In this document: piece after piece, positions 1 to 40,496 of the stretch | How the letters are laid out: each line of letters opens with the position of its first letter | Position numbering within the stretch: the first letter of the stretch is position 1 | Origin: a virus | IMG/VR virus record: IMGVR_UViG_3300017783_000064 | Location: 1-40,496 of that record | Reading direction: 5' to 3' (one strand) | Length of the DNA stretch: 40,496 bases | The notes under the pieces: generated by a model | Database searches by the model: none | The model's input: only the letters and a program-made list of their open reading frames with translations | Told to the model about the DNA's origin: nothing | Translations under genes and position numbers: made by a program

Positions 1-2
1 TC

Positions 3-269
3 AAGCAACTTCAAGACCGTGTTAATAGTATGATCAAAGAACAGGGAGAAGATGCAGAATGTGCCGCATGGATTTATACCAAGAATGATTGTCATTTGAA
101 GGATGAAAATGGTGAGATTGATTATGACAACAACGTAGAAGATCCTGCATTGATTGCACGTATCTTTGACGATGTAGGAAACAATGATTACATCTATCAG
201 GTGATTCAAGAGAGTGTAGATGAGATTACAGAAGAGAATCTTATGTCACTTCAGCAAGAGTTAGTCTAA
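3..269 (+). CDS. Conserved small phage protein, 5' end outside window
   Basis: The reading frame is open from the window edge (first full codon at 3), so the visible 89 residues are the C-terminal part of a longer protein. An internal ATG at 30 is probably not the true start, because the codons before it read as a plausible helix. The protein is acidic, with a WIYTKNDCHLKDENGE stretch and a C-terminal helix of the type DEITEENLMSLQQ. It resembles small cyanophage proteins of unknown function that I recall with the pattern EQGEDA...WIYTK. No catalytic motif is visible. Its stop codon overlaps the ATG of the next gene (TAATG), which suggests translational coupling in a polycistronic message. 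Confidence 0.75.
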   Translation, partial: KQLQDRVNSMIKEQGEDAECAAWIYTKNDCHLKDENGEIDYDNNVEDPALIARIFDDVGNNDYIYQVIQESVDEITEENLMSLQQELV

Positions 270-445
270 TGAATGATTTCCCTATCTACAAAAAACAACT
301 CCCACAAGTATGGTCGGAGGATGATAAGTTTATCATCGAATCAGATTCGTTTCGATATGTGATTAAGGATGATTTAAAACTCTTGTTTAAACTATGCAGA
401 AAGTTTAAGACTGATGCAATCGCCCAAACTTACGTCACTATCTAA
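269..445 (+). CDS. Small hypothetical protein, 58 aa
   Basis: The ATG shares its A with the TAA stop of the upstream gene, a stop/start arrangement typical of coupled phage genes. The product begins MNDFPIYKKQLPQVW and has mixed charge with no signal peptide or membrane segment. A central SFRYVIKDDLKLLFKLCRKF segment is likely helical. I do not recognise a family. The case for a real gene is the coupling, the tight fit between its neighbours and the ordinary amino-acid composition. It could be an early protein acting on the host, as many small cyanophage genes are supposed to be, but nothing in the sequence shows this. Confidence 0.65.
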   Translation: MNDFPIYKKQLPQVWSEDDKFIIESDSFRYVIKDDLKLLFKLCRKFKTDAIAQTYVTI

Positions 446-449
446 CATC

Positions 450-617
450 ATGCTCAAAGGTCAAGTTCTCAAAGTCGTCGGTGAAACTTCAAACAAAATT
501 GATGCTAATCTAACACGATTGGAAAAGTTTGAAGTATTCTGTCAAGTATGTGATGGATTACTGAAAGATGGTAGGATTAGTTCTGCAAAGCATTATTCAT
601 GGACCAATGTATTCTAA
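450..617 (+). CDS. Small conserved cyanophage-type protein, 55 aa
   Basis: I chose the ATG at 450, 4 nt after the previous stop. An in-frame ATG at 414 would add 12 residues and overlap the previous gene by 32 nt. The product begins MLKGQVLKVVGETSNK and ends with GRISSAKHYSWTNVF, a C-terminal pattern (ISxAKHxxWTNVF) I recall from other cyanophage small proteins. Two cysteines in FCQVCDGLL are spaced C-x2-C, but there is no second pair to complete a zinc site. No membrane segment is present. The function is unknown. Confidence 0.7.
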   Translation: MLKGQVLKVVGETSNKIDANLTRLEKFEVFCQVCDGLLKDGRISSAKHYSWTNVF

Positions 618-640
618 CTCTCAATCTCACATTGAGTAGG

Positions 641-682
641 TTTAGTAACTGAAGCTTCTAAAGTGTAGCAGTTGTATGAATA
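641..682 (+). promoter_or_regulatory. Leader repeat, copy 1
   Basis: First of three copies of a leader element with the core TAACTGAAGCTTCTAAAGTG (the other copies are near 1464 and 2794). In this copy the core is followed by GTTGTA-TGAA-TACAAC, a 6-bp stem whose loop and 5' arm include the start codon at 676. The hairpin seen in copies 2 and 3 is absent here. A role as promoter or translation-control leader is inference. Confidence 0.55.
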
Positions 683-891
683 CAACTACAACCTCCAATC
701 AAATGCTCCTTAACAACTCTGCTTTCGTTTCTGCTCTTCAAGGTTTACAATCCTTTGTATTAGAGACGGGTGCTGATATTGATATGGCATATGATTGGGT
801 TGCTGATCAAGCAGGAATCAAATCATTCTGTCATGATGGTGCTGCATTTAGTTGCTTCTATGATGTATTCATGGATGCTACAGATGCATGA
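676..891 (+). CDS. Small hypothetical protein, 71 aa
   Basis: The ATG lies about 30 nt after the start of the conserved leader core, inside a short hairpin. The product begins MNTTTTSNQMLLNNSAF and continues with amphipathic segments (LQGLQSFVLETGADIDMAYDW). It ends with an aromatic and cysteine-containing stretch, FCHDGAAFSCFYDVFMDAT. It is acidic and soluble-looking, with no signal peptide. I do not recognise the family. There is no Shine-Dalgarno sequence, so expression may depend on the leader structure. The 52-nt gap to the next gene is pyrimidine-rich and holds no clear motif. Confidence 0.65.
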   Translation: MNTTTTSNQMLLNNSAFVSALQGLQSFVLETGADIDMAYDWVADQAGIKSFCHDGAAFSCFYDVFMDATDA

Positions 892-943
892 TCTCTTTTA
901 TAACTCTCTTACACAACTTTCTAATCTTTCTTTATATAAACCT

Positions 944-1123
944 ATGACTATTTCAAACCCTTATGTTGAAACCCTCGTTGAGATGGGTTATGATAAACAA
1001 GACTGCGAAGTCGCATCAACAATGTTTCAAAAGAAAACATTTCCTTGTGTGATTCACGGTCGCACATTTGACACTGAAGAACAATACTATCAGGAACTTC
1101 ATGAATATATGAATGGTATGTAA
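944..1123 (+). CDS. Small hypothetical protein, 59 aa
   Basis: The ATG at 944 is chosen because upstream in-frame codons overlap the previous gene in another frame and give an unnatural Met/His-rich sequence. The product begins MTISNPYVETLVEMGYDKQ, a short helical unit resembling the start of a UBA-like helix pair (V-E-x-L-V-E-M-G-Y), followed by FPCVIHGRTFDTEEQYYQELHEYM. A UBA-type fold is only a weak impression, and such folds do occur in small phage proteins. No membrane segment is present. The neighbours are other very small genes in the same direction. Confidence 0.65.
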   Translation: MTISNPYVETLVEMGYDKQDCEVASTMFQKKTFPCVIHGRTFDTEEQYYQELHEYMNGM

Positions 1124-1148
1124 ATCAAGTCTTTTAATTCACACAATT

Positions 1149-1331
1149 ATGAACACAATCGAAATCAACAAATCAATCATGGAGTTGAACTTTAGAAAGG
1201 AAAAACTTCAGAACGAGATTGATACTATTCAATCACAAATTCAATTTCTTGTTAATCTTCGAGAAACACAAAGAATGGATGATGATGAACGATCAGGACA
1301 AGCACTATTTGATGAAATGTTCGGAGGTTAA
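1149..1331 (+). CDS. Small coiled-coil protein, 60 aa
   Basis: I chose the ATG at 1149. A longer frame exists upstream but gives an unlikely leader that overlaps the previous stop. Residues 1-45 are one long predicted helix with heptad-like spacing (IMELNFRKEKLQNEIDTIQSQIQFL, shown in parts), followed by an acidic DDDERSGQALFDEMFGG tail. Such short coiled coils often dimerise, and the partner and function here are unknown. The gene ends 4 nt before the ATG of the next one, so the two are likely co-translated. Confidence 0.7.
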   Translation: MNTIEINKSIMELNFRKEKLQNEIDTIQSQIQFLVNLRETQRMDDDERSGQALFDEMFGG

Positions 1332-1335
1332 TTAA

Positions 1336-1470
1336 ATGAGACTTATTCTTTTATCAGTGTTTATTCTTCTTGGTGCTAATCTAATGATCGATATGTTAGA
1401 TAGTGATATGACAGAAATCATCAATGAACGTAAAGAAACGATTGAACGATTCCGAGAGTTTAATAACTGA
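1336..1470 (+). CDS. Single-pass small membrane protein, 44 aa
   Basis: The ATG is 4 nt after the preceding stop. Residues 2-18 (RLILLSVFILLGANLMI) form one hydrophobic segment, either an uncleaved membrane anchor or a signal-like sequence. A charged helix of about 25 residues follows (ITDMTE-type, ending ERFREFNN). The last codons overlap the second copy of the leader repeat, so the stop codon TGA is part of the repeat core TAACTGAAG. The family is unrecognised. Its size and layout are those of small phage membrane proteins that act on host envelope or thylakoid functions, but that role is not shown. Confidence 0.6.
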   Translation: MRLILLSVFILLGANLMIDMLDSDMTEIINERKETIERFREFNN

Positions 1471-1505
1471 AGCTTCTAAAGTGTCCTAGTAGTGTAAGGA
1501 CAACC
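1464..1505 (+). promoter_or_regulatory. Leader repeat, copy 2, with GTCCT/AGGAC hairpin
   Basis: Second copy of the leader element: the core TAACTGAAGCTTCTAAAGTG is followed by GTCCT-AGTAGTGTA-AGGAC, a 5-bp stem with a 9-nt loop. After it comes a CAAC tetranucleotide run (caaccaaccaaccaac), then the start codon at 1530. There is no Shine-Dalgarno sequence. The hairpin matches copy 3 in position and loop. Confidence 0.6.
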
Positions 1506-1529
1506 AACCAACCAACTCAAACTCAAATC

Positions 1530-1877
1530 ATGCGTAAAATCGAATCTCAAATGTGTCAAGCAATCCAGTCAAATCAGAACTGGAGTAATGCAAACACTTG
1601 TGTAACTATCGATCCTGAAACTAACACTTCTTCTGTTTATCTTCATGGAAATAAGATTGCAGAAATCGATGATGATACAATGACAATCTTTGATGGTGGT
1701 TATCAATCCAATACAACAAAGAGTAGACTCAATGCATTATGTGATGAGTTCTGCATTGCTGGAGAAGGAATCTTTCAAAAGAATTACAAGTGGTTTGTAA
1801 GAAAGTTTGTTGGAATGGCAGGACAAAGCAAAGTCTATAATGTTGATGATTTCTCCAATGGTTATATCTTCTCATGA
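1530..1877 (+). CDS. Conserved cyanophage hypothetical protein, 115 aa
   Basis: The product has a pattern I recall from many cyanophages and from some cyanobacterial genomes: an N-terminal helix (MRKIESQMCQAIQSNQNW), then VYLHGNKIAEIDDDTMTIFDGGYQSNTTKSRLNAL, then an EGIFQKNYKWFV segment. The middle looks like a short beta sheet (thread through VYLHGN and MTIFDGG) followed by a helix with the invariant-looking TTKSRLNAL. No enzyme motif is visible and the role is unknown. It has its own leader repeat and therefore probably its own expression control. Its stop TGA overlaps the ATG of a possible 26-aa peptide. Confidence 0.8.
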   Translation: MRKIESQMCQAIQSNQNWSNANTCVTIDPETNTSSVYLHGNKIAEIDDDTMTIFDGGYQSNTTKSRLNALCDEFCIAGEGIFQKNYKWFVRKFVGMAGQSKVYNVDDFSNGYIFS

Positions 1878-1954
1878 TGGTTAAAACTAAGAAAGAGTGG
1901 GCATCAATTTATGCTCAATTCTATTCAATCGTTTTGATCTTAATTATACTCTAG
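1874..1954 (+). CDS. Possible 26-aa membrane micropeptide
   Basis: ATGATG at 1874-1879 overlaps the preceding TGA stop; the second ATG (1877) would give 25 residues. The peptide starts MMVKTKKEWASIYAQF and ends in a hydrophobic stretch, SIVLILIIL, just before TAG. A positively charged start plus a short hydrophobic helix looks like a genuine micro-membrane protein. At this length an accidental frame cannot be excluded. Confidence 0.4.
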   Translation: MMVKTKKEWASIYAQFYSIVLILIIL

Positions 1955-2048
1955 ATCTTATAGTCCTGGTGATGACTTTAAACCCACCGAAGGGATAAGA
2001 TTACCTTCAGTAATCGTAACCAATCACAAACTCTATCTAACACTTTTC

Positions 2049-2141
2049 ATGTCTAAGTCTGATCTCTTCTCTGCACTCGAAACCGCACAGAATGGTAATG
2101 ATATTCTTCTCATCCTTGAAGCAATTGAGGCACTCTATTGA
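2049..2141 (+). CDS. Very small protein, 30 aa
   Basis: The product starts MSKSDLFSALETAQNGND and ends ILLILEAIEALY. The pattern of a short helix, NGND/NGNE turn and a second hydrophobic helix recalls very small cyanophage proteins of the type KSELF...GNEILxxLDAI. The helices are amphipathic rather than membrane-spanning. It is the last gene before a strong terminator at 2171-2196, which supports it being the end of a transcription unit. The function is unknown. Confidence 0.5.
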   Translation: MSKSDLFSALETAQNGNDILLILEAIEALY

Positions 2142-2170
2142 TCACTTAGTCCATATAACTGAATAACATA

Positions 2171-2196
2171 AAGAGAGGGTAATTCCTCTCTTTTTT
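2171..2196 (+). terminator. Rho-independent terminator
   Basis: A perfect 8-bp stem (AAGAGAGG pairing with CCTCTCTT), a 6-nt loop (GTAATT), then four more T residues after the stem (six T in a row in all). It sits 30 nt after the last small gene of the left run and just before the origin-like region, so it would insulate that region from upstream transcription. Confidence 0.85.
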
Positions 2197-2243
2197 GTAT
2201 CAATTAATACACTTATTCATTAAAAAACGTTTTTAAATGGTAT

Positions 2244-2251
2244 TATAAATA
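2244..2251 (+). promoter_or_regulatory. TATAAATA late-promoter-like element
   Basis: Exact match to the T4 late promoter core TATAAATA. It is not followed by a credible gene; the frame starting at 2251 (39 codons) runs through the DnaA boxes. If active, it would transcribe across the DnaA boxes and direct repeats. Confidence 0.35.
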
Positions 2252-2284
2252 TGGTTTGCTATTTTATACTGTTTTACACATCTC

Positions 2285-2335
2285 TGTGGAAAAGGTATAG
2301 TTTATCTGTGGATAAGTGTATATTTCTGTGGAAAA
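2285..2335 (-). promoter_or_regulatory. Cluster of three DnaA boxes
   Basis: Read on the minus strand, the boxes are TTTTCCACA (2327-2335), TTATCCACA (2307-2315) and TTTTCCACA (2285-2293). TTATCCACA is the E. coli consensus, and TTTTCCACA is the preferred box reported for cyanobacterial DnaA. All three share orientation and have start-to-start spacings of 22 and 20 bp, about two helical turns, as expected for binding on one DNA face. A one-mismatch inverted box (TTTTACACA) lies at 2272-2280. Confidence 0.6.
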
Positions 2336-2359
2336 GTATGTGTTTAAACCCTGTACTTA

Positions 2360-2383
2360 TGATCATTTAAATGTCTCATAGTC
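2360..2383 (+). repeat. 24-bp direct repeat, copy A
   Basis: Begins TGATCATTTAAATG and ends TCATAGTC. It is identical to 2394-2417, with a 10-bp spacer between copies. Internal palindromes TGATCA and ATTTAAAT could be protein-binding half-sites. Confidence 0.9.
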
Positions 2384-2393
2384 CCTTCATTTG

Positions 2394-2417
2394 TGATCAT
2401 TTAAATGTCTCATAGTC
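2394..2417 (+). repeat. 24-bp direct repeat, copy B
   Basis: Perfect second copy of the repeat at 2360-2383, with a period of 34 bp. A truncated third occurrence (TGATCTAA) starts near 2421. Confidence 0.9.
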
Positions 2418-2538
2418 TTGTGATCTAAGCGAGCACTTTATCACACGAACGCACAAATGTCAAGAAGGCGCTGATAAGTTTTTTTAGGGATTGACAACAC
2501 AAAAATATTAATATTCCTCATAAATAGCATCTGAATGA

Positions 2539-2567
2539 TTGACAGTCTCTCACTGTTATTCTATACT
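2539..2567 (+). promoter_or_regulatory. Consensus sigma-70 promoter
   Basis: TTGACA (2539-2544), a 17-nt spacer and TATACT (2562-2567) form a near-ideal housekeeping promoter. Transcription would start near 2574 and read the 57-aa gene at 2597 and probably those after it. Use of the host polymerase without phage factors suggests early expression. Confidence 0.8.
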
Positions 2568-2596
2568 AGGTAAGTATCAGTCAGGGAGTCTCACAA

Positions 2597-2770
2597 ATGC
2601 CGACAGTTTATCAGCAAGCACAAAAACAAAAGTATCGTATTACTCTAGAGATTGACGCACTATCAGACTTTAATCCTCATCAGATTAACTGGGATGAATT
2701 GTTTGATTTACAAGGCAATGAGAAGTGTGAGGCATACATCGAAGACATTTCAAATCCCATGCGTTGGTGA
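2597..2770 (+). CDS. Small hypothetical protein, 57 aa
   Basis: First gene after the sigma-70 promoter, with a GGGAG ribosome-binding sequence about 9 nt before the ATG. It starts MPTVYQQAQKQKYRITLEI, so a Gln/Lys-rich head is followed by a beta strand. The rest is acidic and aromatic (INWDELFDLQGNEKCEAYIED) and resembles a short binding module. A product of this kind is familiar from cyanophage early regions, but I know of no assigned function. There is no membrane segment. The distance to the next leader repeat is only 20 nt. Confidence 0.7.
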   Translation: MPTVYQQAQKQKYRITLEIDALSDFNPHQINWDELFDLQGNEKCEAYIEDISNPMRW

Positions 2771-2790
2771 TAGATTGTCAGGGTTGGTGA

Positions 2791-2833
2791 TAGTAACTGA
2801 AGCTTGTAAAGTGTCCTAGTATTGTAAGGACAC
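2791..2833 (+). promoter_or_regulatory. Leader repeat, copy 3, with 7-bp hairpin
   Basis: The core TAACTGAAGCTTGTAAAGTG runs into GTGTCCT-AGTATTGTA-AGGACAC, a perfect 7-bp stem with a 9-nt loop. The stem is longer than in copy 2 and the loop differs at one base. A CAACC-rich spacer leads to the start codon at 2845. Confidence 0.6.
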
Positions 2834-2844
2834 AACCAACCCAC

Positions 2845-3093
2845 ATGACTGCAACTTTCCAAACCACAATCGAAGACACTACGTATAATGGTTGGACAAA
2901 TTATGAGACCTGGAATGTAGCACTGTGGATCGGTAATGATGAGGGTCTTTATAACTTAGCACGTCGTTCTTATTCTTATCAAGATTTCGTTCGTCGTAAC
3001 TTTGAGGACGGTGCTACAACTTTAGATGGAGTAAAGTGGGATGATGTTAATCTCAACCTAGTTGAACTTGACGAAATGATGGAAGAACTCTGA
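2845..3093 (+). CDS. Conserved small protein with NYETWNVALWI motif, 82 aa
   Basis: Residues 15-40 contain YNGWTNYETWNVALWIGNDE, a motif I recognise from a widespread family of small phage and bacterial proteins (DUF7249 as I recall it) in which W-x-N-Y-E-T-W-N-V-A-L-W-I and LYNLA are constant. The C-terminal half has a helix followed by an acidic end (VNLNLVELDEMMEEL). The family has no established function. The gene is about the full family length and has its own leader repeat and hairpin upstream, so it may be separately controlled. Confidence 0.85.
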   Translation: MTATFQTTIEDTTYNGWTNYETWNVALWIGNDEGLYNLARRSYSYQDFVRRNFEDGATTLDGVKWDDVNLNLVELDEMMEEL

Positions 3094-3141
3094 TAGTCTC
3101 TTTTTCATCTTAAGTAACACTAAACCCTTTCTAAAACCTCA

Positions 3142-3303
3142 ATGACTAATCACATCGTAGAACATGCACATGCTCTCATTCAAGCACACTTAGAGGCAGG
3201 TAATGAGGCAGCAGCAGAGGCAATCTTTGCAGAATTCTCTGAGTGGATTTATATCAGTAACCCAGAAGTTATGAATGTTCCGTTTGGTAATATGACAGTC
3301 TAA
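3142..3303 (+). CDS. Small helical hypothetical protein, 53 aa
   Basis: The frame starts MTNHIVEHAHALIQAHLEAG and continues EAAAEAIFAEFSEWIYISNPE before TAA. The Ala/Glu/His-rich sequence suggests two helices and no membrane insertion. It lacks a clear Shine-Dalgarno sequence. The upstream sequence (AGTAACAC...TTTCTAAA) looks like a degraded copy of the leader repeat, which would fit common regulation. The family is unrecognised. It ends 22 nt before the next strong promoter and therefore probably closes its transcription unit. Confidence 0.65.
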   Translation: MTNHIVEHAHALIQAHLEAGNEAAAEAIFAEFSEWIYISNPEVMNVPFGNMTV

Positions 3304-3325
3304 GTAATAATCAGTGGTACGGGGG

Positions 3326-3354
3326 TTGACATCAGTTAGTCCCCGTGCTATTAT
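3326..3354 (+). promoter_or_regulatory. Consensus sigma-70 promoter inside an inverted repeat
   Basis: TTGACA (3326-3331), 17 nt and TATTAT (3349-3354). The -35 box and spacer are flanked by ACGGGG (3319-3324) and CCCCGT (3341-3346), an inverted repeat that could be an operator, or a hairpin ending the upstream message. Transcription would start near 3361, leaving a leader of about 185 nt. Confidence 0.75.
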
Positions 3355-3360
3355 ACAGTG

Positions 3361-3546
3361 AAAAGACAGTTAATGCGGCGGGTTGTTGATGCGTTGATGG
3401 CGGCGATGCGTATATAAAAACGCCTAACTACCCTAACCTACAGAGGTGACAAAACGCGAGAGAGATATTTAAATATAAAAAAATTTCCGGAGTAAAAAAT
3501 CGCCTTCTGTAGGATTGATAGATAAAAAAAATCCGAGGTAAAAATA
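3361..3546 (+). other. Long structured-looking leader without a gene
   Basis: This stretch has no credible frame. It begins GC-rich (GATGCGTTGATGGCGGCGATGCG), has a GCGT/ACGC stem and a 12-bp palindrome ATATTTAAATAT (3465-3476), and is closed by CCTACAGA (3437-3444) pairing with TCTGTAGG (3506-3513). A regulatory RNA leader is possible; no known riboswitch class was recognised. Confidence 0.4.
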
Positions 3547-3735
3547 GTGCAATCAAAGATTTATCACATATATGCAAAGAAAGATTGTTTATATAATAGT
3601 TTAACAGAGGAACAATTTAAGAATACATGGGAAACCCTCAAAGGTATGGTTGGTCTAATGAAGACTGATTATGCTTTTGAGGATTTGTCATATGAGGAAT
3701 TAACCGTACATAAAAAAGAGGAAGCAAGTTATTGA
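3547..3735 (+). CDS. Conserved cyanophage small protein, 62 aa
   Basis: GTG start with GAGG about 8 nt upstream. The product begins MQSKIYHIYAKKDCLYNSL and continues EEQFKNTWETLKGMVGLM, ending with YAFEDLSYEELTVHKKEEASY. The pattern YHIYxKxxCLYxSLxEEEF...W...L...DLSYExL is one I recall from many marine cyanophages, always as a protein of unknown function and about this length. The gene is preceded by a long structured leader and a consensus host-type promoter, so it is probably expressed early. The next promoter overlaps its stop codon. Confidence 0.85.
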   Translation: MQSKIYHIYAKKDCLYNSLTEEQFKNTWETLKGMVGLMKTDYAFEDLSYEELTVHKKEEASY

Positions 3736-3760
3736 CATTGCATAGATATACTGTTAAAAT
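3732..3760 (+). promoter_or_regulatory. Sigma-70 promoter overlapping upstream stop codon
   Basis: TTGACA (3732-3737), exactly 17 nt, then TAAAAT (3755-3760). The -35 box contains the TGA stop of the previous gene. The expected start is near 3767, giving a leader of about 17 nt for the glycosyltransferase gene. Confidence 0.75.
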
Positions 3761-3783
3761 TGAAATGAAGTTAATTCAATCTT

Positions 3784-4554
3784 ATGGCTAAAGGATTTAC
3801 TGTAAAGGCAAAAGCGCCTGCAAAGAAAGCAGAAGAAGAGTGGGACATTGCTTCTATTAAGGAACGTATGAGAGGGAAGACAATTGTATTTTGTCTTCCT
3901 GGTCGTGGGTGTTCATATGCATTTTTAAAGAGTTTTGTACAACTATGTTTTGACATGGTACAGAACGGTATGAGTATTCAGATCAGTCAAGATTATTCTT
4001 CAATGGTTAATTTTGCACGTTGTAAGTGTTTAGGTGCAAATGTATTGAGAGGACCTAAGCAAATTCCATGGGATGGTAAATTGCAGTATGATTATCAATT
4101 ATGGATTGATAATGACATTGTGTTTAACACAGAAAAATTCTGGCAATTGTGTGATCTTGCAATCTCTGAGGATGGCACAGAGCACGAAGTAGCAGCAGGG
4201 TGGTATTCTACAGAGGATGGTCACACAACCTCAGTAGCACACTGGTTAGAAGAAGATGACTTCCGTAAGAATGGTGGAGTGATGAATCATGAAACCATGG
4301 ATACTATTACAAAGCGTAAGAAGCCATTTACTGTTGACTATACAGGATTTGGATGGGTACTGATTAAGAAGGGAGTATTTGAGAATCTTGAGTATCCTTG
4401 GTTTGCTCCTAAGATGCAAGTCTTTGAGTCTGGTCAAGTACAAGATATGTGTGGAGAGGATGTATCATTCTGTCTAGATGCAAAGGAAGCAGGATTTGAG
4501 ATCTGGTGTGATCCTCGAATTCGTGTGGGTCACGAAAAAACTCGTGTTATTTAA
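3784..4554 (+). CDS. Glycosyltransferase, GT-A type
   Basis: The 256-aa product follows a short Lys/Ala-rich head (residues 1-20). Residues 30-95 show a Rossmann-like half (KTIVFCLPGRG, then NFARCKCLGANVL). Residues 107-113 read WIDNDIVF, placing an acidic DND metal/nucleotide-sugar motif at 109-111. Residues 224-228 (GEDVS) carry the second acidic pair, and the HEK near the C terminus is a usual metal ligand position in GT2-like enzymes. It would transfer a sugar from a nucleotide-sugar to a phage or host molecule; the acceptor is unknown. Cyanophage genomes often carry such a gene near structural genes. It has its own sigma-70 promoter, so early expression is likely. Confidence 0.8.
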   Translation: MAKGFTVKAKAPAKKAEEEWDIASIKERMRGKTIVFCLPGRGCSYAFLKSFVQLCFDMVQNGMSIQISQDYSSMVNFARCKCLGANVLRGPKQIPWDGKLQYDYQLWIDNDIVFNTEKFWQLCDLAISEDGTEHEVAAGWYSTEDGHTTSVAHWLEEDDFRKNGGVMNHETMDTITKRKKPFTVDYTGFGWVLIKKGVFENLEYPWFAPKMQVFESGQVQDMCGEDVSFCLDAKEAGFEIWCDPRIRVGHEKTRVI

Positions 4555-4569
4555 TAGGAGATTATTACA

Positions 4570-4704
4570 ATGGCAATGATGAAAGGTGGGAATTATGTTC
4601 CCAGTAGACCGAAAAAAACTCGTCAAGGGAGATCGGTTAATACTCTTATTTCCGCGACTTCTCGTAACGGAAAGAAAAAGAGATATAAGGGACAAGGTAA
4701 ATAG
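4570..4704 (+). CDS. Very basic small conserved protein, 44 aa
   Basis: AGGAG lies about 9 nt before the ATG, one of the better ribosome-binding sites in the window. The product starts MAMMKGGNYVPSRPKKTRQG and ends KKKRYKGQGK, with a Lys/Arg content of roughly one third. The pattern GNYVPxxPKKTRQGxSVNT...SRNxxKKRYxGQG is one I recall from many cyanophages. It is long enough only for an extended nucleic-acid-binding peptide; binding to DNA or RNA is inference from charge. It is tightly placed between the glycosyltransferase and the next conserved gene. Confidence 0.8.
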   Translation: MAMMKGGNYVPSRPKKTRQGRSVNTLISATSRNGKKKRYKGQGK

Positions 4705-4725
4705 GGCAGTTATTAATTTAAATGA

Positions 4726-5403
4726 ATGCCATGTTTAATTGCAAATCTTCCTTCAACGGAAGTATGGGTACGTAAAGAATATCTTACGGACCATCAGAGT
4801 GGACACGGTGAATTTGTAAAAGGCGTCTGGGTTTCGGTTAAATCGATTCCTGGGCGCACTTTTTATTTTGAGACGTATTTGCCCGAATATGCGGCAATGT
4901 ATGACAAACTACCTATCAGTGCGTTTCTCTCGTCTCCGACGCTTCCAGACCCCGATCTGGACCTTCCTAACCTACAGTTCTGGAACTGTATGGATTACGG
5001 TGTAGTTACAGTACAGAAGCAATTTATTGGTAGTATGGATTATGAACTCTATACAAGAGATCATGGAATCCAAAAAGGAACTTATGTATGTACACTAGAT
5101 AATTATCATCAAGATCCTGACACCATTGATTATGCAACTAGTGAGAATCCATCAGAACATAAATCTCATAATTTAATTGAATTAGAGAATGGTCAGTATG
5201 CACTCTATCCAAATAATAGAATGCGTATCTTTGATAATAGCTTAACACCTGTTGAACCAAAGATGCCTGACTTTAAAGTTTCAACTCAATATTATCAAGT
5301 TGAAAATGGTTTTGACCGACTTGGTATGGGTAGGGAGGATGAATATTTTTGGAAAACATCAAAAGAACGTCAAGAGGAAAAAGAAAATGAATCCGAACAA
5401 TGA
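4726..5403 (+). CDS. Conserved cyanophage protein, 225 aa
   Basis: The product begins MPCLIANLPSTEVWVRKEYL, then GHGEFVKGVWVSVKSIPGR and FYFETYLPEYAAMYDKLPISAF, a pattern I recall as constant in T4-like cyanophages just upstream of the baseplate genes. Residues 85-165 look like a beta-rich domain (WNCMDYGVVTVQKQFIGSM). The C-terminal part (190-225) ends in a charged helix rich in Glu and Lys. There is no membrane segment or enzyme motif. The position before gp25 and the regular co-occurrence suggest a virion or assembly role, but this is inference. Confidence 0.8.
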   Translation: MPCLIANLPSTEVWVRKEYLTDHQSGHGEFVKGVWVSVKSIPGRTFYFETYLPEYAAMYDKLPISAFLSSPTLPDPDLDLPNLQFWNCMDYGVVTVQKQFIGSMDYELYTRDHGIQKGTYVCTLDNYHQDPDTIDYATSENPSEHKSHNLIELENGQYALYPNNRMRIFDNSLTPVEPKMPDFKVSTQYYQVENGFDRLGMGREDEYFWKTSKERQEEKENESEQ

Positions 5404-5566
5404 TTTTTTAGACAATTTGGGAAATCACCAACATCGAAAGATGCTTCGTGAGATTACAAATGATGATAAGACGCCAAAAAAACGTGATTCTTTAAAAGAA
5501 ACTGAAATTTTTGAAAGAGATGAAGCATTTGCTGATCTTCCACCACAAACTCTCAATGAATTTTAA
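5387..5566 (+). CDS. Small charged protein, 59 aa
   Basis: The ATG overlaps the end of the previous gene by 17 nt and has AGAGGAAA upstream. The product starts MNPNNDFLDNLGNHQHRKML and is highly charged, with KKRDSLKETEIFERDEAF and a short conserved-looking DLPPQTLNEF end. It is probably largely disordered with short helices. The family is not recognised beyond being a typical small gene at this place in cyanophages. It ends just before the first late promoter. Confidence 0.65.
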   Translation: MNPNNDFLDNLGNHQHRKMLREITNDDKTPKKRDSLKETEIFERDEAFADLPPQTLNEF

Positions 5567-5577
5567 TAGAAATCCTT

Positions 5578-5585
5578 AATAAATA
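5578..5585 (+). promoter_or_regulatory. Late promoter for gp25 unit
   Basis: AATAAATA matches the NATAAATA late element of T4-like cyanophages and lies 22 nt before the gp25 start. It would be read by host polymerase with the phage late sigma factor and sliding clamp, neither of which is encoded in this window. Confidence 0.7.
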
Positions 5586-5607
5586 AGTTATAAACCGCTG
5601 TATTTTT

Positions 5608-6009
5608 GTGCCTCTAGAACGAGTAAGTCAAGGTTTTAAGGATGTTAGTATGACTTTTCAGAGTAATCCTCTGAATAAGGATATACTTATACTTAAAAAT
5701 GAATCTGCGATTGCTCGTTCAATTCGTAATATTGTTTTCACCAATCCAGGAGAAAAATTTTTCGATGAAACTTTTGGTTCTAGAATTACAAATTCTCTTT
5801 TTGAAAATATAGATGATATATCTGCTATTAAAATTGCAGATGAAGTACGTGAAGCAATAAATCGCTTTGAACCAAGAGTAAATTTAATATCAGTAAATGC
5901 TTATCCAAATTACGATGAACATTCATTTGATACGGTTATAGTTTATGAAATCATTGGGGCAGATGTTCCACCTCAAGAATTACAATTCGCTTTACAGTCA
6001 ACTAGGTAA
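5608..6009 (+). CDS. gp25: Baseplate wedge protein gp25
   Basis: The 133-aa product has the form of T4 gp25, the lysozyme-fold-like baseplate wedge component (132 aa in T4) that starts sheath assembly. It shows PLNKDILILKNESAIARSI, then FTNPGEKFFDETFGSRI and NSLFENIDD, with the usual PGE(K/R)FF...GS segment of the family. The start is GTG, giving MPLERVSQGFKD, a start I recall for cyanophage gp25. The next ATG (5650) would cut off this conserved head. It lies directly in front of gp6 with a 2-nt gap, as in many T4-like phages, and acts with gp6 and gp53 in the wedge core. Confidence 0.92.
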   Translation: MPLERVSQGFKDVSMTFQSNPLNKDILILKNESAIARSIRNIVFTNPGEKFFDETFGSRITNSLFENIDDISAIKIADEVREAINRFEPRVNLISVNAYPNYDEHSFDTVIVYEIIGADVPPQELQFALQSTR

Positions 6010-6011
6010 AA

Positions 6012-8063
6012 ATGTCTCTAGTCAACTTTTCTAATTTAGATTTTGAACAGGTTAAATCATCTCTGGTCGATTATCTAAAATCAAATTCAAATTTTACAGA
6101 CTATGACTTTGAAGGATCCAATCTTTCAACAATCTTAGATGTATTAGCATATAATACATACATCACTTCATATAATGCAAACATGGTTGCAAATGAAGTG
6201 TTTATTGATAGTGCGACATTGAGAGAAAATGTCGTATCTTTAGCAAAAAATATTGGATATTTACCTCGTTCTAGAAAAGCATCTAATGCTGTTATTAGTT
6301 TTTTTATAGACACTACTGGAATTACCCCAACACCAGCTGCAATCACTCTTAAAAGGGGACCTGTAGTTGCTTCATCATCTGGATTTGGTAGTCAATCACT
6401 ATTATTTTCAATAGTAGACGATATTACAGTTCCTGTTTTCAATGGAATTGCTTCTTTCAACAATATCAATGTATATGAAGGTATACTTTTAACATCAAAT
6501 TTCACATATTCAACTAGAACTCCAAATCAAAAGTTCATTTTACCGAATACTGGAATTGATACTAACTTAATTTCAGTAAACGTAAAGAATAATCAACAAT
6601 CAACAGCACAAACTAGTTATAGTTTACAACAAAATTTACTTGATGTTAAACCAGATTCGAGAGTTTTTTATCTGCAAGAGATTGAAGGTGAAAGATATGA
6701 AGTTTTCTTTGGAGATAATATCTTTGGTAAAAAATTAATTGAGGGAAACTTCATATCAGTAAACTATATTTCATCAAATGGTGATACTGGTAATGGAGTA
6801 AATGATTTTAACTTCTCAGGATCACTAAAATACACTAGAAATGGTATTGAATACACTGCAACTTCTGGAATTTCTTTAATAACAACCATTTCTCCAGCAA
6901 CTGGTGGTGAAAATATAGAATCAGTTGAGTCTATTAGAAAATATGCACCAAAAGTGTATGCGACTCAGAATAGAGCAGTCACTGCAAACGACTTTGAGAT
7001 ACTAGTACCTTCAAAAATTTATCCACAAACCGAGTCAATTTCTGTTTTTGGTGGAGAGGACTTAGTTCCACCACAATATGGGAAAGTTTTTATTAGTATC
7101 AAACCTAGAACTGGAGATTTTCTATCAAATTTATCAAAACAGGACATCAAAAATAAATTAAAGAAGTATTCTGTAGCAGGGATAGTACCAGAAATTTTAG
7201 ATTTGAAATATTTGTTCATCGAACTAAATTCAAAAATTTATTTTAATTCAAATTTAGCACCAAGCTCAGCATATGTTTCAAATTTGATTCAAAATAATGG
7301 AAATAGGTATGCAGAATCAACCGAATTAAATAAGTATGGTGCCAGATTTAAATATAGTAAATTTTTAAAAGTTCTTGATGATAGTCATGAGTCTATTACA
7401 TCTAATATTACAACTGTTAGTATGAGGAGAGATTTGAGAGTTGTCTTAAATTCTTACGCTGAATACTCTATTGGATTTGGTAATGAATTTTATGTCAAAT
7501 ATCAAGATGGTTATAATATAAAATCTTCGGCATTCAAAGTTTCTGGAATTCAAGATGATGTTTACTTTTCTGACCTCCCAAATAAAGATAGACTTTCAGG
7601 ATCTCTATTCTTTTTCACCCTACCATCTGAAAATTCACAAAGTCCAGTGATTATTAGAAAAAATATAGGTTCAGTTGATTATGTGAGAGGGATTATAACA
7701 TTAAATCCAGTGAATATTATGGCAGGAAAGGTAAAAGATGGTCAAACTATTATTGAAATATCAACTTCCCCCAAATCAAATGATGTTATTGGATTACAGG
7801 ACTTATATTTGCAACTAGATATTAGTAATAGTAACTTTGAAACTATCGTAGATGAAATTTCTTCTGGTTTGGACCCATCTGCTTCAAACTTTATTGTTTC
7901 CTCTAGTTATCCAAATGGTAATTTAGTTCGCTCTGGAGGACGTACCAGTAAATTAAACAGTACATCTAATCCTACTTCTACTATAGCAACAAATCAAACT
8001 AATTCTAATGTATCCACCTCAGGTGGTTCAGGTTCATCAGGTTCATCAGGTTCATCTTACTAA
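6012..8063 (+). CDS. gp6: Baseplate wedge protein gp6
   Basis: 683 residues, close to the 660 of T4 gp6. The N-terminal part shows the family start: LVNFSNLDFEQVKSSLVDYL, then NFTDYDFEGSNLSTILDVLAYNT and NEVFIDSATLRENVVSLAKN. This last segment is also present in the related Baseplate_J family. Later come VRDFF-like and FGDNIFGKKL segments and ATQNRAVTANDFEILV, the constant region of gp6/J proteins. gp6 dimers join wedges into the inner baseplate ring. The last 30 residues are an unusual Ser/Gly/Thr/Asn tail encoded by a 9-bp tandem repeat, probably a flexible linker. The gene follows gp25 directly. Confidence 0.93.
   Translation: MSLVNFSNLDFEQVKSSLVDYLKSNSNFTDYDFEGSNLSTILDVLAYNTYITSYNANMVANEVFIDSATLRENVVSLAKNIGYLPRSRKASNAVISFFIDTTGITPTPAAITLKRGPVVASSSGFGSQSLLFSIVDDITVPVFNGIASFNNINVYEGILLTSNFTYSTRTPNQKFILPNTGIDTNLISVNVKNNQQSTAQTSYSLQQNLLDVKPDSRVFYLQEIEGERYEVFFGDNIFGKKLIEGNFISVNYISSNGDTGNGVNDFNFSGSLKYTRNGIEYTATSGISLITTISPATGGENIESVESIRKYAPKVYATQNRAVTANDFEILVPSKIYPQTESISVFGGEDLVPPQYGKVFISIKPRTGDFLSNLSKQDIKNKLKKYSVAGIVPEILDLKYLFIELNSKIYFNSNLAPSSAYVSNLIQNNGNRYAESTELNKYGARFKYSKFLKVLDDSHESITSNITTVSMRRDLRVVLNSYAEYSIGFGNEFYVKYQDGYNIKSSAFKVSGIQDDVYFSDLPNKDRLSGSLFFFTLPSENSQSPVIIRKNIGSVDYVRGIITLNPVNIMAGKVKDGQTIIEISTSPKSNDVIGLQDLYLQLDISNSNFETIVDEISSGLDPSASNFIVSSSYPNGNLVRSGGRTSKLNSTSNPTSTIATNQTNSNVSTSGGSGSSGSSGSSY
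8019..8060 (+). repeat. 9-bp tandem repeat at gp6 end
   Basis: About three copies of a TCAGGTTCA unit give the protein tail GSGSSGSSGSS. Such a coding microrepeat can change copy number and so tail length. Confidence 0.65.
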
Positions 8064-8080
8064 GTCAACAACATATTAAA

Positions 8081-11000
8081 ATGTCAGAAAAAAGAGTACA
8101 ACTTAACAATATTGTCAAGAGTCAACTTCCTTCTTATGTTAGAGATGAATTTCCACTAATAGAAGAATTTCTGAAGCAATATTATATTGCTCAGGAATAT
8201 CAAGGTGCTCCTGTTGATTTAATTCAAAATATTGACAAATATATCAAAACTGAAGAAACTACTTCTGCAATCGATTCAGTATTTCTTGGATCTGACATAG
8301 AATATAATGATGAAACCATAACTGTTAGTGGATCTCTCTCACCCCAAGGTACATTAGGATTTCCAGATTCATATGGACTCCTGCAAATTGGAACTGAGAT
8401 TATTACATATACAGGAAAAACTAATTTCTCTTTTACTGGATGTATTAGGGGTTTTAGTGGAATAACTTCTTTAAAAAGTAGATCTGACAAAGAAAGATTA
8501 GTATTTGAAACATCAAATTCAGATGATCATGAGTCTGGATCAACTATAACCAATTTAAGTTCTCTTTTCTTAAAAGAATTTTTAATAAAAACAAAATCAC
8601 AGATACTTCCAGGACTCGAAAATAAAAATCTCCATGAAAATTTAAGTGAAAAGTTATTTTTAAATCGTGCTAGAGACTTTTACCTTGCGAAAGGTACTGA
8701 TCGTGGATTTAAAATACTATTTAAAGCACTTTATAATGAAGATGTAGAAATTATAAAACCATCAGAACTATTAAGTACTCCATCAAATGCACAATGGTTA
8801 GTAACAAATGACATTGTAGTTGAGCCTATTGTAGGAAATCCAGAAAAACTGCAAGGTTCCACTCTTTTCCAAGATCCATATGGTAAAAAAATTAATAAAG
8901 CATATGGTCCAATTAGTTACGTAGAAAAAATAAGAGTTGGAGTAGGAGTAACCTACTACAAATTAGTATTTGATGCTGGTTATAATAGAGATATTAGTGT
9001 TGATGGGTCAATTTATGGCAACTTCCAAATTCAACCAAAAACAAAGGTAATAGGAAAAGTATCTATTGGAGCATCAGCAATTACAGTAGATTCTACTGTT
9101 GGTTTTGAGTCTAATGGAGAGTTATTTGTTGATTATGGTGATAATACTGTTGGAATTATTTCATATAAGTCAAAATCATTAAACCAATTCTTTGAATGTT
9201 CTAGTATATCAAAACAAATTGAAGATACTACATCAATTGGTATTAACACTTTTGCATATGGAACTGCATCTTTTGATGATGAAGATCTTATTGAGGTTAG
9301 GATTAACTCGGTATTAAGTAATCTAGATATAACGAAGAGTACAGGTCTTCAAGGTAAAAATTCTGTAGCTAAAATAAAGACATTTGGTGTACATGATAAT
9401 ACATTCAAGGCAAAGAGTTGGTTATATAACGTCTCACCCTCATATAAAATAAAAACTTTTAATTTACTTGATTCATCAGACAATACATATAATTTAAATT
9501 TCAATGTAAATCATTATTTCAATCTTGGTGATGGACTAGAGTTGTTTTTTAGTGACGGGCAAAAGAAATCTTCTATAGTAATTGGAATTCCTTCTGGCAA
9601 ATCAGTAACTATTCGTGGTCAGGGACCATTGAGTGAAGTTTTAGAATACACTGTAAGAAAGACAGTTTCAAAATTAAATTCAAATTCCTTTGTATCATCT
9701 TCAATTTATACAACAAATATCCAAAATCTTTATAGAAGTAGAGAAGACGTTAATAATTATTTGATTGCTTCACCATCATTACCAAGTTATAGATCACAAC
9801 CAATCATATCTACTAATAGGTCTATTAAATTTTCTGGAACATTTTCTGGAAATGAATTTAATATTTCAGTTTTAGATCATGGTTTTTATACTGGAGATGC
9901 TGTATATTATATTCCAGAAAAAACTATAACTGAAACTGAAGTAGAGAATGAGGTTATAGAGACAATAAACTCATCTTTATTTGATGAAGGACTTTATTTT
10001 GTAGAGAGAGTTTCTAAAAATATCGTAAAGTTTGCAAGTAGCAGATCAAATCTATTCAATTCAAAATATATTGAATTGGGGAATAAAACTACAGTTTCAA
10101 ATAATATAGTTTTACCATATAATTTAAGAAATAAGTCATTAGAATCTCAAAAACTTCTTAGAGAACTTTTACCACCCAAAAACGGAGGAACAACTTTCCC
10201 AACGAATCCAGGATTTACTGGAATTTTAGTTAATGGTGTAGAAATTTTAAATTATAAATCAAATGATTCTATAAACTATGGAAAACTTGAAAAAATAAAT
10301 GTAACAGCTCCCGGATCAAACTATGACATTATAAATCCACCAAATTTAATCATATCTGATACTATTGGGATAGGTGCAACAGGATATCCAGCTGTTTCTG
10401 GTTCACTACAGTCAATAAGAATAGTTAATTCTGGATTTGATTACAAAAAAACACCTCTAGTTAAAATTCAAGGGGGAAATGGTAATGGTGCTAGGGCATC
10501 TGTTACAATGAGGAGCATTACACATTCATCAGAATTTAATTCTTCATTAACAGTAAGTCTTGGATCTACCTCATCAACAATTGGGTTTTCTACCTATCAC
10601 AAGTTTAGGAACGGTGAAGAAGTAATTTACAAGACCGGAACACAAAAAGCTATAAGCGGACTTACTACAGACTCAATATATTATGTCTCTGTACAAGATT
10701 CAAATATAATAAAACTTCATGAAATTGAATCAGATGCGATTGTTGGAATTAATACAATAATATTAACTTCTTTTGGTGAAGGAAAGCATTCTCTTAGATC
10801 TACAAATAAAAAATCTATAGTAGAATCTATCAATGTTATTAATTCTGGATCTGGATATGAAAATAAGAAGAGAACAACTAGTTCTGTAGGAATTAATACT
10901 TCTTTAAATTTTGTCAATATAGAAAATCATGATTATAAATCTGGGGAGATTGTAAAATATACTTGCGAAGGAACACCTATTTTAGGATTAGCAGTAGATT

Positions 11001-14000
11001 CTGAATATTACGTAACAAAATTAGATAATAATAATTTCAAATTATCTGAAATTAACGTTGGTTCAATTTCAACTGAAAAAGATCTTTTTTATAAAGAAAA
11101 TGAATATGTATCATTTAAAAATGTTGGTAGTGGAAGTCACGTCTTCAATTATCAAGACATATCAGTTTCTTTAGTTGGAAGTGTTGGCATATCTTCTGTT
11201 GGCGAAGAGACCTTTGAATGTAAAATAGATCCTATTTTTAGAGGTGAAGTAACATCAGTTCATCTATCAAATAATGGTGTTGGTTATGGATCTTCAGAAG
11301 TTATTAATTTTGAGAGAGATCCTTTAGTAATACTAAGTTCCGGTTCTGAAGCACAAGTTCTTCCTGTAATTAATAATGGAGCAATAACTGAAGTTATCAT
11401 ACTGAATAGTGGTAAGAATTATACAAATGTTCCGGATTTATCAGTTATTGGGGAAGGTGTTGGAGCAGTTTTGACACCAATAATTGAGAATGGTGGATTG
11501 AAGACTGTCAATGTTCTTAGTGGAGGAATTGGATACGACCAAGGAACTTCCATTGAGATTAGTCCATCAGGAGAAGGTGTTAATCTAAAACCAGTAATTC
11601 AAAAGTGGAATATTAATTTATTTGAAAGAAACTTTAATAATTTTACTTCTGATGATGGATTTATTACCAATGGAACTAATGATAATTATGGATTGCAATA
11701 CTCTCACATATATGCTCCCAGAAAACTTAGAGAGATTTTGTTTTCAGTTGATCAGGGGGGAAATACTTTATATGGTAAAACTGACCTAAAGAAAATTAAT
11801 AGTATTGAATCAAATTCAATAGACCATTCACCAATTATTGGATGGGCATATGATGGAAATCCAATCTATGGACCATATGGATATTCTAAAAAATCTGGAG
11901 GATCTGTAGTATTATTAAAGTCTGGATATTATTTAAATATCGTAGAAGATAGACCACCTACCAGTATATTTCCAGAAGGATTCTTTATAGAAGATTATTT
12001 GTATAATAAACTTGAAGATGAAATAACTCTTGATGAGAATAATGGAAGATTTTGTACTACTCCAGAATTCCCTAATGGAACTTATGCATATTTTTCAACT
12101 ATTAGTAATATTTCAGACACTTCTGGACCATTTTCAAAATATAGAAGACCTATTTTTCCATATGTAATAGGTCAAAACTTTAAAAATATTCCAAATCAAT
12201 TCAATTTTAATGGAATATCAAATCAAGATTATATTGATTTGAATGATTCTCAGTGGTCAAGAATAATAGATCCATATAATCTAATAGAAGATACTATTTC
12301 TTATCAATATACAACAATACCAAATAATTTATCACAAACTATTAATGTTGAATCTGTTACTCCCGGAACTATTGATTCAATTGGAATTAGTAGTGGAGGA
12401 AAAAATTATAGAGTAGGTGATCAAGTAGATTTTGATAATGCTGATACTTCAGGAAGTGGAGCTTCTGCTGTAGTTTCTAAAGTAAAAGGTAAGGTAGTTA
12501 ATAGTATAAGTTTAGCATCAACTAGTATTACTGGAGTAGAAATTTATCCGAATGCAAAAAATCAATATGTATTAATTGCGAAAAATCCTCATAATTTACA
12601 GAATAATGATGTTATTAATGTTTTAGGAGTATCTACAACTTCATCTTATCTTGAAAAATCATATACTGCAGGGATTACGAGTGCTCGTCTAGTAATTGCA
12701 GGAATAAGTACTACTGGATATGGTATAAGTGCGCCATCAATTACTGGAATTGTAACATATTTTGGAGTAATTGGTGAGTTTAATGCAATACAAGAAAATG
12801 ATATTTTAAATGTACAACAAGAAAAAGTTAAAATTTTAAATATTGAACCAAAACTATCTAGAATTAGAGTTTTAAGAGAAGTTAGTGGTACAGTAGGATC
12901 TGCTCATAGTGCAACAACATTTATATATGAAGACCCCAGAAAAATAAAAATTAATGTCGATAAAACTTTATCTAATATTAGCATAAGAGGAAATAGAGAA
13001 TTATATTTCAATCCTGCAGAATCTGTCGCTTTAGGAACTTCTTTTGGTGTTGGGATAGGTACAACATTATCTTTCCAAACTCCAGGAATTGGTATAAGTG
13101 AAATCTTTGCTCCAACAAAGTCAATTTATTTTCCAGAACATAATTTAATTACAGGAGATGTTTTAACATATTCTTCAAATGGTGGTAGTGGTATTATAGT
13201 ATCTGAAGAAGGTAATCTCGGTGTAGGATACACACTTACAAATGATCAAAATGTATTTGCATTAAAAATAAATTCAAATTTCATTGGAATTTCTACGGTT
13301 AGGGTTGGTTTAGATACAACTGGTTCCTTTGTAGGAATTGCAGACACTTATAAAAACTCTAGAAGTCTATATTTTACTGGAATTGGTACTGGTTCCATTC
13401 ATAGTTTTAAAACTAATTATAAAGTTTTAACTGCAGAAGTCACTAGAACCAAAGTAACAGTATCTACAGCAACAACTCATGCTTTAAGTCCTCAACATTC
13501 TGTAGATATTAAAGTAAATCCTTCAAATACAATCACATATGTTGTCAAATATAATGATCATCATAGAAAAATAATTATAAATCCAAAAACCTTTGCATCG
13601 GGAGATGTTAATATTTTAGACAATACAATTAATGTAGATAGTCATGGATTTGTTACAGGCGATAAAGTAATCCATACTTCACCTAGTCCTTCCGGAGGTC
13701 TTGAGCACAATACGGTATATTATATTATTAGAGTTGATAATAATAGAATTAAATTTGCAAGTTCTAGATACAATTCAATACAAATCATACCAACAGAAGT
13801 TTATATTACAAGTGCATCTTTAGGAGTTATAAGTCCAATAAATCCAAGTATACATGTATATAAGAATTCAAATGTTGTTTTTGATTTAACAGATCCTTCA
13901 TTATCATATATAAATTTCTCTACAAGATATTCTGCATTTTCTTTTGATTTATATACAGATACAAACTTTACAAAATTTTGGGAAAAACCAAAAGATAGTA

Positions 14001-17000
14001 AATCTTTCTATGTTATAAAGACTGGAAAAATTGGAGTTACAAATGATGCAAAAGTCACAGTAAATATTGATGACCAAGTTCCTGATACTTTATTTTATAA
14101 ACTTACTCCAATATATGAGAGTAATATTCCCAATGTAAAAGAAGAAATAGTATCGGATTTTGAGTCTTATAATGCATCTCAGATTATGGTTAAGAGTAGT
14201 GTATATAACGGTAGGTATCCAATTTCTATTGGATCATCTACAGAGTTTACATATACCTTACCAAATATACCAGAAAGTAATTCTTACAATAACATAGACT
14301 CAGTTCTTAGTTATGAAACTGATTGTAACCACACTAGAGGAGTAATATCTCAATTATCAATTACAAATAAAGGGAAAAATTATTATTCTATTCCAGGCAT
14401 TACTAGCGTAAGATCAAAGACTGGTAGTGGAGCTTTATTATATGCAAATAGTTCTAATATTGGAAAAATTAAAACCACAAAAATAAATGATATTGGATAT
14501 GATTTTCCGACAGATCAAACATTGAGACCTAGTGTAAATTTACCACAAATTATAAAGATTAAATCTTTAGCTTCTATAGAATCTATTGGAGTTAATTCTG
14601 TCGGAAGAGGTTATGTAACTTCTCCAGATTTGTTGGTTTTTGATGCAGAAACCGATCAATTAGTTGAAGATCTAGATTTAAAATATGAACTTGGAAAGAC
14701 TGATGTTCAAGTATTAAAAAATACATATGGAATTAGTAATTTAACCCCAACAATTATTCCAGTACATAATAGTAATGGTGTCGGAATAAGTACGATATCA
14801 TACAACAAATCAAATAAAAATGCGACAGTAACTTTGGGTCAACAGTTTAGTGATACTAATAATTTCCCATTCAAATTAAATGATAGAGTTTTGATTGAAA
14901 ATGTTAGTGTCGGTGTTGGTTCTACTGCAAGAGGTTATAATTCGGATAAGTATGGATTTAAATTATTTACTGTGGTATCAACGGATGAAAATATTGGTGG
15001 AGCTGGAGCAACAGTTACTTTTAGTATGTCAGATTACTTTAGTGATGATATTTCTACTCCAGGTAATTTTGATATTACCAATAACTCTGCTGCAAGAATA
15101 ATTCCCGAAAAATACTTTCCAAAATTCGATATTACTTTAAGTACAAATAATTTTGGAGAAGGTGAAATTGTAAAATCAAATTCTGCTACTGGAATTGTTG
15201 AGAGTTGGGATTTTAAAAATGGAACTTTACGAATATCTTCAGCAGATAATTTTAAAAATGGTGAAATTATAAAAGGTCTTTCTACAAAAACTCAAGGCAT
15301 TGCATCTGAAGTATCTATTGGAGAAGCATACCTGAACTTGGATGCAAAATCAAAAGTTATACGAGGATGGCAAGTAAATTCTGGATTCTTAAATGATGAT
15401 TTACAAAGAATTCAAGACAGTGATTATTATCAAAACTTCTCATATTCATTGAAATCAAAAATTCCATATGAAGTTTGGAATGAATCAGTTTCGTCACTCA
15501 ATCATACTGTAGGATTTAAAAAATTCTCAGATTATCAATTAGAGTCATCTGTAGACAATAGATCTTCCATGATCGTTGGTATTTCTACAGAATTAACTTC
15601 ATTTGATATTGTGAGTGATCTTGTTGGATATGGCAATCTTAATTGTGTGTATGATTATGATTTAGTAAAAGAAAATACTTTTAAAATTTCAAATGAAACT
15701 CTCACTACTGAGATAGTATTTGCAAATAAAGTTTTAACAGATTTTGAGGAGTCTGTTGGAAATAGAGTTTTAAATATCGATGATTTGAGTGGATTATTTA
15801 ATAGTAATCCAAGAGCTACTCCCTTCGAAGTTGTATCTACTTTCGATGTTAATAGAGTAAGAGCATCAAAGTTCATCACTTTTGTTAAAGATAGAAGATA
15901 TACTACACAAAGACAACTATTGCTTGTAGATCTAATACATGATGGTGCAATAGCATATACTAACGAGTATGGAAGATTAGAAACAACTTACGATCAAGGA
16001 TCATTTGACTTTAGTCTTTTTGGCAATACTGGGCAATTAACTTTCTATCCAACAAATTTTAGATTCAATGATTATGATGTTTCTACATTATCATATCGTT
16101 TAGATGATGAATTGATTGGTTATGGTACTACAACTATTGGACCAAGTGTTATTCATAATACTACTGTTCCACTTTCTTCTGGAATAACTACTACAATTGT
16201 TGCTATTGGGAAAACATATAGTTCTGCAAAATTATTAATTGAGATTACTCCAGATACAAACAACACTTCAAAGTATGAGTTTAATCAACTAAACATTGCA
16301 CATAATGGATCTGATATTTCTTTGTTGGAATTTGGTAAGTTGACAACAGTTATTGGAGATTATTCTGTATCTGGTCTTGGAACATATCATGCATATTATG
16401 ATTCAAATTTCCTTAAAGTCGATTTTACTCCAGATTTAAATGTTGGAGTAGGAACCATTGGGGTTGTAAATACTGTTCTTGTTGGATTAGCAAATTCAAC
16501 AAGTATTGGTGTTGGCACCCATACTATGAAGCACGCAAAATTAGAATCCAAAACTACTCAAATTTCTGCATCTGGTTCACCAACACAGACCGTAATTGCA
16601 GAATATCAAACAGATACTTTAAATGGATATGATGCTGCATATTGCTTAGTTCAAGCATGCAATATGTCTACAAATGAATATCAATTATCTGAATTTGTTG
16701 TTATTGATGACTATGTTGAAGGAATTTCAAATCCACAAACTTATGATACTGAGTTTGGTGTTATAGAAACTTTATCTGGAGTAGGAACTATAGGATCTAG
16801 AATCTTAACAAATTCGGTGGGAATAGCAGCTACTGTACAAGTTTTATTTACTCCAATTTCTGGAGTCAATGTAAATATCAATACTTTAATCAATACAATT
16901 CGCGGACAAGATGATTCTCAGTCAAATATTACATTTAACGATGGAACTGTTAAAACTGGAATAGGTATTTACGAAGGTACTGAGAGAGATATTAAGCAAT

Positions 17001-20000
17001 CTTTCCCACTATATCATAGAGAAACTCCAATTTTTGAAAGAGAATTTTTAGGTAATGAAACTTCTATTGTCGATACTGATAGTGATGTAATCATTATACC
17101 AAATCATTTCTTTGTTACAGGAGAACCTATCAAGTATTATTATGGAGAAAAGGCTATAGGTATTGCAAATACTAATTTCCCAGGAGTTGGTATAACAAAT
17201 AGACTACCTCAAGATTTATTTGTGGTAAAAGTTGATAATAATAAGATTAGAGTTTCATCTACAGCACAAAAAGCATTAAAATCCGCTCCAGATTTTGTAA
17301 ATTTAACCAGTGTTGGTATTGGAACTTCTCATAGATTTGTTGCAGAAAATCCAAATTCAAAGTGTATTATATCTCTTGATAATAATATTCAGTCACCAAT
17401 TGTAGCATCATCTTCTACTACAAGATTATCAGATTCTATTTTCACTACAGATGATATTTTAAAATTTGATAGTACAGGTGACTTTTTAGGTGGAGATCTA
17501 GTTAAACTTGGTAATGAAATAATGAAAATTGAATCTATTGGTATTGGTTCCACAAACACTGTAAGAGTCCGTAGGGCACGACTTGGAACATTTGTTGCTG
17601 GGTATTCTACAGGTACTTCTATTACCAAAGTTGATGGCAATTTCAACATTATTAACAACACAATAAATTTTGTAGAACCACCATATGGAAATACTCCTTT
17701 AGGCACTACAACAAATGCACCTGATGAGGTTGATTGGGTTGGAATATCTACAGGATCTAGTTTCCATGGAAGAGTGTTTTTACGCTCTGCAGCTGTTAAT
17801 ACATCAGAAACTCCTTACAGTAAAAATTATATTTTTGATGATATTTCTCAAGATTTTGATACTCAAAACAATAAGTTTATCTTAAAATCTGAAGGTTCTA
17901 ATGTTAGTGGAATTAGTGCTGAAAATGCAGTATTTTTGATTAATGATATTTTCCAAGGTCCAGGAGAAAATAGGGATTATAAATTGGAAGAAAGTGCTGG
18001 CATCACAACAGCAATAATTAACGGAGTTCCTCAAAGTGTAACTCATGATGTTGGTATTTCAAGTTTTCCAAGGGGAGGAATAATACTCTCAGTTGCAGTA
18101 GATTCTAAAGGAAATTATTACCAACCTCTAGTTGCTGCTGGTGGAACTGCCGTTGTTTCTGCTGCAGGAACAATTCAATCTATTGGAATTGGAAATAGTG
18201 GATCTGGTTATAGAGTGGGAATTCAAACAGTTAATGTTTCAATTAGAGAAAAAAGTATTTCTTCTAATAATATTGTAGCAATTGGAACTGCCCAAATAAC
18301 TGATGGTCATATTACTGGAGTTGCAGTTACTAGTGGACAAGTATTTTATGCTCCAAGAGACATTTCAAATTTCTTCTATGACAACTTAACAGGAATTTCT
18401 ACTGCAACCACATCTTCTGCACACAACTTGTCCATTGGAGATGAGATCACATTCTCTGGAATTGCAATGACTTGCGATTATGCTCCACAAGTAAATGTTG
18501 TAAATGCAATTTATGACAACGTTAGTGGTATTGTAACAATTACGACTGATTCTGATCATAAATTGCAATCTTCTGGACAAAGAAGTACAGCATTATTAAC
18601 TGGTATTGGATTTACTTGTGATTTAGATTTGGGAATCTCAACTCATTTCTATCCTAGGTCTACAGATCCAGCATATTGTGGCGCAAGAGTTATTAGTGTT
18701 GCTAGTACAACTGAATTCTCTGCTGGTGTTGGAAGTCATGTCACACCACATTTCTATAATAGTGGTGGAACAGTTCAAGCAGCTGAGAGATTTCCGAGAC
18801 TTACTGATCCATCAAAAGCAAATGCCAGAACAATTATTTCCAGAATAATAAGTGATACTGAATTTGAAGTAAATGTTGGTCTTTCTACAAGAGTTCATTT
18901 CTATTCTAGATGTGGCAATGTACAGAAATCATATGATGTTGAATTTGATACTCCATTATCATATACAAATATTCCTCTCGAATATACTTCATCAAGTACA
19001 GGTCCTGGTTTGGGAACAGAAGCAAAGGTTGATATTGTTGTTGGTCAAGGATCTAGTGTTATTGATTTCAACTTTAGTTCTTATGGATACGGGTTTAAAC
19101 CAGGAGAATCTTTATCAATTCCTTTTGGTGGACCTACTGGAATTCCAACTACTGTAGGATACGAACCATTAAGACTTATTATTGATGAAACTTTTACAGA
19201 TAAGTTTACTGGATGGTCTATCGGAACACTACAAGTTTTGGACAGTATTGATCAATATATTGATGGGTCAAGATCTTCTTTCCCATTATCATTCCAAGCA
19301 AATCAAATTTCTATAGTTTCTGCTAGAGGATCTTTAATCAATGTTGAAGATGTTCTAATAGTATTTGTAAACAATATATTACAAGTTCCTGGAAAGGGTT
19401 ATACATTTGAAGGTGGTAGTATTATAACATTTACCGAAGCAATAAAAATCGGAGACGATGTTAAAATTATTTTCTATAAAGGAAGTGGTGACATTGATGT
19501 AATTCCTAGAGAAATTATTGAGACTATTAAAATAGGAGATAATTTGCAAATTGGATACGATGCATCTATTGGACAACCTTTCCACTTCCAGGAAGATGAT
19601 AGAAGTGTTATGCAAATAACTTCTGTAGATTCTGTAGATACTAATCCATATTTTGGTCCCGGAAAAATCGAGGATGCAAATACACTACGTCCAGTTACTT
19701 GGTGCAGACAAACTGAAGATAAAATTATAAATGAAAAAGAAATTGGAAAAGATAGAGAATTATATGAGCCAATCATCAAACCAACTGCATCATTAATAAG
19801 ATCTGTTGGTGTAGGCGCTAGTATTCTTTACGTCGATAATGCAAGACCATTCTTTAATGGTAAAAATGAGAATGACATATCTCTTGATTTTCAGAATAGT
19901 GTTGTTCTCATTGGAAGTGGTGAAGTAACATCGGCAGCTTCAACTGCAGTAATCTCTTCTTCTGGTCAAATAACCTCTATAGTCATTTCTGATGGAGGAT

Positions 20001-20848
20001 CTGGATATACAAACTCTCCTAAAGTAAGTATTGGTGGTACAGTTGGACTTGGTACACCTGCAACTGCAACTGCATCAATAACTGCAGGAATTGTTACAAA
20101 TATAACAGTCACAAATGGAGGATCTGAATATTCTCAGACTAATCCACCACCAATTCTAATTGCACCACCAACACTCAAAAGAGAAGTCAATGAAGTCTTC
20201 TCTTATAATGGAGACTCTGGTGTAATTGTTGGATATGGAGCTTCTACATTTGATCCAGGAGGAAACAAAATTATATTAGATCTCCATATTCCTTTCACTT
20301 CAGAATTGAGAAATCCTGTTTTAGTTGGATCTGCAGTTACTCTTACTTCATTAACTACAGGTGATTATTTCTTGGTTCAAAATTCTATTAATAGATTGGA
20401 AGACAATGAAAAATTTGAAACTTTTGCAGCAAATGACTTTAATTTTGTAAATCAAGTTGGAGTTGCAACAGATAATATTGATACAATATATCAGGTAGAG
20501 TCTACTCAATTAGTAGAGACTTCAATTTCTGGTATTACTACAACTGTTAAGAGAATATTCACCAGAATTACTGGTATTGGATCTACTGCATATGATTCAA
20601 CATTAATCACAAAAGATTCTACATCATTTACTTATGATAGTGTGGGAAATATCTATACTGCAGGTATTTCAACTAATCCAGAGCACTATTTTGGGGATTT
20701 CTGTTGGGGTAAAATAACCTTAGTTGGAAGATCTGCTCTAAACGAATTTGATTCTTACTCGGATCAAATAAACTTTAAAGTTGGTATTTCAACTTCGGAT
20801 ATAGTTCAGAGAAATCTTTCTTTGAAATATAAGAACTACATAGTCTAA
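8081..20848 (+). CDS. Giant virion structural protein, 4255 aa
   Basis: One uninterrupted frame of 12.8 kb. The start shows the cyanophage virion-protein head VQLNNIVKSQLPSYVRDEFP followed by IEEFLKQYYIAQEYQGAP. Around 105-125 is an IGTEIITYTG...GCIRG unit. GSGY-type repeats (pattern I-x-x-I-x-I-x-N-x-GSGY) occur near 740-800, 910, 1050-1175, 1430-1470, 2085-2195, 3370 and 3960-4025. About 1190-1350 resembles the YHYH family (GWAYDGNPIYGPYGY). Units of the type H-x-F-x-TGD...YYVxxVDxNxIKxA recur, and about 3430-3615 is a Cys-containing module in repeated form. The protein is beta-rich and lacks membrane segments. It sits between gp6 and gp8, the place of gene 7 in T4 (1032 aa), so it may supply the gp7 wedge function plus a long peripheral arm; that is inference. 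Confidence 0.88.
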   Translation: MSEKRVQLNNIVKSQLPSYVRDEFPLIEEFLKQYYIAQEYQGAPVDLIQNIDKYIKTEETTSAIDSVFLGSDIEYNDETITVSGSLSPQGTLGFPDSYGLLQIGTEIITYTGKTNFSFTGCIRGFSGITSLKSRSDKERLVFETSNSDDHESGSTITNLSSLFLKEFLIKTKSQILPGLENKNLHENLSEKLFLNRARDFYLAKGTDRGFKILFKALYNEDVEIIKPSELLSTPSNAQWLVTNDIVVEPIVGNPEKLQGSTLFQDPYGKKINKAYGPISYVEKIRVGVGVTYYKLVFDAGYNRDISVDGSIYGNFQIQPKTKVIGKVSIGASAITVDSTVGFESNGELFVDYGDNTVGIISYKSKSLNQFFECSSISKQIEDTTSIGINTFAYGTASFDDEDLIEVRINSVLSNLDITKSTGLQGKNSVAKIKTFGVHDNTFKAKSWLYNVSPSYKIKTFNLLDSSDNTYNLNFNVNHYFNLGDGLELFFSDGQKKSSIVIGIPSGKSVTIRGQGPLSEVLEYTVRKTVSKLNSNSFVSSSIYTTNIQNLYRSREDVNNYLIASPSLPSYRSQPIISTNRSIKFSGTFSGNEFNISVLDHGFYTGDAVYYIPEKTITETEVENEVIETINSSLFDEGLYFVERVSKNIVKFASSRSNLFNSKYIELGNKTTVSNNIVLPYNLRNKSLESQKLLRELLPPKNGGTTFPTNPGFTGILVNGVEILNYKSNDSINYGKLEKINVTAPGSNYDIINPPNLIISDTIGIGATGYPAVSGSLQSIRIVNSGFDYKKTPLVKIQGGNGNGARASVTMRSITHSSEFNSSLTVSLGSTSSTIGFSTYHKFRNGEEVIYKTGTQKAISGLTTDSIYYVSVQDSNIIKLHEIESDAIVGINTIILTSFGEGKHSLRSTNKKSIVESINVINSGSGYENKKRTTSSVGINTSLNFVNIENHDYKSGEIVKYTCEGTPILGLAVDSEYYVTKLDNNNFKLSEINVGSISTEKDLFYKENEYVSFKNVGSGSHVFNYQDISVSLVGSVGISSVGEETFECKIDPIFRGEVTSVHLSNNGVGYGSSEVINFERDPLVILSSGSEAQVLPVINNGAITEVIILNSGKNYTNVPDLSVIGEGVGAVLTPIIENGGLKTVNVLSGGIGYDQGTSIEISPSGEGVNLKPVIQKWNINLFERNFNNFTSDDGFITNGTNDNYGLQYSHIYAPRKLREILFSVDQGGNTLYGKTDLKKINSIESNSIDHSPIIGWAYDGNPIYGPYGYSKKSGGSVVLLKSGYYLNIVEDRPPTSIFPEGFFIEDYLYNKLEDEITLDENNGRFCTTPEFPNGTYAYFSTISNISDTSGPFSKYRRPIFPYVIGQNFKNIPNQFNFNGISNQDYIDLNDSQWSRIIDPYNLIEDTISYQYTTIPNNLSQTINVESVTPGTIDSIGISSGGKNYRVGDQVDFDNADTSGSGASAVVSKVKGKVVNSISLASTSITGVEIYPNAKNQYVLIAKNPHNLQNNDVINVLGVSTTSSYLEKSYTAGITSARLVIAGISTTGYGISAPSITGIVTYFGVIGEFNAIQENDILNVQQEKVKILNIEPKLSRIRVLREVSGTVGSAHSATTFIYEDPRKIKINVDKTLSNISIRGNRELYFNPAESVALGTSFGVGIGTTLSFQTPGIGISEIFAPTKSIYFPEHNLITGDVLTYSSNGGSGIIVSEEGNLGVGYTLTNDQNVFALKINSNFIGISTVRVGLDTTGSFVGIADTYKNSRSLYFTGIGTGSIHSFKTNYKVLTAEVTRTKVTVSTATTHALSPQHSVDIKVNPSNTITYVVKYNDHHRKIIINPKTFASGDVNILDNTINVDSHGFVTGDKVIHTSPSPSGGLEHNTVYYIIRVDNNRIKFASSRYNSIQIIPTEVYITSASLGVISPINPSIHVYKNSNVVFDLTDPSLSYINFSTRYSAFSFDLYTDTNFTKFWEKPKDSKSFYVIKTGKIGVTNDAKVTVNIDDQVPDTLFYKLTPIYESNIPNVKEEIVSDFESYNASQIMVKSSVYNGRYPISIGSSTEFTYTLPNIPESNSYNNIDSVLSYETDCNHTRGVISQLSITNKGKNYYSIPGITSVRSKTGSGALLYANSSNIGKIKTTKINDIGYDFPTDQTLRPSVNLPQIIKIKSLASIESIGVNSVGRGYVTSPDLLVFDAETDQLVEDLDLKYELGKTDVQVLKNTYGISNLTPTIIPVHNSNGVGISTISYNKSNKNATVTLGQQFSDTNNFPFKLNDRVLIENVSVGVGSTARGYNSDKYGFKLFTVVSTDENIGGAGATVTFSMSDYFSDDISTPGNFDITNNSAARIIPEKYFPKFDITLSTNNFGEGEIVKSNSATGIVESWDFKNGTLRISSADNFKNGEIIKGLSTKTQGIASEVSIGEAYLNLDAKSKVIRGWQVNSGFLNDDLQRIQDSDYYQNFSYSLKSKIPYEVWNESVSSLNHTVGFKKFSDYQLESSVDNRSSMIVGISTELTSFDIVSDLVGYGNLNCVYDYDLVKENTFKISNETLTTEIVFANKVLTDFEESVGNRVLNIDDLSGLFNSNPRATPFEVVSTFDVNRVRASKFITFVKDRRYTTQRQLLLVDLIHDGAIAYTNEYGRLETTYDQGSFDFSLFGNTGQLTFYPTNFRFNDYDVSTLSYRLDDELIGYGTTTIGPSVIHNTTVPLSSGITTTIVAIGKTYSSAKLLIEITPDTNNTSKYEFNQLNIAHNGSDISLLEFGKLTTVIGDYSVSGLGTYHAYYDSNFLKVDFTPDLNVGVGTIGVVNTVLVGLANSTSIGVGTHTMKHAKLESKTTQISASGSPTQTVIAEYQTDTLNGYDAAYCLVQACNMSTNEYQLSEFVVIDDYVEGISNPQTYDTEFGVIETLSGVGTIGSRILTNSVGIAATVQVLFTPISGVNVNINTLINTIRGQDDSQSNITFNDGTVKTGIGIYEGTERDIKQSFPLYHRETPIFEREFLGNETSIVDTDSDVIIIPNHFFVTGEPIKYYYGEKAIGIANTNFPGVGITNRLPQDLFVVKVDNNKIRVSSTAQKALKSAPDFVNLTSVGIGTSHRFVAENPNSKCIISLDNNIQSPIVASSSTTRLSDSIFTTDDILKFDSTGDFLGGDLVKLGNEIMKIESIGIGSTNTVRVRRARLGTFVAGYSTGTSITKVDGNFNIINNTINFVEPPYGNTPLGTTTNAPDEVDWVGISTGSSFHGRVFLRSAAVNTSETPYSKNYIFDDISQDFDTQNNKFILKSEGSNVSGISAENAVFLINDIFQGPGENRDYKLEESAGITTAIINGVPQSVTHDVGISSFPRGGIILSVAVDSKGNYYQPLVAAGGTAVVSAAGTIQSIGIGNSGSGYRVGIQTVNVSIREKSISSNNIVAIGTAQITDGHITGVAVTSGQVFYAPRDISNFFYDNLTGISTATTSSAHNLSIGDEITFSGIAMTCDYAPQVNVVNAIYDNVSGIVTITTDSDHKLQSSGQRSTALLTGIGFTCDLDLGISTHFYPRSTDPAYCGARVISVASTTEFSAGVGSHVTPHFYNSGGTVQAAERFPRLTDPSKANARTIISRIISDTEFEVNVGLSTRVHFYSRCGNVQKSYDVEFDTPLSYTNIPLEYTSSSTGPGLGTEAKVDIVVGQGSSVIDFNFSSYGYGFKPGESLSIPFGGPTGIPTTVGYEPLRLIIDETFTDKFTGWSIGTLQVLDSIDQYIDGSRSSFPLSFQANQISIVSARGSLINVEDVLIVFVNNILQVPGKGYTFEGGSIITFTEAIKIGDDVKIIFYKGSGDIDVIPREIIETIKIGDNLQIGYDASIGQPFHFQEDDRSVMQITSVDSVDTNPYFGPGKIEDANTLRPVTWCRQTEDKIINEKEIGKDRELYEPIIKPTASLIRSVGVGASILYVDNARPFFNGKNENDISLDFQNSVVLIGSGEVTSAASTAVISSSGQITSIVISDGGSGYTNSPKVSIGGTVGLGTPATATASITAGIVTNITVTNGGSEYSQTNPPPILIAPPTLKREVNEVFSYNGDSGVIVGYGASTFDPGGNKIILDLHIPFTSELRNPVLVGSAVTLTSLTTGDYFLVQNSINRLEDNEKFETFAANDFNFVNQVGVATDNIDTIYQVESTQLVETSISGITTTVKRIFTRITGIGSTAYDSTLITKDSTSFTYDSVGNIYTAGISTNPEHYFGDFCWGKITLVGRSALNEFDSYSDQINFKVGISTSDIVQRNLSLKYKNYIV

Positions 20849-20874
20849 ATATTTTTAAACCAAAAGGTCTATAA

Positions 20875-21813
20875 ATGGCGAGATTAGGCATAAACACCGG
20901 TATAGGTCCAAATGATGGAACAGGTGATTCTCTTAGGATTGCTGGTGGAAAAATTAATACTAATTTTGAAGAAATTTATGATTATTTTGGTGATGGATCA
21001 TCTTTATTAGTCACATCAAACGTTTGGCAAGATACTAACGTTGGTATTAACACTTTAGCAAAAGTTGGTATTGGAACAACTAATCCAACTAAAATTTTAG
21101 AGACACTTGGTGATGTTAAGTTTGTTGGAAATTTAAATGTAAGTGGATTAGTAACTGCAACAAATTTTACAGGTTCATTTTCTGGTAATGCAACGAGTGC
21201 AACCTATGCTAGTTCTGCAGGAATTTCTACAGTTGCAAATTATGCAATTTTAGCGGGAGTTTCTACATATGCAGTAAATTCTGGACTTGCAACAAATGCA
21301 ATAACTTCAGTAAATGTAATTGGAAGTGGTATAGGTTCATTCTACGAATTATATAGTTCCGGCATAGCAACATTATCAGCTAGTGGTGGTATTACGACTA
21401 CAGGTGGAGATCTTTATGTTGGTGGAGATCTATATGTAAAGGATGATATTACTTATGATGAAGTAAATGTAAGTAGAAATCTTAACGTTACGGGAATTTC
21501 AACTTTTAACATAGTATCAACTGGAGGATCTGTAACTACATCAGACAAATATTATGGTGACGGGAGCAGATTAACTGGAATATCTGGACTTGCTACTGCA
21601 TTGTCTCCAGATCCAACATCAGCTCTAAATGCGTTTTTTAAGACTCCAAGAGAGATTATTGTTAAATCTGGTGAGAATATTCTCGTAGCATCTGACAATA
21701 CTAGTGGAAATTTGGTATTTGCTAGAGAGAAAAATATTGTAGTTTCTACTGGAGCAACTATGACCGTGGGTGCAGGTACTACAATCTTATTAAATGTACT
21801 GAATATTTTTTAA
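20875..21813 (+). CDS. Tail-fibre-like virion protein, 312 aa
   Basis: The start MARLGINTGIGPNDGTGDSL and RIAGGKINTNFEEIYDYFGDG is one I recall from many T4-like cyanophage structural proteins; it probably forms the attachment domain. Residues 60-200 hold short fibre-type repeats (TATNFTGSFSGNATSATYASSAGIS), which build triple-stranded beta shafts in other fibres. A DKYYGDGSRLTGISGL unit follows, then a small C-terminal domain ending in a beta strand pair. It starts 26 nt after the giant protein and shares its repeat style. A trimeric fibre or connector attached to the baseplate is the likely role. Receptor contact is unproven. Confidence 0.8.
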   Translation: MARLGINTGIGPNDGTGDSLRIAGGKINTNFEEIYDYFGDGSSLLVTSNVWQDTNVGINTLAKVGIGTTNPTKILETLGDVKFVGNLNVSGLVTATNFTGSFSGNATSATYASSAGISTVANYAILAGVSTYAVNSGLATNAITSVNVIGSGIGSFYELYSSGIATLSASGGITTTGGDLYVGGDLYVKDDITYDEVNVSRNLNVTGISTFNIVSTGGSVTTSDKYYGDGSRLTGISGLATALSPDPTSALNAFFKTPREIIVKSGENILVASDNTSGNLVFAREKNIVVSTGATMTVGAGTTILLNVLNIF

Positions 21814-21819
21814 TAAATA
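21812..21819 (+). promoter_or_regulatory. Late promoter for cupredoxin-fibre gene
   Basis: AATAAATA, 27 nt before the start at 21847 and overlapping the last base pairs of the upstream stop codon. Same NATAAATA form as the other late promoters. Confidence 0.65.
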
Positions 21820-21846
21820 AAAGAAGCAAAAAAGATTAAAATCAAG

Positions 21847-23343
21847 ATGTCTGAGATTAGAGTCAATAGTATTAAGAATGAGGCAGGTTCAGGTGCTGTT
21901 GAACTGACTCATGGCGCTACCATCCCCTCTGGAGCATCTCTCAGTGGCGGTGGCGGATTAAGTGTTACTGGTGTTGTTACTGCTACATCATTCGTTGGTA
22001 ATTTAACTGGAAATGTAACTGGTAATGCTGACACAGCAGATTATCTCAATGATGCAGCAAATATCGTTACGGGAACGATTAGTGATGGCGTACTACCGGA
22101 TTTAATTTCTTCAAATATCCATGTCATTGCTGGAGTTTCCACTTTTGCTACTGCAAAAGCAAACTCTTTTGTTGGGGCATTAACTGGAGATGTAACTGGA
22201 ACTGCATCGACAGCAACAACTGCAGATAGTCTGCAAGGTACACCAAACATTACAGTTGGTGTTGTAACAGCATCTTCTCTTGATATTAATGGAGATGTTG
22301 ATATTAGTGGCAGCGTTTCTATCGGAGGAACACTTACTTATGAAGATGTTAAAAATGTAGACTCAGTTGGTATTGTTACTGCCAATGTTGGAGTTGATGT
22401 AATTGCAGGAGGCATTAATGTAAATGCTGGTGGCATTAATATAGTTACTGGTATTATAACTGCACCCACCTTTAGTGGCAATTTTGTTGGTGTTACTACT
22501 GGTCCTGTAACTGGCAATGTAACTGGTGATGTTACTGGTAATCTAACAGGAACAGCAACTACTGCTATATTAGCAAATACTGCAACTTATGCGGTCAATG
22601 CAGGAGTTTCAACTACTGCTACTTATACTTCAGAATGGGATATTACTGCAAATGCTGGAAATACTTATTATTATTATAGTGGACCAGGATTTGTTGGAGA
22701 TCGACCAAATCCTGATGTTTTTGTTATTAGGGGGCAGCAATATCTTTTCAGAAATCAAATGGGAGGGCATCCATTTGAAATTAGAACAACTGCAGGTGTT
22801 GCATTAACCGCTGCTCAAGGTGTTACTGGAAATAATCCAGTAAGTAATGGTGAAATGTTCTGGAATGTTTATATGAATGCTTTTGATGAGTATCAGTACA
22901 TATGTACAGCTCATCCAGCAATGAATGGAAAAATCTATGTCGTCAACGCAGGTGTTGGAAATAGTACTAGTGTTAATACTTCAGGAATTATAACTGCTAC
23001 TGGTGGTTTTGTTGGAAACCTCACAGGTAATATTGTTGGAGATATTGTTGGAGAGGTAAATGCTCCTTCATTTGACACTAATGTCTCTGGTGTAGTTGTT
23101 ACTGGTATTGCTACTGCATCATCATTTGTTGGGGCATTAACTGGCAATGTAACTGGTAATGTTGAAGGTAATGCAAGTGGTTTGGCGGATGGAAGTTATA
23201 ATTTAAACACTTCCGGAATTGTAACTGCTACTGGTGGATTTATCGGATCAGCATCAACTACTCCTGTAGTAATAACTCACTCTGCTGGAGTTCTGACATT
23301 TACAGTTGCTGGTATTGGATCTACTTCTCTTGCCTTAGCATAA
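21847..23343 (+). CDS. Tail-fibre-like protein with embedded cupredoxin-like domain
   Basis: The 498-aa product starts MSEIRVNSIKNEAGSGAVEL, a head frequent in marine phage fibres. Residues 40-255 and 375-480 are fibre repeats such as TATSFVGNLTGNVTGNADTA. Between them, about 262-370, lies a separate domain with FVIRGQQYLFRN, GGHPFEI and YICTAHPAMNGKIYV. His308, Cys353, His356 and Met359 fit the four type 1 copper ligands. The C-x2-H-x2-M loop has the same spacing as amicyanin and is shorter than the C-x2-H-x4-M of plastocyanin. The domain is about 108 residues, the usual cupredoxin length. The fibre role is inferred from the repeats. Copper binding, redox activity or use of the fold only for receptor contact remain open. 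Confidence 0.8.
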   Translation: MSEIRVNSIKNEAGSGAVELTHGATIPSGASLSGGGGLSVTGVVTATSFVGNLTGNVTGNADTADYLNDAANIVTGTISDGVLPDLISSNIHVIAGVSTFATAKANSFVGALTGDVTGTASTATTADSLQGTPNITVGVVTASSLDINGDVDISGSVSIGGTLTYEDVKNVDSVGIVTANVGVDVIAGGINVNAGGINIVTGIITAPTFSGNFVGVTTGPVTGNVTGDVTGNLTGTATTAILANTATYAVNAGVSTTATYTSEWDITANAGNTYYYYSGPGFVGDRPNPDVFVIRGQQYLFRNQMGGHPFEIRTTAGVALTAAQGVTGNNPVSNGEMFWNVYMNAFDEYQYICTAHPAMNGKIYVVNAGVGNSTSVNTSGIITATGGFVGNLTGNIVGDIVGEVNAPSFDTNVSGVVVTGIATASSFVGALTGNVTGNVEGNASGLADGSYNLNTSGIVTATGGFIGSASTTPVVITHSAGVLTFTVAGIGSTSLALA

Positions 23344-23364
23344 TTATAAAGGTCTATAAACCTC

Positions 23365-23372
23365 AATAAATA
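23365..23372 (+). promoter_or_regulatory. Late promoter for gp8 unit
   Basis: AATAAATA, 19 nt before the gp8 start, in a 48-nt intergenic gap. Confidence 0.65.
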
Positions 23373-23391
23373 AAGAAAAAACCTGTATCCA

Positions 23392-24945
23392 ATGGCTGCA
23401 ATTATAACTGACCAAATTAGAATATTAAATGCAAGGAATTTTGTGGATGGAGTCAGATCTTCTGACAATTCATATTATTCCTTCATTGGATTACCCAATG
23501 CAATAAATTTTCAAAATGATTGGGATGCAAACCCACCATCACCCAAAGATAATTTTGATGAGGAAAATAATTATTGGGATACTATAATTGGACTGAAAAA
23601 AATCACTCCTTCTGATGTGAGACAAGTTGTAGTAAAAAGATCTTGGTCTTCTGGAACAACCTATGACATGTATCGTCATGATTATAGTAGATCAAATACT
23701 GCAAAGATTTCAGGTTCTACAAATTTATATTCTGCAGCTTACTACGTACTAAACAGTGATTTCAGAGTCTATACTTGTTTGCAGAATGGTACAGATCCAG
23801 ATAATCCAAATGGAAGACCGTCACTTGATGAACCAACATTTACCGATTTGGAACCAAGATCTGCAGGTAGTAGTGGGGATGGATATGTTTGGAAATATCT
23901 GTATACTATAAGACCAAGTGATATTATAAAATTTGAGTCTACTGATTTTATGCCAGTTCCTCATGATTGGGAAACCAGTACAGATAATGCTTCAATAAGA
24001 ATTAATTCAGTTGATGGTTCTATAAAAATTGTAACTATCACAAATAGAGGAATTGCTATTGGACCTGATGGTGGAACAGAATATACAAGAGTTCCGATCA
24101 AAGGTGATGGAGAAGGAGCAGAATGTACGATTGTAACTAATAATGATAGGAAAGTTCAATCAATAACAGTTTCAAATCAAGGTTCTGGATATACTTATGG
24201 TACTGTAGATTTAGAAGCAGGTGGAGTTCCTACTGGAACAACAAGACCATCATTTAATGTCATTATTACGCCACAAGGGGGGCATGGCGCAGATATTTAC
24301 AGAGAGTTGGGAGCATATAATGTCTTGACATATTCTAGAATTGAAAATGATATATCAAATCCAGATTTTATCACAGGAAATCAGATTGCTAGGATTGGAA
24401 TTGTTGAAAATCCTAAAAGATCTGATTCTTCGTTATTAAATCTAGATAAAGCAAGTGCAGTCGCTGCCATCAGGTTAACTGGAGCTGGATATAGTTCTGC
24501 AACGTTTGATGCAGATTCTTATGTATCTCAAACAGTATCAGCAGGATCAACAGCAATTGCTAGAGTTATTAGTTACAATCAAACTACAGGAGTTTTAAAG
24601 TATTGGCAGGATAGAACAACCGCAGGATTTACTACTGCAGGAATTGGAGTGACTAATCCAACATATGGATTAAATTTAACCGATTTTACAAGTTCACCTG
24701 GAACTGGTGGGAACATTACTATAGTTCCCACATCAGGAGCAAATTTAGCAATTGATACTTCGTTTACAGGTCTCTCTACTGTAATAAATAATCGTACATA
24801 TTACCTTGGTCAGGAATTTTCTAATGGTTTAGCAGATCCTGAAGTGAAAAAATATACTGGAAATATTATCTATGTTGATAATAGACCATCTATTACTAGG
24901 TCAATAAACCAAAAAGAAGATATTAAAGTCATTTTGCAGTTCTAA
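23392..24945 (+). CDS. gp8: Baseplate wedge protein gp8
   Basis: The N-terminal half has the T4-like gp8 form as found in cyanophages: MAAIITDQIRILNARNFVDG, then SYYSFIGLPNAINFQNDWDA, WDTIIGLKKITPSDV, VVVKRSWSSGTTYDMYRHDY and DGYVWKYLYTIRPSD. gp8 forms dimers linking gp7, gp10 and gp6 in the wedge. The 517 residues exceed T4 gp8 (334). The extra length includes a GSGY unit at about 205-290 (QSITVSNQGSGYTYGTVDL) and further beta modules to 440. The C terminus (SRSINQKEDIKVILQF) looks like the normal family end. It is followed 6 nt later by the DUF4815-type gene. Confidence 0.88.
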   Translation: MAAIITDQIRILNARNFVDGVRSSDNSYYSFIGLPNAINFQNDWDANPPSPKDNFDEENNYWDTIIGLKKITPSDVRQVVVKRSWSSGTTYDMYRHDYSRSNTAKISGSTNLYSAAYYVLNSDFRVYTCLQNGTDPDNPNGRPSLDEPTFTDLEPRSAGSSGDGYVWKYLYTIRPSDIIKFESTDFMPVPHDWETSTDNASIRINSVDGSIKIVTITNRGIAIGPDGGTEYTRVPIKGDGEGAECTIVTNNDRKVQSITVSNQGSGYTYGTVDLEAGGVPTGTTRPSFNVIITPQGGHGADIYRELGAYNVLTYSRIENDISNPDFITGNQIARIGIVENPKRSDSSLLNLDKASAVAAIRLTGAGYSSATFDADSYVSQTVSAGSTAIARVISYNQTTGVLKYWQDRTTAGFTTAGIGVTNPTYGLNLTDFTSSPGTGGNITIVPTSGANLAIDTSFTGLSTVINNRTYYLGQEFSNGLADPEVKKYTGNIIYVDNRPSITRSINQKEDIKVILQF

Positions 24946-24951
24946 AGAATT

Positions 24952-27900
24952 ATGCCACAGCAAATTAATCTCAACGTAGCTCCATATTTTGATGATTTTG
25001 ATCCTGCTAATGATTACCATAAGGTACTCTTTAAACCTGGATATCCAGTTCAAGCTAGAGAATTAACAAATCTACAGTCAATACTGCAAAATCAGATTGA
25101 AAGATTTGGGCAGCATTTTTTCAAAGAAGGTGCAAAAGTTATTCCAGGAAATACTGGATATAGTCAACTGTATTATTGTATTCAACTAGAAAATACTTAT
25201 CAAGGAGTTCCTGTTGCTGCATACGCAGATCAATTAGTTGGAACTAAGATTACAGGACTTACTTCTGGAGTAACAGCATACGTTGATTATGTTCTAGACC
25301 AGCAAGATTCTGAGAGAGGAAATCTTACTTTATATATTAATTATTTGGGATCTAGCACTCAAAATAATGCATCCCAAACTTTTATTGATGGTGAAGAATT
25401 AGTCACAACTGAAAATATAACATCGGGATTGTTAGGAAATGCAGTAATAGAATCTGGCTCACCATTTGCTATTACTATTCCAAGCGAAGCATCCGCAACA
25501 GGTTCTTCTTTTCAAATTGAAAGTGGTGTATATTTCATAAGGGGAAATTTTGTAAACGTTAATAGAGAGAATTTAATACTAGACCAATATAGTAGTCAAC
25601 CAAATTACAGAATAGGTCTATTTGTTAGTGAAGAAATTATAAATTCAGATCTTGATGAAGAATTGAATGACAATTCTCAAGGTTATAATAATTATTCTGC
25701 ACCAGGTGCCGATAGATTAAAACTTTCAGTAAGTTTATTTAAAAAACCTCTTAATGATTTTGAAGATACAAATTTTGTAGAGTTGGCAACCGTTGTTGAT
25801 GGAAAACTTAGAACTAAAGTTGTTAAAGGTGGTTTGGGTGGTGGAACAGGATATAAAGATTGGACAGATATTCTTGCTAGAAGAACTTATGCAGAATCTG
25901 GCGACTATTATGTAGAACCTTTTAATATCACAATTGTTGATTCTTTAAATGATAATTTAGGAAATAGGGGATTATATAGAGAAAATCAATTAACTGCAAA
26001 TGGAGGAGTTCCATCCGATAATTTAGGGATATATAGAGTTTCACCAGGAAAAGCATTTGTTCGTGGGTATGAAATAGAGACTTTAAACCCAACTTTTGTT
26101 GATGTAGAAAAACCAAGAACTACTAGATTATTAAAAGACCAATCTTTAATTTATAATACAGGATCTTCTCTAAACTTAAATAGAGTTTACAGAACACCAA
26201 CAATTGGTATAGGAAACACTTATGTTCTGAGTCTAAGGGATAGTAGAGTTGGAACTGATCCAGAAGTATCTCCAGGAGAAGAGATTGGTTTTGCAAGAGT
26301 CTATGATTTTAAATTAGAATCTGGAATTTATGATGCCAATAATTCTGATGATAATCAATGGGGAATATCTTTGTATGATGTACAAACATTTACAAACATA
26401 ACTTTAAATCAGGAAATAACATTACCTATCCCAACACATATAAAAGGTGCTAATAGTGGTGCAACAGCATTTCTTAAGGATGCTGTAACTGCGGGAGTTG
26501 CTTTAACCATATATGAAAAATTTGGAAACTTTATTGAAAATGAAGCACTAATTTTTAATGGAATTAATGACGGAAGAATTGCAACATCAATAAAAGAAAA
26601 GTCATTATCACAAGTAAAGTCTGTATATGGAACAACAAATGGTACAATTGGTATTAATACATTTAGTGCAGATATAATTCAAACTCCAGTATTTAATATT
26701 GGCATTTCTACTATTTCGGCATCTTCTAGTGGTATAAGCACTATTAGAAGTGTAAATCCATTATTTCCAAGTAATTTGGTAGAAGGAGATTTACTTTCAT
26801 ATACTGATCTATCAGTATCAGAAGATCCAATCACGGTAAAAGTAGAAAGTGTCGATACTGAAACTGTATCAGTATCAGGTGTCACTACTGTTACGGGCGT
26901 AGCAAATGGAAAATTGCCCACATCTTCATTAAATGTCTCAGATTTAAACATCCTTAAGACTAGACTAGAAGAATCTTTAGACAATACGTTATATACTCGT
27001 TTACCGAAGGGAAATGTTTCTGATGTAGATTTGACAAATGCAGCATTAACTATAAGAAAAGTATTTACCATTAATATTACAAATAATCAAATCACCTCTG
27101 CAACTTTACCAAGAGCAGTTGATGGTGAAATATTTGTACCATTTACTCCCTCAAGATACTCTTTAATTAGATCTGACGGTACAACAGAAGAATTAACTGC
27201 AGATAAATTTGATTTTGGTTCTGGAGATTTTTGCCAAATTAGAAACCTAGGAACAGATGATACTGGGGCAGTTTTAGTTGCAACTCTGAACAAAAGAAAT
27301 ATAAAAGCAAAGATTAAAAATAAAAATAGAGCAAATTCTATAACTATTGATAAATCTAAGTATTCTGGTTCCGGAGTTGGGGCAACTACTTTAAATGATG
27401 GATTGGTTTATGGAAACTTCCCATTTGGAACAAGAGTTCAAGATGAAATTATCTCACTCAATACTCCTGATGTAATAGAAATTCATGGAATTTTTGAATC
27501 AGCTGATACTGGATCACCATCTGCACCCAAGATGACTCTTGAGGCAATGAACACTCCATCCACAACAACAGTAGATTTAACTATTGGTGAAATGATAGTT
27601 GGAGAGTCTAGTGGGGCATCTGCAATTTATGTTGAAAGAGTTTCTGATATTATTGTATCTTTTGTATATAAGAATGACATTAAATTTAAGGAAGGAGAAA
27701 GAGTATCATTTAAAGACTCAGTTTCAAATGGAACTATTACTAGATTAGATGCAACAAGTTTACAAACATCATCCAATTATACTTTTGATCCTGGACAAGA
27801 ATCAACAATTTATAACTATTCAACAATTAAAAGAAGAAGTGAATCTTCAGAACCATCTAGAAAATTAAAAGTTTATTTTTCAAGTGCATCTTATGATTCT

Positions 27901-30900
27901 ACCGATGATGGAGATATTACAACAGTAAATTCATATGACAACTTCAATTATTCTAAAGAAATTGGATCTGTAGAAGGAATTATTAATTCTGACATTATTG
28001 ATATTAGACCAAGAGTTTCTAATTATACAGTATCTCAAGGTAAAAGGTCACCATTAGAATTCTTAGGTAGAGTTTTTAATCAAACTGGAAACTCTTCTCC
28101 AAATATTTTAGCATCTGATGAAAGTATTTTACTAGATTTTTCTTATTATTTGGGAAGAATTGATAGAATTTTCTTAACAAAAGATGGAAAGTTTCAAGTA
28201 AAATATGGAACTCCATCTGATAGTCCAGAATTTCCAATTCCAGTAGATGAAGCTTTAGAAATTGCAAATATAACTTATCCACCTTTTCTTTATAATAATG
28301 AAGATGCTTCCATCAAGTTTCTTGAGCACAAGAGATTTAGGATGGTCGATATTAAAGAACTTGAAACTAGAATTAAAAATCTAGAGTATTACACTTCCCT
28401 CTCACTTCTTGAGGCAAATACAGTCAATTTATTTGTTCCAGATCAAGATGGGTTGAATAGATTCAAATCTGGATTCTTTGTAGACAACTTTAATGATTTC
28501 AGACCACAAGATACTGACGTTATAGTCAATAATAGTATTGATAGAAAACGTAAAGAAATTAGACCTAAGCATTACACAAATGCAATTGATTTAATTCCTG
28601 GTCCAGTTGTAGGAGTTGATTCTGATGAAGATTTAAATTTTTCACAAATAGAAGGTATTAATGTAAGAAGGGATAGTGGTGCTATTACTTTAGATTATAC
28701 GGAAATTGAATGGTTAAAGCAATCATTTGCCACAAGAACCGAAAGTGTGACTCCATTTTTAATAAGTTTTTGGAATGGAACTTTAGAATTGACTCCATCA
28801 TCAGATACTTGGGTTGATACTACTAGACTTGAAGCAAAAATTATTCAAGCAGAAGGTAATTATGCACAAACACTAGCAAATGCTGCTAGAACACTTAATG
28901 TAGATCCTCAAACTGGATTCTCACCAGTTGTTTGGAATGCTTGGCAAACTCAATGGACTGGAACAACAAATAGGTTTTCTACCAGATCATCTAGCTCATC
29001 AAGTTCTACTACCTTTGGAAGAGGTGGTTGGATTAATGGTGGATCTGGTATTGCTCAACGAGTACAGAGAACAAGTACAACTACCACTACACAAACATTA
29101 AGAACTACTACTCAACATGGAATTGCTAGAAGGAGTGGAACCAGAACATTTATCCACGAAGAATTTGAAAGGCAATCAGTTGGAGATAGAGTTGTCAATA
29201 GAGAAGTCATTGCAAATATGAGATCTAGAAACATTGAGTTTGTTTCTAAGAAAGTAAAACCCCTTACACGTTTATATGCTTTCTTTGATGGATATGATGT
29301 AACCAAATATTGTGTTCCAAAATTATTGGAAATTCAAATGTCCAATGGAACTTTCCAAGTTGGAGAAACTGTTAGGGGAAGAGTTCCAAGAACTGGTCTA
29401 GATCAAGACAATACAAATACCTCTGCTTCAATCACATTCAGAGTCGCTCAATCAAATCATAGAGAAGGTCCATATAATTCTCCAACTAATACATTCCCAG
29501 AGAATCCATATAGAGGTACAATTTTACCAACAGAATATTCATCAACATCTACAATTTTAAATGTTGATACTTTCTCACTTTCAAATGAAGTTCAAGGTGC
29601 TTATGTTGGATGGGCTGAAGAGGGAATGGTTCTTGTAGGAAATAGAAGTGGTGCGACTGCTACTATAACAAATTACAGACTTGTTTCTGATTTGGCAGCA
29701 AACGTTACAGGTAGTTTTTATATTCCGGATCCAAACAACAGAAATCATCCAAAGTTTGAAACAGGAACTAAAACATTTACTCTAGTTAATGATGAAGATA
29801 ATGATCAAGATAATGCAACTACAGTTGCTGAAGAGGGATTTACTTCTTCAGGAACTCTAGAAACTGTTCAAGAAAATATTATTTCTCTTAGAAATGCAAG
29901 AATTGAGAGGAGGCAGGAATTTGGTGCCAGAAATGTCAATAGGAACCTAGGTACAACTGTTGTTTCAAGTAGATCAAATACTAGTAGTAGTGAAAGAGTC
30001 ATTGGATGGTATGATCCTCTTGCACAATCATTCTTGGTTGAAGATGAAACTGGAGTCTTCATAACAAAGTGTGAGGTATTCTTCAAGTCTAAAGATGATA
30101 TGGATATTCCGGTTGTCTTCCAAATTAGAACTATGGAGAATGGATTCCCAACTCCAAATATTCTTCCATTCTCAGAAATAGTTTTAAGTCCAGAAGATAT
30201 TAATACATCATCTGATGGTTCTGTTGCAACAACATTCCAATTCAAAGCTCCCGTCTATCTTGCTGGAGGTAATTCTGAGTATGCCATAGCATTAGCATCT
30301 AACTCCACAAAATATAGTGTTTATATTTCAAGAATTGGAGAAAATGATCTCTTAACTCAGACATTTATTTCAAACCAACCATATCTAGGATCATTATTCA
30401 AGTCACAAAATGCTTCTACTTGGGAAGCAAGTCAGTGGGAAGATCTCAAATTTACTCTATACAGAGCAGATTTCTTATCAACCGGTACTGTTGAATTCTA
30501 TAATCCAGAACTTTCTTCTGGAAATGGTCAAGTTCCAACTCTCATGCCAAATTCTTTGAATTTCCAGTCTAGGCAAGTAAGAATTGGAGTGACAACGACA
30601 CTTTCAGATAATGGATATGAACTTGGAAATACCTTTATACAAAGTGGAACTAATGCTACAGGAAATCTTGTAGGAACTGCTGGAACCGCTCAAGGTACAT
30701 TGTCAATTACAAATACTGGAATTGGTTACACTCCAAGTTCAGGGTCTCTTACATATAATAGTGTAAATGTAGTCACTTTAACCGGTAATGGTAGAGGGGC
30801 AACTGCAAATATTACTATCAATAATGGAGTTGCAGTTGCAGCAACTGTTAATGGTGGTGGTTCTGGTTATAAAGTTGGAGATGTTCTTGGTATATCTACA

Positions 30901-32463
30901 ATTGGAGTATCTTCTGTTGGTAGAGATGTCAGATTATCCGTCGTTTCAATTGGTGCTACAAGTGAATTAGTTTTGAATAATGTTCAGGGCAAATTTATTG
31001 TTGGGTCAGCAAATACTATTTCATATACAAATAGTTCTGGAATAACAACTGAACTAAATTATTCTTCTGGAGGAGATGTTCAAGTTTCTACTCTTAATGT
31101 CGATACTGATGGACTTCATGTAAAAGTTAATCATCAAAATCATGGAATGTATTTTGAAAACAATTTAGTTTCAATAAGTGGCGTTGAATCTGATATAAAA
31201 CCTTCTAAATTAACTACAGCATTTGAATTTGGTTCAATTACACCTTTCTCAATAGAAGATGCCTCAGCATTCTCCACATTTGAAGGCGTTGGTGTTGGTA
31301 CTACCAATGTGGGTATTGTTCGTATTGGAGAGGAACTTATTCAATATACTAACGTAAATTCAAACTCTATTGGAGGAAGTATTATCAGAGGAGATAATAT
31401 GACTGGAACATATCCAGCAGGAACTCCAGTCTACAAATATGAATTAAACGGCATTAATCTAGCAAGAATTAATAAAATTCATGATATGTCAAATGTGACA
31501 TTAAAAACTCCAATCACATTTGATTCTTATCATATTAAATTAGATACTTCGGAATTGATTTCAATCAATAATGATGATAGGAGTGATAATATAGGATTTA
31601 CTCAACTATATGCAAATGAAACCAAATCCACTGGTGGATATAAGATAAAAGCTTCACAAAATATGCCATTTGAAATCTTAACTCCACAAGTTCATAATCT
31701 AACTGTTCAAGGAACAAATTTAACTGCGGAAATGAGAACTATTACTAGTAAATCATTAAGTGGAAATGAAGTTCCTTTCATTGATGCTGAATATGATGTA
31801 GTCACTTTGAATGAATCTAATTATTTTGAAAGTCCTAGAATGATTGCTTCCAATGTAAATGAAAAAGAATATTTAGAAAATCTCACTGGAAATAAATCAT
31901 TAAATCTTAGATTGTTCCTCTCTACTACAGATAGTAGAGTAAGTCCTGTTGTGGATGGTGAAAGAGTTAATACTATTTTAACATCAAACCGAGTGAATAA
32001 TCCCATCAAAGATTATGCAAATGATCCTAGAGTAAGTACTCTGGATCAGGATCCAAATGCTTTCCAGTATATTTCAAAGAATATTACACTTGAGAACCCT
32101 GCTTCTTCTTTAAAGATTTTAGTGAATGCACATGTTTGTGATGAGAATGACATTAGAGCATTCTATGCTATTAGTGATAGTAGTGATTTTGTTCCAATTT
32201 TTGAACCATTCCCTGGATATGATAATCTTGACCCAAGAGGAAGAATTATCTCAAGAGCAAATAATAATGGAAACCCTGACAAATTTATACCCAAATCAAA
32301 CTTTAAATCTTTTGAGGGTGAACAATTATCATATAATGAATATACATTTACAGCAGATACACTTCCACCATTCAGATCATATAAAATTAAAATTGTTATG
32401 TCATCTACCAATCAAGTATATGTACCAAGAATGAAAGATTTGAGAGTAATTGCACTGGCTTAA
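24952..32463 (+). CDS. Large virion structural protein, DUF4815 type, 2503 aa
   Basis: The start MPQQINLNVAPYFDDFDPAN followed by YHKVLFKPGYPVQARELTNL and QNQIERFGQHFFKEGAKVIP is the DUF4815 signature as I know it from large marine phage structural proteins. About 1300-1350 has WNAWQTQWTG and a following Ser/Thr-rich segment. A GSGY unit lies near 1915-2005, and an IGEELIQYTN...IRGDNMTGTY unit near 2120-2165. The C terminus (PPFRSYKIKIVMSSTNQVYV) is beta-rich and compact. There is no membrane segment. It lies between gp8 and gp13, where T4 has genes 9, 10, 11, 12 and wac, so it may replace the outer wedge and fibre-connector functions. That equivalence is inferred from order only. Confidence 0.88.
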   Translation: MPQQINLNVAPYFDDFDPANDYHKVLFKPGYPVQARELTNLQSILQNQIERFGQHFFKEGAKVIPGNTGYSQLYYCIQLENTYQGVPVAAYADQLVGTKITGLTSGVTAYVDYVLDQQDSERGNLTLYINYLGSSTQNNASQTFIDGEELVTTENITSGLLGNAVIESGSPFAITIPSEASATGSSFQIESGVYFIRGNFVNVNRENLILDQYSSQPNYRIGLFVSEEIINSDLDEELNDNSQGYNNYSAPGADRLKLSVSLFKKPLNDFEDTNFVELATVVDGKLRTKVVKGGLGGGTGYKDWTDILARRTYAESGDYYVEPFNITIVDSLNDNLGNRGLYRENQLTANGGVPSDNLGIYRVSPGKAFVRGYEIETLNPTFVDVEKPRTTRLLKDQSLIYNTGSSLNLNRVYRTPTIGIGNTYVLSLRDSRVGTDPEVSPGEEIGFARVYDFKLESGIYDANNSDDNQWGISLYDVQTFTNITLNQEITLPIPTHIKGANSGATAFLKDAVTAGVALTIYEKFGNFIENEALIFNGINDGRIATSIKEKSLSQVKSVYGTTNGTIGINTFSADIIQTPVFNIGISTISASSSGISTIRSVNPLFPSNLVEGDLLSYTDLSVSEDPITVKVESVDTETVSVSGVTTVTGVANGKLPTSSLNVSDLNILKTRLEESLDNTLYTRLPKGNVSDVDLTNAALTIRKVFTINITNNQITSATLPRAVDGEIFVPFTPSRYSLIRSDGTTEELTADKFDFGSGDFCQIRNLGTDDTGAVLVATLNKRNIKAKIKNKNRANSITIDKSKYSGSGVGATTLNDGLVYGNFPFGTRVQDEIISLNTPDVIEIHGIFESADTGSPSAPKMTLEAMNTPSTTTVDLTIGEMIVGESSGASAIYVERVSDIIVSFVYKNDIKFKEGERVSFKDSVSNGTITRLDATSLQTSSNYTFDPGQESTIYNYSTIKRRSESSEPSRKLKVYFSSASYDSTDDGDITTVNSYDNFNYSKEIGSVEGIINSDIIDIRPRVSNYTVSQGKRSPLEFLGRVFNQTGNSSPNILASDESILLDFSYYLGRIDRIFLTKDGKFQVKYGTPSDSPEFPIPVDEALEIANITYPPFLYNNEDASIKFLEHKRFRMVDIKELETRIKNLEYYTSLSLLEANTVNLFVPDQDGLNRFKSGFFVDNFNDFRPQDTDVIVNNSIDRKRKEIRPKHYTNAIDLIPGPVVGVDSDEDLNFSQIEGINVRRDSGAITLDYTEIEWLKQSFATRTESVTPFLISFWNGTLELTPSSDTWVDTTRLEAKIIQAEGNYAQTLANAARTLNVDPQTGFSPVVWNAWQTQWTGTTNRFSTRSSSSSSSTTFGRGGWINGGSGIAQRVQRTSTTTTTQTLRTTTQHGIARRSGTRTFIHEEFERQSVGDRVVNREVIANMRSRNIEFVSKKVKPLTRLYAFFDGYDVTKYCVPKLLEIQMSNGTFQVGETVRGRVPRTGLDQDNTNTSASITFRVAQSNHREGPYNSPTNTFPENPYRGTILPTEYSSTSTILNVDTFSLSNEVQGAYVGWAEEGMVLVGNRSGATATITNYRLVSDLAANVTGSFYIPDPNNRNHPKFETGTKTFTLVNDEDNDQDNATTVAEEGFTSSGTLETVQENIISLRNARIERRQEFGARNVNRNLGTTVVSSRSNTSSSERVIGWYDPLAQSFLVEDETGVFITKCEVFFKSKDDMDIPVVFQIRTMENGFPTPNILPFSEIVLSPEDINTSSDGSVATTFQFKAPVYLAGGNSEYAIALASNSTKYSVYISRIGENDLLTQTFISNQPYLGSLFKSQNASTWEASQWEDLKFTLYRADFLSTGTVEFYNPELSSGNGQVPTLMPNSLNFQSRQVRIGVTTTLSDNGYELGNTFIQSGTNATGNLVGTAGTAQGTLSITNTGIGYTPSSGSLTYNSVNVVTLTGNGRGATANITINNGVAVAATVNGGGSGYKVGDVLGISTIGVSSVGRDVRLSVVSIGATSELVLNNVQGKFIVGSANTISYTNSSGITTELNYSSGGDVQVSTLNVDTDGLHVKVNHQNHGMYFENNLVSISGVESDIKPSKLTTAFEFGSITPFSIEDASAFSTFEGVGVGTTNVGIVRIGEELIQYTNVNSNSIGGSIIRGDNMTGTYPAGTPVYKYELNGINLARINKIHDMSNVTLKTPITFDSYHIKLDTSELISINNDDRSDNIGFTQLYANETKSTGGYKIKASQNMPFEILTPQVHNLTVQGTNLTAEMRTITSKSLSGNEVPFIDAEYDVVTLNESNYFESPRMIASNVNEKEYLENLTGNKSLNLRLFLSTTDSRVSPVVDGERVNTILTSNRVNNPIKDYANDPRVSTLDQDPNAFQYISKNITLENPASSLKILVNAHVCDENDIRAFYAISDSSDFVPIFEPFPGYDNLDPRGRIISRANNNGNPDKFIPKSNFKSFEGEQLSYNEYTFTADTLPPFRSYKIKIVMSSTNQVYVPRMKDLRVIALA

Positions 32464-32464
32464 T

Positions 32465-32692
32465 ATGAAAAAATATCATGGAGTTGAGGGTCATGGAGAT
32501 TTACTTCGTGACCCTGAGACAAATTCAATCATAAATTCAAATTCAATTGAATATGAGCAATATGTAGCAAGAAGGGATGTAAAAAGAAAAAAGAATGAAA
32601 AAGTAGAAACTATTGAGGATGAAGTTGCTAATATAAAAAGCGACATCAATGAAATCAAATCTTTACTAAAGGAGTTATTAAATGGATCCTGA
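32465..32692 (+). CDS. Small coiled-coil protein, 75 aa
   Basis: The ATG at 32465 is preferred to the in-frame ATG at 32450, which lies inside the previous gene; the chosen start is 2 nt after its stop. The product starts MKKYHGVEGHGDLLRDPETN and turns into a charged helix (VARRDVKRKKNEKVETIEDE). It ends in a heptad-type segment, VANIKSDINEIKSLLKELL, typical of a short parallel coiled coil. The family is conserved among cyanophages as I recall, always next to the large DUF4815-type gene, so it may be a small trimeric virion or assembly part. This remains inference. Confidence 0.75.
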   Translation: MKKYHGVEGHGDLLRDPETNSIINSNSIEYEQYVARRDVKRKKNEKVETIEDEVANIKSDINEIKSLLKELLNGS

Positions 32693-32864
32693 TACAATCA
32701 AATTAAACAATTTATCAAAAAATTTCGCATATTCGCAATTAGCATCTAAAATAGACTGTTGTGAAGATAGAGAAGAACTTAAAAATATTGCAAAATCATT
32801 TTGCAAACTTTACTACAAACAACAGGAAACTATGTCAATTTTAGGAATACCTGAAGGCGCATAA
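32682..32864 (+). CDS. Small helical protein, 60 aa
   Basis: Overlaps the end of the previous gene by 11 nt, with GGAG about 9 nt upstream of the ATG. The product starts MDPDTIKLNNLSKNFAYSQL and contains two adjacent cysteines in IDCCEDREELKNIAKSFCKL. It ends QQETMSILGIPEGA. It is mainly helical, without membrane segments. I recall similar 55-65 aa proteins in this place in T4-like cyanophages, with no known role. It closes the tail block, since a late promoter follows 8 nt after its stop. Confidence 0.75.
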   Translation: MDPDTIKLNNLSKNFAYSQLASKIDCCEDREELKNIAKSFCKLYYKQQETMSILGIPEGA

Positions 32865-32872
32865 AGTATATA

Positions 32873-32880
32873 CATAAATA
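32873..32880 (+). promoter_or_regulatory. Late promoter for neck genes
   Basis: CATAAATA, 22 nt upstream of gp13. A second similar string (AATAAATG) overlaps the gp13 start codon and cannot serve that gene. Confidence 0.65.
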
Positions 32881-32902
32881 TTACTAGGAAACTTGTGAAT
32901 AA

Positions 32903-33745
32903 ATGGCACAACCAACAAGTAAGTCAGAATTAGTTCAATATTGTAAAAGGCAATTAGGAGCTCCTGTTTTAGAAATCAATGTTGCGGATGAGCAAATTGA
33001 TGATTTGGTTGACGATGCTCTTCAATTTTTTCATGAGAGGCATTTTGATGGAGTAACTCAGACTTACTTAAAATATAAAATAACGCAGGAAGATATTGAT
33101 CGGGGTAGAGGTAGAGGAACTAATAACCCTATTGGAATTGTAACTACCACAGCATCATCAAATATTAATGGAGAAAGTGTTTCATTTTCATACGAAGAAA
33201 ATAGTAATTACATTCAGGTTCCGCCAGCAGTAATTGGTATTAATAAAATCTATAGATTTGATACTAGTACAGTATCTGGTAGTATGTTTAGTATGAAGTA
33301 TCAGTTATTTTTAAATGACATATACTTCTTCAATTCTATGGAGATGTTGTCATATGCTATGACAAAAACACATCTTTCAGATATAGATTTTTTATTAAAC
33401 ACAGAAAAACAAATACGATTTAATCAAAGACAGGATAGATTGTATTTGGATATAGACTGGTCGAATATATCAAAGGATGAATATATTATTCTAGATTGTT
33501 GGAGACTTTTAGATCCAAATGATTTTACTAGAGTATATAATGATTCTTTTTTGAAGAAATATTTAACATCTCTAATTAAAAGGCAGTGGGGACAAAATTT
33601 AATTAAATTCCAGGGAGTCAAATTGCCTGGTGGAGTTGAATTAAATGGTAGACAAATCTATGATGATGCTCAGAAAGAAATTGATGTTATAATGGAAAAA
33701 ATGTCAAATACTTATGAGTTGCCACCTTTAGATATGATTGGATGA
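32903..33745 (+). CDS. gp13: Neck protein gp13
   Basis: The 280-aa product has the gp13 start as known in T4-like phages: MAQPTSKSELVQYCKRQLGA, PVLEINVADEQIDDLVDDAL and QFFHERHFDGV. Later parts YIQVPPAVIGINKIYRF and RWGQNLIKFQGVKLPGGVEL are also constant in this family, as is the C-terminal GRQIYDDAQKEID. T4 gp13 (309 aa) forms the ring that joins the head portal to gp14 and the tail. The length is slightly below T4 but normal for cyanophages. It leaves 4 nt to the chosen gp14 start, and both are probably read from the late promoter upstream. Confidence 0.92.
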   Translation: MAQPTSKSELVQYCKRQLGAPVLEINVADEQIDDLVDDALQFFHERHFDGVTQTYLKYKITQEDIDRGRGRGTNNPIGIVTTTASSNINGESVSFSYEENSNYIQVPPAVIGINKIYRFDTSTVSGSMFSMKYQLFLNDIYFFNSMEMLSYAMTKTHLSDIDFLLNTEKQIRFNQRQDRLYLDIDWSNISKDEYIILDCWRLLDPNDFTRVYNDSFLKKYLTSLIKRQWGQNLIKFQGVKLPGGVELNGRQIYDDAQKEIDVIMEKMSNTYELPPLDMIG

Positions 33746-33749
33746 TATT

Positions 33750-35177
33750 ATGCTTAATCCATTTTTTCAACAAGGTTCTGTAGGAGAGCAAAGTCTTGTC
33801 CAAGACTTAATAAACGAACAACTGAGAATGTATGGCGTAGATGTGCATTACCTTCCCAGAAAATTTATTAAAGAAAATACAATTATAAGGGAGGTTGTTC
33901 AATCATCGTTTGATGATGCATATCCCATTGAAGCGTATATTCAAAATTTTGAGGGGTACTCCGATAATTCAGTTTTATTATCAAAGTTTGGTATTCAACA
34001 AACTCAAGAAGTTACATTAATAATATCAAAAGAAAGGTGGGAAAATTATATTCAACCTCTGGCTAAAGATAAATCAAATATAAAACTTTCAAGTAGACCA
34101 AAAGAAGGGGATTTAGTATATTTTCCATTAGGTGATCGTTTATATGAAGTAAAATTTGTAGAACATGAAAAACCATTTTACCAACTTCAGAAAAATTATG
34201 TTTATGAATTGAGATGTGAATTATTCCGATATGAAAATGAAGTCATAGACACTGATATTGAAGAGATTGATGATAATCTGATTGGAAATGAGTCGGATGG
34301 ACTAACCTCTGATGGAATTAATACAATTCTAGGTCCAACTCAAACATTGACTCTTATTGGAGTTGGAGTTACTGCCACAGCAACAGCATCAATCGTCAAT
34401 GGTGGCATTAGGCAATTTAATTTGACAAATAGAGGTGGAGGATATAGTGAAGTTCCGACAGTACTACTATCTTCAGCACCTAGTGGAGGAGTTAGTGGAA
34501 TTGCTACTGCAGGATTAATTAGTGGAATTAATGTTTGCAACTTAAATACCAATCCGATGTTAAAATCGGTACAGAATGTGGACATTGTTAATGCAGGTGC
34601 TGGGTATACAATTGCCCCTAGTGTAAAATTTATTGGGGGTGGTAAAGGCGTAGGAGCAGCTGCATCTACATTTATTGGAGATGGTGTTGTTGGAATTATT
34701 ACAGTAACTTTGGGTGGTGGTGGATATGTAAAAAATCCAACAATTTCATTTTCTGGAACATCTACAATATCTGCTGCAGCAACTGCAGTTGTTAGTACAG
34801 CAGGGACAATAACTGCAATCAATATAACAAATGCTGGTCTTGGTTATACTCAGGAACCAATAATTTCAATTTCAAACCCAAGTTTAGGTTCTTCAGGTTC
34901 ATTCAACTTCAATGAATTTGTTACTGGATCTGTAAGTGGTACTAAGGCTAGAGTAAGAGTTTGGAACTCTATTACAAATATTCTAGAAGTTTCTCATGTA
35001 ACTGGAGATTTTAAGGTTGGAGAAACTCTTATTGGATCTGAATCTGGAGCATCTTTTGTACTTAGAAAAATTGATTTAAATCCAACAGATGATGGTTTTT
35101 CTGATAATTTCAACATTGAAAAGGAAGCTGATGCGATTATTGACTTCTCAGAAAGAAATCCATTTGGAATGCCATAA
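33750..35177 (+). CDS. gp14: Neck protein gp14 with inserted beta repeats
   Basis: I chose the ATG at 33750, giving MLNPFFQQGSVGEQSLVQDL; a TTG at 33738 would add four residues and overlap gp13. Residues 1-180 are the gp14 core: YGVDVHYLPRKFIKENTIIR, EVVQSSFDDAYPIEAYI, SVLLSKFGIQQTQEVTLIIS and RPKEGDLVYFPLGDRLYEVK. The end DAIIDFSERNPFGMP is the usual gp14 tail. Between them, about 184-440, lie Gly/Ala/Val-rich GSGY-type repeats (GGIRQFNLTNRGGGY, NAGAGYTIAPSV, GGGGYVKNPTISF, NAGLGYTQEP) and a VTGSVSGTKARVRVW unit. At 475 residues it is far longer than T4 gp14 (256). The extra part probably projects from the neck. Confidence 0.88.
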   Translation: MLNPFFQQGSVGEQSLVQDLINEQLRMYGVDVHYLPRKFIKENTIIREVVQSSFDDAYPIEAYIQNFEGYSDNSVLLSKFGIQQTQEVTLIISKERWENYIQPLAKDKSNIKLSSRPKEGDLVYFPLGDRLYEVKFVEHEKPFYQLQKNYVYELRCELFRYENEVIDTDIEEIDDNLIGNESDGLTSDGINTILGPTQTLTLIGVGVTATATASIVNGGIRQFNLTNRGGGYSEVPTVLLSSAPSGGVSGIATAGLISGINVCNLNTNPMLKSVQNVDIVNAGAGYTIAPSVKFIGGGKGVGAAASTFIGDGVVGIITVTLGGGGYVKNPTISFSGTSTISAAATAVVSTAGTITAINITNAGLGYTQEPIISISNPSLGSSGSFNFNEFVTGSVSGTKARVRVWNSITNILEVSHVTGDFKVGETLIGSESGASFVLRKIDLNPTDDGFSDNFNIEKEADAIIDFSERNPFGMP

Positions 35178-35180
35178 ATA
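35173..35180 (+). promoter_or_regulatory. Late promoter for gp15
   Basis: CATAAATA overlaps the gp14 stop codon and lies 42 nt before gp15. A small AGAG/CTCT stem follows at once, which may be a weak terminator or processing site. Confidence 0.55.
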
Positions 35181-35222
35181 GAGTTTAACTCTGTTAAATA
35201 GTATAATAATAGGATTTAAGTA

Positions 35223-36206
35223 ATGTTTGAATATTTTTATAACGAAATTTTGAGGAGAACTATCATTTCTTTTGGTTCTCTTTTTAATGATATTAGCATT
35301 AAAAATGATACTTCTGTTATAAAAGTACCTCTTTCATATGGTCCTACTCAAAAATTTCTTGCTAGATTAGAACAGTCACCAGACCTTAACAAATCAACAG
35401 CAATAACTTTACCAAGACTTTCGTTTGAATTTATTGGTCTTACTTATGATCCATCTAGAAAAATTACTACAACTCAAAAATTTTTAGTGAAAGATCCTTC
35501 AGATGGATCCGAAGTGAAAAAATCATATGTACCAGTTCCGTATAATATGCAATTTGAACTTAGTATTATGTCAAAATTGAACGATGATGCACTCCAGATA
35601 GTAGAGCAAATTTTACCATATTTTCAACCAGCTTATAATTTAACAGTAGAATTAGTCGAGTCCATAAAAGAAAAAAGGGACGTTCCAGTTATTCTAGAAA
35701 ATATAACTATGCAAGACGACTATGAAGGAGATTTTACTTCACGTAGAGTTTTACTTTATACTTTGAGATTTACTGCCAAAACATATCTATTTGGACCAGT
35801 TTCTTCTGCTTCTAAAGATATTATTACAAAATCTACTATCAGTTATATTGCTGCTTCGACAACAGCAAATGCTCAAAGGTCTCTTACATATTCAGTCACT
35901 CCTAGGGCAATTAAAAATTATACAGGACCTGCTGTAACAACTTTAGTTAATGATATTACTAAAACAACAAAATCTATTGAACTTGAGAGTACAAGTGGTC
36001 TAACTGCTAAAACATATATTGATATTGGTGGGGAAGAATTATTCATTAAGACTATAAGTGATAATAAAATTTCAGTACTTAGAGGTCAAGATGGAACACC
36101 TGTCAGCGATCATTTGAGGGGTTCAGAAGTATTTGTTATAGACTCGAATGATAATGCATTAATAGAAAGTGGGGATGATTTTGGTTTTGATGGCAATATA
36201 CTCTAA
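35223..36206 (+). CDS. gp15: Tail terminator / sheath stabiliser gp15
   Basis: The start MFEYFYNEILRRTIISFGSL parallels T4 gp15 (MFGYFYNSSFRR...), and the segments LPRLSFEFIGLTYDPSRK, YNMQFELSIMSKLNDDALQI and VEQILPYFQPAYNLTVEL match its constant core, including the exact QILPYFQP. gp15 caps the finished tail tube and sheath and makes the head-joining surface. Residues 1-200 correspond to the family. About 240-320 is an added module, IDIGGEELFIKTISDNKISV with LRGQDGTPVSDHLRGSEV, also seen in the large tail proteins here. Total length is 327, against 272 in T4. The gap to gp16 is 9 nt. Confidence 0.92.
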   Translation: MFEYFYNEILRRTIISFGSLFNDISIKNDTSVIKVPLSYGPTQKFLARLEQSPDLNKSTAITLPRLSFEFIGLTYDPSRKITTTQKFLVKDPSDGSEVKKSYVPVPYNMQFELSIMSKLNDDALQIVEQILPYFQPAYNLTVELVESIKEKRDVPVILENITMQDDYEGDFTSRRVLLYTLRFTAKTYLFGPVSSASKDIITKSTISYIAASTTANAQRSLTYSVTPRAIKNYTGPAVTTLVNDITKTTKSIELESTSGLTAKTYIDIGGEELFIKTISDNKISVLRGQDGTPVSDHLRGSEVFVIDSNDNALIESGDDFGFDGNIL

Positions 36207-36215
36207 ATTATAATA

Positions 36216-36641
36216 ATGACAAATAAATTTAACAAATTAAATGAAACTTTTGATACTGATGATATTGTTTCTGTAGAAATTGAATCAAAACCTATTATCA
36301 AAGAAGTTGAAAAAATAAATCCACATATAGATGATATTGACAAAGATTATAATTATACTAGAGGAAATTTATATTCGTTAATTGAAAAAGGTCAAGAAGC
36401 AATTAATGGAATTCTTGAACTTGCACAAGAAACTGAACAACCAAGAGCTTACGAAGTTGCTGGTCAACTAATTAAAAGTGTTGCAGATGCAACTGATAAA
36501 TTAATGGAATTGCAAAAGAAATTGAAGGAAGTAGGAGAAGAGAAACAGACTAAAGGTCCATCTACTGTTAATAATGCATTATTTGTTGGTTCTACTGCAG
36601 AATTGTCAAAGTTATTGAAAAATACTCAAACAGACGAATAA
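36216..36641 (+). CDS. gp16: Terminase small subunit gp16
   Basis: The 141-aa product is close to T4 gp16 (164 aa) in layout. An acidic head is followed by IDKDYNYTRGNLYSLIEKGQ, then two long helices (EAINGILELAQETEQPRAYE and VAGQLIKSVADATDKLMELQ), which in gp16 make the coiled-coil core of the ring. The end NNALFVGSTAELSKLLKN corresponds to the constant VFxGSxxEL segment of the family. gp16 recognises or regulates DNA for packaging with the gp17 motor. It directly follows gp15. Four other genes separate it from gp17, unlike T4 where 16 and 17 are neighbours. Confidence 0.9.
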   Translation: MTNKFNKLNETFDTDDIVSVEIESKPIIKEVEKINPHIDDIDKDYNYTRGNLYSLIEKGQEAINGILELAQETEQPRAYEVAGQLIKSVADATDKLMELQKKLKEVGEEKQTKGPSTVNNALFVGSTAELSKLLKNTQTDE

Positions 36642-36644
36642 TAT

Positions 36645-36652
36645 AATAAATA
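36645..36652 (+). promoter_or_regulatory. Late promoter for gp16-gp17 insert
   Basis: AATAAATA, 26 nt before the membrane-protein gene at 36679 and 3 nt after the gp16 stop. It would give the inserted genes and gp17 their own late transcript. Confidence 0.65.
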
Positions 36653-36678
36653 AAACTGAAATCATTAATAGCAACTAT

Positions 36679-37263
36679 ATGAACTCTAAAATAAAAACAG
36701 TTGCTATTTTTACAGGAACACTAATATCAATATCACATATTGGTTTGTTGGGATATGTAGTTAATAGACCACGAGAACCAAAACTTCCTCAAGTCCCTAC
36801 AATTAATATCCCTCATGGAGATTATTCATCATATACTATCAAAGCAGGTAAGGATGGGTATGAGATTGAATACAAAGCAAATGATCCTGCTATTTTAGAA
36901 TCACATAGATCAATGTCTTCTGATAGTAATAAGAAAGGATTGTTTGGCGGTGGTACAGAGAGCCGTCATGAGTATCGTAGTGATCAGTTCACTATGGAAG
37001 GCACCCGTAATATGGGCGTAGGAGGTGCTGTAGCAGACGGCGAGGGAAAGTCTGCAAAAGACATAGAGTGCATCGTGGCGGACGCTGGAGCACGGTCTCA
37101 GGGTGCAATGGCAGGTAGTGCCCTTGCTGCTGGTGTTGCTGTTCCTGCCCTTGCTAGTATCCCTTATGTTGGTTGGTTGGCAGGTGGATGGGCATTGCTA
37201 TTAGGACAGAAAGCAGGATCATCACTAGGTTCTACAGTTGGGTCAGTATTTAATGATTGCTAA
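36679..37263 (+). CDS. Membrane protein with Gly-zipper C terminus, 194 aa
   Basis: Residues 5-28 (KTVAIFTGTLISISHIGLLG) are a membrane segment or uncleaved signal, followed by a Pro-rich linker (NRPREPKLPQVPTINIPHGD). The middle is charged and polar. Residues 138-190 form a Gly/Ala-rich hydrophobic pair (SALAAGVAVPALASIPYVGW, then LAGGWALLLGQKAGSSLGST) with Gly-x3-Gly spacing like glycine zippers. The GC content rises sharply in the gene: 63 of 120 bases at 36961-37080, against 12 of 60 in the gp16 row 36301-36360. This suggests a different history for that segment. I recall similar proteins in marine myoviruses; the function is unknown. A pore, spanin-like or virion membrane-contact role would be speculation. 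Confidence 0.75.
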   Translation: MNSKIKTVAIFTGTLISISHIGLLGYVVNRPREPKLPQVPTINIPHGDYSSYTIKAGKDGYEIEYKANDPAILESHRSMSSDSNKKGLFGGGTESRHEYRSDQFTMEGTRNMGVGGAVADGEGKSAKDIECIVADAGARSQGAMAGSALAAGVAVPALASIPYVGWLAGGWALLLGQKAGSSLGSTVGSVFNDC

Positions 37264-37286
37264 ATAAAAAGAGAGATTCTTTTTGA

Positions 37287-38831
37287 ATGGAAAACGGAAA
37301 ATGCCCAAAGGGGCAATACTACTGTTATACAAATAAAGAATGTAGACCAATTCCTGCTGGATTTATGATAGATCCTGAAGGAATGTTGAGAAAAGAGAAT
37401 GGGGCCAGTGTGGATGAGTCCAATAAAAGTGGTGATAATTCTTTGCGTGATTGGTTTGGCAAGAGTAGTTCTAGTGATGGCAAGCCTGGTTGGGTTCAGT
37501 TAGGTGGTAAATATGCAGGAAAACCCTGCGCCAAACAACCAGGGCAAAAGACCAAACCCAAGTGTGGATCCAGCAAAATGTCTGCAAATTTAGATGATAA
37601 GGAAGAGAAAAGGGCATTTAATAGAAAGCAACGTCAAGATCCAAATCCAAATAGAAAAGGGAAAGCAATCAACGTGAAGACAGAAGAAACTATTCTAGAG
37701 CGTGGTGATTTCTGGCATCCAGATCCCGAAAAGGATCGTAAATTGGGTGGTCCTGGTGCCAATGCCCGTGCCCGTGAAGATCGCGCTGCTGCGTCTAAAC
37801 CAAAAGAAGATCCCAAGAAACTCCGTAAGGGTGAATCTTATATGGATTGGGGTAAACGTCAGAAAGCAAATAAGATGAAGAAAGAAGAATTTGTTAATGA
37901 GAAAGCAGGCGAGAAAGATGCTTGCTATCATAAAGTAAAATCACGTTATTCGGTTTGGCCAAGTGCATATGCGTCAGGGGCACTAGTCAAATGCCGTAAG
38001 AAAGGTGCTGCTAATTGGGGCAATAGTACAAAGAAGGAAGAATTTGAATTCTCTAATTGGAGAGATGACTTTAAGGCAACTGAGTTTGAATTTACTGATA
38101 TAATCAAGCCAGAACCTTTAGTTTCTGAATTGGTTGGAGAAGAAAAAATTAATGAAAAATGTTGGAAGGGTTATAAAAAGAAAGGTATGAAAACTATGTT
38201 TGGAAAAAGATATCCAAACTGTGTAAAAGAAAATGAGAAATCAAGCTGCAATCACACTGACAATGCAACTAATTGTCCAGTTCATGGAATGAATTCATGT
38301 GACTCACAATCAAAAGGTGGAGATGGTGGAAAAAATAAAAATTATATAGAACCAATGGGAGAAGCAGTTAGAATTCCATCAAAAACTGGGAATATTATAG
38401 GAGTTATTCTAAGTTGGAGAGGAAAAACTTATATGATTAAAATGTTCTTCCCAACTATAGCAAAACCAAGTAGATCTGAAGTTCAGGATCAAATCACTAA
38501 GGTTTATCCAGGAGGAAAAGTTCATTCTTATAAAATTAGCGAATATAAACCTGGAGAACAGTTTTTACAAACTGAAGATTGGCAGAAGGTAAACAAGTCA
38601 GATAAAACTGATGGTATGAGTCCTGCAGCAGTAAAAGCATATCGTCGTGAAAATCCCGGTTCTAATCTTAAAACTGCAGTGACTGGTGACCCAAAACCAG
38701 GAAGTAAAGATTCAAAGAGACGTAAGTCTTATTGTTCTCGATCTGCTGGACAGAAAAAGATGCATAATATTGATTGCTCTAAAACACCAGATAAGGCAAT
38801 CTGTAAAGCCCGTCGTCGTTGGAAGTGCTGA
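37287..38831 (+). CDS. Cys- and Lys-rich mosaic protein, 514 aa
   Basis: The sequence is a chain of short modules joined by Lys-rich linkers. Residues 5-35 have CPKGQYYCYTNKECRPIPAG. Residues 50-98 read SLRDWFGKS...GKPGWVQLGGKYAGKPCAK (similar to a small domain seen alone in other phages). About 215-255 is DACYHKVKSRYSVWPSAYAS followed by GALVKCRKKGAANWG, and about 290-312 is CWKGYKKKGMKTMFGKRYPN. Residues 321-338 have a C-x-H-x6-C-x2-H-x4-C cluster, a good zinc-site candidate. About 370-425 is a WRGKTYMIKMFF...VYPGGKVHSYK module shared with the next gene. Residues 440-514 read SPAAVKAYRRENPGSNLKTA to KARRRWKC. It has about 16 Cys and is strongly basic. DNA binding inside the head is a reasonable guess, not shown. 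Confidence 0.8.
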   Translation: MENGKCPKGQYYCYTNKECRPIPAGFMIDPEGMLRKENGASVDESNKSGDNSLRDWFGKSSSSDGKPGWVQLGGKYAGKPCAKQPGQKTKPKCGSSKMSANLDDKEEKRAFNRKQRQDPNPNRKGKAINVKTEETILERGDFWHPDPEKDRKLGGPGANARAREDRAAASKPKEDPKKLRKGESYMDWGKRQKANKMKKEEFVNEKAGEKDACYHKVKSRYSVWPSAYASGALVKCRKKGAANWGNSTKKEEFEFSNWRDDFKATEFEFTDIIKPEPLVSELVGEEKINEKCWKGYKKKGMKTMFGKRYPNCVKENEKSSCNHTDNATNCPVHGMNSCDSQSKGGDGGKNKNYIEPMGEAVRIPSKTGNIIGVILSWRGKTYMIKMFFPTIAKPSRSEVQDQITKVYPGGKVHSYKISEYKPGEQFLQTEDWQKVNKSDKTDGMSPAAVKAYRRENPGSNLKTAVTGDPKPGSKDSKRRKSYCSRSAGQKKMHNIDCSKTPDKAICKARRRWKC

Positions 38832-38834
38832 TCA

Positions 38835-39143
38835 ATGAAAAACTTTAAACAATTTCTCTCAGAAAGTATCACTATTAATGGTGATTTTAATGGAACTCTC
38901 AATGTAGGAGGTTCAGAACCAGAACAAGCATCAGAATCATTCTTTGCTGATGTAGTCTGGGAAGGTAAGATGTATCGTTTGGAAGTAGAAGGTAAAATGC
39001 TTTCGAAGAAAGAACTTGCTGAACAAATTCAGGGAGAATACCCAGGAGCAATGGTTCATAATGTTTATCCCGGTGAGGCAAATACATCAAGGATTAAAAA
39101 ATCTCAGAGGTATCAACCTGAAAAACTATCATGGAGTGATTGA
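38835..39143 (+). CDS. Probable internal head protein with capsid-targeting start
   Basis: The 102-aa product begins MKNFKQFLSE-S. T4 internal head proteins start MKTYQEFIAE-A and are cut after Glu10 by prohead protease gp21 at L/I-x-E before a small residue; here L8-S9-E10-S11 fits exactly. Residues 38-80 (DVVWEGKMYRLEVEGKM, then EQIQGEYPGAMVHNVYPGE) form a small alpha/beta module also found in the upstream 514-aa protein. The start is 3 nt after that gene's stop, and its own stop overlaps the next ATG (TGATG). Packaging into the head before maturation is inferred. gp21 itself is outside the window. Confidence 0.75.
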   Translation: MKNFKQFLSESITINGDFNGTLNVGGSEPEQASESFFADVVWEGKMYRLEVEGKMLSKKELAEQIQGEYPGAMVHNVYPGEANTSRIKKSQRYQPEKLSWSD

Positions 39144-39895
39144 TGGCATTTAAAAATTACTTATGGGACGAAGCATGGGAATTGAATGTTTCTCGTGGTA
39201 AAGTCCGTGGTGCTTTTCACGTCATCAAGTTTGGAGAGAATCTTGATGTTGATGGTTCTATGGAAACTATTTGGGATGGTGGTGGATTATATACATATCT
39301 CACAACGGCAGCAGTAGTAACAGTCACTAGCACTGATGGTGATGATGCGGCAGCAGGAACTGGCGCAAGAACTGTAACTGTCGAAGGATTAGACTCAAAC
39401 TATAATCAAGTATCAGAAACTTTAACTGTTGGTGGTTCTGCTGGTAGTGTAGAATTTTTTAGAGTATTTCGTGCTTTTGTTGCAAGTTCTGGTTCTAGTG
39501 GAACAAATGAAGGGACAATTTCAATTGCTTCTGGTTCAACAACATTAGCACAAATTGGCACTGTAGGATCTCCAACTTCAACAGGGTTGGGTCAGACATT
39601 TATGTCCATATATACTGTGCCTGCTGGATATACTGGATTCATTTATCAATGGAACATGTCAACTGCTAAATCAGATGGTGATATTTTCTTAGTTAAGAGA
39701 GGACATAATGATAATGGAGCATGGAGAACGCAAGACGTTATGCACACAAATCAAAACAGTATTGAACGTAATTATAAGTTTCCACTAAAGATTGAGGAAA
39801 AAAGTGATATTGAAGTAAGAGCACTTTCTATTGCAAACAATATGAAGTGTTCCGCAACCTTCTGTATTTTATTAGTCCAAAACGAAACTGAATGA
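39143..39895 (+). CDS. Beta-rich probable virion protein, 250 aa
   Basis: The ATG at 39143 is chosen; a TTG three bases earlier is less likely. The product starts MAFKNYLWDEAWELNVSRGK and has a Gly/Thr/Ser/Ala-rich middle with tandem strands (VTVTSTDGDDAAAGTGARTV, VEGLDSNYNQVSETLTVGGS). A more mixed C-terminal domain follows (TVPAGYTGFIYQWNMSTAKS, DVMHTNQNSIERNYKFPL). The pattern of VEGLDxxYNxxSETxTxxG is familiar from marine phage structural proteins, but I know of no assigned role. A head decoration or head-tail accessory fits its place before gp17. It is one base overlapped with the preceding gene and 8 nt from gp17. Confidence 0.75.
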   Translation: MAFKNYLWDEAWELNVSRGKVRGAFHVIKFGENLDVDGSMETIWDGGGLYTYLTTAAVVTVTSTDGDDAAAGTGARTVTVEGLDSNYNQVSETLTVGGSAGSVEFFRVFRAFVASSGSSGTNEGTISIASGSTTLAQIGTVGSPTSTGLGQTFMSIYTVPAGYTGFIYQWNMSTAKSDGDIFLVKRGHNDNGAWRTQDVMHTNQNSIERNYKFPLKIEEKSDIEVRALSIANNMKCSATFCILLVQNETE

Positions 39896-39903
39896 ATTGA
39901 ATT

Positions 39904-40496
39904 ATGAGTGAAGTATATCTTGGTAATCCTAATCTAAAAAAAGCAAATACTTCGATTGAATTTACGGAAGATAATATCCGTGAATTTTTGAAGTGTAAAG
40001 ATGATCCTGTTTATTTTGCAAATAACTACATTAAGATTGTTTCTCTTGATGAAGGTTTAACCCAGTTTCATCCATACCATTTTCAAGAAAAGTTAATTAA
40101 CAACTTCCATGAAAATAGATTTAACATCTGCAAAATGCCGAGACAGACTGGCAAAAGTACTACAGTTGTGTCTTATCTTCTTCATTATGCGGTATTCAAT
40201 GACTCTGTTAATATTGGCATCCTTGCTAACAAAGCAGCGACTGCTAGAGAACTTCTAGGAAGATTACAAACTGCATACGAGAACTTACCAAAATGGATGC
40301 AACAGGGTATTATTGCATGGAACAAAGGATCTTTAGAGTTAGAGAATGGCAGTAAGATATTGGCAGCTTCTACGTCTGCAAGTGCTGTCCGAGGCATGTC
40401 GTTCAACATTCTCTTCCTCGACGAATTCGCATTCGTTCCAAACCATGTTGCAGACTCGTTCTTTGCATCTGTTTATCCTACTATTACTTCTGGTAA
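39904..40496 (+). CDS. gp17: Terminase large subunit gp17, 5' part
   Basis: The frame runs off the window, so only about 197 of the roughly 550-600 residues usual for the family are seen. This is the ATPase half of the DNA-packaging motor. Walker A is RQTGKST at residues 80-86, with Lys84 as the phosphate-binding residue. Walker B is ILFLDEF with Asp173 and catalytic Glu174. The upstream adenine-binding Q motif region HPYHFQEKLI and the sequence NKAATARELLGRLQTAYENL are also as in T4 gp17. The nuclease half lies beyond the window. It is preceded by accessory genes rather than by gp16 directly and is likely read from the late promoter at 36645. Confidence 0.95.
   Translation, partial: MSEVYLGNPNLKKANTSIEFTEDNIREFLKCKDDPVYFANNYIKIVSLDEGLTQFHPYHFQEKLINNFHENRFNICKMPRQTGKSTTVVSYLLHYAVFNDSVNIGILANKAATARELLGRLQTAYENLPKWMQQGIIAWNKGSLELENGSKILAASTSASAVRGMSFNILFLDEFAFVPNHVADSFFASVYPTITSG

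Follow-up and report, generated by a model that had tools for sequence, protein, structure and literature searches.

The analysed stretch of DNA, here called the window, comprises positions 1-40,496 of the IMG/VR virus record IMGVR_UViG_3300017783_000064, a record of 40,496 bases that is possibly a fragment. It codes for gp6, a 4255-aa gp7-type baseplate wedge protein (8081-20845), a gp9/10-like protein, gp8, a 2503-aa virion protein, neck proteins and a sheath stabiliser. Since gp8 is 75% identical to its counterparts in Bellamy and S-SM2, the source virus is, judged from its genes, a T4-like marine phage whose host is very probably a cyanobacterium. The gp7-type protein contains a YHYH domain (PF14240, E 4.5e-22) at residues 1142-1341. 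The slot between gp7 and gp8 (20849-23391) is variable. In the window, it is occupied by two genes, one for the gp9/10-like protein, which lacks the domain described below, and one for the tail-fibre-like protein P0001, which carries it (Table 1). The same two-gene arrangement was found on the contig L025, including an orthologue of the 498-aa fibre and with the gene order kept, whereas neither gene is present at this place in S-SM2 and Bellamy, and RB11-B has one gene in the slot.

Table 1 Features of the gp7-gp8 region of the window and of the domain-bearing fibre protein.
Feature	Position	Strand	Basis
gp9/gp10-like protein, without cupredoxin domain	20875..21813	+	N-terminus of T4_gp9_10_N type (weak, under cut-off)
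Tail-fibre-like protein P0001, 498 aa, domain-bearing	21847..23343	+	ORF translation, profile matches, L025 orthologue
N-terminal fibre part	21847..22614	+	Repeats of GNLTGNVTGN type; matches to PHROG profiles of tail fibres and the gp9 connector
Cupredoxin domain (predicted), P0001 residues 257-369	22615..22953	+	Homology, AlphaFold2, Foldseek, hhalign
His308, first ligand residue (CAT in GGHPF)	22768..22770	+	Translation, alignment
Cys353, ligand residue (TGT in CTAHPAM)	22903..22905	+	Translation, alignment; sole cysteine of the 498-aa protein
His356, ligand residue (CAT in CTAHPAM)	22912..22914	+	Translation, alignment
Met359, axial ligand residue (ATG in CTAHPAM)	22921..22923	+	Translation, alignment
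C-terminal fibre repeats and protein end	22954..23343	+	Translation
gp8, baseplate wedge, syntenic marker	23392..24945	+	75% identity to gp8 of Synechococcus phages Bellamy and S-SM2

P0001 shows no export signal. Towards both termini, it consists of fibre repeats rich in Gly, Thr and Asn; repeats of the GNLTGNVTGN type flank a segment (residues 257-369) that differs from them in composition and contains the motifs GGHPF and CTAHPAM. The initial annotation had described this segment as an amicyanin-type copper site embedded in a phage fibre protein. The four ligand residues are encoded exactly where that annotation placed them, and the domain does lie between fibre repeats, although its limits by homology are 22615-22953 and not 22630-22956 as proposed. 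P0001 was matched by PHROG profiles of tail fibres and of the gp9-type baseplate connector, the match to PHROG 677 starting only at profile position 158 (E 1.6e-21). The counterpart of the gp9-type N-terminus is the neighbouring gene, not P0001, and P0001 does not unite such an N-terminus with a C-terminal cupredoxin domain in a single protein, as the PHROG 677 connector does. A second cupredoxin copy was not found in gp7, the 2503-aa protein, gp6, P0002 or gp14 of the window.

AlphaFold2, applied to the window domain with 66 relatives, yielded a model of nine strands with a pLDDT of 95.5 and a pTM of 0.87. In the numbering of the domain, His52 is placed just ahead of strand 54-58, Cys97 at the end of strand 92-97, and His100 and Met103 in the following loop, after which strand 104-110 closes the sheet; this is the cupredoxin order. 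A Foldseek search of this model against the PDB gave 49 matches at E <= 0.001, 48 of which were copper proteins with cupredoxin domains, the sole exception being a prothrombinase complex from snake venom. Among these matches were a domain of three-domain nitrite reductase, rusticyanin, amicyanin, plastocyanin, small laccases and a purple cupredoxin, with moderate TMq values of 0.44-0.57 for the known cupredoxins. In an hhalign comparison of the family with cyanophage PetE (E 2e-5, probability 77%), the four ligands were aligned His-His, Cys-Cys, His-His and Met-Met. The Pfam profile PF00127 (Copper-bind) scored the window domain at 17.8 bits, under the curated cut-off of 21.2, and was matched at E <= 0.01 by 10 of the 66 relatives. 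The full-length model of syn9 gp9 had a mean pLDDT of 62 overall and about 92 in the cupredoxin domain, and was left out of the fold search because it was confident in that domain only. According to the model, the window domain belongs to the cupredoxin fold superfamily of Greek-key beta-sandwiches, as the initial annotation had expected, and by alignment the canonical type 1 ligand set of His, Cys, His and Met is present in it.

The likeness to amicyanin is narrower than proposed. Both share the length of the C-x2-H-x2-M loop, and amicyanins gave the best pairwise sequence matches in the PDB (E 0.007), but the first His is followed by Asn in amicyanin and by Pro (HPF) in the window domain, as in 192 of 195 relatives. 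The HMMER profile alignment to amicyanin paired Pro with Pro and was thereby displaced by two residues at the first His. The two proteins also differ in setting, since amicyanin is a secreted carrier for methylamine dehydrogenase and the window domain is part of a 498-aa fibre among tail genes. The best fold matches included the N-terminal cupredoxin domain of three-domain nitrite reductase (2dv6, E 2e-5) and rusticyanin (E 5e-5), an enzyme domain and an electron carrier with other loop lengths. Rusticyanin has the motif GHSFDI at the place of GHPFEI in the phages.

The conservation of the ligands was assessed in sets of increasing breadth. All four residues (HCHM) were found in 23 of 24 phage relatives, the window included, which were spread over the ranking and chosen blind to the ligand residues and are therefore unbiased in that respect. 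In the wider set of 195 domains, in part biased by search seeds of which some included ligand residues, all four were present in 191, with identities to the window domain of mostly 25-55%; together with the hhalign result, these counts corroborate the proposed type 1 set. With the many phage relatives and the lone cysteine of P0001, they also show that the motif is no coincidence. The four exceptions are a domain that is cut short and three copies with FAVM (S-B43), KSDP (L029) and NNNV (L056) at the ligand positions, which retain the invariant fold residues and have lost at least three ligands. In L029 (ORF residues 114-333) and L056 (559-774), the domains form tandem pairs in which the ligandless first copy directly precedes an intact second one. 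A profile iterated more widely collected 352 domains, of which 267 had HCHM and about 80 had none or one of the ligand letters, the latter mostly from one clade in a large protein downstream of gp9. When the ligand columns were left out of the tree, 7 changes were needed to explain the ligandless state, one of them an artefact of a contig end (L183), and the starred branches force 4. Within the family proper, the ligand residues thus appear to be kept or lost together as a set. This all-or-none rule is less certain beyond it, given a very divergent group, comprising S-PM2 and a second S-B43 protein, that seems to retain His, Cys and perhaps the second His and whose loop is longer, with no clear Met. 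The members of this group, S-PM2 50763-50876 (L201) and S-B43 160074-160178 (L208), carry the motifs AHIFSL or DHVFSL and YYYC and are possibly a third subfamily with an altered site. Separately, the protein that follows gp9 in syn9 and S-SM1 (L206, L207) contains two more cupredoxin-like domains at about residues 365-465 and 555-680, one with the ligands GHPMRF...YYHCAHHRYM and the other with none.

The ligand is the sole cysteine in all 29 non-redundant gp9-type proteins (about 406 aa) and accounts for 191 of the 192 cysteines in the 195 domains, the distribution that a metal site would predict. A disulphide role for Cys353 is unlikely, and an intrachain disulphide is excluded because the ligand is the only cysteine of the chain. 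These observations bear on the best surviving alternative, a metal-free beta-sandwich that serves adhesion or assembly only and in which the ligands are ancestral leftovers. Ligandless relatives do occur in the same proteins, and their persistence in the fibres of S-B43, L029 and L056 and in the large protein that follows gp9 speaks against a copper role, since the fold can evidently serve without metal. Leftover residues would, however, hardly be retained in 191 of 195 domains despite heavy sequence change, nor the only gp9 cysteine in 29 of 29, and losses that take three or four ligands together are not expected of them either, so that we regard a metal-free scaffold as rather unlikely.

A tblastn search with the domain retrieved 305 phage records up to an E value of 1e-3, the best at 2e-23, and in 300 cases the match covered 80% or more of the query. 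The 305 records are named after Synechococcus (243), 'Cyanophage' (38), Prochlorococcus (19) and Marine (4), plus one actinobacterial freshwater phage. Scanning IMG/VR with the single window-domain protein gave no relative and a 24-member alignment was too diverse as query, but alignments of subfamilies succeeded and added 160 loci. The same insert is thus found in the fibre proteins of other marine phages, where the initial annotation had proposed to look for it, and it is not an odd, isolated insertion but widespread in gp9-type proteins of cyanophages. In most phage records, it resides in the T4-gp9-like 'baseplate wedge-tail fibre connector' of Kyanoviridae (PHROG 677, T4-GC 398), whose gene lies between a gp7-type gene and gp8. 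This connector shares with the window the domain, the HCHM set and the gene position; the domain is C-terminal in gp9, whereas in the window it is internal to a separate fibre gene beside a domainless gp9/10-like gene. The other records have it at internal or N-terminal positions in dozens of fibre architectures (IMG/VR), including those of the podovirus P-SCSP2 and of S-SKS1. The domains of S-SKS1 and the window share the border sequences ATYTSEW and KIYxVNAG, the ligand loop of S-SKS1 being longer, and Bellamy has two copies of the domain away from the gp7-gp8 slot. S-SM2 and SynMITS9220M01 gave no match to the domain, and S-PM2 gave a weak divergent match only, with no full-length domain; because some relatives are without it, the domain is not essential to all of these phages. 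Altogether, the sequences portray a large and mobile family with modular spread. The S-SM1 virion proteome comprises 41 proteins (PMC3037559). That gp9 is a virion protein we infer from its annotation and gene position.

A cellular origin of the domain was also considered and rejected: a scan of genome_contigs returned two MAG contigs only, both phage-like, and plasmids gave no match. These contigs (L218 and L219, assigned to Planctomycetota and Flavobacteriaceae) carry tail fibre genes, a transaldolase and a subtilisin-like protein, and are probably phage DNA mis-binned into bacterial genomes.

Comparison with the orthologues on L025 revealed that the cupredoxin domain, with the lowest identity (55%) and the highest dN (0.40, at a dS of 1.25), is the fastest-changing of the compared parts. 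The respective values were 70% (dN 0.24) for the rest of the fibre, 83% (0.10) for the gp9/10-like protein and 88% (0.07) for gp8. The dN/dS of the domain of about 0.3 indicates purifying selection, and the ligands were retained. Quick divergence under purifying selection with fixed ligands is the pattern that an exposed contact module would be predicted to leave.

We propose, with a probability of roughly 60%, that the domain is a virion cupredoxin, i.e. a copper-locked, exposed and fast-evolving module of the adhesion apparatus. The fold, the conservation of the ligands, their all-or-none loss, the modular spread and the divergence above that of gp8 were all computed here; copper binding is predicted from the ligand residues. 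In this proposal, a beta-sandwich module whose type 1 site is intact has been spliced into a fibre next to the baseplate wedge, where it would protrude from the host-attachment apparatus as an exposed knob and contact either a partner fibre or the surface of the host. Bound copper would join the strand of the first ligand to the C-terminal hairpin; because of this tie, a small domain without disulphides could be rigid and stable in seawater, and its surface would be free to change while copper holds the core. Since P0001 has no export signal, it would fold in the cytoplasm. Free copper is scarce in the host cytoplasm, and for both reasons the metal is probably loaded onto the folded protein, the simplest guess being at cell lysis or in seawater. 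Against the type 1 reading stand the Pro that follows the first His where Asn is usual, the PF00127 score below cut-off and the moderate TM-scores.

The copper could also do more than hold the domain together. The fibre or connector might exchange electrons at the host surface, or sense redox state, copper or light-driven chemistry, and thereby control adsorption or tail triggering. Abundant ocean viruses would then have a redox-active blue copper centre in their attachment machinery, acting as sensor or trigger at the surface of a photosynthetic cell. Electron-transfer cupredoxins have this full type 1 set with Met, the hosts are phototrophs, and light-dependent adsorption is mentioned for some cyanophages in a passage of PMC9229316 that cites Jia et al. 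2010. Nevertheless, we consider such a device unlikely, as no redox partner was seen and ligandless copies persist. The link to light is further weakened by S-PM2, which we take to be one of the phages with light-dependent adsorption and which lacks the full-length domain. In a milder form of this idea, the virions of many marine T4-like cyanophages may carry stoichiometric protein-bound copper, since the domain and its ligand residues are present in hundreds of cyanobacterial viruses.

Another ion might occupy the site instead. Type 1 sites readily bind Zn in vitro, and phage fibres and spikes such as T4 gp37 and P2 gpV use octahedral Fe with His-only ligands, so a structural site for Zn, Fe or Ni would resemble known phage parts in that metal ions stabilise adhesion structures. 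The Fe sites, however, lie in trimeric fibres, and the window has a globular domain in which His-Cys-His-Met on a cupredoxin fold, aligned with PetE, is the type 1 copper set; we therefore hold a different metal to be quite improbable. The least probable alternative by far, a phage or host petE captured as an auxiliary metabolic gene and fused to a fibre, can draw on the common fold and ligands, which align column by column, and on the presence of petE in cyanophages (PMC3037559), but was rejected since phages of this kind carry petE as a small ORF of its own, with a signal-like leader, a longer C-x2-H-x4-M loop, a role as electron carrier of the host photosystem and PF00127 scores of 67-74 bits compared to 15-20 for the virion domains. 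The suggested link to plastocyanin accordingly holds for the fold and not for the gene. The record of S-SCSM2R (PQ898602.1, 170926-171432, L016) annotates a virion-type domain as PetE, which could be cited for such a capture; this domain groups with the fibre domains and not with plastocyanin.

Cupredoxins as such are already well known, and no report of a virion cupredoxin in cyanophages was found in the open-access literature, subscription journals lying outside the search. Among the adhesion parts of phages, the only metals known to us are iron ions bound by His. If true, a type 1 copper site would add a new class to the metal centres of virions, and because many isolated cyanophages have the domain in their gp9-type protein, the virion cupredoxin is testable in laboratory phages such as syn9 and S-SM1. 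It would bear on the stability of cyanophage fibres and on host recognition, as well as on copper within the viral fraction of seawater and on unexplained effects of light and redox conditions on adsorption, and would explain proteins that are labelled only 'connector' or 'minor tail protein' or, wrongly, 'PetE'.

Two groups of more distant proteins were also noted. The A4 members, such as L044 and L105, gave weak matches under cut-off to PF25489, a plant At5g54830-like domain that is a possible distant eukaryotic relative. In BFVD, the giant-virus 'Beta-sandwich proteins' A0A481Z6J5, A0A481YVH3 and A0A481Z7Q7 (Pithovirus- and Marseillevirus-like) were matched with the same fold at E of about 1e-6.
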